DNA from: Hyunsoonleella flava
GTDB taxonomy: Bacteria > Bacteroidota > Bacteroidia > Flavobacteriales > Flavobacteriaceae
Direction of reading: 5' to 3'
Length of the DNA stretch: 64,000 nucleotides
NCBI RefSeq assembly: GCF_004310325.1
Contig: NZ_SIRT01000002.1
Span: forward strand, 248,001-312,000
Shown here: positions 1 to 64,000 of the stretch, one piece after another
Layout of the letters: each line of letters starts with the position of its first letter
Numbering within the stretch: position 1 is the stretch's first letter
Position numbers and translations under genes: made by a program
The notes under the pieces: model-generated
What the model saw: only the letters and a program-made list of their open reading frames with translations
Told to the model about the DNA's origin: nothing
Databases searched by the model: none

Positions 1-885
1 GCCAGTTTCCCCGACAATTCTTGGATAGGTTTTGTAATTGTGAATGTTATTACCTATTTGTTTCCAAAGCTCTTTGAATACAAATGTTGAACCAGTAAAA
101 TGCAATCCTGAGAAATCTGGACTAGCCATTACGGTATTGGTAATCATTACAGGATCTCCAAACACCACATTAATAACACCTGGAGGTACACCGGCTTCTT
201 CAAATACATCCATAATTACCTTAGCAGAATACACTTGACTGTCGCTAGGTTTCCAAACCACTACATTACCCATGAGCGCCATACAAGCTGGCAAATTTCC
301 TGCAATTGCCGTAAAATTAAATGGTGTTACTGCATACGTAAAGCCTTCTAGCGGACGGTATTCCACGCGATTCCAAGCATCGCTTGTACTTTCTGGCTGT
401 TCCATGTAAATATCCGCCATAAATTGCACGTTAAAACGTAAGAAATCTATCAACTCACAAGCCGCATCAATCTCTGCTTGATGAATCGTTTTAGATTGTG
501 CAATCATGGTAGCGGCATTTATTTTTGCGCGATAAGGTCCAGCAATCAGTTCTGCCGCTTTTAAAAAGATACCTGCACGCTGTTCCCAAGGGATTTGGCT
601 CCACGTTTTTCTGGCTTCTAAGGCAGTTACAATGGCATCATCAATATGTTTTTGATCCGCTAAATGGTAAGTGCCAACTACATGTTGGTGATCATGAGGC
701 GGTGACATGGTTCTTGTGTTTCCTGTAGTAATGTTTTTGCCATTAATGTAAAGTGGGACATCAATTTTGCTATTAAACATCGCTTTGTAAGCCTCTAAAA
801 CGGCATTACGTTCTGGAGTTCCAGGAGCATAAGATTTTACAGGTTCATTAACTGCAATAGGTATATTAAAAAAGCCTTTTCCCAT
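1..885 (-). CDS. pruA: L-glutamate gamma-semialdehyde (1-pyrroline-5-carboxylate) dehydrogenase, 5' part only
   Basis: This gene runs off the left edge of the window, leaving the first 295 codons. The product would oxidise glutamate semialdehyde from proline catabolism to glutamate with NAD+ in the cytoplasm. My translation of the minus strand starts MGKGFFNIP and shows the aldehyde-dehydrogenase Rossmann half: the substrate/NAD stretch PFNFTAIAGNLP, VVWKPSD, GVINVVFGDP and HFTGST. It ends at VGETG, which carries the general-base Glu of the family; the catalytic Cys lies outside the window. The long N-terminal arm before the ALDH core (PERNAVLEAYKAM) is typical of the single-domain P5CDH type. 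A -7 box at 928-935 gives a leader of about 40 nt. The identification is firm; the C-terminal part cannot be judged. Confidence 0.93.
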   Translation of the reverse strand, partial: MGKGFFNIPIAVNEPVKSYAPGTPERNAVLEAYKAMFNSKIDVPLYINGKNITTGNTRTMSPPHDHQHVVGTYHLADQKHIDDAIVTALEARKTWSQIPWEQRAGIFLKAAELIAGPYRAKINAATMIAQSKTIHQAEIDAACELIDFLRFNVQFMADIYMEQPESTSDAWNRVEYRPLEGFTYAVTPFNFTAIAGNLPACMALMGNVVVWKPSDSQVYSAKVIMDVFEEAGVPPGVINVVFGDPVMITNTVMASPDFSGLHFTGSTFVFKELWKQIGNNIHNYKTYPRIVGETG

Positions 886-927
886 GATTTATTGGTTTTT
901 GATAAAAATTTTTCAGTGAATTGGCTA

Positions 928-935
928 CAAATTTA
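928..935 (-). promoter_or_regulatory. -7 promoter box of pruA (TAAATTTG)
   Basis: Exact match to the Bacteroidota -7 consensus TANNTTTG on the minus strand, about 40 nt upstream of the pruA start codon. Motif-based inference only. Confidence 0.5.
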
Positions 936-1092
936 GGAATTATTAAATTACAAAGTGTTACTTGTTTACCTTAAAATCGCGTTAAATTTTACAAACAGCA
1001 GTTCTTTTAATTATGATTTTATCTGGGATAGCTTGAATTAGATTTTATTTATTTTTTGTAAGTTGGCAGTTCCATAAGAGACTACTGTTTTT

Positions 1093-1818
1093 ATGTGTAC
1101 AGTTACAATTATCCCAAAGGGCAATAATGATTTTATTTTAACCTCAAATCGAGACGAAGCACCAAATCGTGTGTCTCTTGCTCCTGAGTTTTATACCATT
1201 GAAACTACCGAAGTGTTGTTTCCCAAAGACGAACTTTCTGGGGGTACTTGGATTGGGGTTAGTGAAAAAAAACGAGTAATTTGTGTGCTAAACGGGGCTT
1301 TTGAAATTCATGAGCGGAAAGCGTCCTACCGACTAAGTAGAGGTATTGTGGCCAAACATTTTATGACAGCCGATTCCCTTTTGGAATTAGTAGATTCTTA
1401 TAATTTTGATGACATTGAGCCTTTTACCATTATTATAGCCGATTGGATAGAGAAGCTGAAATTCTACGAATTGGTATGGGACGGTATCAAGAAACATTTT
1501 AAGGAATTACCCTTAGAACCCAAAATCTGGTCTTCTTCTACATTGTATGATAGTGCCATGAGAGATGAACGCGAGCAGTGGTTTGAAGACTATAAAGCGG
1601 TACATGTTTTAGATTCTGATAGCATTTTGAGTTTTCACGAAACAGCCGGTGCAGGCAATTTGGATTATGGGGTTATCATGGACAGAGGTTTTGTGAAAAC
1701 AACCAGTACCACTCAGATAGAGAAAAATGCAGATAGCTTAGAGATGCGTTATGAAAATTTCATAAGAAACGAAATAACGTCTAATACCTTTAAATTTCCT
1801 CAGGCGGTTAATGGATAA
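1093..1818 (+). CDS. NRDE (TANGO2/DUF833) family protein
   Basis: A 241-residue cytoplasmic protein of the NRDE family, named after the motif seen here at residues 19-22 (TSNRDEAP). The chain begins Met-Cys: Cys2 is the position that becomes an N-terminal nucleophile in Ntn hydrolases, and the family has been linked to that fold. Also family-typical are the segment GGTWIGVS and the late GAGNLDYG. The eukaryotic relative TANGO2 is connected with Golgi organisation and haem/lipid handling, but no bacterial reaction is established, so I assign none. Its stop overlaps the start of the next gene by 8 bp, so the two are probably translationally coupled. Confidence 0.85.
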   Translation: MCTVTIIPKGNNDFILTSNRDEAPNRVSLAPEFYTIETTEVLFPKDELSGGTWIGVSEKKRVICVLNGAFEIHERKASYRLSRGIVAKHFMTADSLLELVDSYNFDDIEPFTIIIADWIEKLKFYELVWDGIKKHFKELPLEPKIWSSSTLYDSAMRDEREQWFEDYKAVHVLDSDSILSFHETAGAGNLDYGVIMDRGFVKTTSTTQIEKNADSLEMRYENFIRNEITSNTFKFPQAVNG

Positions 1819-2803
1819 TACAGGACTTATCATAACTATGGCATATCCTGAAACCATTGTGATGGTTGCTGATGAATGGTATTCTCCTTTTTTAAGGTAT
1901 TTGGGTGTTGGTAAGAAAAACTATTTACGTGCAGGTCATGCAGCGTTGGTGTTGATAGATAAGTCAACAGGAATTTTAGAGTACCATGATTTTGGTCGGT
2001 ATATTACACCAGAACCTAATGGTAGAGTCCGAGGAAAAGACACTGATAATGAGTTGGATTTCCCGTTAGTAGCTAAAATTGAAAATGAAACTATAACAAA
2101 TCTCAATGAAATTCTAGAGTTTTTAGGTACACATCCAAAATTAACTCACGGTGAAGGAAAATTGGTAGCTTCAGTTTGTAATGCTGTGGATTATAAAAAA
2201 GCACGAACTCATATCACCGAAATGCAAAACAAGCATTTTATTCGCTACGCTGCGTTTATAAAAGATGCTTGCAATTGCGCACGTTTTGTAACCGATAGTT
2301 TGATTGCTTCGGTTACCGATGTTAAAATCAAGAAAGACTTGGTACAATCTAAATGGTTTACACCAAGTACTGTTGGAAATGTGTTACTTGCTGATACTGA
2401 AAATTACGTATATGAAGTCTCTGAAACGGGAGAAATTTCAGAATTTAAAGGTTCTCAAAAAAGTGAGAATGTACGGTACTTTTTAGATAAGCTAAATGGA
2501 CATGAAGTAAATTTTGTAGGAACTTTAGAGCCAAAACCTAATGATGTTATAGAAGAACATGCGCAATGGTTATCGGGTATTGCTGCAGGTGCTTGGTTTG
2601 AACTACATAAAAATGGAAGTATTGAGGTTTACAGGTTTAGACGAATTTCGCCTTATGGAAACATCGATTGCGATGCTGTTTTTAGGGTTGATAATACTTC
2701 TTTTAATTATGACCTACCTTATGAGTTTGTGCATTACTCCAACTGCAAATTTTTTAATGTGAGGCAGCAAGAGCGGGTTTTTAGATTTGATAGATTGATT
2801 TGA
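1811..2803 (+). CDS. DUF6695-like protein, possible permuted papain/NlpC-fold enzyme
   Basis: A 330-residue protein without signal peptide, coupled to the NRDE gene by an 8-bp overlap. I recognise it from Flavobacteriaceae as DUF6695-like; no function is known. Visible landmarks are a GHAALVLID segment (His43), a HGEGKLVAS segment near residue 113 and a CNCARFV segment (Cys154/Cys156). An early His in a small-residue strand followed by a later Asn-Cys-x-x-Phe segment is the arrangement of circularly permuted NlpC/P60-type cysteine hydrolases such as DUF4105. I infer a possible thiol hydrolase or acyltransferase, unproven. Family name from memory, confidence moderate. Confidence 0.6.
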   Translation: MDNTGLIITMAYPETIVMVADEWYSPFLRYLGVGKKNYLRAGHAALVLIDKSTGILEYHDFGRYITPEPNGRVRGKDTDNELDFPLVAKIENETITNLNEILEFLGTHPKLTHGEGKLVASVCNAVDYKKARTHITEMQNKHFIRYAAFIKDACNCARFVTDSLIASVTDVKIKKDLVQSKWFTPSTVGNVLLADTENYVYEVSETGEISEFKGSQKSENVRYFLDKLNGHEVNFVGTLEPKPNDVIEEHAQWLSGIAAGAWFELHKNGSIEVYRFRRISPYGNIDCDAVFRVDNTSFNYDLPYEFVHYSNCKFFNVRQQERVFRFDRLI

Positions 2804-2804
2804 T

Positions 2805-3299
2805 TCAATAAGAATATGTCTTTAAAAAATCTAAAAACGCATCTGAGCGTGATACAAACCCATTGTCAATGACATAAAAAGACAGGAACAATAAGGCAAA
2901 CCCAATAGCCATTCCTCTGTAATATGCTGAAAACCTAAAAAATAAAGTAGCTATTGCTACAATTGCCAATATTGGATATATACGCATTAGCAGTTTTCCA
3001 GCTTTGTTGTCATTGATATGCTTGGTCTCTTCTTTCACTATGCCGTCAGTTTTGGATTCTTGAAAAAGTGCAATACTCTCTTTTGCATGAGCGGATCTGC
3101 TATAAAGGATATAGCTTCCATAGCCTATTAGTATAAAAATTAGCAATCCTAAAGGGATTAATGCGCCTCTTAAGAATTCATTTTGGCTTTTGATAATACT
3201 TATAAAAACAACTAAAATGAGTACACCAAAAGCAATCATTATTTTGCCTTGTATCAGTTCGCTTTTTACCCATGTGTTTATGTATTCTATGAAGTCCAT
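2805..3299 (-). CDS. small integral membrane protein, unknown function
   Basis: About 164 residues with two hydrophobic pairs: one near residues 20-65 (MIAFGVLILVVFISII and LIPLGLLIFILIGYG) and one near 105-145 (IYPILAIVAIATLFF and GMAIGFALLFLSFYVID), joined by a charged Lys/Glu-rich loop. This suggests four transmembrane segments. I placed the start at MDFIEYINTW because it is preceded by an A-rich tract, as is usual for start codons in this phylum; an in-frame start 27 bp upstream is possible. It converges with the DUF6695-like gene, one base apart. I do not recognise a family. Confidence 0.6.
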   Translation of the reverse strand: MDFIEYINTWVKSELIQGKIMIAFGVLILVVFISIIKSQNEFLRGALIPLGLLIFILIGYGSYILYSRSAHAKESIALFQESKTDGIVKEETKHINDNKAGKLLMRIYPILAIVAIATLFFRFSAYYRGMAIGFALLFLSFYVIDNGFVSRSDAFLDFLKTYSY

Positions 3300-3428
3300 T
3301 TTTTCTTTTTGAATTACAGTTAACAATGCAAAATAGTACTACATAAAATTACACATAATCCATTAATTATATTGGGTTTATGGTGTTTTTGTTCTGAATA
3401 ATCAACATGTTTTTCGAATGTTTCTTCT

Positions 3429-3505
3429 GCGTTAGGGATTGAACGGCATGTTTGAGCTCCTCGAAGAGAGCGAGTAGTGAAAGCCCGACCCTTGTGGTAA
3501 CGCCC
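3429..3505 (+). repeat. intergenic dispersed repeat, copy A
   Basis: A GC-richer block between two genes, beginning GCGTTAGGGATTGAA and ending GGTAACGCCC, so its ends are inverted repeats of GCGTTA. Internal words AGCTCCTCG, GAGAGC and AAAGCC(C/T)GACCC recur in copy B (37894-37994, opposite strand); copies C (35366-35447) and D (29250-29355) are more diverged. It touches the stop codon of apaG, whose TAG shares the last base of the element. Confidence 0.7.
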
Positions 3506-3891
3506 TAATTAATAGCGAAAGGTGCGCTTAACTTAAACGTTGGGATAGCTACTTGAAATTTTTTGGTGGTGGTAAAGTTTACCATATTGTAATGCCCTTG
3601 CATTGCTCCAAAAGGTGAGGTAAGCAAACAGCCAGAAGTGTAGGTGTGCGATTCTCCAGGTTTCAGCACTGGTTTTTTTCCAACAACGCCTTCGCCTGTT
3701 ACGGTTTCTATGTTATTTAAAGCATCTAGAATTTCCCAATGGCGTGCGTATAGTTGCACAGAATCCTTACTTTGGTTCTCGATAGTAATGGTGTAACCAA
3801 AGGCGTACTGTATTTTATAGTTTTTATAAAACGTGCCCTCGAAAGTGGTTTCTACCGAAATTTTTATGCCTTTTGTTACCTGTTGAACCAT
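3505..3891 (-). CDS. apaG: ApaG family protein (DUF525)
   Basis: A 128-residue one-domain protein with the ApaG signature spread over the chain: YTITIENQS, the RHWEI strand, the GEGVVGKKPVL turn, then SGCLLTSPFGAMQGHY. Length and motif order match the family. ApaG is an immunoglobulin/fibronectin-like beta fold, annotated as a Co2+/Mg2+ efflux protein from enterobacterial genetics; the molecular role is unclear, and related domains occur in F-box proteins and in PolDIP2. It lies downstream of, and on the same strand as, the T9SS-plug gene, a neighbourhood I believe is conserved in Flavobacteriia next to nqr. Confidence 0.92.
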   Translation of the reverse strand: MVQQVTKGIKISVETTFEGTFYKNYKIQYAFGYTITIENQSKDSVQLYARHWEILDALNNIETVTGEGVVGKKPVLKPGESHTYTSGCLLTSPFGAMQGHYNMVNFTTTKKFQVAIPTFKLSAPFAIN

Positions 3892-3975
3892 GTTAAGGAT
3901 TGATATACAATACTTTTGCGTGGCTAAAATAGGGATTTTTAAATTTTGAATGCCTAAAAAAGCGTTAAATACGGA

Positions 3976-5226
3976 CTAATTGGTAATATTTGTCGATGAA
4001 ACTTCATTAAAACCAATAATTCTGTCGTATCTGGCGCCTAAATCGCGGTAGTAGACCAATACTTTATAGTTGTTTTCGGTTTGCCAGAAGTTGCCGCTAA
4101 TGCGCCCTTCATCCAGAGAGCCATCCGCATTTATAACTACATATTTATAATTGTAGAATCCTTGTTTGAGTTTAAAATGGCCTTTGTAGATTTTGCCTTC
4201 AGGGTAATATACCATTTTGTTATAATCGTCTAAAGCATAATTGTTATAGTTGCCATATACATAAATACTTTCGCCATTAAGCATTTCTGGGTATGCCAAG
4301 GAAAAATGTACTTCAACATAATCTGCCTCTACTGAAACATCATCACGATCTATAGCCGTTATTTTAAACTGTCCATTAATATCAGGGTTGTAGGTGTATG
4401 GCAATTCTGCTCTTGAGCGATTTGTAAACAAATAACTGTGATAAATATCATTAAGTTCAATGAATTGTACGCCCATAGAGGCGGCTCGTACATCCTTGGT
4501 TTCAAAAAACAAGTACTCGTTGCCTCCGGGAAATGCTGTTTCGTTAACATAGCGATAAATTAACTTATTGCCAATGGTGTATTGAGGTTTGATATCTTTT
4601 ATAGCTGTATTTAAATTTCTGTTTTGAATGATTAGCGTATTAATAGTTTGAAGCGGATTGTTGATTTCTGATGTTGCAGAAATTTCAATATCTACCGTTT
4701 GCATATAGTCTATGGTTTGTACATCTCTTGATCGTTTTATACTGATCCCAGGGGTTACAATATCTTCGTAAATCATTAATTTTCTTGAGAACACTAAATT
4801 ATCGTCTCTGTCAAAAATAGAAATGAGGTAGTTTCCCGAAACTGTTAGAGCTCGGGTTTGCTCATTAGGGATGGATAACCTGTAGTGCGAATATATTTGG
4901 AAGGTGTTGAAAGAGTTCCGATAGTCTTGAATCCTAAAGTTATCAACCCCTAAAAGAAATTCGGTTCGTACTAAAACGGACTCTGTCCAATCGTAGTCGT
5001 AGTGTTCAATTTTATAATAAAAATCGGGTTCATTGGTCACTAGGGCGTCAAATTCTAGATAAAATGTTTCGCCTAACTTTATAATGGGCAGTTCTCCTAA
5101 AGCACTGCTAGTGCTTTTGAAAGTAATGGATTTAATATAGTCGGGTGGGTTTACTTCTTCTACTTGAGCCTGAAGACTTAAGCAAAGTAAAAACATTCCA
5201 ATGAGTACAGAAATTTTATAGCGCAT
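3976..5226 (-). CDS. DUF5103 / type IX secretion system plug-type protein
   Basis: About 416 residues, exported: residues 1-20 form a signal peptide ending in LQAQ. The rest is beta-rich with the DUF5103 landmarks PPDYIKSI near the N-terminus, FYYKIEHYDYDW, NSFNTFQIYSHY, and a C-terminal half with YVYGNYNNYALDDYNKM and FYNYKYVV. The C-terminal half resembles the domain that plugs the SprA translocon of the type IX secretion system, so the likely place of action is the periplasmic face of the outer membrane. I chose the ATG at 5226 because a TATATTTA element overlaps the codons of the longer frame and would lie upstream of transcription start. Confidence 0.85.
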   Translation of the reverse strand: MRYKISVLIGMFLLCLSLQAQVEEVNPPDYIKSITFKSTSSALGELPIIKLGETFYLEFDALVTNEPDFYYKIEHYDYDWTESVLVRTEFLLGVDNFRIQDYRNSFNTFQIYSHYRLSIPNEQTRALTVSGNYLISIFDRDDNLVFSRKLMIYEDIVTPGISIKRSRDVQTIDYMQTVDIEISATSEINNPLQTINTLIIQNRNLNTAIKDIKPQYTIGNKLIYRYVNETAFPGGNEYLFFETKDVRAASMGVQFIELNDIYHSYLFTNRSRAELPYTYNPDINGQFKITAIDRDDVSVEADYVEVHFSLAYPEMLNGESIYVYGNYNNYALDDYNKMVYYPEGKIYKGHFKLKQGFYNYKYVVINADGSLDEGRISGNFWQTENNYKVLVYYRDLGARYDRIIGFNEVSSTNITN

Positions 5227-5331
5227 GCAACACATTTTTGTAAATATAATCAAAATTGATGCCTAAAACTTCAGATAAGTTAATAGTAATAAAATTATAC
5301 TAATTTTTTGTGGTAACTGCTTTTTAGTTCG

Positions 5332-5339
5332 TATTTTTG
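5332..5339 (+). promoter_or_regulatory. -7 box of the nqr operon promoter (TATTTTTG)
   Basis: Exact TANNTTTG match, preceded by TTTG at 5307-5310 (21-bp spacer) as a possible -33 element. The nqrA start codon follows about 40 nt downstream. No Shine-Dalgarno sequence is visible before nqrA, only an A-rich tract. Confidence 0.65.
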
Positions 5340-5379
5340 CACAGATTTTTTTTAGACAACTAATTTCAACAAAGAAAAT

Positions 5380-6735
5380 ATGTCAAACGACATTCGCATT
5401 AAGAAAGGTCTAGATATTAAACTTAAGGGTGAAGCTGAAAAAACTACTGATACAGCGGTTTTAAGCAACTTTTACGTTTTAAGACCTGAAGACTTCCACG
5501 GCGTTATTCCTAAATTAATTCACAAAGTTGGCACAAAAGTAAAAGCAGGAGAGCCTGTTTTTTATGACAAATCAAACGAAGATATAAAATTTGTTTCTCC
5601 AGTTTCTGGCGAAATTATTGAAATATCTCGTGGTGCTAAACGTAGAATTTTAGAAATAAAAATTCAAGCTGATAAAACACAAACGTATCAAGATAATGGA
5701 AAGTTTGATGTTGATGCTTCAACTGCAGAAGCGGTTAAAGCACATTTATTGGCTAGCGGATTATGGCCATTTATAAAGCAGAGACCTTATGATGTTATTG
5801 CTAGCCCTGAAAAAGCGCCAAAAGCGGTTTTTGTTTCAGGCTACGCAAGTGCACCATTAGCTGCAGACTTAGATTACACCTTACAAGGAAAAGAGGCTGA
5901 ATTGCAAGCTGCAGTAGCGGCTTTAGGTAAGCTCACCGAAGGCGGAGTTCATGTTTCTGTTGGAAAAAACTCTAATTCACCTTTGGCTGGATTATCTGGT
6001 GTAACATTACACAAAGTTTCTGGGCCGCATCCAGCGGGTAATGTTGGTACTTTAATTAATAAGGTAGATCCTGTAAATAAGGGCGAAACAGTTTGGACGT
6101 TGAATGCTCAGGATTTGGTGATTATTGGAGAACTTTTGTTAACTGGAAAGTTTAATGCCGAACGTACTGTTGCGTTGGTAGGTTCTCAAGTGCAGTCTCC
6201 ACGTTATTTCCTTACCAAAATTGGTGCTGAAGTTGCAACAATGATTTATGATAAGGGTGTTGAAAAAGACGCGAATGCACGTGTTATATCAGGAAATGTG
6301 TTATCTGGAAAAGAAATAAGACCTGATGGCTATTTAGATTTTTACAGTAACGTTATTTCCATCATTCCAGAAGGAGACGATTATGAATTCTTTGGGTGGA
6401 ATAAACCTGTTTTTGATAAAGTTTCAACATCAAGAGCACTTACGTTCTCTTGGTTGAACCCAAATAAAAAATACGATCTTGATACAAATACCAATGGTGA
6501 GCATCGTGCATTTGTAATTACTGGTAATTACGAAGAGGTTTTTCCTTTGGATATTTACCCTATGCAGATTTTAAAAGCCTGTATGTACAAAGATTTAGAC
6601 GAAATGGAAGCATTGGGTATGTATGAAGTGGCTCCAGAAGACTTTGCATTGACAGAGTTTGTTTGTGTGTCTAAACAACCACATCAAAAAATTATAAGAG
6701 AAGGTTTGGATTTAATGCTTAAAGAAATTGGATAA
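5380..6735 (+). CDS. nqrA: Na+-translocating NADH:quinone reductase subunit A
   Basis: First gene of a complete six-gene nqr operon. NqrA is the peripheral cytoplasmic subunit of the sodium-pumping respiratory complex. The 451-residue length fits the family. The N-terminus (IRIKKGLDIKLKG) is followed by a biotinyl-like hairpin (HKVGTKVKAGEPVFYDK), then the GPHPAGNVGTLI segment and a C-terminal EVFPLDIYPMQILKACMYKDL, all NqrA hallmarks related to RnfC. It carries no Fe-S cysteine pattern, as expected, unlike RnfC. The promoter is at 5332-5339; nqrB follows 48 bp later. Confidence 0.97.
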   Translation: MSNDIRIKKGLDIKLKGEAEKTTDTAVLSNFYVLRPEDFHGVIPKLIHKVGTKVKAGEPVFYDKSNEDIKFVSPVSGEIIEISRGAKRRILEIKIQADKTQTYQDNGKFDVDASTAEAVKAHLLASGLWPFIKQRPYDVIASPEKAPKAVFVSGYASAPLAADLDYTLQGKEAELQAAVAALGKLTEGGVHVSVGKNSNSPLAGLSGVTLHKVSGPHPAGNVGTLINKVDPVNKGETVWTLNAQDLVIIGELLLTGKFNAERTVALVGSQVQSPRYFLTKIGAEVATMIYDKGVEKDANARVISGNVLSGKEIRPDGYLDFYSNVISIIPEGDDYEFFGWNKPVFDKVSTSRALTFSWLNPNKKYDLDTNTNGEHRAFVITGNYEEVFPLDIYPMQILKACMYKDLDEMEALGMYEVAPEDFALTEFVCVSKQPHQKIIREGLDLMLKEIG

Positions 6736-6783
6736 GCGGATATCTCATAATTTTAGATAGACAAGAAATAAAAATTTAGAAAA

Positions 6784-7992
6784 ATGGGTTTAAAACAAAA
6801 CTTACATAATTTTAAAGTAAAAAACCAAAACAAGAAGTGGTTGCCAGCATTTAATGCACTGTTTACATTCTTGTATACACCAAATGAAACCACACATAAT
6901 GGTACACACATTAAGGCGGCTGATGACTTAAAGCGTACTATGAATACGGTTATTATAGCTTTAGTGCCATGTTTGATATTTGGTATGTTCAATGCAGGTT
7001 ACCAACACTATTTGGCTTTAGGTGAGATTACGCAGGCTGAAGGTTTTCTTGGTGCATCATTTTGGACGCTTGATAACTTATTAGTTGGAGCAGCAACGGT
7101 ATTGCCTTTAGTGGTTGTGTCTTATGGTGTTGGGTTAGCAGTGGAATTTGTTTTTGCTGTAATTAAGGGTCACGAAGTAGAAGAAGGCTATTTGGTAACA
7201 GGAATGTTAGTACCGCTTATAGTACCTGTTGATATTCCGTTATGGATGCTTGCCGTAGCTGTAATATTTGGAGTGGTAATTGGTAAAGAGGTATTTGGTG
7301 GTACTGGGATGAATATCCTAAACCCAGCATTAACCATTAGAGCTTTCTTGTTTTTTGCGTATCCAACTTGGATGTCTGGAGATAAGGTTTGGGTGCATGG
7401 TGCTGTAGAACGTGCTGGAACTCCCGATGCTATTTCAGGTGAAACACTACTTGGAGCGTATGCACAAAACACCTCATTAGCTGGTATTGATTATTGGGAT
7501 ATGTTCTGGGGATTAATTCCTGGTTCAGTTGGTGAAACTTCAAAATTCTTAATTATAATCGGGGCTTTATTCTTGATTTTTACCAAAGTGGGAAGCTGGA
7601 GAATTATCATTTCAACATTAATTGGCGCATTAGCAATGGGATTAATCTTCAATGGCGTTGTAGATGCGGGTTGGATAGGAGAGTCAAGTAAATTTTATGG
7701 ATTAATGAGTGTTCCTTTCTGGCAACATTTAATTATAGGAAGTATTTTGTTCGGGGCAGTTTACATGGCGACAGACCCTGTTACTGCATCCCAAACCAAC
7801 AAAGGTAAATGGATATATGGTTTCTTAATAGGTTTTATTTCTATTATGATTCGCGTATTTAATCCTGCCTACCCCGAAGGTGTATTTTTAGCCATTCTTT
7901 TAATGAATGTGTTTGCACCAACCATTGATCATTATGTGGTTCAAGGTAATGTTAAGAGAAGAATGAAACGTTTAAAAGCTAAAGTAGCATAA
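6784..7992 (+). CDS. nqrB: Na+-translocating NADH:quinone reductase subunit B
   Basis: A 402-residue integral membrane subunit with about ten hydrophobic segments. NqrB holds riboflavin and a covalently bound FMN and is central to sodium translocation. The flavinylation site should be the Thr ending an S/T-G-A-T motif. Here the matching position is SGET (residues 218-221, Thr221), with Glu in place of Ala. The family segments GTGMNILNPALTIRAFLFFAYP and YMATDPVTASQTNKGKW are present. nqrC starts 3 bp after the stop. The covalent FMN would be attached by ApbE, encoded at 20243. Confidence 0.97.
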   Translation: MGLKQNLHNFKVKNQNKKWLPAFNALFTFLYTPNETTHNGTHIKAADDLKRTMNTVIIALVPCLIFGMFNAGYQHYLALGEITQAEGFLGASFWTLDNLLVGAATVLPLVVVSYGVGLAVEFVFAVIKGHEVEEGYLVTGMLVPLIVPVDIPLWMLAVAVIFGVVIGKEVFGGTGMNILNPALTIRAFLFFAYPTWMSGDKVWVHGAVERAGTPDAISGETLLGAYAQNTSLAGIDYWDMFWGLIPGSVGETSKFLIIIGALFLIFTKVGSWRIIISTLIGALAMGLIFNGVVDAGWIGESSKFYGLMSVPFWQHLIIGSILFGAVYMATDPVTASQTNKGKWIYGFLIGFISIMIRVFNPAYPEGVFLAILLMNVFAPTIDHYVVQGNVKRRMKRLKAKVA

Positions 7993-7995
7993 GTT

Positions 7996-8739
7996 ATGAG
8001 TAATAAAACAGATTCTAACGTATATACGGTTTTGTTTGCCATCGGAATGGTGGTTGTAGTTGGGGCTTTGTTAGCATTTACAGCATCTTCCTTAAAAGAA
8101 AGGATTACTGAAAATAAGCGACTGGAAAAGCAACAGAATATCCTGTACGCTATGGGGGTTAACGAGAACGAAGGCAATAGTGCCAATTTTGTTTCTACTG
8201 AGAAAGCACCTGAATTATTTAACAAATACATCAAGAAGCAGTTGGTAATTACCGACGGTAATGTTGAAGAAAATGATAAGGCCTATTTAATTGATGTAAA
8301 AAAAGAGCAAGACAAAGCAAAGAGTGGTGGTGAAAGACAGTTGCCTTTATTTGTTGGTGAGAAAGACGGTAAAAATTTCTATATAGCTCCGATTTATGGA
8401 AAAGGACTTTGGGATGCTATTTGGGCCTATGTAGCCATGGATGAAAACATGGTAGTGCAAGGTGCTTATTTCGATCATAAAGGAGAAACACCCGGTTTAG
8501 GAGCTAATATTAAAGAACGTTTTTTTATGGACGATTTTTATGGTGAGCATCTACTAACAGAAGCTGGAGTGTTTAAAGGCATTAACGTTTCAAAGAGTAA
8601 TGCTGATCCAACAAACGAAGATAAAACAGATCACGAAGTTGATGCTATAGCAGGAGCAACGATAACAGGAGATGGTGTTGCTGCCATGATAAAAAACGAT
8701 TTAGCATTATACGTACCTTACTTTAAAACATTGAAATAA
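7996..8739 (+). CDS. nqrC: Na+-translocating NADH:quinone reductase subunit C
   Basis: A 247-residue subunit with one N-terminal membrane anchor (residues 10-32) and a periplasmic FMN-binding domain. The covalent FMN site is in DAIAGATIT, Thr222 being the expected acceptor; the residue before Gly-Ala-Thr is Ala rather than the usual Ser/Thr. The segment GETPGLGANI is the typical flavin pocket of the NqrC/RnfG family. It sits between nqrB (3 bp) and nqrD (2 bp) with near-zero spacing, so it is co-translated as part of the operon. Confidence 0.96.
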   Translation: MSNKTDSNVYTVLFAIGMVVVVGALLAFTASSLKERITENKRLEKQQNILYAMGVNENEGNSANFVSTEKAPELFNKYIKKQLVITDGNVEENDKAYLIDVKKEQDKAKSGGERQLPLFVGEKDGKNFYIAPIYGKGLWDAIWAYVAMDENMVVQGAYFDHKGETPGLGANIKERFFMDDFYGEHLLTEAGVFKGINVSKSNADPTNEDKTDHEVDAIAGATITGDGVAAMIKNDLALYVPYFKTLK

Positions 8740-8741
8740 TT

Positions 8742-9386
8742 ATGGGCTTACTCTCAAAAAAAGACGCAGCATTAATTACAGATCCGTTAGCGGATAACAA
8801 CCCAATTACTATTCAAGTACTTGGTATTTGTTCTGCATTGGCAATTACAGCACAGTTAAAAGCTTCTATTGTAATGGCAATTTCAGTATTGTTTGTAATG
8901 GGAGTTGGTAATGTGGTTATTTCGGCCATTAGAAATATCATTCCTTCAAAAATTAGAATTATTGTACAACTTACCGTGGTTGCAGCACTGGTAATTATAG
9001 TGGATCAAGTATTAAAGGCTTTCGCTTATGAGTTAAGTAAGGAGCTTTCGGTATTTGTTGGACTTATTATTACAAACTGTATCATCATGGGGCGTTTTGA
9101 GGCTTTTGCATTAGGTAACGGTTTATGGCGCTCTTTTTTAGACGGTATTGGTAATGCTCTAGGTTATGGTGTAATTCTTATAATTGTTGGATTTTTTAGA
9201 GAATTACTAGGTTCTGGAACTTTGTTAGGTTTCCCAGTACTGGGAGATCCTATTGCAAAAACAGGATTATACAGTATTGGATACGAAAACAATGGTTTTA
9301 TGCTACTATCTCCAATGGCACTTATTGTGGTCGGAATCATTATATGGGTACAACGTACTAGAAACAAAGCATTAATAGAAGATTAA
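8742..9386 (+). CDS. nqrD: Na+-translocating NADH:quinone reductase subunit D
   Basis: A 214-residue membrane subunit with six predicted helices, paralogous to NqrE. The half-site segment GLIITNCIIMGR contains the conserved Cys that, with its NqrE counterpart, ligates an intramembrane iron centre in the complex. A matching internal-repeat segment (SALAITAQLKASI) lies near the N-terminus. The gene is followed by an unusual 48-bp gap holding a hairpin repeat (9393-9422), the only sizeable gap after nqrB in this otherwise tightly packed operon. Confidence 0.96.
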   Translation: MGLLSKKDAALITDPLADNNPITIQVLGICSALAITAQLKASIVMAISVLFVMGVGNVVISAIRNIIPSKIRIIVQLTVVAALVIIVDQVLKAFAYELSKELSVFVGLIITNCIIMGRFEAFALGNGLWRSFLDGIGNALGYGVILIIVGFFRELLGSGTLLGFPVLGDPIAKTGLYSIGYENNGFMLLSPMALIVVGIIIWVQRTRNKALIED

Positions 9387-9392
9387 AACGAA

Positions 9393-9422
9393 GTGTTATC
9401 CTGAACTTGTTTTAGGATCTCA
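9393..9422. repeat. short dispersed hairpin repeat inside the nqr operon
   Basis: The nqrD-nqrE gap contains TATCCTGAACTTG followed by TTTTAGGATCTCA, an imperfect stem (ATCCTGAA / TTTTAGGAT). It is close to the 'TCATCCTGAACTTGTTTCAG' type of repeat common between genes in Flavobacteriaceae. A relative lies right after nqrF at 11471-11500. Confidence 0.6.
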
Positions 9423-9434
9423 AACTCAAAACAT

Positions 9435-10154
9435 ATGGAACACGTAGAATTATTTTTCAAATCGATTTTTATAGATAACATGGTATTTGCCACATTCTTA
9501 GGAATGTGCTCATACCTTGCTGTTTCAAAAAAAGTAAGTACAGCTGTAGGTTTAGGAGCCGCAGTAATATTTGTATTGGCAATTACTGTACCCTTAAACT
9601 GGTTATTAGACCAATACATATTACAACCTGGCGCATTATCTTGGATAGGGCCAGAGTTTGCTGAATATGATTTAAGTTTCCTTTCATTCATTATGTTCAT
9701 TGCAACTATAGCAACCATGGTGCAACTAGTGGAAATTGTAGTAGAGAAGTTTTCTCCTTCGCTATATAACTCTTTGGGTATTTTCTTGCCCTTAATTGCG
9801 GTTAACTGTGCAATTCTTGGTGGATCGCTCTTCATGCAGTCACGTGAAATTGCAACGCTCGGTTTAGCACTTAATTATGGAATTGGATCTGGAATTGGAT
9901 GGTTCCTAGCTATATTGGCCATAGCCGCTATTCGTGAAAAAATTAGATATTCAAGTGTACCCCCTGCATTAAGAGGATTAGGAATTACGTTTATTATCAC
10001 CGGTTTAATGGCAATTGGATTTATGAGTTTTGGAGGTATGCTAACTGGTGGTGATGAAGAGGCAGCTAAAGAGGAAAAAACGGTACAAATTGAGTCTGTT
10101 GAAGATTCTAAGGAAGATAAAATAGTAGCTAACAACATAAAAGTAAATGAGTAA
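9435..10154 (+). CDS. nqrE: Na+-translocating NADH:quinone reductase subunit E, with acidic C-terminal tail
   Basis: A 239-residue membrane subunit, partner of NqrD; the iron-site segment [14 protein letters not shown] is intact. Proteobacterial NqrE is about 200 residues. Here roughly 35 extra residues follow the last helix (from about residue 205), rich in Glu, Lys and Asp with runs such as EEAAKEEKT and EDSKEDK. That tail is presumably soluble and probably disordered. The last 8 bp overlap the nqrF start, indicating translational coupling. The tail's role is unknown; such extensions occur in other Bacteroidota as far as I recall. Confidence 0.95.
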
Positions 10155-11463
10155 TATGATTTTAGCAATAGATTTTGGAGTTATAACTGCAACCGTAGTA
10201 GCGTTCTTGGTAGTTACGCTGTTGTTGGTAGCGCTATTATTGTTTGTAAAACAGAAACTGTCACCGTCTGGTCCTGTAAAGATTACAATTAATGGCGAAA
10301 AAGAAATTGAAGTAGATTCTGGAGGAACTCTATTGTCTACTTTAGGAGGTAATAAAATTTTCTTACCATCCGCTTGTGGTGGAGGTGGCACATGTATTCA
10401 GTGTGAATGTCATGTTTTAGAAGGAGGAGGAGAAGCGTTACCTACTGAAACACCTCACTTTTCAAGAAAAGAATTGCAAGAAGGAGCACGTTTAGCTTGC
10501 CAAGTTAAGGTAAAGCAGGATATGAACATTACCATTCCAGAGGAAGTGTTTGGTATTAAAAAATGGGAAGCTACTGTTGTACGTAATTATAACGTGGCAT
10601 CCTTTATTAAGGAGTTTGTTGTTGAAATTCCTGAAGATATGGGATATAAAGCAGGTGGTTATATTCAAATTGAAATTCCGCCATGCGAGATAAAATATTC
10701 TGACATTGATATTACTGCACACCCTGAAGAGCACGAAACACCAGATAAATTTCAGGCAGAATGGGATAAGTTTGGACTTTGGCCTTTAGTGATGAAGAAC
10801 AATGAAACTGTTGAAAGAGCATATTCTATGGCTTCATACCCTGCTGAAGGTCGTGAAATTATGCTAAATGTGCGTATTGCAACGCCACCATGGGATCGTG
10901 CTAAAAACGGTTGGATGGATGTAAATCCAGGTGTGGCATCATCTTATATTTTTGCTCAAAAGCCAGGTGATAAAGTAACAATTTCTGGGCCTTATGGCGA
11001 ATTCTTTATTAACGAATCAGAGAGTGAAATGCTTTATGTAGGTGGTGGAGCAGGTATGGCGCCAATGCGTTCTCACTTATATCATTTATTCAAAACTGTA
11101 AAAACGGGAAGAAAAGTAACGTATTGGTATGGTGGACGTTCTAAGCGTGAATTGTTCTACATTGACCACTTTAAGTCATTAGAAAAAGATTTTCCGAATT
11201 TTAAGTTCTACATGGCACTTTCTGAACCATTGGAAGAAGATAACTGGAAAGTAAAAAAGGATATTAATGATGAGGAAGGTGATGGTTTTGTTGGTTTCAT
11301 TCACAATTGTGTAATCGATAACTATTTAAATCATCATGAAGCACCAGAAGATATTGAATTGTACTTCTGTGGACCTCCGTTGATGAACAAAGCAGTTCAA
11401 AAAATGGGTGAAGATTTTGGTATTCCAGATGAACACATCAGATTTGATGACTTTGGAGGATAG
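10147..11463 (+). CDS. nqrF: Na+-translocating NADH:quinone reductase subunit F
   Basis: A 438-residue electron-entry subunit: membrane anchor at residues 5-33, a 2Fe-2S ferredoxin domain with ligands Cys77, Cys83, Cys86 and Cys118 ([10 protein letters not shown] then LAC), an FAD domain with RAYSMASYP, and an NADH domain with [13 protein letters not shown] and YFCGPPLMN. It takes electrons from NADH and passes them via FAD and the cluster to the membrane subunits. It overlaps nqrE by 8 bp and is the last gene of the operon; a strong hairpin terminator follows at 11510-11539. Confidence 0.97.
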
Positions 11464-11470
11464 ATATTAA

Positions 11471-11500
11471 TTTGTCATACTGAACATGTTTCAGTATTTT
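11471..11500. repeat. short dispersed hairpin repeat after nqrF
   Basis: GTCATACTGAACATG followed by TTTCAGTATTTTA: an 8-bp perfect stem (ATACTGAA / TTCAGTAT). It is related to the repeat at 9393-9422 (common core CTGAAC-TG-TTT-AG). It lies between the nqrF stop and the operon terminator. Confidence 0.6.
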
Positions 11501-11509
11501 ATAAAATGG

Positions 11510-11539
11510 AAAAACCAACTCAATTGAGTTGGTTTTTTT
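11510..11539. terminator. bidirectional intrinsic terminator, nqr operon / convergent gene
   Basis: A 13-bp perfect palindromic stem centred on CAATTG (AACCAACT / AGTTGGTT arms) flanked by A-run and T-run. It lies between the ends of nqrF (+) and the convergent gene ending at 11559 (-), so it can serve both. Confidence 0.9.
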
Positions 11540-11558
11540 ATATTTGAATCTTAAGTTT

Positions 11559-12008
11559 TTATGCTAAAGCATACTTCGGTTTATCATTTTCTACTTCAAA
11601 CAACTTGGTATAATCCATAACGTTATTAATACCATCTAGTTCGCATAAAAAACGTATTACAGCGCATAAACCATTAAACAGTATGTCTTTATCCGTTGGG
11701 TTTTCAGGTTTTTTGTTTTGATGATGAAGTGGTGTTTGAAATCCACAAGCGTTTAAAAAGGTTTGCTCAATTTGAAGTAATTCCAATGGGGAATAGCCAT
11801 TGAATTTTCGTCCCAAATTTTGGTGTACGCTACCAACATAATTCAATACTAAGCTACCATGACTATCTGAAAGATATTTCCAACTATCCTTATTATCCAA
11901 AATATTACCTACCGCACATTGTTGACAACATTCTGGGTTTAAGGTGTTGTTATGGAAAGCAGTGTATAATTTTTCTATAGCCGATTCTAGTCGTTGTGTG
12001 GTTTTCAT
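11559..12008 (-). CDS. conserved Cys-rich cytoplasmic protein beside nqr, unknown function
   Basis: A 149-residue soluble protein, convergent with nqrF across a shared terminator. No signal peptide or membrane segment. The most striking feature is an N-terminal ECCQQC cluster (Cys27, Cys28, Cys31), a possible metal or Fe-S site; further cysteines occur in LNACGF, GLCAV and FLCEL. I do not recognise a characterised family. The position suggests a link with Na+-NQR (assembly or iron delivery), but this is only an inference from neighbourhood. Confidence 0.65.
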   Translation of the reverse strand: MKTTQRLESAIEKLYTAFHNNTLNPECCQQCAVGNILDNKDSWKYLSDSHGSLVLNYVGSVHQNLGRKFNGYSPLELLQIEQTFLNACGFQTPLHHQNKKPENPTDKDILFNGLCAVIRFLCELDGINNVMDYTKLFEVENDKPKYALA

Positions 12009-12116
12009 AAGCTAAATTTTATTTTAAATTACTAAAATTATCAGTTTTATCTGTGAAATTACTCTTAAATTTTTACTCACGCCATACGAAGTTAAACAGG
12101 AAGACGTTTTCAAAGC

Positions 12117-12989
12117 ATGAAGAAGGTATTACTATTTGCTCTTTTTGTGTTAGCCGTTATTTGTTTGGCTTGTTTTAAGATTAAGCCTGTCATGCGTGTA
12201 TCAAATGCATTAATGTCCGAGGTAAAACCATCAGGACTTCTTAATAGGGATAGTCTAACGATTACTTCGAGAGTTAACGTTCCTAACGGGTACAAAAGGG
12301 TGGTATACCTAAAAAGGTCGTTTCAAGATTATCTACGAAATTATAAACTAAAACCCTTCGGCACAAAAATCATTAATTATGATGATACGGAATATTTCTG
12401 GCAAATGGGACATATTGGAGTTCTAGAAATTTCAGTGCCTAAAAACGGATTGCAACAGTGCGCAGATGCCTTAATACGAATAAGAAGTGAGTATCTATGG
12501 GACAATGATAGAAAAGAAGAGATAGGGTTTAATTTCACCAGTGGACATTATTGTTCATGGCAAAAATATGCAGAAGGTTACAGACCAAAAATTAAAGGAA
12601 ACAAAGTCTCATTTCATAAAACATCAGCTGCAAATCATTCAAAAGAAAACTTCTATAAATATTTGAATTTAATTTACATGTATTCTGGTACATTGTCACT
12701 TTACAATGAACTTCCCAAAATAAATGACGCTAAAAATTTAAAGATTGGAGACATGCTGATAAAAGGAGGTTCACCTGGGCATATTGTAATGATTTGTGAT
12801 GAGGCCGTAAATGCTCAGGGCGACAAAATATATTTACTTTTTCAAGGTAATACACCAGCTCAAAGCGTGCATTTGGTTAAAAACTTAGAGGATTCTAAAC
12901 TATCACCCTGGTATCGCTTGGAAAAGGATGCAGTAATCCCCGTGTCTAATTACACATTTTTTGATTCTAAATTTGTTAGGTTTAAGTAA
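12117..12989 (+). CDS. DUF4846 family exported protein
   Basis: A 290-residue protein with an N-terminal hydrophobic signal (residues 4-19). The pattern fits DUF4846: FQDYLRNYKLKP, the LQQCADALIRIRSEYLW helix, FNFTSGHYCSWQKYAEGYRP, then KIGDMLIKGGSPGHIVMICD. The last segment resembles the His-containing strand of NlpC/P60-like folds (GD-x-x-I/V...GH-x-x-I/V), so a cell-envelope hydrolase is conceivable; the catalytic set is not established. It is transcribed toward the CHAT gene and overlaps it tail to tail by 8 bp. Confidence 0.8.
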   Translation: MKKVLLFALFVLAVICLACFKIKPVMRVSNALMSEVKPSGLLNRDSLTITSRVNVPNGYKRVVYLKRSFQDYLRNYKLKPFGTKIINYDDTEYFWQMGHIGVLEISVPKNGLQQCADALIRIRSEYLWDNDRKEEIGFNFTSGHYCSWQKYAEGYRPKIKGNKVSFHKTSAANHSKENFYKYLNLIYMYSGTLSLYNELPKINDAKNLKIGDMLIKGGSPGHIVMICDEAVNAQGDKIYLLFQGNTPAQSVHLVKNLEDSKLSPWYRLEKDAVIPVSNYTFFDSKFVRFK

Positions 12990-15864
12990 TGCGTTTTGTT
13001 TTGCGTTTTCTCAAAATGAAATAAGCAGCTAAAACAATAAGAAATCCTACTATAAAGCACCAAATAATCCCGGAATTAGATTGTAGCTCTATAGGCGAGG
13101 TATCACCAATAAGTACTAAACCTGCCCAGTATTGTGGGGCTAGGGTTCTACCTTCAGCCTTTTCAATGTATTTTAATTTTGCTTTTTGAAGCGCCTCATC
13201 TTTAGGTAAACCTCTTTTTATATTCTGATAGAAGAATTCAATAATTTCAGAGCTGGATTTTTCATCTATTTTCCAAAGACTTGTTAATATGCTCTCGCTA
13301 CCAGCATAATTAAAAGCATGCGCCAAAGAAATCATGCCTTCCCCAGCTTGATATGTTGGTTTCCCTGTTTCGCAAGCAGTTAAAATGGCAAGATTGGAGT
13401 TTAGGTTTTCATTGTAAATTTCATAGGTGTACAGTGAATTATCATCATCTGGACTGTTTTTTGCAAATATTAGACGAGAAAGCTCAGGAGACACATTATT
13501 GGATTCCGCATGTGTGCCAATGTGGATTATTTTATGCTCGTTCGCTTCATTCTTAAAAATTTGCTTGGAGGCATTTTGGTTTATAAAATAGTCTCCACCA
13601 AATAATCTGGAATATTCTTTTGCTAGGTCAACGCTAAATGGTTGGGGTAGTAGGCTCAAATAAGTTTTATCCAAGGATAGCGAGTCGGTTATACTTATAC
13701 TATAATCCTGTTTCATTTTATTGCTAAACTCTGGTGCAAAGGCAATGAAGTCTTTGCTATAGTTAATGGTTTTGTCGTCACTACCGTAAAGCAAAAGGCT
13801 GTAATTATATGAAATATTATATTTTGCTAATAAACTGTTTGTTGACAAATCTTTGAGGTTGTTTATTTTAGAAGGTGTTAAGCTCTCAAAGCTTAAGTTG
13901 AATAATTCACCATCGGGAATTATCACCACATTTTTTGTTGTTATTTCGGGAGCAAAAGGTGCCCATATAGATTCGTAAAGCTTATATAGAGATTCTGATG
14001 TTTTTTTTACATCAGAATCATGATTGGATAGTATTGATATATATTCTTTTAGGCTTTTGGTTTTTAATTTGAACAGCTTTTTATCGGCTTTATGTATAAC
14101 TGTTGTATATAAAGTATCACTAATATATAAGTAGCGTACGAAAGTGGTATGCTGCGGTATGTTTTTGTGAAGGCTATCCAAAGGTTCTTCAATAGTGGCG
14201 TACCGCATTTTATAATATTTAGGATACTTTTGTTTAAGGGAATCCAAAAACACACTCCATTGTGCATTAGCATTGAAAAATGTATCAATTGAGGCATTTG
14301 TACCATTTAGTGCAGAAGACATGTTATCCTTCAAAAGCTTTTCTCTATTAATAATAGTTTCTGGAACATCCGAAAATTTGATCTTTTTAAGGTTTAGCCT
14401 AGATCTTATTCTATTGTACAAACTAGATTCGTGAAGCCCAACGAGATTATCGAGATAAGTTTTATCTTTTGTTTTCCCATAAAGGTCAAGAAATAGTTGT
14501 TTTCTAAAATCTATTAATTTTTGATGATCGGTAAGTAGTGTTTCTAGGTCGGAAGGTGTTTTAATAATAGTTCTCTTTCGCCCCAAAATATCCAAAGCTT
14601 CTTTGGTTTGTTTCAATAAACTGTCTAGCCCAGATATGGTATGGTTTTGCTTTAAAAAATATTCAGATTTTGTTTTTATAAGTAGGGATATTGGTTTTCT
14701 AGTTTCGTTCTGAATAGAATCCAACAGATTGTTCATTTTTAGGTTTTTATTTTCAAAAAATTGCAATGCCTCATGACTGCGCTTTAGGGCATTTTTGTAG
14801 TCTCCAATAGTGAAATTTACTGATGCTAAGTTTTGTATTTGATAAAAACGAAGTAATTCATTTTTATATGATTTTTTTTTCGTGTAGTTATACCCCTCTT
14901 TGGCAAGAGATAAAGCCTTATTGTTCATGCCGATTTTGGCATAAAAATTAGACATTTCTACCAGTCCATCTAAGAATGTATTTGAGTATACGCCATTAAA
15001 GTTTTCCCTATACACGGCTTCACACATTTCATAATATATTTTGGCGTTTTCAAAATCTTCTATATTTTCATAAATTGAAGCTCTTACCAAATAAGCGTAA
15101 CTCTTAGCGAATGGTATTTTATCAATATTCCCAATGCCCTTATCTGTTATTTTTCCTGCTTTGCCATAATTTCTAGCTATTAAGTGAAGGTGCCCAAGAA
15201 TAAGTTGCGATATGGTGAGTGCGCTATCATCAGAGGGCAGTATTTTTTGTTTTTTTTCGTACGAATACGTTGCTAAACTTATGGCGCGCTCATTATCACC
15301 CACACCACGATAAAAACCAGCAAGATTATCAATACAGGCCAACCGTTTTTTTGTAGCTTTTAGTTTTTCGGCATCATCTTCAACCCTAGTGCTGTAGTTA
15401 TGTATGTGCGTTATAGCCTCATGTAAAACCGTAATGGAATTTTGGGTTTTGCCAGTATTAAAATAGTTGAGAGCCATACTATTTTTAATAATTCCCTGCT
15501 TATATTCCTTTTTTAAATCAGATAAAGGTGACTTGTGTAAATATTTAAGAGACTTGTTAAAATAGTAATTTGAACTATCTAATTTTTGTAAGTTCTTTTG
15601 TGTTAATCCTAAAAGGTTAAAAGATTTATACTTTAATTCAGGTAGGTTGTTAGAATCCTTATCAAATTGCTTAATAATTTGATGAAGCGTTGATTCTGCG
15701 GCTTGTGTTTTTCTAGATTTGAAAAGACTATCAGCAAGATTGTATTTAATTTCTAAGGGGTTTTTATTGGACGAAATCGAATCATTTTGCGCATTAATTG
15801 TTGAAATACTTAATGTTAGAAGCACCAATAATACGCCTCTAATAATATGTAGTAATTTCATCAT
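12982..15864 (-). CDS. membrane-anchored TPR-CHAT protease
   Basis: A 960-residue protein: signal peptide (about 1-26), a long helical region of tetratricopeptide repeats (roughly 35-400, e.g. AINYFNTGKTQNSITVLHEA-like units), a linker, a C-terminal CHAT domain (about 620-925), then one transmembrane helix (932-951) with a basic tail (RKRKTKR). CHAT is a caspase-like clan CD peptidase; the dyad is visible as His785 in HIGTHAES and Cys831 in TACETG, followed by the typical GEGMISLAHAF and SLWKIDE. The topology puts TPRs and protease in the periplasm. It is the last of three same-strand genes after an ECF sigma factor and a TPR membrane protein. Substrate unknown. Confidence 0.9.
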   Translation of the reverse strand: MMKLLHIIRGVLLVLLTLSISTINAQNDSISSNKNPLEIKYNLADSLFKSRKTQAAESTLHQIIKQFDKDSNNLPELKYKSFNLLGLTQKNLQKLDSSNYYFNKSLKYLHKSPLSDLKKEYKQGIIKNSMALNYFNTGKTQNSITVLHEAITHIHNYSTRVEDDAEKLKATKKRLACIDNLAGFYRGVGDNERAISLATYSYEKKQKILPSDDSALTISQLILGHLHLIARNYGKAGKITDKGIGNIDKIPFAKSYAYLVRASIYENIEDFENAKIYYEMCEAVYRENFNGVYSNTFLDGLVEMSNFYAKIGMNNKALSLAKEGYNYTKKKSYKNELLRFYQIQNLASVNFTIGDYKNALKRSHEALQFFENKNLKMNNLLDSIQNETRKPISLLIKTKSEYFLKQNHTISGLDSLLKQTKEALDILGRKRTIIKTPSDLETLLTDHQKLIDFRKQLFLDLYGKTKDKTYLDNLVGLHESSLYNRIRSRLNLKKIKFSDVPETIINREKLLKDNMSSALNGTNASIDTFFNANAQWSVFLDSLKQKYPKYYKMRYATIEEPLDSLHKNIPQHTTFVRYLYISDTLYTTVIHKADKKLFKLKTKSLKEYISILSNHDSDVKKTSESLYKLYESIWAPFAPEITTKNVVIIPDGELFNLSFESLTPSKINNLKDLSTNSLLAKYNISYNYSLLLYGSDDKTINYSKDFIAFAPEFSNKMKQDYSISITDSLSLDKTYLSLLPQPFSVDLAKEYSRLFGGDYFINQNASKQIFKNEANEHKIIHIGTHAESNNVSPELSRLIFAKNSPDDDNSLYTYEIYNENLNSNLAILTACETGKPTYQAGEGMISLAHAFNYAGSESILTSLWKIDEKSSSEIIEFFYQNIKRGLPKDEALQKAKLKYIEKAEGRTLAPQYWAGLVLIGDTSPIELQSNSGIIWCFIVGFLIVLAAYFILRKRKTKRIT

Positions 15865-15876
15865 TTTAATTAATGT

Positions 15877-16620
15877 TTAATCGGTAAGCTTCAAAACAAC
15901 TTCCTTTGCTTTGTCACTTTTACTTAGGCTAAGGTTCTTTTTAGCAAGTTCAAGGTTTCCAGCTTTTAAGTAAGCTAGCCCTAAATAGTAGTAAGCATCA
16001 TCTAAAAATTTAAAATTATCAGGAGCTTCAACTGTACGCTCTAGAAAGGGAATGGCCTGGGCTTCTTTTCTGTTTGCCATATATGCAATACCTAAAAAAT
16101 AATTTATGGTATCGTTTTCAGGTTTTTCTTCGGCTAAAACCGTCCATTTATCAATAGCATCTTGGTAATCACCATGTTTATAGTCAACCATAGCCTCATA
16201 AAAATCATAATTATTGGTACTGCTCATAGTTGTGGGTAGCCCTGGGTCTGGTTTAAAGTAATTGGCGTATAGTTTTTCATTTTGTGGCGTACTGAAAAAC
16301 CAAATACTACCCACGGCAATAATGATGGCAGCAGCAGCAGCAATTCTACTATATCTTAGAAAACGAACTTTTTGTTCGGGAGAACGTTCTTTTGTTGTTG
16401 CTTTTGGGACATCTTCATGAAACTCATTTAACTGCTCCTTTAAAGATTGGGCTTCAATACCAAAAAGCATTGTTCGAACATCTTCAACCTGCGCTCTAAA
16501 GTCTTCGTCGAGATCTAACAGTCTATTAAAGTCTTTTAGCTCTGGAGTACTTAAAGTGCCGTTTAGGTAACGTTCTATTGTTTCTAATAATTCTTCTGAT
16601 ATGTTATCGTTCTCTTTCAA
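15877..16620 (-). CDS. single-pass membrane TPR protein, putative anti-sigma partner
   Basis: A 247-residue protein. The N-terminal 85 residues are cytoplasmic and resemble the short helical part of anti-sigma factors (ERYLNGTLSTPELKDFNRLL). A transmembrane helix follows at about 90-109, then two or three TPR units (e.g. GDYQDAIDKWTVLAEEKPEN, LGLAYLKAGNLELAKKNL) that would lie in the periplasm. It starts 6 bp after the sigma gene and ends 12 bp before the CHAT gene. The layout suggests a sensor that holds the sigma factor at the membrane and binds a periplasmic partner through its TPRs; this is inference. Confidence 0.75.
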   Translation of the reverse strand: MKENDNISEELLETIERYLNGTLSTPELKDFNRLLDLDEDFRAQVEDVRTMLFGIEAQSLKEQLNEFHEDVPKATTKERSPEQKVRFLRYSRIAAAAAIIIAVGSIWFFSTPQNEKLYANYFKPDPGLPTTMSSTNNYDFYEAMVDYKHGDYQDAIDKWTVLAEEKPENDTINYFLGIAYMANRKEAQAIPFLERTVEAPDNFKFLDDAYYYLGLAYLKAGNLELAKKNLSLSKSDKAKEVVLKLTD

Positions 16621-16626
16621 TATGTG

Positions 16627-17193
16627 CTATTTTGAGGCTAAAACCATAGCCCTTAATTTCTGCATACATCTGTATTTTTTGTTGCGGGCTGTGTTTTCTT
16701 CTATATTTAATTCTTCTGAGATTTCTTTTAATGATTTCTTTTCGAAATAAAATGTTTTTAATAGTTGCTTGCAAGGTTGTCCTAAAATTTCAAAAGCGGT
16801 CATTGTCAACTTTAGTTTTTTATCTTCTACTTCATTATATGTGTCATCTGCTTTCACTGTTTTTAGGGTATCAGTATTTAATGGTTTAAAATCCTTAAAT
16901 GATTTTGATCTTAAAACATCGGTCCATTTATTTTTGCAAATTCTGTATAAATAACCTTGTAAAGCGCTATCATTTTGTGGCGTAAACTTGTCTTGTTTTA
17001 CGTGTGTCCAAACTGTAATAAATGCTTCTTGATAAATGTCTTTAGCATATACCGAAGAACCACTGTTTTTTAATACCAAAGCTTCAACTTTAGGGTAATT
17101 TGCTGTGTACAATTCTTTTAGTACCCCTGCGTCATTTGCTTTAATAGCCTCAATTAGTTGAGACTGACTTAATAAATGTATTGTTTTCCCCAT
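16627..17193 (-). CDS. RNA polymerase ECF-type sigma factor
   Basis: A 188-residue sigma-70 family protein with region 2 (YPKVEALVLKNSGSSVYAKDIYQEAFITVWTHV, DNA-melting helix near GYLYRICKNKWTDVLRS) and region 4 (QLLKTFYFEKKSLKEISEELNIEENTARNKKYRCMQKLR, a helix-turn-helix). First gene of a three-gene run with the TPR membrane protein and the CHAT protease. A near-consensus TATCTTTC lies at 17210-17217 upstream. The TPR membrane protein next to it is the most likely regulator; the targets are not evident from this window. Confidence 0.92.
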   Translation of the reverse strand: MGKTIHLLSQSQLIEAIKANDAGVLKELYTANYPKVEALVLKNSGSSVYAKDIYQEAFITVWTHVKQDKFTPQNDSALQGYLYRICKNKWTDVLRSKSFKDFKPLNTDTLKTVKADDTYNEVEDKKLKLTMTAFEILGQPCKQLLKTFYFEKKSLKEISEELNIEENTARNKKYRCMQKLRAMVLASK

Positions 17194-17296
17194 GAATTAA
17201 TAGCTAGAGGAAAGATACAATTATTTCATTTTTCTTCAAATACTACATTGCTAAATGGTTAATAATTTGGTTATACAGTATTCATAGCATTATGGT

Positions 17297-17746
17297 TTAA
17301 TTCATTCTTTCATAATTTTCTGTTGCAACAATAGTACTTGTACTGTTATTTTCCAGAATGAGTGTGGTGCTATTTAAAGTTTTTATTTTTTGTGAAAATC
17401 CAGTTTTTTCTCCAAAATCATCATAGTAAAAAACAGTATTGTTTTCAACACTATAGCATGTTGGTATTACTGTAAGCTCGTTACAACCTGAGCCAGAATA
17501 GTTATCCCAGATGAATTGCGATTCAGTAACTGTTAATTTGGTTTTAAGGTCGCAATCTTCAATTAGTAATTGTCCATCTACAGAGGTTCCTGTGAATATC
17601 CAATCTCCTAGTATTTCAGGTACTGATGTATTGGTTTCTGGGCAGCTATTTTCTTCTTCCATAGTCTCATCATCACGTTTATTACAAGAATAATTTATTG
17701 TAATTGCAAAGATTAAAATGAGTGCAATAATTATCTGGCTTTTCAT
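17297..17746 (-). CDS. lipocalin-like lipoprotein
   Basis: A 149-residue exported lipoprotein: signal peptide with lipobox ending NYSC, then an acidic linker and a small beta-rich domain. The LGDWIFTGTSVDG start and the repeated beta strands with CDLKTKLTV and CNELTVIPTCYSV are like the lipocalin-like domain proteins common in Flavobacteria. Four later cysteines probably pair as disulfides. It is the last gene of a run of three lipoprotein genes, only 12 bp from its upstream neighbour. Ligand unknown. Confidence 0.65.
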   Translation of the reverse strand: MKSQIIIALILIFAITINYSCNKRDDETMEEENSCPETNTSVPEILGDWIFTGTSVDGQLLIEDCDLKTKLTVTESQFIWDNYSGSGCNELTVIPTCYSVENNTVFYYDDFGEKTGFSQKIKTLNSTTLILENNSTSTIVATENYERMN

Positions 17747-17758
17747 AATGATGATTTT

Positions 17759-18541
17759 TTACTTTACGTTAGGGTTATCTGGTTCTGGATCAAAAACATC
17801 GGGTGTGCCATCACCATCTCTATCCGAAAGTGAATCTCTATCTGGAAGCAATAGTTCAAAACTTATTGGGAAAAACACATTCATTGCTAAACTATCATAT
17901 TCATTAATAGGACCAGCAGAAATAGAAACAGCAACTGAACTTCCAAAAGGCGTTGGAGAAACGGCTACTGTAATAATAGCCCTGGTATTCCCAAACCTGA
18001 TGGCTCTAGCACTAAAAGTTCTTGTAATTCCACCAAAGTTTGCTGTTTGTGTTGGAGGAGCACAATCTACTACTGGTGTTCCGTTGAAGCCATATTCGTT
18101 CACCATTAAATCGTTTATAAAAAAGGCTCTAATATCATCTATGTTCGCAGTTCCAGAAAATGAAGTAATAGGGTAATACCTCCAAAAGACCTTGTTTTGT
18201 GGGTTATTATTTGACCTTCTCATGTCTACACCAAAAGCGGTATTTGGTATTGAAAGTGGAGTAACAGTGTAGTTTTGCGGTACTGTAAACCTTATATTTG
18301 TAAACACATCTGGATGATCAAAAGTGCCTTGTGGGTTTGGTACCATAGGGATACTTGTAAATGGTGCTGGAATTCCGTTGGCATAATCCCAATACACTGC
18401 TGTTGGCCCAGTAAGATTATTTGTAATACATTGTGTTTGTGGTGTTGCACCTGCAAAATTCACTGCGTCATTATCATTTGAATTACAGGATACTACTAGG
18501 ATAATAATTGCTAAAAGGCTATATATCTTAAATGCTTTCAT
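17759..18541 (-). CDS. lipoprotein with C-terminal Asp-rich calcium-type repeat
   Basis: About 260 residues. I placed the start at MKAFKIYSLLAI, which gives a proper lipoprotein signal (VVSCNSNDND). The middle is a beta-rich domain of no family I know (WDYANGIPAPFTSIPMV, FGGITRTFSARAIRFG). The C-terminus DRDSLSDRDGDGTPD followed by VFDPEPDNPN is a thrombospondin type-3-like Asp motif that binds Ca2+ in other proteins. It sits between two further lipoprotein genes on the same strand. Function unknown; surface or periplasmic location is likely. Confidence 0.6.
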   Translation of the reverse strand: MKAFKIYSLLAIIILVVSCNSNDNDAVNFAGATPQTQCITNNLTGPTAVYWDYANGIPAPFTSIPMVPNPQGTFDHPDVFTNIRFTVPQNYTVTPLSIPNTAFGVDMRRSNNNPQNKVFWRYYPITSFSGTANIDDIRAFFINDLMVNEYGFNGTPVVDCAPPTQTANFGGITRTFSARAIRFGNTRAIITVAVSPTPFGSSVAVSISAGPINEYDSLAMNVFFPISFELLLPDRDSLSDRDGDGTPDVFDPEPDNPNVK

Positions 18542-18608
18542 AATTCGTGCTTTTTTAAATTGATTCGTTTGTTTATAACATCGATTTGAGTTTAAAATGT
18601 CATCACTT

Positions 18609-19766
18609 TTAATTTTCAATAGTGTATTGTGTCCAATCTTGATTATTTATAGAATTGTCTACATTCGGATTATAGAGTGAATTGTCCGTGCCTATATATT
18701 CGTTGTTTTGGTTCATCCAGTAATAGTTGTTTTGCCCTTCAACATAATATTGTTGACCAGTATTAGGACTAGAAACGGTTGTGCGTTCCCAAATACCATT
18801 GTTTATAGATTTTGAATGACCCGCATCGTTCATATTATTTCTGCGTTTCCAACTTTCAAAACTGCTGTCTGAAATTGAGCTGTATGTATTACCAAGATTT
18901 CTACTGGCTTGCCCTTGGGCATTAGTTGCAGCCATTCGTTGTTGGTGTTGTGCAGCCCCTTGTCTGGATTTTTGCGAATAAAAGTTATTATTGGTTTGTA
19001 CCCATTGTGGATTAATTTGAAAATTTACAAGTGAATTGATAAATGCTTTTTTAGCGCTTTCGTATTTGTGCTCAGGAGCTCCCATAGCATTTAGAGTATA
19101 GCCCCAATCCATTCCGCCAGCAGTTGGATAATGATTAGTAAAATAGCGGATAATACCAATAGATTTATCGCCATTTTTATCTACCCATTCTGTTGCGATA
19201 CATTGAAATTGTTTATTTTCTGGGATGCCTTTAAACAAGTAACTATCAAAGCGCTTATCAAATTGAGCTAAGGCAGGCAGTGGAAATTGATTTACTAATT
19301 TTAGTCCTTGAGATTTCGCATGTGGTAAAATATCTTCTTGAATTACCCTACTTATGTTTTTTACTGGAGCAACTGGTCTGCCACTTTGTTGGTTCATGTA
19401 ATTTAGTTGTTGGTTGTTGGAAAAAAAGTAAGAGATAAATCGTTCTCCATATACTTTCACACCATCTTCAGACTCAAATAAAATACCGTCTTTATTTTTT
19501 TGTTTCACCATCCAGTCTTTTGGAATAGGCATTACACCAACAGGCAAGTTAAATTGTTTGCTCATCACCTTATAGCCCTTTAAGCTGCGATTAGTGTTTT
19601 GTGACCTCTCAGGTTTGGGTTCATTAAATTCAGCTGAAATATCTTCTTCAAAAATATCTTCGGAATCATAGTCAAATTCAGCAAAGTTATCGTTGTGCTT
19701 CTGGGATTGTCCGCAGGAAAAGAATAGTAAAATTAACATACTTAAGCAATACATCAAAGGTTTCAT
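18609..19766 (-). CDS. lipoprotein of unknown function
   Basis: A 385-residue lipoprotein: lipobox LFFSCGQ, an acidic linker, then a folded region (LPVGVMPIPKDWMVKQ, GVKVYGERFISYFFS) that could bind a ligand. The last 120 residues are rich in Asn, Gln and Ser and contain IWERTTVSSPNTGQQYYVEG and NYYWMNQNNEYIGTDN, a Tyr/Trp/Asn-rich tail. First gene of the three-lipoprotein run. The folded part resembles a domain found in Bacteroidota lipoproteins of unknown role; I assign no function. Confidence 0.6.
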   Translation of the reverse strand: MKPLMYCLSMLILLFFSCGQSQKHNDNFAEFDYDSEDIFEEDISAEFNEPKPERSQNTNRSLKGYKVMSKQFNLPVGVMPIPKDWMVKQKNKDGILFESEDGVKVYGERFISYFFSNNQQLNYMNQQSGRPVAPVKNISRVIQEDILPHAKSQGLKLVNQFPLPALAQFDKRFDSYLFKGIPENKQFQCIATEWVDKNGDKSIGIIRYFTNHYPTAGGMDWGYTLNAMGAPEHKYESAKKAFINSLVNFQINPQWVQTNNNFYSQKSRQGAAQHQQRMAATNAQGQASRNLGNTYSSISDSSFESWKRRNNMNDAGHSKSINNGIWERTTVSSPNTGQQYYVEGQNNYYWMNQNNEYIGTDNSLYNPNVDNSINNQDWTQYTIEN

Positions 19767-19852
19767 AATAAGGGTATTTAATAAGGTTTAACAAACATTT
19801 ATATCATTACATCGAAAGTGTTTAAAAATGTCATCACCCTATTAAGTTTTAG

Positions 19853-19860
19853 TATTTTTG
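19853..19860 (+). promoter_or_regulatory. -7 box directly before a start codon (TATTTTTG)
   Basis: Exact TANNTTTG match ending 4 nt before the ATG at 19865. With transcription starting about 4-6 nt after the box, the mRNA would begin at or next to the start codon. Confidence 0.65.
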
Positions 19861-19864
19861 CAGC

Positions 19865-20242
19865 ATGAGTAAACCGCTTTCAAAACAGGAATTACATAAT
19901 TTGGCAATGAATCATGTTGGTAAAGATTTAGAACAGCGTGGTTTCGAGTTTGTGGCTATAAATAGTAAGTTAAAAAGGCATCCTCAGTTTGTGTGTATTG
20001 ACAAGAACAGTCAGTATTATTTTGTGGTGGTGCGAGCTGTTCTCTTGCCGGAAAACCCCAACAATTATGATATTGTTTGGATGGAATCTTTTAAAAAGCA
20101 CGCTTTTGAAAAAGACGCTAAAGTACTTTATGCCGGAGTTGGTTTGGGTAATCCTGATGGAGAAGATTTACCAGTTTACCTTAACGAAGATTATTTAATA
20201 GAATACAATGGTATTCAGTACATCGAATCAAACTTAAATTAG
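19865..20242 (+). CDS. conserved small protein upstream of apbE, NQR-associated
   Basis: A 125-residue soluble protein, mixed alpha/beta, starting with the family-typical LSKQELHNLAMNHVGKDLE. Homologues are often labelled 'Na+-translocating NADH-quinone reductase subunit F' in databases as I recall, but there is no Fe-S, FAD or NADH motif, so that name is wrong for this protein. Fold and role are unknown; the strand pattern QFVCID-YYFVVVRAV with a charged C-terminal half suggests a nuclease-like or dimeric alpha/beta domain. Its stop codon is immediately followed by the apbE start, so it may help flavinylation of NqrB/NqrC. The start codon lies 4 nt after a -7 box. Confidence 0.75.
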   Translation: MSKPLSKQELHNLAMNHVGKDLEQRGFEFVAINSKLKRHPQFVCIDKNSQYYFVVVRAVLLPENPNNYDIVWMESFKKHAFEKDAKVLYAGVGLGNPDGEDLPVYLNEDYLIEYNGIQYIESNLN

Positions 20243-21235
20243 ATGAAAAACATTACTGTGCTTTTGGTTATTCTATTGGTGTTTTCTTGTAAAAAGAATC
20301 AAGAGAAGACTGCTGATGTATCTCAAAATACTAAACTTTCTGGAGCTGTTTTTGGCACAACGTACAGTATTATTTATGATGATAAGACAGATTACAAAAT
20401 TCAGATTGATAGCTTGTTTACCGTGATTAATGCATCAATGTCAACATATATAAATGATTCTGATATCTCTAAATTGAATAGAAATGAACCAGTTGAAGTA
20501 GATCATCATTTTAAAAACGTGTTTTCTGCCTCAAAAGAAATATACGAAGCAACGGGTGGTATTTTTGATCCTACCATTGGCGATGTGGTAAATGCGTGGA
20601 GTTTTGGAGCTGAAACCAATAAGTTTTTAACCGATGCTCAAGTTATTGATAGTTTGATGCAATTTGTGGGGTTTAATAGAGTAAAGCTTGAAGGAGAAAA
20701 CGTAATAAAACCTTTAAATACGTATTTGGAGTTTAATGCTATCGCTAAAGGTTATGGCGTAGATGTTGTTGGGGAGTTTTTGGAAAGTAAAGACATTAAC
20801 AATTATTTAGTTGAAATTGGTGGAGAAATACGTGTTAGAGGAAAAAATATTGAGAAAGATGCGCTTTGGCTTGTGGGTTTAGATGAACCTAGATTTGATG
20901 GTGGACAATCAGTTTATAAAGCTATTAGTTTGATTGATGAGGCCATGGCTACTTCAGGGACTTATCGAAAGTTTAAGGTGGATGAAAACGGAAATAAATA
21001 TGCCCATATCATCGACACAAAAACAGGTTATCCTACCAAAACCAATATTTTAAGTGTTTCGGTGATAGCTAAGGAATGTATGGTCGCTGATGCCTACGCC
21101 ACCGCTTTTCAGGCTATGGGAATCGAAAATGTGTCACGATTTCTTCAATCGCATCCCGAACTAAAAGCGTTCTTGATTTTTGAAAATGACGATAAAGAGC
21201 TGGAAACCTTAAATTTAAATGGATTTCCAAAGTAA
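20243..21235 (+). CDS. apbE: FAD:protein FMN transferase (lipoprotein)
   Basis: A 330-residue exported lipoprotein (VFSCKKN lipobox). ApbE moves FMN from FAD onto a Thr of target proteins outside the cytoplasmic membrane. Seen in the sequence: GTTYSIIY near the N-terminus, MSTYINDSDISKLN, GGIFDPTIGDVVNAWSFG, AIAKGYGVDVV, VEIGGEIRVRG, the Mg2+-binding HIIDTKTGYPT and CMVADAYATAFQAMG. The natural targets are NqrB and NqrC, encoded 12 kb upstream. It follows the small conserved gene with no gap, so both are presumably expressed together from the box at 19853. Confidence 0.95.
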   Translation: MKNITVLLVILLVFSCKKNQEKTADVSQNTKLSGAVFGTTYSIIYDDKTDYKIQIDSLFTVINASMSTYINDSDISKLNRNEPVEVDHHFKNVFSASKEIYEATGGIFDPTIGDVVNAWSFGAETNKFLTDAQVIDSLMQFVGFNRVKLEGENVIKPLNTYLEFNAIAKGYGVDVVGEFLESKDINNYLVEIGGEIRVRGKNIEKDALWLVGLDEPRFDGGQSVYKAISLIDEAMATSGTYRKFKVDENGNKYAHIIDTKTGYPTKTNILSVSVIAKECMVADAYATAFQAMGIENVSRFLQSHPELKAFLIFENDDKELETLNLNGFPK

Positions 21236-21236
21236 A

Positions 21237-22001
21237 CTATTTAGTGACCTTTGGAATAATTTCTCCCTCTGCTAAACAAAATTTTTCAATGATATCTGCT
21301 GAAAGTGTTACCGTATAATCTACTTCATCTACTTTAAAACCTATCTTTCTTAACTTATCAAAATAATCCCTACCGTACACCCGAACATGGTCGTATTGCC
21401 CAAAGATTTTAGCACGTTCTTTTTTGTCCGTTATAGAATCATCTTCAAAAGTGTTAGCTCGTGTTAAGTCTTGCGGAATTTGAAAGATACCCCACCCTCC
21501 AGTTTTCATAACACGATACAATTCTTGCATGGCTTTAGTATCATCAGGTATATGCTCTAAAACGTGATTGCACAGAATGACGTCAAACTCATCATTCTTA
21601 AAAGGTAAGTTGCAAATATCAGCCTTCACGTCTGCCAATGGCGAATTCAAATCTGTGGTTACATAATCAATATTATTCAAGCGTTTGAAGCGTTTATAAA
21701 ATGCCTGTTCAGGTGCAAAATGTAGTACTTTCAGTTTTTCTGAAAAGAAGTTAGTTTCATTCTTAAGATATAACCAAAGTAATCGATGACGTTCTAAAGA
21801 AAGGGTAGAGGGAGATAATACATTATTCCGTTGTGTTCCATAGCCATAGGGCAAAAATGTTTTAAAACTTTTACCATCAATGGGATCAGTAAATGTATTA
21901 CCTCTTAAAAAAATGGCTAAAATTGGACGTATAAGGTAGCTTAACCGAATTAATAAGGGTCTTGGGACTATATTCAATATGATTTTGAAAAGTTTTTTCA
22001 A
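21237..22001 (-). CDS. class I SAM-dependent methyltransferase
   Basis: A 254-residue enzyme with a basic, hydrophobic N-terminus followed by a Rossmann methyltransferase core. SAM-site features are VLHFAPEQAF (motif I variant without the usual GxGxG), VTTDLNSP (acidic residue after strand 2), DICNLPFKNDEFDVILCNHVLEHIPD and MKTGGWGIFQIP. The substrate is not evident; the HVLEHI type commonly acts on small molecules or lipids. It lies 6 bp after a cupin gene downstream of map, forming a three-gene run. Confidence 0.8.
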   Translation of the reverse strand: MKKLFKIILNIVPRPLLIRLSYLIRPILAIFLRGNTFTDPIDGKSFKTFLPYGYGTQRNNVLSPSTLSLERHRLLWLYLKNETNFFSEKLKVLHFAPEQAFYKRFKRLNNIDYVTTDLNSPLADVKADICNLPFKNDEFDVILCNHVLEHIPDDTKAMQELYRVMKTGGWGIFQIPQDLTRANTFEDDSITDKKERAKIFGQYDHVRVYGRDYFDKLRKIGFKVDEVDYTVTLSADIIEKFCLAEGEIIPKVTK

Positions 22002-22007
22002 TGGAGA

Positions 22008-22325
22008 TTATTTGTAATCTTCCCGAACCGGACAGAAGGTGTCAATTACAGTGCAATCTGTTAAAGCCTTTGCACTATGCATGGCATTGGGCGGTATAAT
22101 GGTAATACTTCCAGGGTTTAATACTTCAGTTTTCCCATCAATAGTCATTTCAAGTTCTCCCGAAATTACTTGTGAAGTTTGTTCATGAAAATGCGAATGT
22201 AAAGGCATGATAGCGCCTTTTTCAATACTAACATAGCCTACTGTAAATGAATTTGAGTGCACATACTTTCCTGATACGCCCTCCACTAATATTTTACTTG
22301 GTATGTTAGATAAATCTTTACTCAT
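22008..22325 (-). CDS. cupin-domain protein
   Basis: A 105-residue single cupin. The metal-binding motifs are present: MPLHSHFHEQTSQVISGELEM (motif 1: HxHxxEQ and a later G) and PPNAMHSAKALTDC (motif 2 His). The cupin core is complete, so it probably binds a metal and a small ligand. It sits between map and the methyltransferase with gaps of 2 and 6 bp. No specific reaction can be assigned. Confidence 0.85.
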   Translation of the reverse strand: MSKDLSNIPSKILVEGVSGKYVHSNSFTVGYVSIEKGAIMPLHSHFHEQTSQVISGELEMTIDGKTEVLNPGSITIIPPNAMHSAKALTDCTVIDTFCPVREDYK

Positions 22326-22327
22326 GC

Positions 22328-23146
22328 TTATAAAACAAGAACTTCCTGTCTAAACTCATCTTCTTCATCACTTTTTATACCCAAGGCATCATAGATGTAG
22401 GCAAATGTAGAGAGTAATTCAGGTTTACCGTCAACCAGTGCAACATTATGTTCAAAGTGAGCAGAAGGTAAATTATCTAATGTGGTAATTGTCCAACCAT
22501 CCCTATGTTGTCTAATGCGTTGCGTACCCATGTTAATCATAGGCTCTATAGCTACCACCATACCTTCTATAAATTTTTTACCTCGACCACGGCGACCATA
22601 GTTTGGCATTTCAGGATCTTCATGCATTTTCTCCCCAAGTCCGTGACCAACCAATTCTCTTACCACGCCATAGCCATGGGCTTCACAGTATTGTTGAATG
22701 GCATAGCCAACATCGCCAACGCGATTATTTAATTTAAACTCTCTAATACCAACATAAAGAGATTCCTTAGTCACTTTTAAAAGTTTTTCAACTTCAGGAG
22801 AGATGTCTCCAACAGGGAATGTGTACGCATGGTCTCCATAAAAACCATTTTTAAGTGCACCACAATCAATGGATATGATATCCCCTTCAACCAAAGGGTC
22901 GTTATTAGGAATGCCATGAACTACCTGAGAGTTTGGGCTCATACACAGCGTATTTGGAAAATCATATAGCCCTAAAAAGCCAGGTACCGCACCTTGATCC
23001 CTTATACATTCTTCAGCAATTTTGTCAAGTTGCAACGTCGTAACTCCAGGTTTAATTGCTTTCGCAACTTCGCCCAACGTTTTAGATACTATCAGCGCAC
23101 TTTCGCGCATTAGTTCTATCTCTTCTCTGGTTTTTACTTTAATCAT
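22328..23146 (-). CDS. map: type I methionine aminopeptidase
   Basis: A 272-residue cytoplasmic metalloprotease that removes the initiator Met from new proteins. The five metal ligands are visible in order: Asp in ISIDCGA, Asp in YGDHAYTF, His in VGHGLGEKMHEDP, Glu in AIEPMINMG and Glu in HFEHNVAL; the substrate His is in VVHGIPN. Length fits a type Ia enzyme without the N-terminal zinc extension. The -7 box at 23164-23171 lies about 20 bases upstream. First gene of the map-cupin-methyltransferase run. Confidence 0.96.
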   Translation of the reverse strand: MIKVKTREEIELMRESALIVSKTLGEVAKAIKPGVTTLQLDKIAEECIRDQGAVPGFLGLYDFPNTLCMSPNSQVVHGIPNNDPLVEGDIISIDCGALKNGFYGDHAYTFPVGDISPEVEKLLKVTKESLYVGIREFKLNNRVGDVGYAIQQYCEAHGYGVVRELVGHGLGEKMHEDPEMPNYGRRGRGKKFIEGMVVAIEPMINMGTQRIRQHRDGWTITTLDNLPSAHFEHNVALVDGKPELLSTFAYIYDALGIKSDEEDEFRQEVLVL

Positions 23147-23163
23147 GTGCTCGTAAATATTGG

Positions 23164-23171
23164 CAAAGATA
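23164..23171 (-). promoter_or_regulatory. -7 box of map (TATCTTTG)
   Basis: Exact TANNTTTG match on the minus strand, 17 nt before the map ATG. Confidence 0.65.
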
Positions 23172-23268
23172 CTAATTTATAGCACTATAATTATTTGCAC
23201 TTAACTGACTTTTGACAGTCTTTTTATGATAACAAATTCATAATTTTAGTCAACTAAATTTTATTGAG

Positions 23269-24534
23269 ATGTTTAAAGTTGTAAGCGCCGACGAAGCTGT
23301 AAAAACTATAAAGAGTAACAGTAGGGTGTATATACAAGCTGCTGCTGCTGCGCCCCAATTGCTTATTAATGCAATGAGTGACAGACATGACGAGTTAAGA
23401 AACGTAGAAGTGTGTCATTTACATATCGAAGGTAAGACACCTTACGCCAATCCAGATTTAAAAGATAGCTTTCATGTGAATTCATTTTTTATTGGTAAAA
23501 ATGTGAGACACACACTGGCTGCGGGAAACGGATCCTATACCCCGGTTTTTTTAAGTGAATTACCATTGCTGTTTAAAAGAAATATTTTACCATTAGATGT
23601 AGCTTTAATTCATGTTTCTGTTCCTGATAAGCATGGTTACTGTTCATTAGGCGTTTCGGTAGAAGCTACTTTGGCTGCCATCGATAATGCTAAAATCGTC
23701 ATTGCACAAGTGAATCCGCAGATGCCAAGAACCCATGGGGATGGAATTATTCACTTTTCTGAAATTGATTTATTTGTTGAATGTGATGAACCCATACCAA
23801 CATTTCACTTGGGAGAGCCTACAAATATTGAAAACAAAATAGGCGATTATGTAGCTGGATTAATCGACGATAAAAGCACATTGCAAATGGGAATTGGCAC
23901 GATACCAAATGCGGTGCTATCACGCCTTTCAAATCATAAGGATTTAGGATTGCACACCGAAATGTTTTCAGATGGCGTTATTGATTTGATATTAAAAGAT
24001 GTCATTAATGGTAACTATAAAGGTATTAGTCCTGGTAGGGCGCTTACTACTTTTTTAGGTGGTTCAAAACAACTTTATGATTATGTGGACGACAATCCTT
24101 TTGTTGAACTTCGGGAATCAGATTATGTAAATGATGTTTCCATTATTAAACAAAACCCAAGAATGGTTGCCATCAATTCTGCCATTGAAGTTGATGTTAC
24201 CGGTCAGGTTTGTGCGGATTCTATTGGTTCAAAAATGTATTCTGGCGTTGGTGGTCAGATGGATTATATCAGAGGTGCTTCTTTAAGTGAAGGCGGTAAA
24301 GCAATTATAGCCTTACCGTCAACAACAAGAAAGGGTATTAGTAGAATTGTACCTTCTTTAAATCCCGGAGCAGGCGTTGTTACAACTAGAGCACATGTAC
24401 ACTATGTTGTAACGGAATATGGTATAGCTAATTTATATGGAAAAACTATCAAACAACGTGTAAAAGCATTGGTAAATATTGCGCACCCAGATCATAGAGA
24501 GGCAATCGACAAAGCGTATTTTGAACTAATTTAA
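23269..24534 (+). CDS. acetyl-CoA hydrolase/transferase family enzyme
   Basis: A 421-residue class I CoA-transferase. The catalytic Glu that forms a glutamyl-CoA thioester is in GLHTEMFSDG; upstream is GIGTIPNAVL and downstream GVGGQMDYIRGA and ITEYG-type VTEYGIANL. The size and motif order match 4-hydroxybutyrate/acetate CoA-transferases and acetyl-CoA hydrolases. Exact substrates cannot be told from sequence. It stands alone between genes on the other strand. Confidence 0.9.
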   Translation: MFKVVSADEAVKTIKSNSRVYIQAAAAAPQLLINAMSDRHDELRNVEVCHLHIEGKTPYANPDLKDSFHVNSFFIGKNVRHTLAAGNGSYTPVFLSELPLLFKRNILPLDVALIHVSVPDKHGYCSLGVSVEATLAAIDNAKIVIAQVNPQMPRTHGDGIIHFSEIDLFVECDEPIPTFHLGEPTNIENKIGDYVAGLIDDKSTLQMGIGTIPNAVLSRLSNHKDLGLHTEMFSDGVIDLILKDVINGNYKGISPGRALTTFLGGSKQLYDYVDDNPFVELRESDYVNDVSIIKQNPRMVAINSAIEVDVTGQVCADSIGSKMYSGVGGQMDYIRGASLSEGGKAIIALPSTTRKGISRIVPSLNPGAGVVTTRAHVHYVVTEYGIANLYGKTIKQRVKALVNIAHPDHREAIDKAYFELI

Positions 24535-24541
24535 CGGAAGC

Positions 24542-24952
24542 TTATCTGAAAAAATCTAAAAAACTTTTTTTCTTTTTATACTCAAGAGGTTTGGCATCAC
24601 TGTTGGTTAACAATTGGTAAATTTCTCCCCAACCATAAAAACCACCAATGTTTCTGTCGTCGATAAATAAATCGGCATTTATTTTTCTGCTAATATCATT
24701 TGTGTACTCTTCTTCGGGAAAACTTTTATTTACAGCATAGAAACGAATGCCGTTGGCTTCACAGAATTTTACAGCTTCATCTAGTTTATCACCACATCTA
24801 TAGGTCCATAAAATTAACCTATGTCCTTCTTCCTGTAACTTCTTTAAAGTTTCAAAAGCAAACATTTGCGGCTTTCCAATTCTAGGGTAAGCATCTTCTA
24901 CAATGGTGCCATCAAAATCAACTGCTATAAGGAGCGTATCTGCAAAATTCAT
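24542..24952 (-). CDS. BT0820-type HAD-family hydrolase
   Basis: A 136-residue small HAD phosphatase. Motif I is VDFDGTIVED (nucleophile Asp and acid Asp), motif II/III region ILWTYRCG, and motif IV is DLFIDDRNIGG. There is no large cap domain, as in the BT0820 group from Bacteroides. Likely a small-molecule phosphatase; substrate unknown. The -7 box is at 24975-24982. Confidence 0.85.
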   Translation of the reverse strand: MNFADTLLIAVDFDGTIVEDAYPRIGKPQMFAFETLKKLQEEGHRLILWTYRCGDKLDEAVKFCEANGIRFYAVNKSFPEEEYTNDISRKINADLFIDDRNIGGFYGWGEIYQLLTNSDAKPLEYKKKKSFLDFFR

Positions 24953-24974
24953 TCGATTTAGGGTTTGTTTTCTG

Positions 24975-24982
24975 CAAAGTTA
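24975..24982 (-). promoter_or_regulatory. -7 box of the HAD hydrolase gene (TAACTTTG)
   Basis: Exact TANNTTTG match on the minus strand, 22 nt before the start codon. Confidence 0.6.
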
Positions 24983-25001
24983 AGTCTTTTTCTTTATCTC
25001 A

Positions 25002-26519
25002 TTAAACCAATGGGTGTTGTGTCATTGCTTCTGGTTGCTCAATGCCAATAAGTTTTAAAACTGTTGGTGCTAAATCTCCTAGAATACCATCCTTAATTTC
25101 TTTTAAATCCTTATCAATTAAAATGATAGGAACAGGATTTGTGGTATGCGCCGTATTTGGAGAACCATCAGGGTTTATCATGGTTTCACAATTTCCATGG
25201 TCTGCTATTAATAAGGTAGTGTAATCGTTGTCCAGAGCAGCGGTAACCACTTCTTTTACACATTCATCAACGGCTTCGCATGCTTTTATTGCTGCTTCCA
25301 TTACTCCGGTGTGTCCAACCATATCACCATTTGCAAAGTTTAAGCACACAAAATCAACGTCTCCTTTTTGTAGTTCGGGCACAAGGGCATCTTTTAACTC
25401 ATATGCACTCATTTCAGGTTTCAAGTCGTATGTAGCAACTTTTGGAGAATTTCTTAAGATACGCTGCTCACCCTCAAAAGGTTCTTCACGCCCGCCAGAG
25501 AAGAAAAATGTAACATGCGGGTATTTTTCCGTTTCGGCGATTCTAATTTGTTTTTTATTGTGCTTTTCTAAAACTTCACCTAAAGTTTCGCTAAGGTTTT
25601 CTTTGTTGAAGATAACTTTTATGTTTCTGTAATCGTCGTTATAATTAGTAAGAGTAACATAATGCAAATTCAATTTCTTCATATTGAATTCAGGGAAGTC
25701 TTGTTGCGATAAAACCTCAGTTAATTCGCGTCCTCTGTCTGTTCTAAAGTTGAAGAATATAATAACATCTCCGTCCTTAACTTTTGTTAAAGGTGCGTTG
25801 TTATCATCAACCGCAATAATTGGCTTAATAAATTCATCTGTAACATCATTGGTATAATTTGCTTGCATAGTAGCCACAATATCTTTTGAAGCTTCCCCTT
25901 CGGCATTTACCAATGCATCATAAACTAATTTGATGCGTTCCCAGCGTTTATCTCTATCCATAGCAAAATACCGACCAGAAATAGTTGCGATTTTGGTATT
26001 TGTATTTGCAGTATGTTCTTGTAAATCTTTTATAAAACCAGCACCAGATTTTGGATCTACATCCCGTCCGTCGGTAAACCCATGAACATAAGAATTTTTA
26101 ACTCCAGCCTCCTGCGCAGCATCTATTAAGCCCTTTAGGTGATTAATATGTGAGTGTACGCCACCGTCACTTAGCAATCCTAAAAAGTGAACATCCTTAT
26201 TTTGTGTTTTTGCGTAGTTGAACGCATCAACCAAAACCTGTTCTTTATTTAAGCTTTTATTTTCTACTGCAAGGTTAACTTTTACCAAATCTTGATATAC
26301 GATTCTTCCAGCACCAAGATTCATGTGTCCAACTTCACTATTACCCATTTGTCCTTCAGGTAAACCAACATGTAAGCCATCGGTTCTAAGAGAGGCGCTT
26401 GGGTATTTAGTATATAAACTATCTATAAAAGGTGTATTTGCGTTATCAATTGCAGAAACTTTTGGGTCGGGAGATTTGCCCCAACCATCAAGTATCATAA
26501 GGATGACTTTTTTGTTCAT
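25002..26519 (-). CDS. gpmI: 2,3-bisphosphoglycerate-independent phosphoglycerate mutase
   Basis: A 505-residue Mn2+-dependent glycolytic enzyme interconverting 3- and 2-phosphoglycerate. The phosphorylated Ser61 lies in GQMGNSEVGH; N-terminal metal site LMILDGWG, the transferase insert with HVHGFTDGRDVDP and GRYFAMDRD, and the C-terminal metal site with FVCLNFANGDMVGHTG and LLIADHGNCE are all complete. Full family length. The -7 box at 26542-26549 gives a leader of about 20 nt. Confidence 0.97.
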   Translation of the reverse strand: MNKKVILMILDGWGKSPDPKVSAIDNANTPFIDSLYTKYPSASLRTDGLHVGLPEGQMGNSEVGHMNLGAGRIVYQDLVKVNLAVENKSLNKEQVLVDAFNYAKTQNKDVHFLGLLSDGGVHSHINHLKGLIDAAQEAGVKNSYVHGFTDGRDVDPKSGAGFIKDLQEHTANTNTKIATISGRYFAMDRDKRWERIKLVYDALVNAEGEASKDIVATMQANYTNDVTDEFIKPIIAVDDNNAPLTKVKDGDVIIFFNFRTDRGRELTEVLSQQDFPEFNMKKLNLHYVTLTNYNDDYRNIKVIFNKENLSETLGEVLEKHNKKQIRIAETEKYPHVTFFFSGGREEPFEGEQRILRNSPKVATYDLKPEMSAYELKDALVPELQKGDVDFVCLNFANGDMVGHTGVMEAAIKACEAVDECVKEVVTAALDNDYTTLLIADHGNCETMINPDGSPNTAHTTNPVPIILIDKDLKEIKDGILGDLAPTVLKLIGIEQPEAMTQHPLV

Positions 26520-26541
26520 TGTATTGGTTTGATTTAAGGCG

Positions 26542-26549
26542 CAAATATA
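26542..26549 (-). promoter_or_regulatory. -7 box of gpmI (TATATTTG)
   Basis: Exact TANNTTTG match on the minus strand, 22 nt before the gpmI start codon. Confidence 0.65.
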
Positions 26550-26767
26550 AGGATTTTAAAGGGATTAAAGGAGAAATTCATTTGCAAAAAACCATAAATT
26601 TTGACATCGGGTTTTACCTTAAATTTCTATCCATAAATCTTAAATTCTAGTGAAATAAACGTTAAAAAAATGTTATTTAAGAATTTCTAGTGTAACAAAT
26701 TAAAATTTTAGTCGTCTCTTTAATATAATCAAAAAACAAATCATTAATCAAATTAAATTCTTTCATC

Positions 26768-27163
26768 ATGAAAAAAACAATCATTATTTCTGCAATCGCA
26801 TTATGCTTTTCAATTGTTAGCGTTAATGCCAAAACTTCATTTGAACCAACTAAAGTATTCAAAACTCAGGCTATTACAAATGTAAATCCGTTTTGTGTTT
26901 CTATCGCTAAAGGAGATATAGAAACTGTAAAAAAATTGATTGAGCTTGGAACGAATGTAAATGAAAAGTCCAATGGAATGACACCTGCAATGTATGCGGC
27001 GAAATTTAACCGATGCGACATTTTAAAACTATTAATTGCAAATGGTGCTAAACTAAAAGTAAAATCTACCAAAGGCATGACGGCAATGAAATATGCAAAA
27101 TTGCACAAAGCTGTTGATGCTGAAAAGGTTTTAGAAGAAGCACTTGCAAAAAAGAAAAAATAA
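26768..27163 (+). CDS. small exported ankyrin-repeat protein
   Basis: A 131-residue protein with a signal peptide (about 1-21, ending VNAK) and roughly two and a half ankyrin repeats: IAKGDIETVKKLIELGTNVNEKSN, then GMTPAMYAAKFNRCDILKLLIANGAKLKVKS, then GMTAMKYAKLHKAVDAEKVL. It ends in a run of lysines. Exported short ankyrin proteins of this kind are frequent in Flavobacteria; partner unknown. A shared hairpin terminator separates it from the M48 gene. Confidence 0.85.
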   Translation: MKKTIIISAIALCFSIVSVNAKTSFEPTKVFKTQAITNVNPFCVSIAKGDIETVKKLIELGTNVNEKSNGMTPAMYAAKFNRCDILKLLIANGAKLKVKSTKGMTAMKYAKLHKAVDAEKVLEEALAKKKK

Positions 27164-27203
27164 TTATTAAAAGCTATTATAATTATTTTGATTTAGTCAC
27201 GAC

Positions 27204-27230
27204 AAAAAGCCCTCATATGAGGGCTTTTTT
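27204..27230. terminator. bidirectional intrinsic terminator
   Basis: Perfect palindrome centred on CATATG (AGCCCT / AGGGCT arms) flanked by an A-run and a T-run, between convergent genes ending at 27163 (+) and 27233 (-). Confidence 0.9.
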
Positions 27231-27232
27231 AA

Positions 27233-28003
27233 TTATAACTGTGTACGGTATTTTTCTATAGCTTCTTGTATTTTTTCTATCCTGTTATCAGGATCAGGAT
27301 GTGTACTTTGAAACTCTGGAACACGATTGGGGCCTGCCGCTTCTTTTAAAATTTTCATGACGCCAATCATCTCTTGTGGATTATATCCTGCTCTCATCAT
27401 AAATCTTACTCCTAAGTCATCACTTTCTAACTCATCGTCTCTACCATTGGTAAGCAAGGTTTGTTGCCCTATACCACTTACCAAACCACCCATATCCGCA
27501 CCTACAGATCCTGCGGTTGCTAAACCTTGCCAATATTCGCTTTCCGCAATTCGCTCCGCACTATGTCTGCCTAAAACATGACCTATTTCATGGCCTAAAA
27601 CACCAGCTAATTGATCTTCGTTTTGCAACTTAGAGAACAGTGCATAAGTGATAAATACTTGTCCACCTGGTAATGCGAAGGCATTTATGGTTCTTGGATC
27701 ATTCAATAAATGAAATTCGTATCTGTAAGGTGTCTCCCTAGCAATGCTGCTGTTTACAAGTTTGTTGCCCACATTATCCACCAATGCTTGATATTCGTTA
27801 TTTGGGTGCAAACCTCCGTGTTGCTGTGCCATTTGAGGTGCACTTTGTAAACCGATTGCAATTTCCTTATCTGGTGTCATTGATATGGTCTGCATTCTTC
27901 CAGTATATGGGTTTTCTTCGCGTTGACTACAACGTTTCAAAACAAAAAATATGGCAATGGCAGCACCAATAAGTAGTCTTATTTTAAAATTTCTTCCTCT
28001 CAT
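27233..28003 (-). CDS. M48 family metallopeptidase
   Basis: A 256-residue exported zinc protease, tethered by an N-terminal hydrophobic segment (residues 9-22) that ends in Arg-Cys, possibly a lipoprotein signal. The zinc site is HEIGHVLGRHSAERI, with the third ligand Glu in ELESDDLGVRFM. The substrate groove motif NAFALPGGQVFITYALFS precedes it. The size and layout match the BepA/LoiP-like M48 proteins that act on outer-membrane proteins, so envelope quality control is the likely role; this is inferred from the family. Confidence 0.92.
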   Translation of the reverse strand: MRGRNFKIRLLIGAAIAIFFVLKRCSQREENPYTGRMQTISMTPDKEIAIGLQSAPQMAQQHGGLHPNNEYQALVDNVGNKLVNSSIARETPYRYEFHLLNDPRTINAFALPGGQVFITYALFSKLQNEDQLAGVLGHEIGHVLGRHSAERIAESEYWQGLATAGSVGADMGGLVSGIGQQTLLTNGRDDELESDDLGVRFMMRAGYNPQEMIGVMKILKEAAGPNRVPEFQSTHPDPDNRIEKIQEAIEKYRTQL

Positions 28004-28087
28004 GTTTGATGGTTTTAGGGTAGTAAATTACAAAATTTTGGCGTACATGTTTAAGACACCTTTTGCAATAAAATGTCACATTAAAAT

Positions 28088-28543
28088 TTATGTTAAAACT
28101 TTATACATTATATAATGCTGTCCAATATTAGGAATATCAAATGGAGTACCTTTTGTTTTATAACCTCTTCTTTTATAGAAATTTACTGCTATTATCCTTG
28201 CATTGCACCAAATTAAGTCAATACTTTGTTCCTTTAATAGGGTTTCCCCATGAGACAATATAATTTCTCCCAACCCTTTGCCTTGGAAGGGTTTTAGTAT
28301 AGCCATTCCTCTTAATTGATATTGCGATTTTTCAGAGAATAGTTCATGTTTAGATTGCATAAAAGACGCTACGCCTATTATATTATCTTCGTTAAACAAC
28401 CCAAGATGAATGGTAGATGATAAATCGTCCCCGCCAAAGGCACACGTTGCTACTGGCCTTCCTGACCGTAATACAGGATGCCTAACTGGGTAAGTATCCT
28501 TGGTTAATATTTGTTTAACTTGATATTCTTTTTTTAAATCCAT
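28088..28543 (-). CDS. GNAT-family N-acetyltransferase
   Basis: A 151-residue GNAT domain. The acetyl-CoA binding signature is seen as LRGMAILKPFQGKGLGEIILSHGE (motif A, Q-x-x-G-x-G-x), with a C-terminal FYKRRGYKTKG motif B. N-terminal part is short. The acceptor is unknown. A second, divergently oriented GNAT gene starts 66 bp away; the two are not close in sequence. A -7 box lies at 28566-28573. Confidence 0.85.
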   Translation of the reverse strand: MDLKKEYQVKQILTKDTYPVRHPVLRSGRPVATCAFGGDDLSSTIHLGLFNEDNIIGVASFMQSKHELFSEKSQYQLRGMAILKPFQGKGLGEIILSHGETLLKEQSIDLIWCNARIIAVNFYKRRGYKTKGTPFDIPNIGQHYIMYKVLT

Positions 28544-28565
28544 TTTGCGAGTTGATAAGCGTATT

Positions 28566-28573
28566 CAAACTTA
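28566..28573 (-). promoter_or_regulatory. -7 box of the GNAT gene (TAAGTTTG)
   Basis: Exact TANNTTTG match on the minus strand, 22 nt before the start codon at 28543. Confidence 0.55.
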
Positions 28574-28609
28574 TTAAATTTACTTATTATCTTCACGCTA
28601 AAATTAAAA

Positions 28610-29035
28610 ATGAACTTTAGTTTCGATATTTTAGACGAATCCGACATTCTAAAAATAGTACCACTAGTTGAAAAATTAAACGATTTTAAAGTATCAAAGG
28701 CTGTTTTGGAGGAACGTTTTCTGGAAATGGCAACGCAAAATTATGAGTGCACTGTAATTTATGATGGCGATATTATTGTTGGGGTTTGCGGATTATGGTA
28801 TTGTACACGACATTACACAGGTAAAAGTGTTGAGGTAGATCATGTTTATATTGAAGAAGCCTACAGGAGTAAGGGGCTTGGGAAACAGTTTTTTAAGTGG
28901 ATTTATGATTATGTAGGTAAAAAAGGCTGTAAAACGGTGGAGTTGAATACTTATGTGAGTAACTATCCTTCGCATAAATTTTATTACAATGAGGGCTTTG
29001 AAATTTTGGGCTATCATTTTTTAAAGAAGCTTTAA
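28610..29035 (+). CDS. GNAT-family N-acetyltransferase
   Basis: A 141-residue GNAT domain. The acetyl-CoA motif is VDHVYIEEAYRSKGLGKQFFKWI; the C-terminal strand/helix NTYVSNYPSHKFYYNEGFEILGYHF is typical of the family. Substrate not evident. It is divergent from the other GNAT gene and lies directly upstream of the tRNA promoter. Confidence 0.86.
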   Translation: MNFSFDILDESDILKIVPLVEKLNDFKVSKAVLEERFLEMATQNYECTVIYDGDIIVGVCGLWYCTRHYTGKSVEVDHVYIEEAYRSKGLGKQFFKWIYDYVGKKGCKTVELNTYVSNYPSHKFYYNEGFEILGYHFLKKL

Positions 29036-29063
29036 TTTTTTTTGGTGTTTTTGGGAAGTATTA

Positions 29064-29071
29064 TATATTTG
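29064..29071 (+). promoter_or_regulatory. promoter -7 box of tRNA-Gly (TATATTTG)
   Basis: Exact TANNTTTG match, with TTTG at 29041-29044 giving a 19-bp spacer: a near-ideal Bacteroidota promoter. The mature tRNA begins 11 nt after the box. Confidence 0.75.
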
Positions 29072-29082
29072 CCATCGCTAAT

Positions 29083-29155
29083 GCGGGAGTAGCTCAGTTG
29101 GTAGAGCGTCAGCCTTCCAAGCTGAATGTCGCCAGTTCGAACCTGGTCTCCCGCT
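29083..29155 (+). tRNA. tRNA-Gly (anticodon TCC)
   Basis: A 73-nt cloverleaf: acceptor stem GCGGGAG / CTCCCGC, D-arm AGCTCAGTTGGTAGAGC, anticodon stem TCAGC / GCTGA with loop CTTCCAA (anticodon TCC, reads GGA/GGG), T-arm with GTTCGAA loop, discriminator T. CCA is not encoded. Own promoter upstream and terminator downstream; a short open reading frame across it is spurious. Confidence 0.97.
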
Positions 29156-29159
29156 CTAG

Positions 29160-29188
29160 AAGCTTCGTTGTAAAACGAGGCTTTTTTT
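29160..29188 (+). terminator. intrinsic terminator after tRNA-Gly
   Basis: Stem GCTTCGTT / AACGAGGC (one G-T pair) with a 4-nt loop followed by seven T, starting 5 nt after the tRNA. Confidence 0.8.
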
Positions 29189-29249
29189 ATAGGTGCATTT
29201 TAGCAAAAATGATATGGCATTTAGTTAGTCTTGGCATTAGCATATGTGT

Positions 29250-29355
29250 GCATGAGGGATTGAATACTTCTGCTACGCTCAGAAAAGACTCCATATTTGA
29301 AATCTCCGACCCTGATAGCTATCGGGAAGTGGCACATGCCGGCAGGCAGACGCCC
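29250..29355 (+). repeat. intergenic dispersed repeat, diverged copy D
   Basis: Begins GCATGAGGGATTGAA and ends GCAGACGCCC; the words GGGATTGAA, CGACCC and ACGCCC are shared in the same order with copy A at 3429. Inside is a near-perfect palindrome CCTGATAGCTATCGGG (29311-29326). It fills the space between the tRNA terminator and the end of pepE. Confidence 0.55.
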
Positions 29356-29367
29356 AAAATTATTATT

Positions 29368-30078
29368 TTAATTTAAATGGTTGAGGTTTGTACCAGGATT
29401 GACCTCGTAAGGTGGTTTATTATGCTCAAAAATTCTTGCAGTAAGTGCTCCTCGTATTGTGATGTCGTCGTTTTGTACACTGAGCCAGCTTCCTTCGCGA
29501 AGCCCAATTACAGGTTGGGTGTTGTAATGGTGGAATTCTTTTATCCGCGTTTCGCGGGTTTCTCCCATGTGCTTACTGTTTTTATCAGGATCTAAATAAT
29601 GTGGATTAATGTTAAATGGTACCGCGCCCAGGGCATTAAAACTTGGCGGGTAAACAATGGGCATATCGTTGGTGGTTTTTATGGTTAGCCCGCAAATATT
29701 GCTGCCGGCACTTGTGCCTAAATATGGTGTTCCGGTATTTATAGCTGCCTTAAGCGGTACTATTAAATCATTTTTATATAGTTGATCTACCAAAACAAAT
29801 GTATTTCCACCTCCTGTAAATATGCCCTCAGCATTTTCGATAGCCTCTTTTGGGTTTTCAAAGGTGTGCAAGCCCACTGCGGTTTTACCTATTTTAGAAA
29901 AGGCATTATTGGCAATTTTGGTATAATCATCATGAGAAATACCACTTGGTCTTGCGTATGGTACAAAAAGAATTGTATTTGTGTTTTTAAAAAGATTGGA
30001 CAGTTCCTCTAAAATATAGTCTAAATATCCACTTCCATGAACGGTGGAGGTGCTCGCGATGATAAGTTGTCGCATCAT
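29368..30078 (-). CDS. pepE: dipeptidase E-type (S51) peptidase
   Basis: A 236-residue cytoplasmic serine peptidase of the class I glutamine-amidotransferase-like fold, which cleaves Asp-Xaa dipeptides. The nucleophile elbow is GTSAGSN (Ser in the centre), preceded by GIFTGGGNTFVL and followed by NPHYLDPD and GLREGSWL with the other active-site residues. Length matches PepE. The gene may start at the first or second Met. A diverged repeat copy lies just downstream. Confidence 0.92.
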   Translation of the reverse strand: MMRQLIIASTSTVHGSGYLDYILEELSNLFKNTNTILFVPYARPSGISHDDYTKIANNAFSKIGKTAVGLHTFENPKEAIENAEGIFTGGGNTFVLVDQLYKNDLIVPLKAAINTGTPYLGTSAGSNICGLTIKTTNDMPIVYPPSFNALGAVPFNINPHYLDPDKNSKHMGETRETRIKEFHHYNTQPVIGLREGSWLSVQNDDITIRGALTARIFEHNKPPYEVNPGTNLNHLN

Positions 30079-30225
30079 AAAAATGTTTTATGATAAAGCT
30101 AAACATTTTTTAATGATAATTGAATCCAGATGTTTTAAAAAATTCAGTTTTAAGTCGTATTTTTAAGAAAAAGAAAGAATTGCTTGCTTGAAAAAAGTAA
30201 TGATTTTTGTAAAAGACCATACCTA

Positions 30226-31029
30226 ATGAAAAAGATTATATGCTTATTACTAATTTTTGCTGCCTATAGCATCAATGCTCAAAACATTAAAAGAATCGAT
30301 GTAAAGGGTAAGATTGTTGTAGAGCATAACGATGTCTCTGGAATTACCATTTTTAATTCATCATCAAATAAAGGTACTATTACTGATGATAAAGGAACGT
30401 TTACCATTGCCGTTGCAGAAAATGACGTAATAGAGGTTAGCGCACTACAATTTCAAAATTTAAATTTTAGAGTGAATGCGGATATCCTCAAGTCGAAAAG
30501 CATGAAGATATTCTTAATTGAAGAGATTAATAAGCTAGATGAAATTATAGTGAAATCTAAAGGGTTAACAGGAGATTTGATTGCGGATATTGACGGTTCT
30601 AAAACCTTTAACCCGAAGCTGGATGCGCTTTATTTCGCCGTAAAACATAGTAGTGAATATAATTTTGAAACCGATTATAAAACTGAAGTAAAAAATATAG
30701 GGGATGATATTCAGCGCAACAGGTTGTATAATGGCTTAAATGTAGTTAATGTAGTGGACCAACTTTTACTTCCAATCTTCAGGTCTGAAGCCAAACGTAA
30801 AAAAACTTCAGATATACCTGAAGTGCCTACAAGCGCTATCAAGTATTATTTTGCTTCAGAGTTTTTGGTGGATAATTTTAAAATCCCAGAGCATCGTGTG
30901 GAAGATTTCATTGCTTATGTTGAAAGTGGTGATTTTGACTTTACTTTGCTTAACTACGGGAGAGAGTTGGAGTTTCTGGATATTTTAAATCAAAAAAGTG
31001 TAGAATTCTTGAAGAAAGAGAAGAAATAA
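30226..31029 (+). CDS. exported carboxypeptidase-D-regulatory-like protein (tandem paralogue 1)
   Basis: About 267 residues. I chose MKKIICLLLIFAAYS as the start because it gives a clean signal peptide (ending INAQ); an upstream TTG frame is less likely, as a near-consensus TATTTTTA lies at 30159-30166. After the signal comes a carboxypeptidase-D regulatory-like (transthyretin) domain: GKIVVEHNDVSGITIFNSSS, GTITDDKGTFTIAV. Then comes a conserved LDEIIVKSKGLTGDLIADI stretch and an alpha-helical tail. The next gene is a paralogue with the same ...LTGDL..DI segment. Function unknown. Confidence 0.75.
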   Translation: MKKIICLLLIFAAYSINAQNIKRIDVKGKIVVEHNDVSGITIFNSSSNKGTITDDKGTFTIAVAENDVIEVSALQFQNLNFRVNADILKSKSMKIFLIEEINKLDEIIVKSKGLTGDLIADIDGSKTFNPKLDALYFAVKHSSEYNFETDYKTEVKNIGDDIQRNRLYNGLNVVNVVDQLLLPIFRSEAKRKKTSDIPEVPTSAIKYYFASEFLVDNFKIPEHRVEDFIAYVESGDFDFTLLNYGRELEFLDILNQKSVEFLKKEKK

Positions 31030-31116
31030 CACTTTTTATTTAACAAAACTTTACAAGCGTTTTTCAATTTGTTTAAGACATTACTTCCGTTATTTATGAC
31101 TTAAAACGGAAAGCTT

Positions 31117-31902
31117 TTGAAGTCAGTAATTGGTTTTATTGTGTTGTTTTCATTTCAATTTGCCTATACGCAATCCGTTAAAATTACGGGTAAAATTAAA
31201 AGTGGTACAAATGTGGAGAATATTCATGTTATTAATAAAACTGCTCAAAAATTTACGATTACTAATGCATCGGGTGAGTTTATAATTCCAGCGCGCTTAA
31301 ATGATACCTTACGTTTTTCTTCAGTTCAGCATAAGCTAAAGGATGTTTTAATAACTCAAGAAATTATCACTTCAAAAACGGTTACCGTTATTTTAGAGGA
31401 AAAAATAAATGCTTTAAACCAAGTTACAGTAGGTAAAATTCTAACCGGGGATTTAAGTTCCGACATTGGTACTGTAAAAGGTGAGACACCAATTAATTTT
31501 TACGATGTTGGCATACCTGGTTATACAGGGAAAATTGCAACACAAAGCGAACGCAGGTTGGCAGAAGCTGGCGAATTTAAACCAAAGATGTTATTGGGCG
31601 CTTTAACGGGTAGCATTCCCCTAAATCCGATTTTAAACGGAATTTCAGGGAGAACAAAAATGCTGAAAAAACGAGTCAAACATGAACGTAATGAAGCCTT
31701 AATTACAAAATTACGACAAGAATTTTCAGAGAGTTTGTTTAGTATATATCCGCTCAGTGAGGAATTTAGGGCGGATTTTTTTTATTTCTGTGAGATGGAT
31801 GAAAATTTTTACCAAACCTGTAATGGCAAATCAGATTTAGAGGTGTTAGAATTTTTAAAACATAAGCTAAAACAATACAAAGCCAACCAACAAGAAGATT
31901 AA
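31117..31902 (+). CDS. exported carboxypeptidase-D-regulatory-like protein (tandem paralogue 2)
   Basis: A 261-residue paralogue of the preceding protein, with a signal peptide (ending AYTQ), a transthyretin-like domain (GKIKSGTNVENIHVINKTAQ, TITNASGEFIIPA) and the shared segment LNQVTVGKILTGDLSSDIG. The C-terminal half has diverged from its neighbour. It starts with TTG: the only upstream in-frame-looking ATG leads straight into a stop. It precedes a DUF6702 gene and an M1 peptidase gene on the same strand. Confidence 0.72.
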   Translation: MKSVIGFIVLFSFQFAYTQSVKITGKIKSGTNVENIHVINKTAQKFTITNASGEFIIPARLNDTLRFSSVQHKLKDVLITQEIITSKTVTVILEEKINALNQVTVGKILTGDLSSDIGTVKGETPINFYDVGIPGYTGKIATQSERRLAEAGEFKPKMLLGALTGSIPLNPILNGISGRTKMLKKRVKHERNEALITKLRQEFSESLFSIYPLSEEFRADFFYFCEMDENFYQTCNGKSDLEVLEFLKHKLKQYKANQQED

Positions 31903-31962
31903 TTTTGGAATGCTTTTTGAAACTTTGAAAATAATTACTTTAGCAGCAATTTTATAACTGTT

Positions 31963-32463
31963 ATGAAATTATTGAAAACAATTATTGTATTACTTGTTGT
32001 ATTAGCAGCATCTTCGCATACTTTGGAGCATAAGTATTATATTAGTAATACACAGATTGAATATGTTGAGGAGAAGGCGTCGGTTCAAATTATTTCCCGC
32101 ATATTTATCGATGATTTTGAGAACGTACTCAAAGAGCGATACGACGAAGATTTAACCTTTGATGGAGAAGATGATTTGATAGATTTGTATATAAAAAGAT
32201 ACCTTGGAGAAAAGCTAAGGATCAATATAAATGGAGAATCCAAACAATTATTATTCATAGGCAGAGAAGTAGAGATGGGTATTGTAAAATGTTATTTAGA
32301 AATAGAAAACGTTGCCAGTATTGACACTTTTGAAGTTGTAAACCAAACGCTTTTTGATTTGTTTTCAGAGCAGCAAAACATTATTAAGCTAGATATTAAC
32401 TCTAAAAAGAAGAGTTTCGTACTTACCAAGCAAAACGACAAAGCAGTGTTAAATTTTAATTAA
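31963..32463 (+). CDS. DUF6702 family exported protein
   Basis: A 166-residue protein with an N-terminal signal (about 1-18), starting its mature part with HKYYISNTQIEYVEEKASVQIISRIFIDDFENVLK, the typical opening of the DUF6702 family. The remainder is beta-rich with LRININGESKQLLFIGREVEMGIVKCYLEIE. In this phylum it is usually found just upstream of an M1 metallopeptidase gene, as here, suggesting a shared role in handling peptides, but the function is not known. Confidence 0.8.
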   Translation: MKLLKTIIVLLVVLAASSHTLEHKYYISNTQIEYVEEKASVQIISRIFIDDFENVLKERYDEDLTFDGEDDLIDLYIKRYLGEKLRININGESKQLLFIGREVEMGIVKCYLEIENVASIDTFEVVNQTLFDLFSEQQNIIKLDINSKKKSFVLTKQNDKAVLNFN

Positions 32464-32491
32464 ATTAAACTTTAAACCTTAGTTAAAGTCT

Positions 32492-32499
32492 TATTTTTG
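32492..32499 (+). promoter_or_regulatory. -7 box of the M1 peptidase gene (TATTTTTG)
   Basis: Exact TANNTTTG match between the DUF6702 stop and the M1 start, suggesting the peptidase gene has its own promoter with a leader of about 70 nt. Confidence 0.6.
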
Positions 32500-32573
32500 G
32501 TCGCGTTATGCGGCAAAAATTAAAGATTTGTTAGCATTTTTAACAGTTTTTTAAAAAAATTATAAGATTTATA

Positions 32574-34877
32574 ATGAAACATTTATTGTACTATGTTCTA
32601 TCTGTTGTTTTCATTTCTTCAGGTATTTATGCACAGGATCAAGAGGATTCTGCTTCTAAAAAAGGTCACACAAATAACAATAAGTTTAAGCAGCTTTACG
32701 ATGAGTTTTCTACGCCCAATGCCTACAGGGCTGCGTCTGGGGCTCCAGGACATGCCTACTATCAACAACAGGCCGACTATAAGATGGACATTGTATTAGA
32801 TGATAAAAATGCCAAACTTTCAGGGTTTGAAACCATTACTTATACCAATAATTCACCTGACGTTTTAAAATATTTATGGGTGCAATTAGATCAGAATAAA
32901 AGAGCTAGGGATTCTAAAAGTCCTTTAATCGAAGGAAGTGAGGTAAGTCTGGTAATGTACCCAAGCCAGTTTACAAAAGAATATCTCAAAGAGCCTTTTG
33001 ACGGTGGTTTTAACATTGAAGCTGTAATAGATGCTAAAGGAGCTAAATTACCTTATATGATTAACCGCACCATGATGCGTATAGAGTTGCCAAAACCAAT
33101 GGCAACAGGAGACAAGTTTTCTTTTTCAGTGAAGTGGTGGTACAATATAAACGACCATGTGAAGCATGATGGTCGTTCTGGATATGAGTTTTTCCCAAAG
33201 GATGGTAATAGAGCCTATGTGATAGCTCAGTTTTTCCCAAGAATGGCAGTGTATAGTGATGTTGAAGGATGGCAAAACTCACAATTTTGGGGACGTGATG
33301 AGTTTGCATTGACATTCGGGGATTACGAAGTAAATATCACAGTGCCTGCAGACCATATTTTAGATGGAACAGGGGTCTTGACCAATCGAAAGGAAGTATA
33401 TACGAAAACCATGTTACAGCGTTACGAAAAAGCTAAAAAGTCTTATAATAAACCTGTTATTATCGTAACACAGGAAGAAGCAGAATCTGCTGAAAAGGGT
33501 TTTTCTGATAAAACAAAAACCTGGAAACTTAAGGCAGAAAACGTTCGTGATTTTGGATTTGCCACGTCTAGAAAGTTTATTTTGGACATGATGGCAGTAA
33601 AAATAGGAGGTAAGGATGTTATGGCCGTTTCAATGTACCCTAAGGAAGGTAATCCACTTTGGGAAGAATGGTCAACAAAAGCTGTTGCGAGTACATTAAA
33701 ATCTTATTCAAGAATGACATTTGATTATCCATATCATAAAGCTATTTCTGTACATGCAAAGAGCCAAGGGATGGAGTACCCTATGATTTGTTGGAACTAC
33801 GGGCGACCAAAAGAGGATGGAACGTATAGCGACCGTGTAAAATACGGTATGATGGGCGTAATTATACATGAAGTAGGGCATAACTTTTTCCCAATGATTG
33901 TAAATAGTGACGAACGCCAATGGACATGGATGGATGAAGGTTTAAACACGTTTATGCAGTATGTTGCTGAACAAGATTTTGGTGAAGCGTATCCTGACGC
34001 ATTGTCTGAAGCAGATGAACATTTTCCTTCCGATAGAGGACCAGCGCACATGATAGTGCCATACATGAGCGGTAATCAAGACTATATTGCGCCAATAATG
34101 ACTAAAGGACTAAATACCTATCAATTTGGAAATAATGCATATGGAAAACCTGCAACAGCCTTAAACATTTTAAGGGAAACCGTTATGGGTCGCGAATTAT
34201 TTGATTACGCCTTTAAAGAATACGCAAACAGATGGATGTTTAAGCACCCTACGCCAGAAGATTTCTTTAGGTCCATGGAAGATGCATCAGCATTTGATTT
34301 AGATTGGTTCTGGAGAGGATGGTTCTACACCACCGATTGGGTAGATATTGGAATTAAGGATGTAAAAAAATATTATGTATCATCAGAACCTAATGCCTAC
34401 ATGAGAGATGTTATGGAAAAGCGAGGTATTAAGAGAGAGCAACTAAGACCACTAGTATTTATGGTGGAAGAAGGAAGTGAGGATGTCACAGAGTCTATGA
34501 AAAGCCAAAGCTCTACTGATGTTAAAACCGTAAAAGAGTATATGATGGATAATTTTTCTGAAGCAGAGAGACAAAACATCAAATCACCAAAGTATTTTTA
34601 CAATATTACTTTTGAAAAACCAGGAGGTTTGGTAATGCCAATTATCGTGGAATATACTTATGCAGATGGTTCTAAGAAAAAAGAAACCTATCCAGCCCAG
34701 ATCTGGAGGTTTAATGATAATGAAGTTAGTAAAGCTATAGCGAGCGATAAGGAAATTGTGAACATCACTGTTGACCCAAACAGGGAAACAGCCGATATTG
34801 ATACAGAAAATAACGCATGGCCTAATAAAGAAACCAAAGGTGAGTTTGAAAACTTTAAACAAAAAATACAAGGGTAA
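32574..34877 (+). CDS. M1 family zinc metallopeptidase
   Basis: A 767-residue exported aminopeptidase-like protein (signal peptide about 1-20). The N-terminal beta domain carries TYTNNSPDVLKYLWVQLDQN; the catalytic domain has HEVGH at residues 432-436 and the third ligand Glu455, i.e. HExxH-(18)-E, with WMDEGLNTF. The usual M1 GxMEN exopeptidase motif appears as the variant GMEYPMICW. Such exported gluzincins are common in Bacteroidota and degrade peptides in the periplasm or on the surface. Confidence 0.93.
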   Translation: MKHLLYYVLSVVFISSGIYAQDQEDSASKKGHTNNNKFKQLYDEFSTPNAYRAASGAPGHAYYQQQADYKMDIVLDDKNAKLSGFETITYTNNSPDVLKYLWVQLDQNKRARDSKSPLIEGSEVSLVMYPSQFTKEYLKEPFDGGFNIEAVIDAKGAKLPYMINRTMMRIELPKPMATGDKFSFSVKWWYNINDHVKHDGRSGYEFFPKDGNRAYVIAQFFPRMAVYSDVEGWQNSQFWGRDEFALTFGDYEVNITVPADHILDGTGVLTNRKEVYTKTMLQRYEKAKKSYNKPVIIVTQEEAESAEKGFSDKTKTWKLKAENVRDFGFATSRKFILDMMAVKIGGKDVMAVSMYPKEGNPLWEEWSTKAVASTLKSYSRMTFDYPYHKAISVHAKSQGMEYPMICWNYGRPKEDGTYSDRVKYGMMGVIIHEVGHNFFPMIVNSDERQWTWMDEGLNTFMQYVAEQDFGEAYPDALSEADEHFPSDRGPAHMIVPYMSGNQDYIAPIMTKGLNTYQFGNNAYGKPATALNILRETVMGRELFDYAFKEYANRWMFKHPTPEDFFRSMEDASAFDLDWFWRGWFYTTDWVDIGIKDVKKYYVSSEPNAYMRDVMEKRGIKREQLRPLVFMVEEGSEDVTESMKSQSSTDVKTVKEYMMDNFSEAERQNIKSPKYFYNITFEKPGGLVMPIIVEYTYADGSKKKETYPAQIWRFNDNEVSKAIASDKEIVNITVDPNRETADIDTENNAWPNKETKGEFENFKQKIQG

Positions 34878-34890
34878 TACGCTTTAATTA

Positions 34891-34922
34891 AAAAAAGCCG
34901 ATTGTTTAAATCGGCTTTTTTT
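34891..34922 (+). terminator. intrinsic terminator after the M1 peptidase gene
   Basis: Stem AGCCGAT / ATCGGCT with A-run before and seven T after, 14 bp downstream of the stop codon. Confidence 0.88.
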
Positions 34923-35024
34923 GCTCGTAAAACAACTTTAAATAGTTTTTACGCCAGCAGATTGTTCCATTCATATATCATTTTTTCATTTGGATTATGA
35001 AGTTTACAAATGAAAAAAATCATG

Positions 35025-35032
35025 TATTTTTG
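35025..35032 (+). promoter_or_regulatory. -7 box directly before the tatA start (TATTTTTG)
   Basis: Exact TANNTTTG match ending 4 nt before GTG at 35037, so the mRNA probably begins at or very near the start codon. It also excludes the in-frame ATG at 35010, which would be upstream of transcription start. Confidence 0.65.
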
Positions 35033-35036
35033 TACC

Positions 35037-35324
35037 GTGATACAGCACTCTACATTTTTATTTATCAGTGGCACCGAGATTGCGTTTATTCTTTTTATCG
35101 CTATCATGGTTTTTGGAGCTGATAAACTACCTGAAATAGCCCGCGGCTTGGGTAAAGGCATGCGTACGCTAAAAGACGCTACAAACGATATAAAGCATGA
35201 GATCACTAAAACCGCCGAAAGTCACGGCGTAGATACAAGTATCACAAAAGATGTAAAAGAGGAAATCGATAAGGTAAAAGACGATTTGGAGGATTTTACA
35301 GGTTCTGTTAAGCGTAAATTTTAG
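35037..35324 (+). CDS. tatA: TatA/E-type twin-arginine translocase subunit
   Basis: About 95 residues: a short N-terminus (IQHSTFLFISG), one transmembrane helix (EIAFILFIAIMVFGADKLPEI, with the FG hinge), an amphipathic helix (ARGLGKGMRTLKDATNDIKHEI) and a charged tail. This is the TatA/E pattern; TatA multimerises to form the pore for folded proteins with twin-arginine signals. The start is the GTG at 35037, chosen because of the promoter box at 35025-35032 and because IQH-x-TFLFISG is the usual flavobacterial N-terminus. No tatC is in the window. Confidence 0.9.
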   Translation: MIQHSTFLFISGTEIAFILFIAIMVFGADKLPEIARGLGKGMRTLKDATNDIKHEITKTAESHGVDTSITKDVKEEIDKVKDDLEDFTGSVKRKF

Positions 35325-35365
35325 TTAATTACACTCATTTACCACAATCTAATTATTTTTTATTT

Positions 35366-35447
35366 GGGTGTTACCCTAAAGAGGACAGGCTTTCCACTAT
35401 ATTTTTTTCTCGTGCCTAAAAAAGGATGCCGCTGCAAGCGTTAACGC
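35366..35447 (+). repeat. intergenic dispersed repeat, copy C
   Basis: Begins GGGTGTTACCC and ends GCGTTAACGC, with AGGCTTTCC near the left end and GGATGCCGCTGCAAGC near the right end. Orientation as copy B. The middle holds GTGCCTAAAAAAGG. It matches the outline of a repeat I recall from many Flavobacteriaceae genomes (GGGCGTTACCC ... CTGCAATCCCTAACGC). Confidence 0.65.
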
Positions 35448-35520
35448 GTTTATCCGTTAAGTTCAGTATTTAGCCCGTCTTATCTCTTTGCGTCTTAGTA
35501 CCATTATGAGAAAAGTTCAA

Positions 35521-36168
35521 TTATAACTTTCTACTGATCGTCAACCCATCCCGAATAGGCAAAACAACTGTTTCCACGCGCTTATCTTTTTTTAGTAGTT
35601 TGTTGTATTCAATAAGTGCAGGCGTAGAAGTATCCTCTTTTTTAAATTTAGTTTCCAAAACTTTTCCACTCCAAAGCACATTATCTGATAAAATAATGCC
35701 GCCTGAATTTAATTTGTCAATCACAGCTTCAAAATACCTGGCATAATTTTCTTTATCTGCATCAATAAAAACCAAATCGAAAGTTTTATCAAGCGTTGGA
35801 ATGATATCTAAAGCATTACCTACATGTTGTATAATGTATTGACCATATCCCGATTTATCAAAATATTTTCGTTGGAAGTCGTACAATTCTTCATTGATAT
35901 CTATGGTGTGAAGTTGTCCGTTAGGTTGCATGCCTTCCGCTAAACATATCGCTGAATAACCCGTATAAGTACCGATTTCCAGAATATATTTAGGATTAAC
36001 CAATTTAGAGATCATACTTAAAATCCTGCCTTGGTAATGCCCACTAAGCATTCGTGGTTGCAAAATTTTTTGATTGGTTTCTCTATTTAATTCTTGTAAC
36101 AATTCTGGTTCATCCTCAGAATGTACAACAACATAATCGTCTAATTCTTCTGGTATAAAATGCATCAA
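35521..36168 (-). CDS. O-methyltransferase family 3 (SAM-dependent)
   Basis: A 215-residue catechol-O-methyltransferase-like enzyme. SAM-site motif ILEIGTYTGYSAICLAEGM, acidic motif LHTIDINEE, metal/catalysis motif DLVFIDADKENYARYFE, and the metal Asp-Asn in SDNVLWSGKV are all present: a Mg2+-dependent O-methyltransferase (caffeoyl-CoA type). It overlaps the ACMS decarboxylase gene by 4 bp and is the last gene on the strand, so it may act on a hydroxylated intermediate or by-product of the kynurenine pathway; that is inference. Confidence 0.85.
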   Translation of the reverse strand: MMHFIPEELDDYVVVHSEDEPELLQELNRETNQKILQPRMLSGHYQGRILSMISKLVNPKYILEIGTYTGYSAICLAEGMQPNGQLHTIDINEELYDFQRKYFDKSGYGQYIIQHVGNALDIIPTLDKTFDLVFIDADKENYARYFEAVIDKLNSGGIILSDNVLWSGKVLETKFKKEDTSTPALIEYNKLLKKDKRVETVVLPIRDGLTISRKL

Positions 36169-37250
36169 GCTAAAATTTTATGTACCAAATCTTTTTTACC
36201 ATTATCATCATCTCCAAATAGCCATTGTAAAACATTATCTTCCCAAATGGCATCGTATTCTTCTTCATTGATAATATTTCGTTCAATAGCCAAGTCCAAT
36301 AGTTTTCCAGGATACGAAGATTGTGGCTCACTTTCCATTTCTCCAAGAGGATAAGGGTCATCGAGTCCCATTAAAACCTGTTTCGCTCCATGGTTTCGTA
36401 TTAATAAATCGAGACCACCAGTATCATGAACCAAAGTATCAAAGAAAATGTTTTTATGACCAACAGCTTTTCTTGGGTGGTGTTTGCCTTCAAATAAATC
36501 TGGTCTGCCATCAAATCCTTGAATCCGTCTCCCTAGATTAATTTGTGCCAGCTGTCCGCCATGAGCAAAACAAGTCCTCATATTTGGAAACTTTTCCTGA
36601 TACCCATTTAAGGTTAAAAAGTGATAGGCGTCTGCACATTGTGCAAGCATCCAAATAAGGTGAAATCTCCATGCGGTATTTTCAAGATTAATAAACTTTT
36701 CACCATCATAGGGATGAATTTCAACAGCAAGATTATACTTATCGGCTAGTTCAAATAGAGGTTCATTTTCTTCATCAAAGATACAGCGCCAAGTACCGAT
36801 GGTATCCATGTAGTGTGTGGGCAAGCACAAAAGACGCATCCCTAAAGTTTCCACACAGCGTTCTATTTCCCATCCAGCACTTCGAATAAAACCAGGGTGC
36901 ACCACAAAACCACAAGTAAATTTATCTGGATGCTCGTATTGAATGCGTGCATTAAAATCATTCTGAAAGCGTAAAGCTTTTTTCATCTCTTCAACACGTA
37001 AACCGTTGCCGTAAAGTTGAGACAAATTTAGCACTACAGCATGATCCAGTTTATTGCGTTCCATCCATTCTAGCTTTTCGTTTAAAAAAAAACTAGAATC
37101 CGTCACAGGACGTTTCCATCCTTTTTGCAACATAAACTTACGGTCTTTGTCTACCCAAAAAATCCCTTTTTCACGCATGAATTCAGGTATTTCCTCTGGA
37201 TAGGGAAGCAGGTGAGAATGACCGTTAATTCTTAGTTTACGTTTTTCCAT
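36165..37250 (-). CDS. 2-amino-3-carboxymuconate 6-semialdehyde decarboxylase
   Basis: A 361-residue amidohydrolase-fold enzyme removing CO2 from the ring-cleavage product of 3-hydroxyanthranilate. The zinc ligands are recognisable: HSH near residue 11-13, HP in CGFVVHPGF, EIHPYDG, HGG in FAHGGQLAQ, and Asp in MGLDDPYPLGE. The specificity segment LKLPTHY-like LLCLPTHYMDT fits the ACMSD group. It lies in the kynurenine cluster, overlapping the O-methyltransferase gene by 4 bp; a dispersed repeat separates it from the dioxygenase gene. Confidence 0.93.
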   Translation of the reverse strand: MEKRKLRINGHSHLLPYPEEIPEFMREKGIFWVDKDRKFMLQKGWKRPVTDSSFFLNEKLEWMERNKLDHAVVLNLSQLYGNGLRVEEMKKALRFQNDFNARIQYEHPDKFTCGFVVHPGFIRSAGWEIERCVETLGMRLLCLPTHYMDTIGTWRCIFDEENEPLFELADKYNLAVEIHPYDGEKFINLENTAWRFHLIWMLAQCADAYHFLTLNGYQEKFPNMRTCFAHGGQLAQINLGRRIQGFDGRPDLFEGKHHPRKAVGHKNIFFDTLVHDTGGLDLLIRNHGAKQVLMGLDDPYPLGEMESEPQSSYPGKLLDLAIERNIINEEEYDAIWEDNVLQWLFGDDDNGKKDLVHKILA

Positions 37251-37253
37251 TTT

Positions 37254-37332
37254 GCGTCATTGCGAGGCTTAAGCCGTGGCAATCTTTTTCATTTAATAAT
37301 TGACTTCGTCATACTTGTTCGTATTCGGGCAA
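37254..37332. repeat. short dispersed intergenic repeat (CATTGCGAGG type)
   Basis: Between two genes of the kynurenine cluster: GCGTCATTGCGAGGCTTAAG, then CCGTGGCAATCT, followed by TTGACTTCGTCATAC and CGGGCAATC. The pairing words TTGCGAGG...GGCAATCT belong to a type of repeat found in many bacterial genomes. It fills almost the whole 93-bp gap. Confidence 0.5.
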
Positions 37333-37343
37333 TCATTGGATAA

Positions 37344-37877
37344 TTACTCGATTTTAACCTTTTTAGGTGGTTGCATTACTTCACCGCAATTTGGACAGCT
37401 GCGTTTGTCCATATCACCGTAATACTTATCAAAAATTTTAGGCATATCGGTTTCAATATTATCCAAAGTAAAATCCTCTTCATAGAGTTTAGTAACACAA
37501 TTTTCGCAAAACCAAAGTAGTGCATCCTTGGTGCCCTTTGGGCGCTTATATTCAATTACCAACCCAACAGTATTCGCCCCTCGTTGAGGAGAATGTGGCA
37601 CTTTTGGAGGCAATAAATAAATATCACCTTCCTTAATGTGCACATCTTTTGGTGTGCCTTTATCAATAATTTTTAGAACAATATCGCCTTCAACCTGATA
37701 GAAAAACTCGGGTGTCTCATTATAATGATAATCCTTCCTGCTATTGGGCCCACCAACAACCATCACTATAAAATCACCATCTTTCCACACCACTTTATTA
37801 CCCACAGGAGGTTTTAGTAAATGCCTATTTTCTTCAATCCAAGCTTTAAAATTTATGGGAGATGTTAAATTGCTCAT
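37344..37877 (-). CDS. nbaC: 3-hydroxyanthranilate 3,4-dioxygenase
   Basis: A 177-residue cupin dioxygenase that opens the ring of 3-hydroxyanthranilate to ACMS. Fe(II) ligands are in YHYNETPEFFYQ (His, Glu) and VPHSPQRG (His); the substrate Arg and Glu are in PQRGANTVGLVIEYKRP. The C-terminus carries a rubredoxin-like metal site, CENC and CPNC, which is characteristic of the bacterial enzymes. Length fits. The upstream 5' region contains dispersed repeat B and a near-consensus TATCTTTA at 38005-38012. Confidence 0.95.
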   Translation of the reverse strand: MSNLTSPINFKAWIEENRHLLKPPVGNKVVWKDGDFIVMVVGGPNSRKDYHYNETPEFFYQVEGDIVLKIIDKGTPKDVHIKEGDIYLLPPKVPHSPQRGANTVGLVIEYKRPKGTKDALLWFCENCVTKLYEEDFTLDNIETDMPKIFDKYYGDMDKRSCPNCGEVMQPPKKVKIE

Positions 37878-37893
37878 GTTATTATAATGTTTT

Positions 37894-37994
37894 GGGCGTT
37901 ACCCACACCCTTCGAGTCCCTCAGGGCAAGTGGGTCAGGCTTTCGGCAGTGGCTCTCTGCGAGGAGCTTCAACAAATGCCTCAATCCTTAACGC
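37894..37994 (-). repeat. intergenic dispersed repeat, copy B
   Basis: Reads GGGCGTTACCCACACCC on the plus strand and ends CTTAACGC, i.e. the reverse of copy A with shared words GCTCCTCG, AGAGAGC, GAAAGCCTGACCC and GGTAACGCCC. An internal inverted repeat ACCCAC / GTGGGT surrounds an extra segment absent from copy A. It lies between the HAAO gene and the SDR gene of the kynurenine cluster. Confidence 0.7.
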
Positions 37995-38054
37995 AGAATT
38001 CGTACTAAAGATACAAATACCTGTTTTCTTGAGGTAAATTTGGCTTGTTAAAAA

Positions 38055-38837
38055 TTACAAAGATTTTGTCCTGCCACCATCCACAGGAACATTTATACCA
38101 TTTATATACCCAGCAGCTTCACTTGCTAAAAAGGTGATTGCATTAGCGGTTTCCTCAGGTTGGGCAAAACGTTTCGCCGGTGTATAATTTTTCATAATTT
38201 CGGTCATTTCCTCCATAGAGGTGTTCTCTAACTTCGCTTTTATTTTAATAATCTCGGTTAAGCGCTCAGTATCAGTAAACCCAGGAAGCACATTGTTTAC
38301 CGTTATACCAAATTCAGCAACTTCAATAGATAGTGTTTTACTCCAATTACCAACCGCACCTCTTATGGTGTTACTTACTCCAAGTCTTGGAATAGGCTCT
38401 TTTACCGAAGTTGAAATTACATTTATAATTCTTCCAAAACCTTCTTTTTTCATAAAGGGAATTGTAGCTTGCGCCAATAGATGATTGCATTTTACGTGCA
38501 TTGTAAATGCGTTTTCAAAAGCTTCTAAACTAGCATTTACAATTTCACCGCTTGCCGGCCCACCCGTATTATTCACCAAAATATGAAACCCATGTTCTCT
38601 TTCTATAAATTTAATGACTTGTTCCTGTAGGTCTCTAGGATTTAAGAAATCGGCAACAATATAGCTATGGTTTCTATGCTTAGGTAGTGCTTCTAAGACT
38701 TCTTTTAGCTTTTCTCTATTTCTGGCAACAAGTGTTACGTTAACACCTTCTTCAGCAAGCGCAATGGCCGTAGCTTTTCCTATGCCTTGTGTGCTTCCGC
38801 AGACTAAAGCGTTTTTATTGTTTAAGTTAAGATTCAT
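38055..38837 (-). CDS. SDR-family protein with non-canonical active site
   Basis: A 260-residue short-chain dehydrogenase fold. The NAD(P) motif CGSTQGIGKA, the NNTGG strand and the C-terminal INGINVPVDGG are normal, but the catalytic YxxxK is missing: the position reads GVSNTIRG (Ser155, Arg159). The catalytic Ser region is VISTSVKEP. It belongs to a subgroup of FabG-like proteins I recall with LSNT-x-R in this place. It lies between the dioxygenase and the aldehyde dehydrogenase (3 bp from the latter), on the same strand, so it may act on a kynurenine-pathway product. Reaction unknown. Confidence 0.8.
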   Translation of the reverse strand: MNLNLNNKNALVCGSTQGIGKATAIALAEEGVNVTLVARNREKLKEVLEALPKHRNHSYIVADFLNPRDLQEQVIKFIEREHGFHILVNNTGGPASGEIVNASLEAFENAFTMHVKCNHLLAQATIPFMKKEGFGRIINVISTSVKEPIPRLGVSNTIRGAVGNWSKTLSIEVAEFGITVNNVLPGFTDTERLTEIIKIKAKLENTSMEEMTEIMKNYTPAKRFAQPEETANAITFLASEAAGYINGINVPVDGGRTKSL

Positions 38838-38840
38838 TGA

Positions 38841-40280
38841 TTAATATTTTATACAAACATTTTTTGGTTCAGTAAAAAATCGAAGTGCTTCAAAGCCACC
38901 TTCACGTCCAACACCCGAAGCCTTCATGCCACCAAACGGTGTTCTTAAATCGCGCAGCATCCAAGTATTTACCCAAATGATACCTGTCTGCAATTGGTTG
39001 CTCATTCGCATAGTGCGTTTTAGGTTGTTTGTCCATAGTGTTGAAGATAGTCCATATTTTACACTATTGGCCATTTCTAGGACTTCTTTTTCGGTTTTAA
39101 ATGGCATAATGGTAACCACTGGCCCAAATACTTCTTCTTGGTTGATGCGACAATCGTTATTTGAAACTTCAATAACTGTTGGTTCTAAATAATAGCCGTT
39201 TTCATAACCTTCAACAATAACTTTGTTACCTCCATACAATATTTTTCCACCTTCACTTTTTGCAATATCAATGTGTTTCAAAACTTTTTCTAAGTGTGGT
39301 TTTGAAACTAAAGCTCCAATATCAGTGTGAATTTCTGATGGATGTCCAACGTTTAGTTGCTTTACCTTTTCAACAAAATCATTTTTAAAGCGATTAAATA
39401 TCGAGCTTTCAACAAAAATACGACTTCCGCATAAACAAATCTGGCCTTGATTAGTAAACGAAGAGCGTACCGTGGTTTGCAGCATATTATCATAATCGCA
39501 ATCGGCAAAAATGATGTTTGGATTTTTACCACCAAGTTCCAAAGAAAGTTTTTTGAACATGGGTGCAGCAACTTCGGCAATATGCGCTCCAGTTTGTGTG
39601 CCTCCGGTAAACGAAATTGCTTTTATTTCTGGATGCTCTACAATGGCTTGTCCTGTGGTTGCTCCTAAACCATGAACAATATTTAAAACGCCTTTTGGGA
39701 GGCCAGCTTCATTTAGTATTTCACTTAAAAGATAGGCTGTCATAGGTGTAACTTCACTGGGTTTAGCTACAACGCAATTTCCTGCTGCTATTGCTGGTGC
39801 AATTTTCCAGGTAAATAAATATAGTGGCAGATTCCAAGGCGAAATACAGCCCACCACACCGATAGGTTGACGCAAGGTATAATTAATGGCATTTTGACCT
39901 ACACTTTCATGACTCTCACTTGCAAACTGGGTTATGGCATGCCCGAAAAAACGAAAGTTGCTGGCAGCTCTAGGAATATCTATGGTTTTGGCCATGGAAA
40001 CAGGTTTGCCATTATCCTTACTTTCCGCTTCAGCGAAACGCTCTAAGTTGGCTTCGAGTAATTCTGCAATTCTAAGGAGAATTTCGCTCCGTTCTTCAAA
40101 ACTTGTTTGAGACCAATATTTAAACGCAGATTTAGCACTTTGATATGCTTTTTCCACATCTTCCTTTGATGAGTTGGGTACTTGACCATAAACTTCACCA
40201 GTAGCAGGGCAATAATTATCTATCCAATTGTTTGATAATGGATTAATAAATTTGCCGTTGATGTAGTTTTGGATTTGCAA
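38841..40280 (-). CDS. 2-aminomuconate semialdehyde dehydrogenase (ALDH family)
   Basis: About 479 residues, NAD-dependent oxidation of 2-aminomuconate 6-semialdehyde. Catalytic features are SPWNLPLYLFTWK (NAD pocket), SFTGGT, the general base in LELGGKNPN and the nucleophile in NQGQICLCGS. The C-terminal IWVNTWMLRDLRTPFGGMKASGVGREGG is the HMSDH/AMSDH signature. I placed the start at TTG (40280), two bases after the RidA stop; the open frame continues upstream only through the RidA gene in another frame. Neighbour genes support the aminomuconate role. Confidence 0.92.
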   Translation of the reverse strand: MQIQNYINGKFINPLSNNWIDNYCPATGEVYGQVPNSSKEDVEKAYQSAKSAFKYWSQTSFEERSEILLRIAELLEANLERFAEAESKDNGKPVSMAKTIDIPRAASNFRFFGHAITQFASESHESVGQNAINYTLRQPIGVVGCISPWNLPLYLFTWKIAPAIAAGNCVVAKPSEVTPMTAYLLSEILNEAGLPKGVLNIVHGLGATTGQAIVEHPEIKAISFTGGTQTGAHIAEVAAPMFKKLSLELGGKNPNIIFADCDYDNMLQTTVRSSFTNQGQICLCGSRIFVESSIFNRFKNDFVEKVKQLNVGHPSEIHTDIGALVSKPHLEKVLKHIDIAKSEGGKILYGGNKVIVEGYENGYYLEPTVIEVSNNDCRINQEEVFGPVVTIMPFKTEKEVLEMANSVKYGLSSTLWTNNLKRTMRMSNQLQTGIIWVNTWMLRDLRTPFGGMKASGVGREGGFEALRFFTEPKNVCIKY

Positions 40281-40281
40281 T

Positions 40282-40680
40282 TTATAACTTTTTATAAGCC
40301 ACAACCTTAATCTCCACAACCAAATCTGGATGAGGCAACTGATGCACTGCGACTGTTGTTCGCGTAGGGCCAGTGGCGACATCAAAAAATTCTGCATATG
40401 CCTTGTTATAATCTGCAAAGTCATTCATGTTTACTAAAAACGAAGTGACATCAACGATATCTTTTAAAGAGGCACCAACTTGAGATAAATTCTTATCTAT
40501 GTTTTTTAAGACTTCTTGGGTTTGAGTGTATGCGTTTAGTTTTTTAGTCCCCATGTCGTCAATAATGTCAACCCCGGCAATAGTATTGTCTGGTCGCCTA
40601 GAACTTGTACCTGAAACAAAAATAAAATCGCCTACACGTTTTATATGCGGATAAGCGCCTCTTGGTGTAACTGTGTCCAT
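40282..40680 (-). CDS. RidA-family 2-aminomuconate deaminase
   Basis: A 132-residue YjgF/RidA-type protein. The usual trimeric RidA motifs are present: [42 protein letters not shown], and the substrate Arg in [13 protein letters not shown] followed by [14 protein letters not shown]. The opening [13 protein letters not shown] and the PDNTIAG region match the aminomuconate deaminase subgroup rather than general RidA. It would convert 2-aminomuconate to 2-oxo-3-hexenedioate (4-oxalocrotonate). It is immediately upstream of the dehydrogenase that makes its substrate. Confidence 0.88.
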
Positions 40681-40796
40681 AATAAAAGCCCTAATTAATC
40701 TCCCTTCTAAGGAGTCTTACTCGGGTGAAGTAAGAATTTAGTTGTTTGTTTTTTCAGCCTTTTAAGTTTTCTTCCTTTGGAAGGGTTTCGTAGGCT

Positions 40797-42191
40797 TTAT
40801 TTTAGTCCAGCAATTCTATCATCTTCAAGAATGGCTTCAGTTTCTGTTTTTACTTTTTCCAAAATGATGTTCATATCATCATTGGGTGAAATAACACCTC
40901 CAGCCAGCATGTTTAAAATAGCTTTGTCCTGTGCACGTCCCTTTAACATTGCTTCACGGTAACCAATATGTTCATTAAAGGTAACTAAACTATATTTTGA
41001 CGAGTACTCATTTGGAAATTCCTGTTCCAGAGCCATTTCTATTTTTCGTTTCTCTTGAAAAATAGGATTTGCCACATGGTCTTTCATTTCATGAAAATTA
41101 TCAATGGCTAAATCAGCAATGGCATCGGTGTCCTTTTTCCTAGTTTTTTCATATTCAGAGAAAACAGTTTTCCAGTTGCCTTTGTGTTTATCTAAAATCT
41201 TATCAAATTCTACGACGTCTTCAAAAGAGGCATTCATCCCTTGTCCATAAAACGGAACTATAGCATGAGCTGCATCTCCCATTAAAAGCGTATTGCCTTT
41301 ATAGTGCCAAGGCGAACATTTTATAGTTCCTAAAGGCGCAGTAGGATTTGTAAAGAAATCGTCCAATAAATTTGGCATTACAGCTAAAGCATCAGGAAAT
41401 TCTTTTTGGAAAAACCTAAGTACCCTATCCTCGCTAGTTAAATTATTGAAATTGTGTTGGCCTTCATCGTAACTTAAAAAAAGTGTTACCGTAAAGCTTC
41501 CATCTAAATTTGGTAGAGCAATTAGCATAAAATTACCTCGGGGCCAGATATGTAATGCGTGTTTATGGATTTTATAATCGCCATTGGCCTTAGGAAGAAT
41601 GGTTAATTCCTTATACCCGTGCGTTAAATATTCTTGCGAAAAACTGAACAAGAACTTTTTGCCCAAATAATAGCTTTTTCGTAAGATAGAACCAGCGCCG
41701 TCTGTAGCTATAATGATATCCGCATCTTCAATAAATTCTTCTTTACTATTATAGTCTTTAAACAGTGCAGTAGTTTTTTCAAAATTGACAGATTTACATT
41801 TTTTATTGAAATATATGCTGACGTTTTTATGTTTCTCAGCTTCATCTAAAAGTAAAGCGTTTAAACCGCCACGGGAAATAGAGTTGATATATTCATGATC
41901 TCTACCACTGTAATTGGATTGAAATGTATTCCCGTGGTTATCATGAATCATTCGCCCATGCATGGGGATACAAAGTTGTTTAACTTTTTCCTCAAGTCCT
42001 ACCATTTTCATGCCCTTATTGCCACGATCTGAAAACGCTAGATTAATGGAACGACCAGCACTGATATCGACTTTTCTTAAATCAGGACGTTTTTCGTAAA
42101 CCGAAACATTATAACCTCTTTGTCCTAGCCTGAGGGCGAGAAGTGAACCACAAAGGCCTGCGCCTATGATTAATATGTTTTGTTGTTTCAT
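40797..42191 (-). CDS. kmo: kynurenine 3-monooxygenase
   Basis: A 464-residue FAD aromatic hydroxylase making 3-hydroxykynurenine. FAD site IIGAGLCGSLLALRLGQRG, second FAD motif LLMGDAAHAIVPFYGQGMN, and the substrate region SAGRSINLAFSDRG near residue 45 match bacterial KMO. The long alpha-helical C-terminus (YSLVTFNEHIGYREAMLKG) is family-typical. It shares its strand with kynU, from which it is separated by a small lipoprotein gene; a 116-bp gap follows before the RidA gene. Confidence 0.95.
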   Translation of the reverse strand: MKQQNILIIGAGLCGSLLALRLGQRGYNVSVYEKRPDLRKVDISAGRSINLAFSDRGNKGMKMVGLEEKVKQLCIPMHGRMIHDNHGNTFQSNYSGRDHEYINSISRGGLNALLLDEAEKHKNVSIYFNKKCKSVNFEKTTALFKDYNSKEEFIEDADIIIATDGAGSILRKSYYLGKKFLFSFSQEYLTHGYKELTILPKANGDYKIHKHALHIWPRGNFMLIALPNLDGSFTVTLFLSYDEGQHNFNNLTSEDRVLRFFQKEFPDALAVMPNLLDDFFTNPTAPLGTIKCSPWHYKGNTLLMGDAAHAIVPFYGQGMNASFEDVVEFDKILDKHKGNWKTVFSEYEKTRKKDTDAIADLAIDNFHEMKDHVANPIFQEKRKIEMALEQEFPNEYSSKYSLVTFNEHIGYREAMLKGRAQDKAILNMLAGGVISPNDDMNIILEKVKTETEAILEDDRIAGLK

Positions 42192-42194
42192 AAA

Positions 42195-42608
42195 TTAAAG
42201 CTGTAATGCATACAAAAACATTAGGTTTGATGATTTGTCAATCAATAAGTTCATATTGTTAGTATCACTTTGCCATACATCATATGCTTCAAACCTTTTA
42301 GGAACAAACCATTTAGGTTTTTCTTCATCATAATTTAGGTCAAATTTTGGTGCTTTTGTAGGCTTGAATCTAAATTTCTTAATAAAAAAAGAATCAGCAA
42401 AACTTTGGCTTGATTTAAACTCCATAAATAGTTCGTATTCATATGTGAAGTGAGCAGACTTCCAAAATCTTGAATTTAATATTTCTATTTCGTTTGGTGC
42501 CTCTCCACCGAATACTTTATTCCATGTTTTTGGGTCGTTCTTGAAAGTTCCTGAATCACAACTTAAACAGGAAATAGAAATAAGTATAATCTTTAATATT
42601 CTACTCAT
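42195..42608 (-). CDS. small lipoprotein inside the kynurenine cluster
   Basis: A 137-residue exported lipoprotein (lipobox SCLSC). The mature part is a beta-strand-rich domain (ILNSRFWKSAHFTYEYELFMEF, FFIKKFRFKPTKAPKF, PKWFVPKRFEAYDVW). It overlaps kynU by 8 bp and is followed by kmo after 3 bp, so it is certainly co-transcribed with the pathway genes. I know of no family. It could be a passenger of unrelated function. Confidence 0.65.
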   Translation of the reverse strand: MSRILKIILISISCLSCDSGTFKNDPKTWNKVFGGEAPNEIEILNSRFWKSAHFTYEYELFMEFKSSQSFADSFFIKKFRFKPTKAPKFDLNYDEEKPKWFVPKRFEAYDVWQSDTNNMNLLIDKSSNLMFLYALQL

Positions 42609-43872
42609 TCAAAATAACTTTCAATTTCTCAACTAATCGATACACATCCTCAAACGAATTATACAAAGGCACAGGCGCACAACGAATCACATCTGGCTCA
42701 CGCCAATCGCTAATAACTCCATATGCGGTTAATTTGTCATGTAGAGATTTATCGGCATTTTTAACTTGAATTGACAATTGACATCCGCGTTCTTCTGGAT
42801 TACTTGGAGTTATGATCCTAATGACATCTTCACCCAAATCTTTCAGCAGAAATTCAAAATAACCTGTCAGCTTTCTAGATTTTTCAACTAATTTATCCAT
42901 ACCAACTTCTGCAAATACATCAAGGGACGATCTTATGGCTGCCATCGATAAAATTGGTGGATTGCTCAGTTGCCAACCTTCTGCTCCGGGTAACTGGTCA
43001 AAGTCGTCGCGCATCTTAAAACGTGTTTGTTTGTTGTGGCTCCACCAGCCTGCGAATCGGTTTAAATCCTTTCTGTAAGCATGTCTTTCGTGTACAAAGC
43101 AACCTGCTAAACTTCCTGGGCCAGAATTTAAGTATTTGTATGTGCACCATGCTGCGAAATCTGCTCCAGAATCGTGTAAATTCAACTGTACATTGCCAGC
43201 ACCGTGTGCACAATCAAAACCGACTATACAACCATATTTATGCCCTAATTTAGTAATGCGTTTTAAATCAAAAAACTGACCAGTATAATAATTCACGCCA
43301 CCAATTAGTAGTAATGCAATTGCTTCACCATGCTCTTCTAAAATGCTTTCTAAATCCTCATAATTGAGTAATTCCTCGTTTTTTCTCGGTTTCCATAATA
43401 TGAGACCTTCTTTATCATTAAAACCATGGTGTCTTAATTGCGATTCTACGGCATATTTATCTGAAGGAAATGCATCGCTTTCAATCACTATTTTATAACG
43501 GTTTGAAGTGGGTTGGTAAAACGAAGCCATCATAAAATGAAGATTAGCGGTAAGGGTGTTCATTACCACCACTTCAATAGGTTTAGCGCCAACAACATCT
43601 GCCATAGTTTCGGTTAAAAACTCATGATACCCTAACCACGGGTTTTTAGCCTCAAAGTGCCCTTCAACCCCTAAATTTGCCCAATCTTCAAGCTCTTGAT
43701 TTACATAAGCCTTAGTTTGTTTTGGTTGTAATCCAAGAGAATTTCCTGTCATATAAACCAAATCATTTCCAAGGTTGTCTTTTGGAATATGAAATTGATT
43801 TCGGTACAATTTTAACGCATCATTTTGATCTTGTTCTAAAGCATATTCAAGACCTAATCTGTAATTGGACAA
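42601..43872 (-). CDS. kynU: kynureninase
   Basis: About 423 residues, a PLP enzyme splitting (3-hydroxy)kynurenine to (3-hydroxy)anthranilate and alanine. Landmarks: YMTGNSLGLQP, WANLGVEGHF, VVMNTLTANLHFMMASFY, the PLP Asp in VGFDCAHGAGN, the PLP Lys in CTYKYLNSGPGSLAG and RFAGWWSHN. There is no ATG near the front. A TTG at 43899 overlaps a -7 box (43897-43904), so I chose the next TTG at 43872, which gives MSNYRLGLEYALEQD, in line with other kynureninases. First gene of the main kyn run. Confidence 0.94.
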   Translation of the reverse strand: MSNYRLGLEYALEQDQNDALKLYRNQFHIPKDNLGNDLVYMTGNSLGLQPKQTKAYVNQELEDWANLGVEGHFEAKNPWLGYHEFLTETMADVVGAKPIEVVVMNTLTANLHFMMASFYQPTSNRYKIVIESDAFPSDKYAVESQLRHHGFNDKEGLILWKPRKNEELLNYEDLESILEEHGEAIALLLIGGVNYYTGQFFDLKRITKLGHKYGCIVGFDCAHGAGNVQLNLHDSGADFAAWCTYKYLNSGPGSLAGCFVHERHAYRKDLNRFAGWWSHNKQTRFKMRDDFDQLPGAEGWQLSNPPILSMAAIRSSLDVFAEVGMDKLVEKSRKLTGYFEFLLKDLGEDVIRIITPSNPEERGCQLSIQVKNADKSLHDKLTAYGVISDWREPDVIRCAPVPLYNSFEDVYRLVEKLKVILNE

Positions 43873-43896
43873 TGTATTTTGATTTTCGAGTTCTAA

Positions 43897-43904
43897 CAAA
43901 AATA
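43897..43904 (-). promoter_or_regulatory. -7 box of the kynU operon (TATTTTTG)
   Basis: Exact TANNTTTG match on the minus strand; transcription from it would start after the first open TTG codon and leave a leader of about 20 nt before the TTG at 43872. Confidence 0.55.
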
Positions 43905-43989
43905 AACAATATTAACTTAGGAAGGAAGCCTAAAACTATAGGTTTATCATACATTGATTTTTTTGTATCTTTAGTAAAAACTTAAAGTT

Positions 43990-44409
43990 ATGGGGAAAAT
44001 AAAGGAATATACAAATGGCGAAACTACAGTAGTTTGGGAAGCTAATAAATGTATTCATTCTGCGATTTGCGCTAAGGGTTTACCAAGAGTTTTCAGACCG
44101 AGATTAAGACCTTGGATAAAAATGGATGAGGCCGAAACCGAAGCTATAATAAACCAAGTAAAGCAATGTCCATCAGGTGCGTTGCGTTATTATATGAATG
44201 ATGAAGGAGATGAAACTACCGAAACGGTGGAAACAAAAGTTGAGATTTTGGAAAATGGTCCCTTACTAGTGTATGGCACTTTGAACGTCGTAGATAAAGA
44301 TGGAAACGAGGAAGTAAAAAACAAAACCACAGCATTTTGTAGATGTGGAAAATCAGATAACAAACCATATTGTGATGGAGCTCACGTAAAAACTGAATTT
44401 AAAGGATAG
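43990..44409 (+). CDS. divergent 4Fe-4S ferredoxin plus CDGSH iron-sulfur protein
   Basis: A 139-residue fusion of two iron-sulfur modules. Residues 15-70: a Fer4_19-type domain (NKCIHSAICAKGLPRVF ... VKQCPSGALRYY), with only three visible Cys in that half. Residues 112-135: a CDGSH zinc-finger-like 2Fe-2S site, CRCGKSDNKPYCDGAH, with three Cys and one His ligands. Such fusions occur in many bacteria with an electron-transfer or redox-sensing role that is not defined. It is divergent from kynU and followed by a long hairpin. Confidence 0.88.
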   Translation: MGKIKEYTNGETTVVWEANKCIHSAICAKGLPRVFRPRLRPWIKMDEAETEAIINQVKQCPSGALRYYMNDEGDETTETVETKVEILENGPLLVYGTLNVVDKDGNEEVKNKTTAFCRCGKSDNKPYCDGAHVKTEFKG

Positions 44410-44432
44410 TTTAAGAAACTATATAAAAAGAT

Positions 44433-44463
44433 AAAGCGCTTCAATTTATAATTGAGGCGCTTT
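44433..44463 (+). terminator. hairpin after the CDGSH gene (probable terminator)
   Basis: A 13-bp stem with one G-T pair (AAAGCGCTTCAAT / ATTGAGGCGCTTT) and a 5-nt loop, 24 bp after the stop. There are only three T at its end, so termination efficiency is uncertain. Confidence 0.55.
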
Positions 44464-44546
44464 GGATATATATAGACGCGTATGCGGAAAAAACGTTATA
44501 CTTTATTTACGATATTGGTCGCCATTTAGATGTTAAACTTACAGAA

Positions 44547-45347
44547 ATGAAATCAAACCATTCTTTTTTTGAAACCAATAAAGCAACTTGGAATACTAAG
44601 GTCAAAGTTCATGCCAAAAGTGAGATGTACAACATGGAAGCTTTTAAGAAAGGAAATTCGTCCCTTATGCCTTATGAATTAGAGGCTTTGGGCGATGTAA
44701 AGGGAAAATCGCTATTGCATTTACAATGCCATTTTGGGCAAGATACCTTAAGTTGGAGTAGGCTAGGAGCCAAATGCATAGGGGTAGATTTAAGTGATGA
44801 GGGCATAAAATTAGCCAAAGCATTGAATACTGAGTTGAAGTTGGATGCAGAATTTGTATGCTGTAATGTTCTAGATACATCAAAGTATATAAAAGATGTG
44901 TTTGATGTTGTGTTCACCAGTTATGGCGTAATTGGATGGTTGCCCGATTTAAAACCTTGGGGTAAAATGATTGCGGAACGCTTAAAGAAAGGCGGTACTT
45001 TTTTTATGGTAGAATTCCACCCTATAGTTTGGATGTTTGATTATCTAGAAGAGAAACCTGTGATGAAATACGGTTATATGCAAGACGATGTAATTTATGA
45101 AGAATACGAAGGTACTTATGCCAACGAAAACTCTAAAATGATAAGTAAGGAGTATGGCTGGAACCACGGTTTAGGCGAGGTAGTTACAGCACTAACCGAA
45201 GCGGGTTTGCATATTGAGTATTTAAAAGAATACGATGAAAGCCCTTATGACGTGTTACCAAATTTGGAAAAGCAAGATTCTGGAATGTTTGTGACTAAGG
45301 ATAGGTTATATCCTTTGGTTTTTTGTTTGAAGGCTGTAAAAATATAG
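44547..45347 (+). CDS. class I SAM-dependent methyltransferase
   Basis: A 266-residue cytoplasmic methyltransferase. The SAM pocket is LLHLQCHFGQDTLSWSRLGAKCIGVDLSDEGIKLAK, then CCNVLDTSKYIKDVFDVVFTSYGVIGWLPDL. This is the type in which the first glycine motif is HLQCHFGQDTL, common in Bacteroidota. Later comes FFMVEFHPIVWMFD. Substrate unknown. Stands alone after a hairpin. Confidence 0.85.
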   Translation: MKSNHSFFETNKATWNTKVKVHAKSEMYNMEAFKKGNSSLMPYELEALGDVKGKSLLHLQCHFGQDTLSWSRLGAKCIGVDLSDEGIKLAKALNTELKLDAEFVCCNVLDTSKYIKDVFDVVFTSYGVIGWLPDLKPWGKMIAERLKKGGTFFMVEFHPIVWMFDYLEEKPVMKYGYMQDDVIYEEYEGTYANENSKMISKEYGWNHGLGEVVTALTEAGLHIEYLKEYDESPYDVLPNLEKQDSGMFVTKDRLYPLVFCLKAVKI

Positions 45348-45384
45348 GCTAAGTAGTTTCCCAAAAAAGAAGGACTGTGCTAAA

Positions 45385-46044
45385 TTAATGACTCTCCTTC
45401 AACAATTCCTTTGGAAACTTAGCTTGAAAACGCTTTAATCTTGGGATAGACACATTGCGGATATAACTATTATTAGGGTGTAAACGCTCATAGTTTTGGT
45501 GGTAATCCTCAGCTACCCAAAACTTTTGGAATGGATATACCTCGGCCGCAATTTTAGCGTCTAGTTTTTTAGCCAAAGCGTCTTTTTTTTCTAATATAAT
45601 TTTCTTTTGAGCTTCATTTTGATAAAAAATAATAGAACGGTATTGTGAACCTCTGTCTGGGCCTTGTCCATTTACCTGCGTTGGATTTTGTGATGCGAAA
45701 TAAGCATCTACCAAAATTTCAAAACTTACCACTTTTGGGTCATAAATTACTTCAACAGCTTCGGCATGTCCTGTTCGTCCTGTATTACTCGCCTCGTAGG
45801 TTGGGTTTTTGGTATAGCCTCCGGCATAGCCATTAATAACTTCGTCTACACCTTTTATACTCTCGTAAACCGCTTCTACGCACCAAAAACAGCCACTTGC
45901 AAAATAGGCTTTTGCTTTGCCATTTTTAATAGGGACTTCAACCGGTTCTGCATTTATAACGGCTTGCTGTTTTTTATTGTTTTGTGCTGAGTTTTGACAA
46001 CTGAATGTTAATGCTACAACTAAAAGGGTGATTAAATTTCTCAT
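45385..46044 (-). CDS. msrA: peptide-methionine (S)-S-oxide reductase, exported
   Basis: A 219-residue MsrA with an N-terminal lipoprotein signal (LTFSCQN), placing the repair of oxidised methionine in the periplasm. The catalytic Cys is in ASGCFWCVEAVYE; the substrate pocket GYAGGYTKNPTYE, HAEAVEVIYDP and the tail YHQNYERLHP are intact. No fused MsrB domain. The near-consensus box TATTTTTA lies upstream (about 46070-46077). Confidence 0.95.
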   Translation of the reverse strand: MRNLITLLVVALTFSCQNSAQNNKKQQAVINAEPVEVPIKNGKAKAYFASGCFWCVEAVYESIKGVDEVINGYAGGYTKNPTYEASNTGRTGHAEAVEVIYDPKVVSFEILVDAYFASQNPTQVNGQGPDRGSQYRSIIFYQNEAQKKIILEKKDALAKKLDAKIAAEVYPFQKFWVAEDYHQNYERLHPNNSYIRNVSIPRLKRFQAKFPKELLKESH

Positions 46045-46127
46045 GTTTTTTCTTTTTCTAATAGACGTTTAAAAATACTAAACCTTAAATAATTAAGTGT
46101 GAAAGTTGTTTTAAAATTATTTTCAAT

Positions 46128-46154
46128 AAAAAAAGCCTTCAGAAAACTGAAGGC
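46128..46154 (-). terminator. intrinsic terminator of the Nif3/coiled-coil operon
   Basis: On the minus strand: stem GCCTTCAG / CTGAAGGC with a 4-nt loop followed by seven T, 26 bp after the stop at 46180. Confidence 0.85.
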
Positions 46155-46179
46155 TCTTGAATATGTAGTTGAAAAGCGT

Positions 46180-46959
46180 TTACAGTTTAGCAAACAATTT
46201 CTCCATTTTTGCTTTTTGTTCTTCAGCTAAAACAGCGTCGACTAGGATTCTGCCACTGTGCTCGTCAGTTATTACTTTTTGTCTAGAAGCAATTTCTACC
46301 TGAACCTGAGGCGGAATAGTAAAGAAAGAACCACCTGAAGCACCTCTTTCAATCGGTACCACTGCTAGTCCGTTTTTTACATTTTTACGAATTCTGTCAT
46401 AGGCAGCAACCAAACGGTCTTCTATTTGTTTTTTATACTCTTCTGATTTGCTTAATAAGGCTTGCTCTTCTTTTTCGGTTTCGGCTAAAATAGCGTCTAA
46501 CTCTCCTTTTTTGTGTTTAAGGTGTGTTTCACGTTCTTTTAACTGATCTTTTGTACCAGCAATAACCTCCTTTTTCTGCTCAATTTGAACTTTAAATTCC
46601 TTGATGTGCTTTTCGGCTAATTGAATTTCTAATTCTTGAAACTCGATTTCTTTAGAAAGAGAATTGAATTCTCTGTTGTTTCTAACATTTTTTTGCTGCT
46701 CACCGTATTTTTTTATTAGTGCTTTAGACTCTTCAATTAAGTTTTTTCTAGATGAAATATCGTTATCAATTACAGCTAGGTCGTTTACTAATTTCTCAAG
46801 TCTGGTGTTTAATCCAGCAACTTCATCTTCTAAATCTCTTACTTCTAAAGGCAATTCTCCACGTACGTTTCTTATTTCGTCAATGCGAGAATCTATAAGT
46901 TGTAAATCGTAAAGGGCTCTTAAACGCTCTTCTACACTAACTTCTTTCTTTTTAGCCAT
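46180..46959 (-). CDS. coiled-coil protein of the C4-type zinc-ribbon (CT398/CdsZ-like) family, zinc site lost
   Basis: A 259-residue protein: a long antiparallel coiled coil (residues 10-190, Glu/Lys rich) and a small C-terminal domain that in relatives is a zinc ribbon with two CxxC pairs. Here the pairs are replaced: GASGGSFFTIPPQVQ (206-220) and TDEHSGRIL (231-239) contain no Cys at all, while the TIPPQ and GRIL framework remains. The protein is soluble; relatives are thought to be adaptor proteins. It follows the Nif3 gene with a 3-bp gap, a pairing I recall from other bacteria. Confidence 0.85.
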   Translation of the reverse strand: MAKKKEVSVEERLRALYDLQLIDSRIDEIRNVRGELPLEVRDLEDEVAGLNTRLEKLVNDLAVIDNDISSRKNLIEESKALIKKYGEQQKNVRNNREFNSLSKEIEFQELEIQLAEKHIKEFKVQIEQKKEVIAGTKDQLKERETHLKHKKGELDAILAETEKEEQALLSKSEEYKKQIEDRLVAAYDRIRKNVKNGLAVVPIERGASGGSFFTIPPQVQVEIASRQKVITDEHSGRILVDAVLAEEQKAKMEKLFAKL

Positions 46960-46962
46960 ACT

Positions 46963-48057
46963 TTAAAAATACTTAACAGGATTGGTATTTGTGTTTGATA
47001 AAATGATTGCAAAATTAGTAATTTTTTTCGTAAGATGCTCTACTAAAAGCGTTTTTGTGAATTGTTCGCTTTCGTAATGCCCAATGTCTGCCAAAAGAAT
47101 GGAATTTTCAGAAGAGAAGAAGTCATGATATTTCAAATCGGCCGTAACAAATGCATCAGCTCCTGCCGATTTAGCGGCATTGATAGCAAAGCTTCCAGAA
47201 CCTCCTAAGACCGCTACTTTTTTGATATCCTTATTCAGAAAATCGGAGTGACGAATACATCCCGTTTTCATTTTTGTTTTAAGATGAGTTAGAAAGTCTT
47301 TTTCTGAAAGTGGCGTTGTAAGCTCGCCAATCATACCCATACCTATATGTTGATTTTTGTTTTCAATGGTAATTACTTCGTAAGCCACTTCTTCATACGA
47401 ATGGGTTTCAAAAAGTGTCTTTAACACTCTTGATTCTAAATGTTTTGCAAATGTTACCGTTATTTTTGTTTCATGCTCAGTATGCGTTTCTCCTTTTTCT
47501 CCAATTGTGGGAGATGACATGTCGTTGCCTTTGAATGTGCCATAACCTTCTACATTGAAACTGCAATTATCATAATTACCAATACTGCCTGCGCCAACAC
47601 TAAATAAAGCCCTCCTTAACACCTCGGCTTCATGTTTAGGAACGTAAGTAGTCAATTTTTTTATGGTGCCATGTTGTGGTATCAAGATTTTTTTGTTCTC
47701 CAACCCCAGCTGATTACAAATCATATCATTTACACCTTGATACGAATTATCTAAAGCAGTGTGTATGCTGTAAATAGCAATATTATGTTTAATGGCTTTT
47801 ATCACTACACGCTCCACGTAATTTTTACCAGTTAACTTTTTTAAACCTTTAAAAATGATGGGGTGAAAACTTACTATAAGGTTGCAGTTTTTCGCTATAG
47901 CTTCATCTACGACGGTTTCTAGCGTGTCCAGTGTCACTAAAACGCCAGATACTTTTGCGGTTTTGTCGCCAACTAAGAGGCCTACGTTATCAAAATCTTC
48001 GGCATAGGCCGACGGTGCAAGGCTTTCTAAATGATCTATAACGTCTTGTACAATCAT
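46963..48057 (-). CDS. Nif3-like dinuclear metal centre protein (GTP cyclohydrolase I type 2 homologue)
   Basis: A 364-residue protein of the Nif3/YbgI family, which forms hexamers with a two-metal site. The motifs are AYAEDFDNVGLLVGD (Glu/Asp), NLIVSFHPIIFKGLKK (HP metal ligand), IYSIHTALDNSYQGVND (His, Asp) and the C-terminal LADIGHYESEQFTKTLL (His, Glu). A PII-like insert lies in the middle, giving the long form. I placed the start at MIVQDVIDHLESLAP because a -7 box (48076-48083) would lie inside the longer frame. Function in vivo is uncertain. Confidence 0.93.
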   Translation of the reverse strand: MIVQDVIDHLESLAPSAYAEDFDNVGLLVGDKTAKVSGVLVTLDTLETVVDEAIAKNCNLIVSFHPIIFKGLKKLTGKNYVERVVIKAIKHNIAIYSIHTALDNSYQGVNDMICNQLGLENKKILIPQHGTIKKLTTYVPKHEAEVLRRALFSVGAGSIGNYDNCSFNVEGYGTFKGNDMSSPTIGEKGETHTEHETKITVTFAKHLESRVLKTLFETHSYEEVAYEVITIENKNQHIGMGMIGELTTPLSEKDFLTHLKTKMKTGCIRHSDFLNKDIKKVAVLGGSGSFAINAAKSAGADAFVTADLKYHDFFSSENSILLADIGHYESEQFTKTLLVEHLTKKITNFAIILSNTNTNPVKYF

Positions 48058-48075
48058 AAGGTTTGTATTTAGTAT

Positions 48076-48083
48076 CAAAGATA
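48076..48083 (-). promoter_or_regulatory. -7 box of the Nif3 operon (TATCTTTG)
   Basis: Exact TANNTTTG match on the minus strand, 18 nt before the start at 48057. It lies only 7 bp from the opposite-strand box at 48091-48098. Confidence 0.65.
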
Positions 48084-48090
48084 AAATAAT

Positions 48091-48098
48091 TACATTCG
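48091..48098 (+). promoter_or_regulatory. -7-like box before lpxK (TACATTCG)
   Basis: One mismatch to TANNTTTG, ending 4 nt before the lpxK GTG start codon: the same spacing as at tatA and at 19865. Confidence 0.45.
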
Positions 48099-48102
48099 TG
48101 TT

Positions 48103-49116
48103 GTGAAGCTCATCAGAAAAATATTATTTCCAATAGTGCCGATATATTTCCTGATTACTTGGTTACGCAATAAGGCGTATGATTTAGGAATAAAATCATC
48201 AACTGCATTTAATGTACCCGTAATTTGTGTAGGCAATTTAAGTGTTGGCGGTACAGGAAAAACGCCAATGATTGAGTATTTGATACAAATTTTAAAGGAG
48301 GATTATGACATAGCAACGTTGAGTAGGGGCTACAAAAGGAAGACTGTAGGATTTCAAATGGCAAATAAAAATTCTAATGCTGCGGATTTAGGTGATGAAC
48401 CTTATCAGTTTCATAATAAATTTGGTAAAATAATTCGTGTAGCCGTGGATAGTAATCGTGTAAGAGGCATATCACGGTTGATGCAACTGGATGATCCGCC
48501 ACAAGTTATATTGCTTGATGATGCCTTTCAACATAGAAAAGTAAAAGCTGGATTAAATGTTTTATTGACAACCTTTGATAATCCCTATTTTAAGGATATT
48601 GTTCTGCCTACTGGAGATTTAAGAGAGCCTAGAAGTGGTGCAAATCGTGCCAATATCATTGTAGTTACTAAATGTCCGTTAGGTTTAACCAATCACGATA
48701 AATCCGAATTTTTAAAGCGTATAAATCCAAAAGATGGACAGCATGTGTGTTTTAGTTCAATTTCATATGCTGAAAACATATTATCAAAGTCTTCTAAAAT
48801 CAATTTAGAAAATTTGGGAGATTTCACTCTAGTGACAGGGATTGCGAATGCAACACCGCTTGTGAGCTTTCTAAAATCTAAAAATTTAAGTTTTGAACAT
48901 TTAAATTTTAAAGACCATCATGAATTTTCTTCGCAAGATATTTCTAATTTAGAAGCAAAAACAAGGATACTAACTACGGAAAAAGATTTTATGCGTTTGA
49001 AGCAATATAAATCTCTTGATAATAAACTGTTTTACTTGCCAATAAAGGCCACGATTGACGAAAACGAGAAATTTGATGCTATGGTAAGACGCTTTGTAAC
49101 CTCATTTAAGCAGTAG
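48103..49116 (+). CDS. lpxK: tetraacyldisaccharide 4'-kinase
   Basis: A 337-residue inner-membrane kinase of lipid A synthesis. One N-terminal membrane helix (KILFPIVPIYFLITWL), the Walker A motif GNLSVGGTGKTPM, the DDAFQHRKVKAG segment with the catalytic Asp-His, and LDDAF/LPTGDLREPRSGANRAN are all canonical. It starts with GTG, right behind a -7-like box. It overlaps the end of the histidine kinase gene by 11 bp, tail to tail. Confidence 0.95.
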   Translation: MKLIRKILFPIVPIYFLITWLRNKAYDLGIKSSTAFNVPVICVGNLSVGGTGKTPMIEYLIQILKEDYDIATLSRGYKRKTVGFQMANKNSNAADLGDEPYQFHNKFGKIIRVAVDSNRVRGISRLMQLDDPPQVILLDDAFQHRKVKAGLNVLLTTFDNPYFKDIVLPTGDLREPRSGANRANIIVVTKCPLGLTNHDKSEFLKRINPKDGQHVCFSSISYAENILSKSSKINLENLGDFTLVTGIANATPLVSFLKSKNLSFEHLNFKDHHEFSSQDISNLEAKTRILTTEKDFMRLKQYKSLDNKLFYLPIKATIDENEKFDAMVRRFVTSFKQ

Positions 49117-51337
49117 CCGATTTTTTATCGGACAGCGCATTAAATAATTTTTTCTCAAATTCTTCTTGCTTGAATGGCTTAGGAATAATATCGGTAAATC
49201 CTGCTTCTTCAAACTCGTGCATCTTATCTTCAATGGTTACCGCAGTAAGCGCAAAAATGGTTAATTCCTTATCAAAAGTACGCACAATTTTTGTCGCTTC
49301 AATACCGCTTATACCTGGCATATGAATATCCATTAAAATAATGTCGTACTTATTGGTTTTTATCATATCCACCGCAGCCTCGCCATTATCCACAACATCG
49401 CAGGCAAGTTCCATTTTGGTTAAAATCTTTTTAGTAATCATTTGGTTGATTTTATTGTCTTCAACCACTAATATTTTAACCGAACTTAAATCAATATCAG
49501 GTTTTTTATCGAGCTTTTTAACTTCTTTCTTAGCTGCTTTTTCCTTTGCTTCGTTATATTCTAAAGGTACTTCAAAAAAGAACGTTGTCCCTTTACCTAA
49601 TTCACTTTGTAGGTAGATAGTTCCCTTTAAAATTTCGATTAAACCTTTTACTATGGAAAGTCCTAATCCTGTTCCACCGTACTTACGGTTAATTTGTATA
49701 GAGCCTTGGGAGAAACTTTCAAACATGTTGTCTTGTTTCTCTTTGGTTATACCGATACCATTATCTTCTACTTCAAAACGAAGTTGGTACATATCGTTTT
49801 CTTGTCCTATTTTGTATACTCTAATCCAAATATCTCCATCTTTTGTGAATTTGATGGAGTTACCAATAAGGTTTATCAATATCTGAGAAATCTTCAATTG
49901 GTCGGCTACAAAGTTTTCTGGTAAATCTTTATCATATTCAAAATGAATAGTGATGTTATTGTCCAATGCAGAATTGTTTAGCGCCAAAATAATGTTGTTA
50001 ATCTTCTTTTTAAGATTAAAAGGTTCTGGCTCAATTTCTACTTTATTTGCTTCAATTTTGTTAATTTGAAGTATATCGTTTATAAAAGTTAGTAGGTAGT
50101 CTCCTGAAAATTTTAAAGATTTTAAGTGCTGAATCTGCTCTGGTTTTGGGTCTTCATCCAATAACATATTACTTAAGCCCGTAACAGCATAAAGTGGCGT
50201 TCTTAACTCATGGGTTACTGTAGACAAGAAATTGGCTTTCGTTTTAGATGCCAATTCTGCTTTTTCTTTAGCAACAATAAGCTCATTATTTTTTTTATGG
50301 AGCATGTTGTTGGTCTTTAACCTTATGTTGTTGTTCTTATACAAAGAAAGTGTGAGTAACGACAGAATGGTAATTAAAGCAACACTTAGTATTGATATTA
50401 AAGTACTCAGATCGTTTTTACTATTAGCCTCTTCCAGTTCTGCTTGCTGTTTTTTGTTGCTTTCAATTTGATCGTTAATTAAAAACTCAATTCGTTTTTC
50501 AGGCGATAAATTTGCTCGTTTTACAGCTCTTAAGGAGTCAGACAATTTGATATGCTCTTTTAAATAAGTAGTTGCAAGTTCAAAGTTGTTGGTGTTTTCA
50601 TAAATATTGCTTAGTACCAAAAGACCAGAGTTCTGGATAGGTTTTAATCCTTCAGACTTTGCTATTTCTAAACCTTCTTTAGTGAAGTTTAAAGCTTTTT
50701 CGTGTTCATTTAGGATATTGTGTATTTTTCCATGATTCACCAGCGCACTGCTTAAAGTAACATTTAGTTCTTCTTTTCTGGCCAGTGCTACAGCTTGTTC
50801 TGTAAGTTCTCTCGCTTTCCTATAATTTTTAAGCTCTATATAGGCATTACCTTCAGCCAATAATGTCTCTGCAAGTTCCTTATCTAGTTTTTCTTCTTGA
50901 AATTTAGATTTTGCAGCGCGATAGGAATCCAACGCTTGGTAGATGTTTTTTTTCGCCATGTAAACATCTCCAAATGTTTTGTATGAACGACCTAGGTTTT
51001 TGTTGTCGTCAATAATGCGTTGCATTTCAACAGCAGTAGTAAGTGCCTTAATAGCTGCATCTTCCTCTTCAATAATTAAGTGAAGTCGCCCTTTTATAGA
51101 TTGAATTAATCCTATACTTTTTTTGTTGTCGGAGTTTTGGGCAAGTTCTAGAGCTTCATCGAGTGTTTTTTGAGCTTCGAAATAATTGAAGTTTTCAATA
51201 TCTTTTTCAGATTGCTCAATGTGATAGTTGATATTATTTTGAATAATCTCTGGATCCTCCTCAAAAGCATTTTGAGAGAACAAACAGCTTGATAATAACA
51301 TCAAAACAATAAATATGTATTGTTTTATTTGGGACAT
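49106..51337 (-). CDS. TPR-containing hybrid sensor histidine kinase / response regulator
   Basis: A 743-residue one-protein phosphorelay. Signal peptide (1-20), periplasmic TPR array (about 35-270), transmembrane helix (310-333), HisKA domain with phospho-His376 (TVTHELRTPL), HATPase domain (NLIGNSIKFTKDG, DNGIGI, GTGLGLSIVKGL), and a receiver domain with phospho-Asp670 (ILVVEDNKIN, LMDIHMP, ALTA, PKPF). No output domain, so it should signal through its receiver or another partner. In front of the gene are three TCGACAAA repeats spaced 21 bp (51354-51403), the third overlapping the -7 box. Confidence 0.93.
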   Translation of the reverse strand: MSQIKQYIFIVLMLLSSCLFSQNAFEEDPEIIQNNINYHIEQSEKDIENFNYFEAQKTLDEALELAQNSDNKKSIGLIQSIKGRLHLIIEEEDAAIKALTTAVEMQRIIDDNKNLGRSYKTFGDVYMAKKNIYQALDSYRAAKSKFQEEKLDKELAETLLAEGNAYIELKNYRKARELTEQAVALARKEELNVTLSSALVNHGKIHNILNEHEKALNFTKEGLEIAKSEGLKPIQNSGLLVLSNIYENTNNFELATTYLKEHIKLSDSLRAVKRANLSPEKRIEFLINDQIESNKKQQAELEEANSKNDLSTLISILSVALITILSLLTLSLYKNNNIRLKTNNMLHKKNNELIVAKEKAELASKTKANFLSTVTHELRTPLYAVTGLSNMLLDEDPKPEQIQHLKSLKFSGDYLLTFINDILQINKIEANKVEIEPEPFNLKKKINNIILALNNSALDNNITIHFEYDKDLPENFVADQLKISQILINLIGNSIKFTKDGDIWIRVYKIGQENDMYQLRFEVEDNGIGITKEKQDNMFESFSQGSIQINRKYGGTGLGLSIVKGLIEILKGTIYLQSELGKGTTFFFEVPLEYNEAKEKAAKKEVKKLDKKPDIDLSSVKILVVEDNKINQMITKKILTKMELACDVVDNGEAAVDMIKTNKYDIILMDIHMPGISGIEATKIVRTFDKELTIFALTAVTIEDKMHEFEEAGFTDIIPKPFKQEEFEKKLFNALSDKKSATA

Positions 51338-51353
51338 TTTAGTTTCAAATAGG

Positions 51354-51403
51354 TCGACAAATATAAATATTTATTCGACAAAATACACTTTTTTCTCGAC
51401 AAA
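51354..51403. promoter_or_regulatory. three 21-bp-spaced direct repeats (TCGACAAA), putative operator of the hybrid kinase gene
   Basis: TCGACAAA occurs at 51354-51361, 51375-51382 and 51396-51403, each start exactly 21 bp from the last, i.e. two helical turns on the same face of the DNA. On the coding (minus) strand it reads TTTGTCGA. The copy nearest the gene overlaps the -7 box. All three lie in the gap between lipA and the kinase gene. Candidate binding array for a transcription factor; the protein is not known. Confidence 0.65.
51358..51365 (-). promoter_or_regulatory. -7 box of the hybrid kinase gene (TATATTTG)
   Basis: Exact TANNTTTG match on the minus strand, 20 nt before the start codon at 51337; its TTTG is also the first half of one of the 21-bp-spaced repeats. 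Confidence 0.6.
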
Positions 51404-51415
51404 TTGCATATTTAT

Positions 51416-52297
51416 TTAATTTATATGCTTTTGGGCTTTATACGAAGAGCGTACCAAAGCACTACTCTCAACATGTCTAAAACCTAAATCAAGACCTATT
51501 TCTTTGTATTCATCAAATTCGTCAGGATTAATAAAACGCCTTACAGGAAGGTGTTTTTTACTGGGTTGTAGGTATTGACCGATAGTAACAACATCAACAT
51601 CATTTTCTCTTAAATCATGGAGTGTAGCTATAACTTCTTCCCTCGTTTCTCCTAAACCGAGCATAATACCAGACTTTGTACGTCGCTGTCCTTGTTGTTT
51701 TAAATATTTTAAAACGCCCATGCTTCTATCATACTTTGCTTGAATGCGCACCTCGCGAGTTAACCTTCTTACGGTTTCAATATTATGGGATACTACTTCA
51801 GGAGCCACATTGATGATGCGGTCAATATGTCTTTCGATACCCTGAAAATCAGGGATGAGCGTTTCTAAAGTGGTTTCAGGGTTCATTCTACGAACAGCAT
51901 TTACGGTTTCAGCCCACATAATGCTTCCCATATCCTTCAAGTCGTCTCTATCAACACTGGTTAAAACAGCATGTTTTATTTTCATTATTTTTATGGAACG
52001 GGCTACTTTTTCAGGTTCGTCCCAATCTACCGTTTCCGGTCTACCTGTTTTTACGCCGCAAAATCCACAAGAACGTGTACAAATATTTCCCAGTATCATA
52101 AAAGTAGCTGTACCTTCTCCCCAGCATTCACCCATATTAGGGCAACTCCCTGAGGTGCAGATAGTATTCAGCTTGTATTTATCTACTAAGCCTCTTAATT
52201 CGGTATATTTTTTTCCAGTAGGCAGCTTAACGCGTAACCATTTTGGTTTCGCTTGTCGCTCTGGCAGTATATTCGAAATTATCTCCTTTTCCATCAA
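51416..52297 (-). CDS. lipA: lipoyl synthase
   Basis: A 293-residue radical-SAM enzyme inserting two sulfurs into octanoyl groups. The auxiliary cluster ligands are [13 protein letters not shown], the radical-SAM cluster is CTRSCGFC, and the conserved RSSY (auxiliary-cluster Ser) is in ALVRSSYKA. Also present: [11 protein letters not shown] and GLGETREEV. Length normal. The -7 box at 52312-52319 lies 14 nt before the first ATG. Confidence 0.97.
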
Positions 52298-52311
52298 TTA
52301 AAATTGAACTG

Positions 52312-52319
52312 CAAAGATA
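52312..52319 (-). promoter_or_regulatory. -7 box of lipA (TATCTTTG)
   Basis: Exact TANNTTTG match on the minus strand, 14 nt before the first start codon. Confidence 0.65.
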
Positions 52320-52343
52320 CGAAGTATTCCATTAAATACTATG

Positions 52344-53588
52344 CTACAATGTGGTAAGGTACCAAATACTAAAACCGATTAAGAAAAGAATTCCAAGCCA
52401 GCTTAAAACATGCAGTATAGTTGAAGGCCTCCATGCTGCAGGTGTATGTTTCCCTGAGATAAGCGCATAATTGATAATAGCGAAGAATGGTGCGGTAATA
52501 AAGGATAATATGGTAGCTATTTTGATAAGTAATCCCATTTCAGATGCCAAAAACAAAAAGATGTAGATGGTGCCCAAAGCCAGCATAACTATCCAGAATA
52601 AATAGCCATATTTAAAGCTTTTGTCCATAAGTAACTCCGAAGTTCTGTCCATTGAGCGAGGGGAAGCGTCAAGTGTAGTAAGTGTGGTACTAAACATGGT
52701 GGTAAATGCCGCAATGCCAATAATAATATATGCCCAATTGCCAAGGCTTGTAGTGTACATGTCAATAAGCTGGCCTGCAAAAACCCCTGCAGAACCACTA
52801 AACGTTTCGCCACTATTAAACATCGCTAAAGCACCTAAAAGCACAAAGCCAATGCCCAGAATGATAGTTCCAATATAGCCCACGTTAAAATCAAAAAGAG
52901 CACCTTTGATAGAAAAGCTGGATTGATTTTTCTTTTTTTCCAACGTCCAGAGCGAATGCCATACTGATATGTCCAATGGTCCAGGCATCCAACCCATAAA
53001 GGCTATCAAAAATGCAACTTCTAGACTGTTTTCTGGTAAAACCTGAGCAATTGATAGTGCTGATGTATTGTTAAACAATGCCATAAATACTGCAGCAACA
53101 GTACTAATGGATAGTGTAATGATGATGACTTTAATAAGGTTGTCTAATAATTTGTATTTACCCAAAAGCAATAAGGACAAACAAATTACCAAAATTATAA
53201 TAGACCATATTTGCACACTATTCATTGAAGTTCCACCTATTTCAAATGGTTTGAATTCGTAAAATAAAGAGGATGCTATACCGGCCGTTACTATAGTAAC
53301 GGCCATTTGTACCACAAACATGGTTCCCAAGGTTAAAACATAGTAAGCTATTAATGTGCCTTTTCCTAGTTTTTTATATCCGTCTAAAAGGCTTTCTCCT
53401 GTTGCGGCAGCATATCTAGGGCCATATTGAAAAAATGGATACTTAAAAAGTGTTACTAAGATTAATGCCCAAATTAAGCCTAAACTAAAATCAGCTCCTG
53501 CTCTTGTAGACTGTACCAAATGAGACACACCAATTGCAGCGCCTGCAAACAATAGTCCAGGGCCAAGGTTTTTTAGTTTGTTAATCAT
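52344..53588 (-). CDS. Nramp-superfamily transporter with divergent metal site
   Basis: A 414-residue membrane protein with about eleven hydrophobic segments and the Nramp/LeuT-like layout. In true Nramp metal transporters helix 1 has DPGN and helix 6 has MPH. Here helix 1 reads AAIGVSHLVQ (residues 18-26) and helix 6 reads GWMPGPLD (199-206), so both metal-binding motifs are replaced. It is therefore a distant relative whose substrate cannot be inferred. Last gene of a four-gene run; it overlaps the sigma factor gene by 8 bp. Confidence 0.85.
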   Translation of the reverse strand: MINKLKNLGPGLLFAGAAIGVSHLVQSTRAGADFSLGLIWALILVTLFKYPFFQYGPRYAAATGESLLDGYKKLGKGTLIAYYVLTLGTMFVVQMAVTIVTAGIASSLFYEFKPFEIGGTSMNSVQIWSIIILVICLSLLLLGKYKLLDNLIKVIIITLSISTVAAVFMALFNNTSALSIAQVLPENSLEVAFLIAFMGWMPGPLDISVWHSLWTLEKKKNQSSFSIKGALFDFNVGYIGTIILGIGFVLLGALAMFNSGETFSGSAGVFAGQLIDMYTTSLGNWAYIIIGIAAFTTMFSTTLTTLDASPRSMDRTSELLMDKSFKYGYLFWIVMLALGTIYIFLFLASEMGLLIKIATILSFITAPFFAIINYALISGKHTPAAWRPSTILHVLSWLGILFLIGFSIWYLTTL

Positions 53589-54132
53589 TTTTATTATTAA
53601 TTACTTCGGCAAGTAATTTTTTAGCTCTCAGCAGTTTTACCTTTACATTGTTTATAGGTTCGTCCAATTCTGCAGAAATCTCCTTATAACTTAACTCTTG
53701 AAAGTACCTTAAATTGATAACTTTTTGGTAATGGGGTTTTAACTTTTTAATATCACGAAGCAGGTTAGCTAGGTTTTGTTCCGTAATAAGTTTGTCTTCA
53801 ACAGTAGGGGATTTATCTAAAATTTGATAGGCACTATTATCATCTTTTGAAATGATATGCTTAATAGATTGTTTTTGCTTTCGAACTAAATCGATATGAA
53901 TATTCTTTGAAATGGTAATCAACCATGTTTTGAACTTGTACTGTTCATCAAATGTTTCAATTCTATCAAAAGCTCTGGAGAATGTTTGTATGGTGATATC
54001 TTCGGCGTCATTTTCATTCTGTACGCGTTTCAACTGAAAGCCATATACATCATCCCAATATAAATCCAATAAAAAATTAAAGGCCTTTTGGTCATTGTTT
54101 TTAGCGCGAGAGATTGCTTCTTCTATTTCCAA
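53581..54132 (-). CDS. RNA polymerase ECF-type sigma factor
   Basis: A 183-residue sigma-70-like protein. Region 2: FNFLLDLYWDDVYGFQLKRVQNENDAEDITIQTFSRAFDRI with KFKTWLITISKNIHIDLVRK; region 4: VINLRYFQELSYKEISAELDEPINNVKVKLLRAKKLL. It is embedded between a glycosyltransferase gene (10-bp overlap) and the Nramp-like transporter gene (8-bp overlap) without a recognisable anti-sigma gene, so its control is unclear. Confidence 0.92.
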   Translation of the reverse strand: MEIEEAISRAKNNDQKAFNFLLDLYWDDVYGFQLKRVQNENDAEDITIQTFSRAFDRIETFDEQYKFKTWLITISKNIHIDLVRKQKQSIKHIISKDDNSAYQILDKSPTVEDKLITEQNLANLLRDIKKLKPHYQKVINLRYFQELSYKEISAELDEPINNVKVKLLRAKKLLAEVINNKND

Positions 54133-55238
54133 TGTTTGGGTTTTGAGATGATATTATTTATAAAGATAGCCATTTGGGAAATAATTAAAAAGATTTCTAG
54201 AAAGGGTAAAAACAGAATAAGGTCCTTTTCATTGAGTTTTTTTGCTGAAAATCCATATGTAACAAAGGTGATTATAAATCTTATCACGATTAATGCGATA
54301 ACATAAATAGGGAAATGCCAAAATGTTAATAATGTAATAGACAACACCCAAAATAAGAAGCTGGATGTGTAAAAGAAAGCTAAGGTTATCTTGTGGTTTA
54401 GCTTATAGTGTTTTGCGGTTGAAACATGCCTACGTTTTTGCTTGAACCAACTTTTAAATGAAGTTTTAGGCAGCGAAGTGGTAAAACTATCAGTGGAAAC
54501 ACAAATACGTGTATTCGAGTTAGTCGCTGCTTCATTTACAAACAAATCGTCGTCACCCGAGCGAATATGCATATGCTTCATAAAACCATTTACCTTGAAG
54601 AATTGTGCCTTTGTATATGCTAAATTCCTGCCAACTCCCATATATGGCATTCCTAATTTGGCTAGTGAGAGATAACTAATTGCTGTATGCAATGTTTCAA
54701 ACCTAATTAGTTTATTTAGAAACGAGTTTTTCACTTTGGAATAGGCACCATAACCCAAAACAATGGAGGTTTGGGAGTTAAAGTTTGAAACCATATCCTT
54801 AATCCAATATTTTGAAACTGGTTTACAATCGGCATCTATAAACAGTAAAACATTGTGTTTTGCCGCTTTTATACCAAGAGTTAAAGGGTATTTTTTATTG
54901 CCCCAAAAGGTTTCTACAGGTTCTACATTAACTATTTTAATATGTTGATTCACTTTGGAAAAACTTTCCATGACTTCTAAGGTATCATCATGAGAAGCAT
55001 CATTAATTAAAACAACTTCAAAATTTTTATAGTCCTGTTGAATTACTGAGGGCAAAAACGTTTTGAGGTTTTCTGCTTCATTCTTGGCACAAATGATAAC
55101 TGAAACAGGTGTAGTAGGGTTTTTAACTGCTTTTTTCGAATTGCGAAATGCAAATTTCCCGAAGATGTGTAAGTAAAAGAAAGCTTGAATTAAGACAACT
55201 ACAATGAGAGTGTAGATTGCAATGTCCAGAATAATCAT
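54123..55238 (-). CDS. family 2 glycosyltransferase, membrane-bound
   Basis: A 371-residue GT-A enzyme anchored by an N-terminal helix (LDIAIYTLIVVVLIQAFFYL) and two or three C-terminal ones. The nucleotide-sugar site is VSVIICAKNEAENL, the DxD-type metal site LFIDADCKP, the acceptor motif RSGDDDLFVNE and the QKRRH form of the QxxRW motif. It resembles polysaccharide or glycolipid synthases. Probably co-transcribed with the small gene upstream and the sigma factor downstream. Confidence 0.88.
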   Translation of the reverse strand: MIILDIAIYTLIVVVLIQAFFYLHIFGKFAFRNSKKAVKNPTTPVSVIICAKNEAENLKTFLPSVIQQDYKNFEVVLINDASHDDTLEVMESFSKVNQHIKIVNVEPVETFWGNKKYPLTLGIKAAKHNVLLFIDADCKPVSKYWIKDMVSNFNSQTSIVLGYGAYSKVKNSFLNKLIRFETLHTAISYLSLAKLGMPYMGVGRNLAYTKAQFFKVNGFMKHMHIRSGDDDLFVNEAATNSNTRICVSTDSFTTSLPKTSFKSWFKQKRRHVSTAKHYKLNHKITLAFFYTSSFLFWVLSITLLTFWHFPIYVIALIVIRFIITFVTYGFSAKKLNEKDLILFLPFLEIFLIISQMAIFINNIISKPKHWK

Positions 55239-55241
55239 GAA

Positions 55242-55448
55242 TTATTTCGAATGTTGCGGTTCATTACATTCGCTAAACTGGTCTGGAGTTTTTCCACAAA
55301 AACCACAAGCTTCTCCATCTTTATTCAACATAGGATTTTGGCTAGCGCATGTGCCAGCAAATTTTCCATCTTTTTTAGCCCAAATTTTAATGGCTATTCC
55401 AGCTACACCAAGACCTAACAAAAGTAGTGTAATCAGTAGAAGTTTCAT
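55242..55448 (-). CDS. small single-pass membrane protein with Cys-rich C-terminus
   Basis: A 68-residue protein: an N-terminal membrane helix (LLLITLLLLGLGVAGIAI) then a short soluble tail with four Cys (GTCASQNP, ACGFCGKTPDQFSEC). The start at 55448 is chosen because the -7 box at 55464-55471 lies inside the longer frame. The pattern GTCASQNPMLNKDGEACGFCG is one I have seen in flavobacterial membrane proteins of unknown function. It stands 3 bp upstream of the glycosyltransferase gene and leads that operon. Confidence 0.75.
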   Translation of the reverse strand: MKLLLITLLLLGLGVAGIAIKIWAKKDGKFAGTCASQNPMLNKDGEACGFCGKTPDQFSECNEPQHSK

Positions 55449-55463
55449 GTAAATGATTTTGTG

Positions 55464-55471
55464 CAAAGATA
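55464..55471 (-). promoter_or_regulatory. -7 box of the four-gene GT/sigma/Nramp operon (TATCTTTG)
   Basis: Exact TANNTTTG match on the minus strand, 15 nt before the ATG at 55448. Confidence 0.65.
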
Positions 55472-55600
55472 CAGTTTTTAGCAAAAAACAATGGTATTTG
55501 GTTGTTCATAATTAGTAGGATGTGACCTAAGTGTTTTTTAGGTGTCTCATTACTAATATATTACAATTTCATTATTAACCAATTAAAACTAGATAACATT

Positions 55601-56287
55601 ATGAAAAAACTATTAGCTGAATTTTTTGGAACTTTCTGGCTGGTTTTTGGAGGTTGTGGTAGTGCCATTTATGCTGCTGCTTTTCCAGAAGTTGGTATTG
55701 GTCTTTTAGGCGTTTCATTAGCCTTTGGTTTAACTGTTTTAACCATGGCTTATGCTGTAGGACATGTATCTGGAGCACATTTTAATCCCGCTGTATCTTT
55801 AGGGTTATGGGCTGGTGGAAAATTTGAAGGGAAACACCTTTTAGGTTACATTATTGCACAAATTATTGGAGCTGTAGCGGCAGCAGGAGTTTTGTATCTC
55901 ATCGTTTCAGGTAAATCTGATTTTACTGATATTGGCGGTTTTGCGGCTAACGGTTATGGAGAATTATCACCTGGAGGCTATAGTATGGTTTCTGTGTTAG
56001 TAGCAGAATTTGTACTAACTATGTTTTTCCTTTTAATCATTTTAGGAAGTACTTATCCAAAAGCACCAAAAGGATTTGCAGGAATTGCTATAGGTTTAGC
56101 ATTAACCCTTATTCATCTAATAAGTATTCCAATTTCAAATACATCTGTAAACCCTGCAAGATCTACAAGTCAAGCTTTATTTGCTGGAGGCGATTTTACA
56201 GCACAGTTATGGTTGTTTTGGTTGGCACCAATAGCAGGAGCTATAGTGGCTGGCTTTATACATAAAGCATTTTTCGATAAGGAATAA
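55601..56287 (+). CDS. aqpZ: aquaporin Z-type water channel
   Basis: A 228-residue six-helix channel with both half-helix motifs: HFNPAVSLG and [10 protein letters not shown]. The residues around the pore (aromatic/Arg filter: Phe near the first helix, Arg after the second NPA) fit water-selective AqpZ. It carries its own upstream region with the imperfect inverted repeat ACCTAAgtg...TTTAGGT (about 55523-55541). It converges with the anti-sigma gene across a shared terminator. Confidence 0.95.
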
Positions 56288-56324
56288 AGAGAATAACCTG
56301 TAATAAGAGTTATTAATAGCAAGT

Positions 56325-56360
56325 AAAAAGCCTCTTCCAAATTATGGAAAGAGGCTTTTT
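56325..56360. terminator. bidirectional intrinsic terminator
   Basis: Hairpin with AAAAAGCCTCTT / AAGAGGCTTTTT arms and a short inner stem CCA/TGG, between aqpZ (+) and the anti-sigma gene (-). Confidence 0.88.
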
Positions 56361-56385
56361 CAATAATTAAAGCTATATTAATTCA

Positions 56386-57174
56386 CTACTGCAAGCTTAT
56401 TTTAGCTACAGAGTTTTCTAAAGACGCTACGGCGTTACCACCTTTAGGTTCAATTGTAATGTTTAAACCTGTTGCGTTTTCAGTAAAAGGAATTCTTTTA
56501 AGTTGTCTATCAGTTTCACTCAATATACCTAAACTTACCATTTTACCTTGTAAATCTGCCCAAATTTGATAACACTGTTCCTCCGGCAACTGTGGTAAGG
56601 ATACCACATCTATCATTGATGTTTTTTCCCTTGGGTTAATATAGGCTACAGTTTTTAAATCTCTAGCACGCTCATTACCTTGAATAATATATTTATAAGT
56701 CTCAGGATCATTTAAGCGTTTAAACTGTTCCATTACAGCATCCAATTTTTTATTATTCATTTCAATATCGCCTCTTAAATCAAATATTTCATCAACAACC
56801 ACCTGATTTTCTTCAGTTAGTTTTTGATTTTGATTGTAGAATAAATATGAAGTAGCTGCAAAGGCAATAGCTGCAATACTAGCTGCAATACTTAATTTAT
56901 ACCACTTTTTATATTTTACTTTTCGTGGTAAAGCAACAACCGGTGTATCATCAAGTTCCTCTAAAATATTGTTTAGTGTTTGTTTAGGAGCTTCAATGGC
57001 ATTGCTTTTAGCAACAATCTCTAAATTATGCTGCAGTGTGTTATATGCATTTTCTACCTCTGGATATCTTGCAATGTAGGTTTCCACCTGTTCCGTTTCG
57101 GAAACAGTTGTTGTACCCATTAGATATTTATCTAAAAGGCCTGAATTTAAAAAAGTAGTTATTTTCTCATTCAT
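56386..57174 (-). CDS. anti-sigma factor (RskA-like)
   Basis: A 262-residue single-pass membrane protein. Cytoplasmic N-terminus with an anti-sigma helix pair (LDKYLMGTTTVSETEQVETYIARYPEVENAYNTLQ), a membrane helix (LSIAASIAAIAFAATSYLFY, about 92-111), a short coiled coil (EENQVVVDEIFDLRGDIEMNNKKL) and a periplasmic RskA-type domain (VSLPQLPEEQCYQIWADLQGKMVSLG, LNITIEPKGG). No zinc-binding HxxxCxxC. It lies 12 bp behind a sigma gene and should inhibit it until a membrane or envelope signal releases it. Confidence 0.9.
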   Translation of the reverse strand: MNEKITTFLNSGLLDKYLMGTTTVSETEQVETYIARYPEVENAYNTLQHNLEIVAKSNAIEAPKQTLNNILEELDDTPVVALPRKVKYKKWYKLSIAASIAAIAFAATSYLFYNQNQKLTEENQVVVDEIFDLRGDIEMNNKKLDAVMEQFKRLNDPETYKYIIQGNERARDLKTVAYINPREKTSMIDVVSLPQLPEEQCYQIWADLQGKMVSLGILSETDRQLKRIPFTENATGLNITIEPKGGNAVASLENSVAKISLQ

Positions 57175-57186
57175 GACTAGGTTTTA

Positions 57187-57717
57187 TTAAGGATTGTAAA
57201 TTTTTTTCAATTCTCTCAATCCAATTTTTAATCTCGATTTTATAGTCCCCAACGGAATATCAAGCTCGTCGCTCGCTTCCTGTTGTGTCATACCTTCAAA
57301 AAATAGCGCGTTTATCACTATTTGATACTTCTCATCCAAGGTGCCTAAATGGGTTTTAATATCTAAAACATCTTGGTTCAAAGAGTTCGTTGTAATTTTA
57401 TATACGCTAGAATTATCGATTTGGACTTCTTTTTCGATTTTATTTTTTAAAGACCGGGTTTTATCAATGGCCGTATTGTATGCAATTCTGTAAAGCCAAG
57501 TGAACAGTTTTGCCTTGGATGCGTCATACTTTTTAGCATAGCGCCATATTTTTACAAATGTTTCTTGCAGAACATCTTGAGCGGTATCTTCATCAGTAAT
57601 TACCTTTCGGATAACACCATAAAGGGCATCGGCATAATTTTCATAGAGTAAGGAAATAGCTCTTTTGTCGCTATTTTTCAATAAGTTAACTATTTCTTTT
57701 TCTATGTTTGAAATCAA
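57187..57717 (-). CDS. RNA polymerase ECF-type sigma factor
   Basis: A 176-residue sigma-70-like protein with region 2 (ISLLYENYADALYGVIRKVITDEDTAQDVLQETFVKIWRYAKKYDASKAKLFTWLYRIAYNTAIDKTRS) and region 4 (VINALFFEGMTQQEASDELDIPLGTIKSRLKIGLRELK). It is paired with the RskA-like anti-sigma gene, 12 bp downstream. The -7 box at 57765-57772 is the housekeeping type, so the pair may be transcribed by the main sigma factor. Confidence 0.94.
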   Translation of the reverse strand: MISNIEKEIVNLLKNSDKRAISLLYENYADALYGVIRKVITDEDTAQDVLQETFVKIWRYAKKYDASKAKLFTWLYRIAYNTAIDKTRSLKNKIEKEVQIDNSSVYKITTNSLNQDVLDIKTHLGTLDEKYQIVINALFFEGMTQQEASDELDIPLGTIKSRLKIGLRELKKIYNP

Positions 57718-57764
57718 TGTAAGTTGGTTTAATCAGTTGTTCTGTAATAGAAACAGATAAACGT

Positions 57765-57772
57765 CAAAGTTA
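57765..57772 (-). promoter_or_regulatory. -7 box of the sigma/anti-sigma operon (TAACTTTG)
   Basis: Exact TANNTTTG match on the minus strand, 47 nt before the start codon of the sigma gene. Confidence 0.6.
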
Positions 57773-57786
57773 GAAATTTATTTAAA

Positions 57787-58800
57787 CTATAAGATATTTA
57801 CTTCAGTTTCAATTGAAATGTCAAATAATCTAAACACGGTTTTTTGAATCAATTTTGATAGCTCAAAAATATCAGAACCCTCAGCGCCTCCGTAGTTTAC
57901 AAGAACTAATGCTTGATTTTTGTGTACACCGTAATTTCCAAAACGTTTACCCTTAAAACCCGCTGTTTCAATAAGCCATCCCGCAGGCACTTTTACCTCG
58001 CTGTTGGAAATTGGGTAACTTGGTATCTTCTTGAAATTACTTTGTAGTTTTTTAAATTTCTTTTTGGAGATTACAGGATTTTTAAAGAAACTACCGCTAT
58101 TTCCTATCTCTTTTGGATTAGGGAGTTTGCTTTCTCTTATAGCTATTACAGCTTTCGAAATAGCTTGAATTGTTGGGTTTTTAACGTTTTGGGCATTTAA
58201 CTCTGATATAATTGCACCATAATCCATATGAAGTTTATGATTGATTTTTGATAAACGAAAAACAACGGATGTAATGATGTATTTGTCCTTTGCTTCATTT
58301 TTAAAGATAGAATTTCTGTAACCAAAATTACAATCGTTTTTGGTAAAAGTGGTTTCTTCTAGTGTATCAATATTTAAGGCATTACAAGAGACAAAAGTAT
58401 CTTTTAATTCTACACCATAAGCACCAATGTTTTGTATAGGTGCCGTACCTACGTTTCCTGGAATCAGGGACAGATTCTCCAAACCACCAAAGTCATTATC
58501 TAAACACCAAAGTACAAACTCATGCCAGTTTTCGCCGGCATTGGCCTCTACATAAACAAAATTGTCATCTTCATTTTTAATAGAAATACCTTTGATGTTA
58601 ACATGAATAACCAATTTATCTTGATCTTGGGTTAATAGCATATTGCTGCCGCCACCCAAAACAAGTTTGTCAGGATAATTTTTATTGGCTAAAAGCTTAG
58701 TTAATTGATTAGTATTTGTAACAGAGGCAAAATATTTCGCTTTAACATCGATACCAAACGTATTGAAGTTTTTAAGAGATATGTTTTGCTGTATTTGCAT
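57787..58800 (-). CDS. murB: UDP-N-acetylenolpyruvoylglucosamine reductase
   Basis: A 337-residue type I MurB that makes UDP-MurNAc for peptidoglycan. The FAD segments are LVLGGGSNMLLT and GLENLSLIPGNVGTAPIQNIGAYGVE; the catalytic Ser lies in GNSGSFFKNP and the substrate Arg in NFGYRNSIFK. The C-terminal Glu is in the ISIETEVNIL end. It shares one base (the start A and the last base of the stop) with the aminotransferase gene upstream. Confidence 0.96.
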   Translation of the reverse strand: MQIQQNISLKNFNTFGIDVKAKYFASVTNTNQLTKLLANKNYPDKLVLGGGSNMLLTQDQDKLVIHVNIKGISIKNEDDNFVYVEANAGENWHEFVLWCLDNDFGGLENLSLIPGNVGTAPIQNIGAYGVELKDTFVSCNALNIDTLEETTFTKNDCNFGYRNSIFKNEAKDKYIITSVVFRLSKINHKLHMDYGAIISELNAQNVKNPTIQAISKAVIAIRESKLPNPKEIGNSGSFFKNPVISKKKFKKLQSNFKKIPSYPISNSEVKVPAGWLIETAGFKGKRFGNYGVHKNQALVLVNYGGAEGSDIFELSKLIQKTVFRLFDISIETEVNIL

Positions 58801-59990
58801 TAATCTTTATACACTTTAAGTGCTTCTTTTATAATGTTAACCGCCTTAATTAAATCTTGTTTATTAAGCACGTAAGCAATTCTAATTTGGTTTGTGCCAA
58901 TACCTTTAGTAGAGTAAAAGCCTTCTGCCGGAGCTACCATAACAGTTTCATTGTCAATACTAAAAGATTCCAATAGCCACCGTGCGAAATGGTCAGCATT
59001 TTTAACAGGAAGTTCTACGATGCAGTAAAAAGCACCTTTAGGTATTCCAATTTTAATACCTTCAATCTGTTGTAGTTCGGAAATTAAGGTATCTCTTCGC
59101 TCTATATATTCTTTTTTTACATCTTCAAAATAGCTTTGAGGCGTGCTTAAGGCAGCTTCACTAGCTATTTGCGCATACGTTGGTGGGCTTAACCGTGCTT
59201 GGGCAAATTTTAAAACGGTATATCTTATAGTTTCATTTCTGGTAACTAAACACCCAATCCTTGCACCACACATACTATATCGTTTAGAAACGGAGTCTAT
59301 CACTATAGTATGTTCATCAAGTCCTTCTAATTCTAGAATTGAATAATGGGAATGTCCGTCATACGTGAACTCTCTATAAACTTCATCAGATATCAAAAAT
59401 AAGTCGTGTCGCTTTGCTATATCCGCTAATTGTTCAATTTCTTCTTTGGAATACAAGTAGCCAGTTGGGTTTCCAGGGTTGCAAATCATAATTGCCTTTG
59501 TGCGGGAGCTAATCAATTTCTCAAATTCTGCAATGGATGGGAGTGCAAAATTATCCTCAATACTCGAAATTATGGGTCTTACTTTTATGCTATTAGCCGT
59601 GGCAAAAGCAATATAATTTGCATAAAATGGCTCACAAATAATCACTTCGTCATCAGGATCCATAATACTTCCAAAAATAAATGAAATAGCCTCACTTGCA
59701 CCTGTGGTAACTATAATATCGGTATGTGAAACTTTTATATTATGATAAGCGTAGTAATCTGCAATTTTTTTTCTATAAGTGTCTGACCCTTCTGAACGAG
59801 AATAAGATAAAACCTCAATATTATTCTCTTTAACGGCTTTTAAGGCAACTTCTGGTGTTTTTATATCTGGCTGGCCAATATTTAGGTAATAAATGGACTT
59901 TCCTTTAGCTTCAGCTTTTTCAGCATAAGGGACAAGCTTACGTATTGGCGATTCGGGCATATTACGCCCTTTTTGAGATATTGAAGGCAT
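58800..59990 (-). CDS. PLP-dependent aminotransferase (class I/II)
   Basis: About 396 residues. PLP Lys is in DSVSKRYSMCGARIG, the PLP-binding Asn and Tyr in MICNPGNPTGY and ISDEVYREF. It resembles the aspartate/aromatic-type aminotransferases of Bacteroidota that begin MPxIS-x-RG-x-x-MPxSPIRKLVP, so I placed the start at the ATG 59990 (MPSISQKGRNMPES) rather than at an upstream TTG. A TAATTTTTG element (one base longer than consensus) lies at 60017-60025. Substrate unproven. Confidence 0.9.
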   Translation of the reverse strand: MPSISQKGRNMPESPIRKLVPYAEKAEAKGKSIYYLNIGQPDIKTPEVALKAVKENNIEVLSYSRSEGSDTYRKKIADYYAYHNIKVSHTDIIVTTGASEAISFIFGSIMDPDDEVIICEPFYANYIAFATANSIKVRPIISSIEDNFALPSIAEFEKLISSRTKAIMICNPGNPTGYLYSKEEIEQLADIAKRHDLFLISDEVYREFTYDGHSHYSILELEGLDEHTIVIDSVSKRYSMCGARIGCLVTRNETIRYTVLKFAQARLSPPTYAQIASEAALSTPQSYFEDVKKEYIERRDTLISELQQIEGIKIGIPKGAFYCIVELPVKNADHFARWLLESFSIDNETVMVAPAEGFYSTKGIGTNQIRIAYVLNKQDLIKAVNIIKEALKVYKD

Positions 59991-60103
59991 TAAATAACTG
60001 TTAGAGGGCAAAGTTGCAAAAATTATCTTAAAAAATGCCCCTAAATTACAGGTGCTTTACAAAGATTTGTAACTTGATTTTCAATTTTAGTGAGTTTTAG
60101 GTA

Positions 60104-61444
60104 ATGGTGAGATTTTTATACATCCTATGTTTTAGTTTGTTTTCCTTTACTGGAGCAATAGCACAAAGTCAATTTATGCTTCATAGCAAAAAGACTAATG
60201 AGAAAATTAAGTTCAAGTTAATTAACAATCTTATCGTTTTTCCAGTTGAGGTAAATGGAGTGGAACTTTCGTTTCTGCTGGATACTGGCGTGAGCAAACC
60301 TATAATTTTTAATATTCTTAATGTTTCAGATAGTTTAAAGATAAAAAATACAGAAACTATTTTTCTGCGGGGTTTAGGTGAGGGCGCCTCCATCGAGGCT
60401 TTGAAGTCTAAAAATAATGTTTTAAAAATTGGAGATGCCATTAAGATCGACCAAGATTTATACGCCATTTATGACAAGGCCTTAGATTTTACACCTAAAT
60501 TAGGTGTTCCAATACATGGCATCATAGGATTTGATATTTTGAAGGATTTTATTGTTGAAATAAACTATTCCAAACAGTTTTTGAAATTACACAAACCTTA
60601 CACTTTCATTTATAAAGAATGTAAAACCTGTGAGATTTTTAATTTGGAGTTTCATAATAATAAACCGTACATGTATGGGATGCTGCATAACAATGGAAAA
60701 AACACTCCTGTAAAATTACTTATTGATACAGGTGGTAGTGATGCTTTGTGGCTATTTGAAGATGAAGAGAAGGGAATAACGCCAGGGGAATATTATTTTG
60801 ACGATTTTTTAGGACACGGACTCAATGGAAGTGTGTATGGTAAACGCTCAAAAGTAGACGCATTTTCCCTAAAGCATTTTAATTTGAAGCACGTAAATGT
60901 AGCATATCCTAATGCTGAGTCTATAGTTTTTAATAATATGATGCAAGATAGAAATGGAAGTATCTCAGGAAATATATTGAGGCGTTTTAATCTTATTATT
61001 GATTATGGAAGAGCAAAAATTACATTAAAAAGAAACAGCAACTTTAAAAAACGATTTAGCTATAATAAATCTGGTATTATTGTAGAGTACAGTGGTTATC
61101 GTTTTGTGAAAACCGAAAGTAAAGATGTTGAAATAAAAGGTAAAGGTTTTGATAATTCGGTAGCTCCAAGCTATGTAGCTTCAAACAACTTTGAGATAAG
61201 TCTGAAACCTGCGTATGCGATTGTGGAGTTGAGGGAAGGCTCTCCTGCTGAAGAAGCTGGATTACAAAAGGGAGATATTATTCTCAATATAAATGGAAAA
61301 TCAACTCATAATTTTTCGTTACAGCAAATCACGCAGTTTTTTCATGGAGAAACCGGTAAGACGATAAAACTTGCTGTAGATAGAAAAGGCGTTAAACGTA
61401 CTTTTAGTTTTAGGCTAGCAAATCCATTCAATAAAAAAACCTAG
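60104..61444 (+). CDS. exported retropepsin-like aspartyl protease with PDZ domain
   Basis: A 446-residue protein: signal peptide (about 1-20), two aspartic-protease half-domains, each with the active-site triad (LLDTGVSKP near residue 60, LIDTGGSDAL near 208), and a C-terminal PDZ domain (SPAEEAGLQKGDIILNINGKS). The second half has hydrophobic GSISGNILRRFNLIIDYG following it. This is the clan AA protein-family layout common in Bacteroidota; periplasmic location. Both halves have the Asp, so the enzyme should be active. Substrates unknown. Confidence 0.9.
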   Translation: MVRFLYILCFSLFSFTGAIAQSQFMLHSKKTNEKIKFKLINNLIVFPVEVNGVELSFLLDTGVSKPIIFNILNVSDSLKIKNTETIFLRGLGEGASIEALKSKNNVLKIGDAIKIDQDLYAIYDKALDFTPKLGVPIHGIIGFDILKDFIVEINYSKQFLKLHKPYTFIYKECKTCEIFNLEFHNNKPYMYGMLHNNGKNTPVKLLIDTGGSDALWLFEDEEKGITPGEYYFDDFLGHGLNGSVYGKRSKVDAFSLKHFNLKHVNVAYPNAESIVFNNMMQDRNGSISGNILRRFNLIIDYGRAKITLKRNSNFKKRFSYNKSGIIVEYSGYRFVKTESKDVEIKGKGFDNSVAPSYVASNNFEISLKPAYAIVELREGSPAEEAGLQKGDIILNINGKSTHNFSLQQITQFFHGETGKTIKLAVDRKGVKRTFSFRLANPFNKKT

Positions 61445-61461
61445 ACAGAAGCCTAGGTTTT
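61436..61461. terminator. bidirectional intrinsic terminator
   Basis: Stem AAAACCTAG / CTAGGTTTT with an 8-nt loop, overlapping the end of the protease gene and reading toward the DUF1573 gene on the other strand. Confidence 0.75.
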
Positions 61462-61487
61462 AAATACTTTTTAAAGTAAGGAAAGCA

Positions 61488-61913
61488 CTATTGTTCAACC
61501 ATACTTTTGCTTTTCTTTTCTAAAACGTTGTTTTTAGAAGGGTCTACCACCAAACCTTTAATCTTAAGGGCAACAGTAGGCGTTTCCGCGTTAGACATCA
61601 CCGTAATGGTTTTTCTAATAGGATTTACTCTATTGGTGTCATATTTTACTTCTATTTGTCCAGTTTTACCAGGCATTATAGGTGCATCTGGTTTTTTGGG
61701 GATAGTACATCCGCAACTAGAACTTACTTTAGATATAATTAAAGGAGCGTCTCCAGTATTTGTAAATTCAAAAACTCTAACGCCATCAGCACCTTTCTCG
61801 ATAGTGCCATAATCTATAGTAGTTTCCTTAAACTCAATTTTAGCAACTTTTTCTTGCGCGTTAAGCGAAAAACTAATTAACCCTACAAATAAAAGCGTAA
61901 ATAAATGTTTCAT
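61488..61913 (-). CDS. DUF1573 exported protein
   Basis: A 141-residue protein with a signal peptide (1-19, ending LNAQ) and one DUF1573 (HYDIN/Ig-like) domain: KIEFKETTIDYGTIEKGADGVRVFEFTNTGDAPLIIS, KVSSSCGCTIPKKPDAPIMPG and KTITVMSNAETPTVALKI. The SCGC pair is the family signature. Common in Bacteroidota; periplasmic or outer-surface location, function not known. The -7 box is at 61944-61951. Confidence 0.9.
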   Translation of the reverse strand: MKHLFTLLFVGLISFSLNAQEKVAKIEFKETTIDYGTIEKGADGVRVFEFTNTGDAPLIISKVSSSCGCTIPKKPDAPIMPGKTGQIEVKYDTNRVNPIRKTITVMSNAETPTVALKIKGLVVDPSKNNVLEKKSKSMVEQ

Positions 61914-61943
61914 TTTTTTGTATTTAATGGTTATTATTTAATT

Positions 61944-61951
61944 CAAACATA
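61944..61951 (-). promoter_or_regulatory. -7 box of the DUF1573 gene (TATGTTTG)
   Basis: Exact TANNTTTG match on the minus strand, 30 nt before the start codon. Confidence 0.6.
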
Positions 61952-62058
61952 GGTACTTTTTCCACAACCTGCAAAAATAATAGACGAATTACTTAAAACT
62001 TAACATATTATTGTTCTTAATAACATGTCGTCTGTTTTCACAGAAAAAGAAATATAAG

Positions 62059-62066
62059 TACTTTTG
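62059..62066 (+). promoter_or_regulatory. -7 box of valS (TACTTTTG)
   Basis: Exact TANNTTTG match, 30 nt before the valS start codon. Confidence 0.65.
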
Positions 62067-62096
62067 CACATCAAAAGTCAAAAACTGTTCCAAAGT

Positions 62097-64000
62097 ATGC
62101 AAATTCCATCAAAATATGATGCTAGTAAGGTAGAAGGCAAGTGGTACGATTACTGGATGAAACACAATTATTTTCATTCAGAACCAGATGAAAGAGAGCC
62201 TTATACAATTGTAATTCCTCCGCCTAACGTAACTGGGATATTGCATATGGGGCATATGCTGAACAATACGATTCAGGATGTGCTTATTCGTCGCGCCCGC
62301 TTACAAGGTAAAAATGCTTGTTGGGTACCAGGAACAGATCATGCTTCAATTGCTACTGAGGCCAAAGTCGTTGCAAAATTAAAGGAGCGAGGTATTGATA
62401 AAAATGACCTTTCGCGCGAAGAATTTTTAAAACATGCCTGGGATTGGACACATGAATATGGAGGTGTGATTTTAGATCAACTTAAGAAATTAGGCTGTTC
62501 CTGCGATTGGGATCGCACAAAATTTACTATGGATGACGATATGTCAGAGGCAGTAATTAAGGTTTTTGTGGATTTATACAACAAGGGCTTGATTTATCGT
62601 GGTTATCGTATGGTAAATTGGGATCCTGAGGCAAAAACCACGTTGTCTGACGAAGAAGTAATCTATGAAGAGCGTCAAGGAAATCTATATTACATCAACT
62701 ATCAAATTGAAGGAAGTGATGATGTTTTAACCATTGCCACCACCAGACCTGAAACCATCTTTGGGGATACTGCCATCTGTATTAATCCTAATGATGAACG
62801 TTTTTCCCATTTAAAAGGTAAAAAGGCTATTGTACCTATTTGCAATCGTATAGTACCTATAATTGAAGATGAATATGTTGATTTAGAGTTTGGTACGGGC
62901 TGTCTTAAAGTTACCCCAGCGCATGATGAAAACGATAAGGTTTTGGGTGATAAACACAATTTAGAAGTTATCGATATTTTTTATGAAGATGCTTCTTTAA
63001 ATAGTTATGGCTTGCAATTTGAAGGTCAAGACCGATTTATAGCTAGAAAAGCCGTAGCCAAAGAACTTGAAACTTTAGGAGTTTTAGTCAAAACTGAAAC
63101 TCACGTTAATAAAGTTGGTACTTCTGAGCGCACTAAAGCTGTTATTGAGCCAAGATTAAGTGATCAATGGTTTTTGAAAATGGAAGATTTGGTAAAACCA
63201 GCAATCAAAGCGGTTTTACATGAAGATGATATAAAGCTATTTCCAAAGAAATTTGAAAATACCTATCGCCATTGGATGGAGAATATTCGCGATTGGAATA
63301 TTTCGCGTCAATTATTATGGGGGCAACAAATTCCAGCTTACTATTATGGAGACGGAAAAGATGATTTTGTAGTTGCTGAAACGCTAGAAAACGCCTTGGA
63401 ATTAGCAAAACAAAAGGCTAAGAACCCTCAATTAAAGGTTGACGGTTTGCGTCAGGACACTGACGCCTTGGATACTTGGTTTTCGTCATGGTTATGGCCA
63501 ATGTCTGTATTTGATGGCATTCGAAACCCTGATAATGAGGACATAAAATATTATTATCCCACTAACGATTTGGTAACTGGTCCCGATATCTTATTCTTCT
63601 GGGTAGCGAGAATGATTATTGCTGGTTACGAATTTAGAGATGAAAAACCTTTTGAAAATGTGTATCTCACCGGTTTGGTTCGGGATAAGCAACGTAGAAA
63701 GATGAGTAAATCCTTAGGGAATTCTCCAGACGCTTTAAAACTTATAGAGGAATATGGTGCTGATGGTGTTCGTGTAGGACTCCTATTAAGTTCTGCTGCA
63801 GGTAATGATTTACTATTTGATGAGGCATTGTGTCAGCAAGGTAAAGGTTTCGGAAATAAAATATGGAATGCCTTTAGACTTGTTCAAGGCTGGGAAATCG
63901 ACGATAGTTTAGATCAACCAGAAACTGCAAAAATAGGTTTGGAGTGGTACCATGCTAAATTTCAAAAAGTATTAGCTGAAATTGAAGATCATTTTAGCAA
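62097..64000 (+). CDS. valS: valine--tRNA ligase, 5' part
   Basis: The gene runs off the right edge; 634 codons are seen. The class I synthetase signatures are complete: HIGH-type motif [17 protein letters not shown] near residue 42, the editing domain ([34 protein letters not shown]), and the KMSKS motif in [15 protein letters not shown] near residue 538. The start ([20 protein letters not shown]) agrees with the family. The anticodon-binding domain is only begun, and the C-terminal coiled coil is outside the window. Confidence 0.96.

Follow-up and report, generated by a model that had tools for sequence, protein, structure and literature searches.

A sigma factor, a membrane TPR protein and an anchored CHAT protease-like protein recur together in Bacteroidota, suggesting a proteolytic switch for surface lipoprotein genes

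In a 64,000-nucleotide stretch of the Hyunsoonleella flava genome (hereafter the window; contig NZ_SIRT01000002.1), we examined a run of three genes encoding an ECF-type sigma factor, a single-pass TPR protein that resembles an anti-sigma factor (TPRAS) and an exported TPR-CHAT protein. Sequence comparisons suggest that the CHAT protein cuts TPRAS and, by doing so, switches on genes for surface lipoproteins. We lean slightly towards reading the trio as a membrane signalling module, in which CHAT would be the membrane-anchored site-1 protease that frees the sigma factor for a lipoprotein regulon.

The first-pass annotation of the window had placed three same-strand genes here with gaps of 6 and 12 bp, and the open reading frames, their strand and their lengths (188, 247 and 960 aa) bear this out (Table 1). 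Its sigma factor call is also sound, with Pfam matches of 43 bits (Sigma70_r2) and 26 bits (Sigma70_r4); sigma-70 regions 2 and 4 in a short protein (PF04542, PF04545, TIGR02937) make it a member of the ECF group. The genome of 3.8 Mb has 26 Sigma70_r2 matches and one CHAT match. Two further Sigma70_r2 matches lie in the window on the minus strand, at about 53870 and 57445 (C12:301872 and C12:305445).

Table 1. Features of the locus and of its predicted target genes (window positions)
Feature	Position	Strand	Basis
ECF-type sigma factor, 188 aa	16627..17193	-	Sigma70_r2, Sigma70_r4 and TIGR02937 above cut-off
TTTG-N19-TATCTTTCC upstream of the sigma gene, conserved and resembling a primary-sigma promoter	17209..17240	-	conservation; -7 box from the available part of PMC9723704
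TPRAS, single-pass TPR anti-sigma-like protein, 247 aa, TTG start	15877..16620	-	Pfam; AlphaFold2 pLDDT 90.3
TPRAS cytoplasmic helical domain, residues 1-85	16366..16620	-	helices 9-19, 25-37 and 39-70; anti-sigma matches below cut-off
TPRAS transmembrane helix, residues 87-109	16294..16362	-	hydrophobicity/charge and AlphaFold2 model
TPRAS periplasmic juxtamembrane linker, residues 119-134 (ANYFKPDPGLPTTMSS), candidate cut site Met132-Ser133	16219..16266	-	linker comparison
TPRAS periplasmic TPR helices, residues 135-247	15880..16218	-	Pfam and model
TPR-CHAT protease-like protein, 960 aa, predicted exported and membrane-anchored	12982..15864	-	CHAT 135 bits; AlphaFold2 pLDDT 89.8, pTM 0.85
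CHAT protein signal peptide, residues ~1-26	15787..15864	-	N-terminal hydrophobic stretch
CHAT domain, residues 625-921	13102..13992	-	Pfam 135 bits, cut-off 24
His785 codon	13510..13512	-	invariant in alignments
Cys831 codon	13372..13374	-	invariant in alignments
CHAT protein C-terminal transmembrane anchor, residues 933-951	13012..13068	-	hydrophobicity/charge
Lipoprotein LP259, predicted target gene	17759..18541	-	relatives near sigma gene or CHAT
TGATGACAT-N13-CGAT before LP259	18580..18605	-	promoter-like element
Lipoprotein LP385, predicted target gene	18609..19766	-	relatives near sigma gene or CHAT
TGATGACAT-N13-CGAT before LP385	19811..19836	-	promoter-like element

A secreted 960-residue TPR-CHAT protein with a His785/Cys831 dyad and a C-terminal anchor had been proposed, and each of these features was recovered: the CHAT match at 135 bits, a hydrophobic stretch at either end and both residues invariant. 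The dyad was kept in all 34 rows of an alignment of the window protein with 33 relatives' genes collected with no motif filter, and likewise in all 78 rows from trio loci, window included. Because the retrieval pattern for the 68-row CHAT set contains the catalytic Cys, its invariance there is partly by construction (the window excepted), as it is for the 30 named rows among the 78, which were drawn with the same pattern. The domain above cut-off and the His-Cys dyad place the protein in the CHAT family (PF12770) as a putative peptidase. The anchor is followed by RKRKTKRIT, hence a predicted C-in orientation; across the CHAT genes of relatives and named loci, 101 were predicted C-in and 7 tied or out, and 12 were without a C-terminal helix. 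Possession of the anchor was associated with sigma linkage in the phylum sample (odds ratio 3.4, p 0.03), with no effect in two other sets. In a plasmid search, 160 records matched the CHAT protein and none covered more than 80% of it.

AlphaFold2 was run on alignments of the window proteins with named relatives. The highest-ranked Foldseek matches were five chains of the Craspase TPR-CHAT protein, followed by separase and DdvA, with query TM-scores in the range 0.24-0.40. Profile searches with the CHAT region matched DdvA (E 5e-6) as well as Csx29 (E 0.007-0.013), and in both the His and Cys are aligned. The remark that CHAT peptidases usually act in the cytoplasm does not take DdvA into account: this transmembrane anti-sigma factor, present in the PDB (8rot and 8rw5, which we take to be the Myxococcus xanthus protein), includes a CHAT domain in its sequence.

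The TTG start of the TPRAS gene (16620) aligns with the Met starts of relatives. Pfam locates the TPRs at about residues 140-232, and hydrophobicity and charge predict an N-in protein with its TPRs outside, consistent with the earlier picture of a single-pass protein with an anti-sigma-like part inside and TPRs outside. TPRAS-like genes of relatives and named loci were mostly predicted to be alike (53 N-in, 3 tie, 1 N-out and 3 without a helix). The gene stands behind its sigma gene and its product is single-pass and N-in by prediction, as in anti-sigma-type placement. Among 26 rows, matches of the N-terminal part to anti-sigma models were all below cut-off: NF052375 in 14 (including the window), PRK13920 in 7, NF047528 in 6 and RseA_N in 1. 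A PDB search with the cytoplasmic domain gave no anti-sigma match.

We assessed how widely the genes are linked. The CHAT protein was matched in 20 of 60 genomes (the window's included) at 37 places, and 33 stretches covered 35 of these, leaving out the window itself and one 20-bit match. Counted on stop-to-stop frames, a sigma gene lay within 3 kb of CHAT in 24/35 cases in the relatives' stretches, 25/62 in 59 stretches over the phylum and 30/87 in 80 named loci. The phylum sample took the top PF12770 match per genus among about 150 matches listed from a longer set, with one genus present twice, one already sampled genus omitted and one stretch without a profile-detected CHAT gene; its 25/62 implies that many CHAT proteins have other roles or work unlinked. 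Within that sample, sigma genes per flank bin fell from 20/120 at 0-2 kb to 8/114 at 2-4, 3/112 at 4-6 and 0/57 at 6-8 kb.

Pooling all stretches yielded 77 distinct loci (79 before repeats were removed) with sigma gene, TPRAS and CHAT within 6.5 kb. Their arrangement was window-like in 34, convergent in 21, and with CHAT upstream on the opposite strand in 13 or on the same strand in 9. A CHAT tree made by a quick method requires at least 24 changes of arrangement; in the window's clade (SH-aLRT 100), 20 of 21 rows share the gene order of the window. Since these loci were chosen for holding the trio, they demonstrate turnover of gene order, not the frequency of linkage.

Co-inheritance was followed in 298 genomes of the family, where 143 had a CHAT match (PF12770, E up to 0.001) and 138 a TPRAS match (profile, E up to 1e-15). 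Both were present in 135, CHAT only in 8, TPRAS only in 3 and neither in 152 (phi 0.93). Copy numbers correlated (rho 0.85) and were equal in 101 of the 135; the TPRAS search scored nine candidates per genome, which makes absences and high copy numbers less certain. Among 102 listed genera with two or more genomes (a list that omits some genera with neither gene), 24 show a joint change of CHAT and TPRAS in the same direction, 7 a change in CHAT only, 1 a change in TPRAS only and none a change in opposite directions. FecR, another anti-sigma family used as a control, occurred in 268 of the 298 genomes, with phi 0.19 (its overlap with CHAT judged by eye). Four of the eight CHAT-only genomes were inspected: in G520, sigma, a longer TPR gene missed by the TPRAS search and CHAT follow one another; G421 carries a fragment of 394 aa; G359 has a CHAT without anchor; and in G560 the CHAT is anchored, and 15.9 kb of sequence contains neither sigma nor TPRAS. 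From the TPRAS-only genomes we inspected G009 and G454 and left out G486. Conservation of linkage had been named beforehand as one point on which the three-gene proposal should stand or fall, and on this point it stood: the trio recurs over the phylum, and CHAT and TPRAS mostly come and go together.

A candidate cut site lies in the TPRAS juxtamembrane linker. In the AlphaFold2 model, residues 122-134 form no secondary structure and separate the membrane helix region from the first TPR helix, with a mean pLDDT of 75 for residues 131-140. In 71 of the 77 trio loci, the juxtamembrane segment contains an Arg or Met with G, S, A, N or D directly after it. Shuffling gave 37.6, and never more than 51 in 500 rounds; three other regions gave 23-28. 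In the window's clade, Met is followed by Ser or Gly in 20/20 CHAT-bearing rows (e.g. PDPGLPTTMS, PTVMG), and the linker is closer to that of the window than the N-terminal part is in 18 of the 20 (one equal, one lower), as in L127 (75% vs 35%). Two genomes with TPRAS and no CHAT match, G009 and G454, show the reverse: their linker has decayed to 56% and 31%, further than the N-terminal part (75% and 53%). On the 14 kb read in these two genomes there is no sigma gene, so the decay of the linker does not single out CHAT. Their TPRAS genes (L225 and L226), with neither sigma nor CHAT at the locus, are leftovers that look like fossils of the module. Six genomes in the phylum carry TPRAS and no CHAT match; judged by eye, the Arg-small linker is kept in three (G278, G341 and G305) and absent in three.

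The Met-type linker belongs mostly to one clade, and Met arose independently in L051, which is without the marker CHAT residues of that clade. We considered CHAT residues that split Met-linker from Arg-linker systems (e.g. E868 vs D868) and rejected them, as the split is confounded by one clade and L051 does not follow it.

A promoter-like element, TGATGACAT-N13-CGAT, was found through a 32-nt repeat in the window, upstream of the LP259 and LP385 genes beside the sigma gene. Searched for exactly, with a spacer of N13-14, it occurs within 130 nt upstream of 11/13 LP385 relatives and 11/12 LP259 relatives (one likely a repeat record). In 20 genomes chosen for contrast, 52 sites fell in the 10 with a window-type CHAT (37% identity or more) and 2 in the other 10, and the reversed pattern occurred twice in all 20. 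The 298 family genomes contain 188 sites. Of these, 159 belong to the 135 genomes that carry CHAT together with TPRAS, and 29 to the remaining 163; at least one site was present in 52 of the 135, and all 29 genomes with three or more sites carry both genes. The element also clusters near TPRAS: among the sites and genes listed for 39 TPRAS-bearing genomes, 61 of 132 sites, spread over 31 genomes, have a TPRAS gene no more than 8 kb away, vs about 0.8 expected (the set includes the single-site genomes G363 and G583, whose sites are near TPRAS).

The genes behind the element are mostly predicted to encode lipoproteins. From a sample of 40 stretches with 41 sites (three at the locus of G021 itself), 38 sites had a frame within 400 nt. 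By a loose rule, the 38 downstream genes comprised 31 lipoproteins, 6 signal-peptide or membrane proteins and 1 that was neither, vs 122, 219 and 438 in 779 background frames; by a strict lipobox rule, 24/38 were lipoproteins, vs 56/779 in the background. In 28 of the 38 the gene starts 19-36 nt past the element. Among ten downstream proteins scanned with Pfam, one carries a type IX secretion tail, PD40 or fn3 is matched weakly in two, and the other seven have no match. A simple promoter scan gave promoter-like sites at chance level. LP259 ends in an acidic DRDGDGTPDVFDPEPDNP tail that may be calcium-binding and resembles thrombospondin type 3 repeats. At L037 and L125 (an Aequorivita record), CHAT immediately follows an LP385 lipoprotein gene, and sigma and TPRAS are absent from the locus.

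The sigma gene of the window has no exact TGATGACAT-N13-CGAT element upstream; the sequence conserved there instead resembles a primary-sigma promoter, its -7 box being TAnnTTTG according to the available part of PMC9723704. Of 86 sigma-TPRAS pairs, two (L128 and, in G021, L040) have the exact element within 250 nt upstream of the sigma gene. By coordinates, assuming the usual sigma gene length, it also precedes sigma in G508, G409 and G500. As 84 of the 86 are without it, autoregulation occurs and is rare, and most other sigma-TPRAS systems may use a different promoter. Elements like TTAACCTT stand about 15-40 nt before the sigma start in L044, L047, L053, L056, L154 and L190, perhaps another promoter class.

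In the mechanism we propose, sigma would be held by the cytoplasmic N-terminal domain of TPRAS, while the CHAT protein, exported and anchored in the inner membrane by its C-terminal helix, would turn its active site toward the periplasmic membrane surface. An envelope signal, perhaps sensed by the TPRs of the CHAT protein, would trigger CHAT to cut the juxtamembrane linker of TPRAS, after Met132 here and after Arg in systems of the R-G/S/N types. A site-2 protease would then complete the cleavage, and the freed sigma would transcribe genes with TGATGACAT-N13-CGAT, mostly for lipoproteins and other exported proteins. We infer that sigma is bound, that TPRAS is cut and where, that a site-2 protease takes part and that sigma reads the element. 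The genome encodes homologues of M50 site-2 proteases (two PF02163 matches), which is weak evidence because 14 of 14 control genomes have one. The first-pass annotation had already suggested that the protease cleaves the sensor and so releases sigma; this remains the model with the best support, now extended by a candidate cut site and a promoter-like element, with cleavage itself still putative. Its notion of TPR-TPR contact across the periplasm was not upheld: with both proteins placed in the inner membrane by prediction, any contact would run along one membrane face. The TPRs of the two proteins align over about 90 columns only, as TPRs do.

CHAT might instead act without cutting TPRAS, binding its periplasmic TPRs or linker so as to hold or shield it until a signal brings release, with the dyad serving another substrate. 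The conserved linkage and the linker suit a binding site as well as a cut site, yet the dyad is invariant in 78/78 rows, where a binding-only domain would be expected to lose it somewhere, and Arg/Met-small would be an odd signature for a binding surface; we regard this alternative as unlikely. Rather improbable, in our judgement, is that CHAT is an output, expressed by the sigma factor and cutting other envelope proteins, perhaps in cell death or remodelling. It would fit the window's clade, in which CHAT follows sigma in one run, and the predicted targets, which are envelope proteins. However, the exact element in the window precedes LP259 and LP385 and not the sigma-TPRAS-CHAT run, and in convergent loci CHAT lies outside the sigma transcript; the joint loss of CHAT and TPRAS does not separate input from output. 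That the three genes are neighbours without a common function, kept by descent, is hardly credible and already disfavoured. Local synteny is common to close relatives, but at least 24 rearrangements kept the linkage (among loci selected for linkage), and 24 parallel gains or losses occurred within genera.

Cleavage of TPRAS by CHAT, the reading we prefer, is of a kind already known from Craspase, in which CHAT cuts a sigma inhibitor, and from DdvA, in which CHAT is part of a membrane anti-sigma factor. In type III-E CRISPR, Csx29 cuts Csx30, the inhibitor of CASP-sigma, and a TPR-CHAT protease, an ECF-like sigma factor and an inhibitor likewise make up one module (PMC10028731, in the part available). 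The likeness extends to the top Foldseek matches and the aligned His and Cys. In contrast, Craspase is triggered by target RNA via Cas7-11, whereas the CHAT protein of the window is predicted to be exported and anchored and its inhibitor is a transmembrane TPR protein. PADLOC matched no model to the sigma factor, TPRAS or the CHAT protein, and neither Cas7-11 nor Csx30 was named among the eight Pfam-scanned and three PADLOC-scanned proteins. DdvA, the anti-sigma factor of the ECF sigma DdvS in Myxococcus xanthus (PMC4374960, as far as that text was available), similarly ties a CHAT domain with His and Cys kept in the alignment to a membrane anti-sigma factor, but in a single chain of 991 aa where the window has two genes. 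No CHAT/anti-sigma fusion occurred in the CHAT genes scanned, which sets them apart from the DdvA type. RseA/DegS/RseP also pairs a periplasmic site-1 protease with a membrane anti-sigma factor, followed by RseP (same portion of PMC10028731), whereas the site-1 protease of the window would be a caspase-like cysteine protease.

Protease genes beside an ECF sigma gene have other precedents. ECF54 has CHAT, subtilase or carboxypeptidase genes nearby and, unlike the trio, is said to lack an anti-sigma factor (Geodermatophilus model; accessible portion of PMC8999054). EACC2-caspase loci carry an ECF sigma and a DUF1822 TPR protein, and differ in their caspase domains and TPR family (PMC8195603, in its available section). 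We found no paper on the sigma/TPRAS/CHAT trio in Bacteroidota or on the structure of DdvA in the literature within reach, most subscription literature lying beyond it. As far as that search extends, the split form, with a CHAT protein predicted to be exported and anchored and with a putative regulon, appears new and widespread.

We put at even chances the wider proposal that such CHAT proteins serve a large class of Bacteroidota ECF systems as their site-1 proteases, forming a periplasmic equivalent of Craspase that is independent of CRISPR and would cut the Arg/Met-small linker of TPRAS, with the sigma factor of the window's clade driving a lipoprotein and exported-protein regulon through TGATGACAT-N13-CGAT. 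If true, it would explain some of the cases in which a Bacteroidota ECF lacks a class I anti-sigma domain in its vicinity; such a domain is near only 6% of Bacteroidetes ECFs according to the available part of PMC7406223. Exported bacterial relatives of caspases would gain a likely job, with the same wiring of protease, inhibitor and sigma as CRISPR-bound Csx29, and, if Craspase derives from such modules, CRISPR would have taken over an older sigma switch. With a target element, a candidate cut site and catalytic residues in hand, input, cut and output can each be tested.

Neighbouring genes and other architectures varied among the loci. In the window, a DUF4846 gene (12117-12989) overlaps the end of the CHAT gene by 8 bp, and genes alike in size and position stand at its place in L032-L034, L038 and L039. 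In L142, L161, L172 and L187, two to five CHAT genes stand in tandem, and the stretch examined shows no sigma gene. CHAT proteins of a subfamily with 854-901 aa (L057-L062) are encoded about 3-5 kb from sigma, with genes of about 650-690 and 320-350 aa between. In one family (f36; L083, L091, L092, L102 and L109), a fixed cluster comprises a 317-aa gene, an anchorless CHAT, two opposite genes, sigma and TPRAS.
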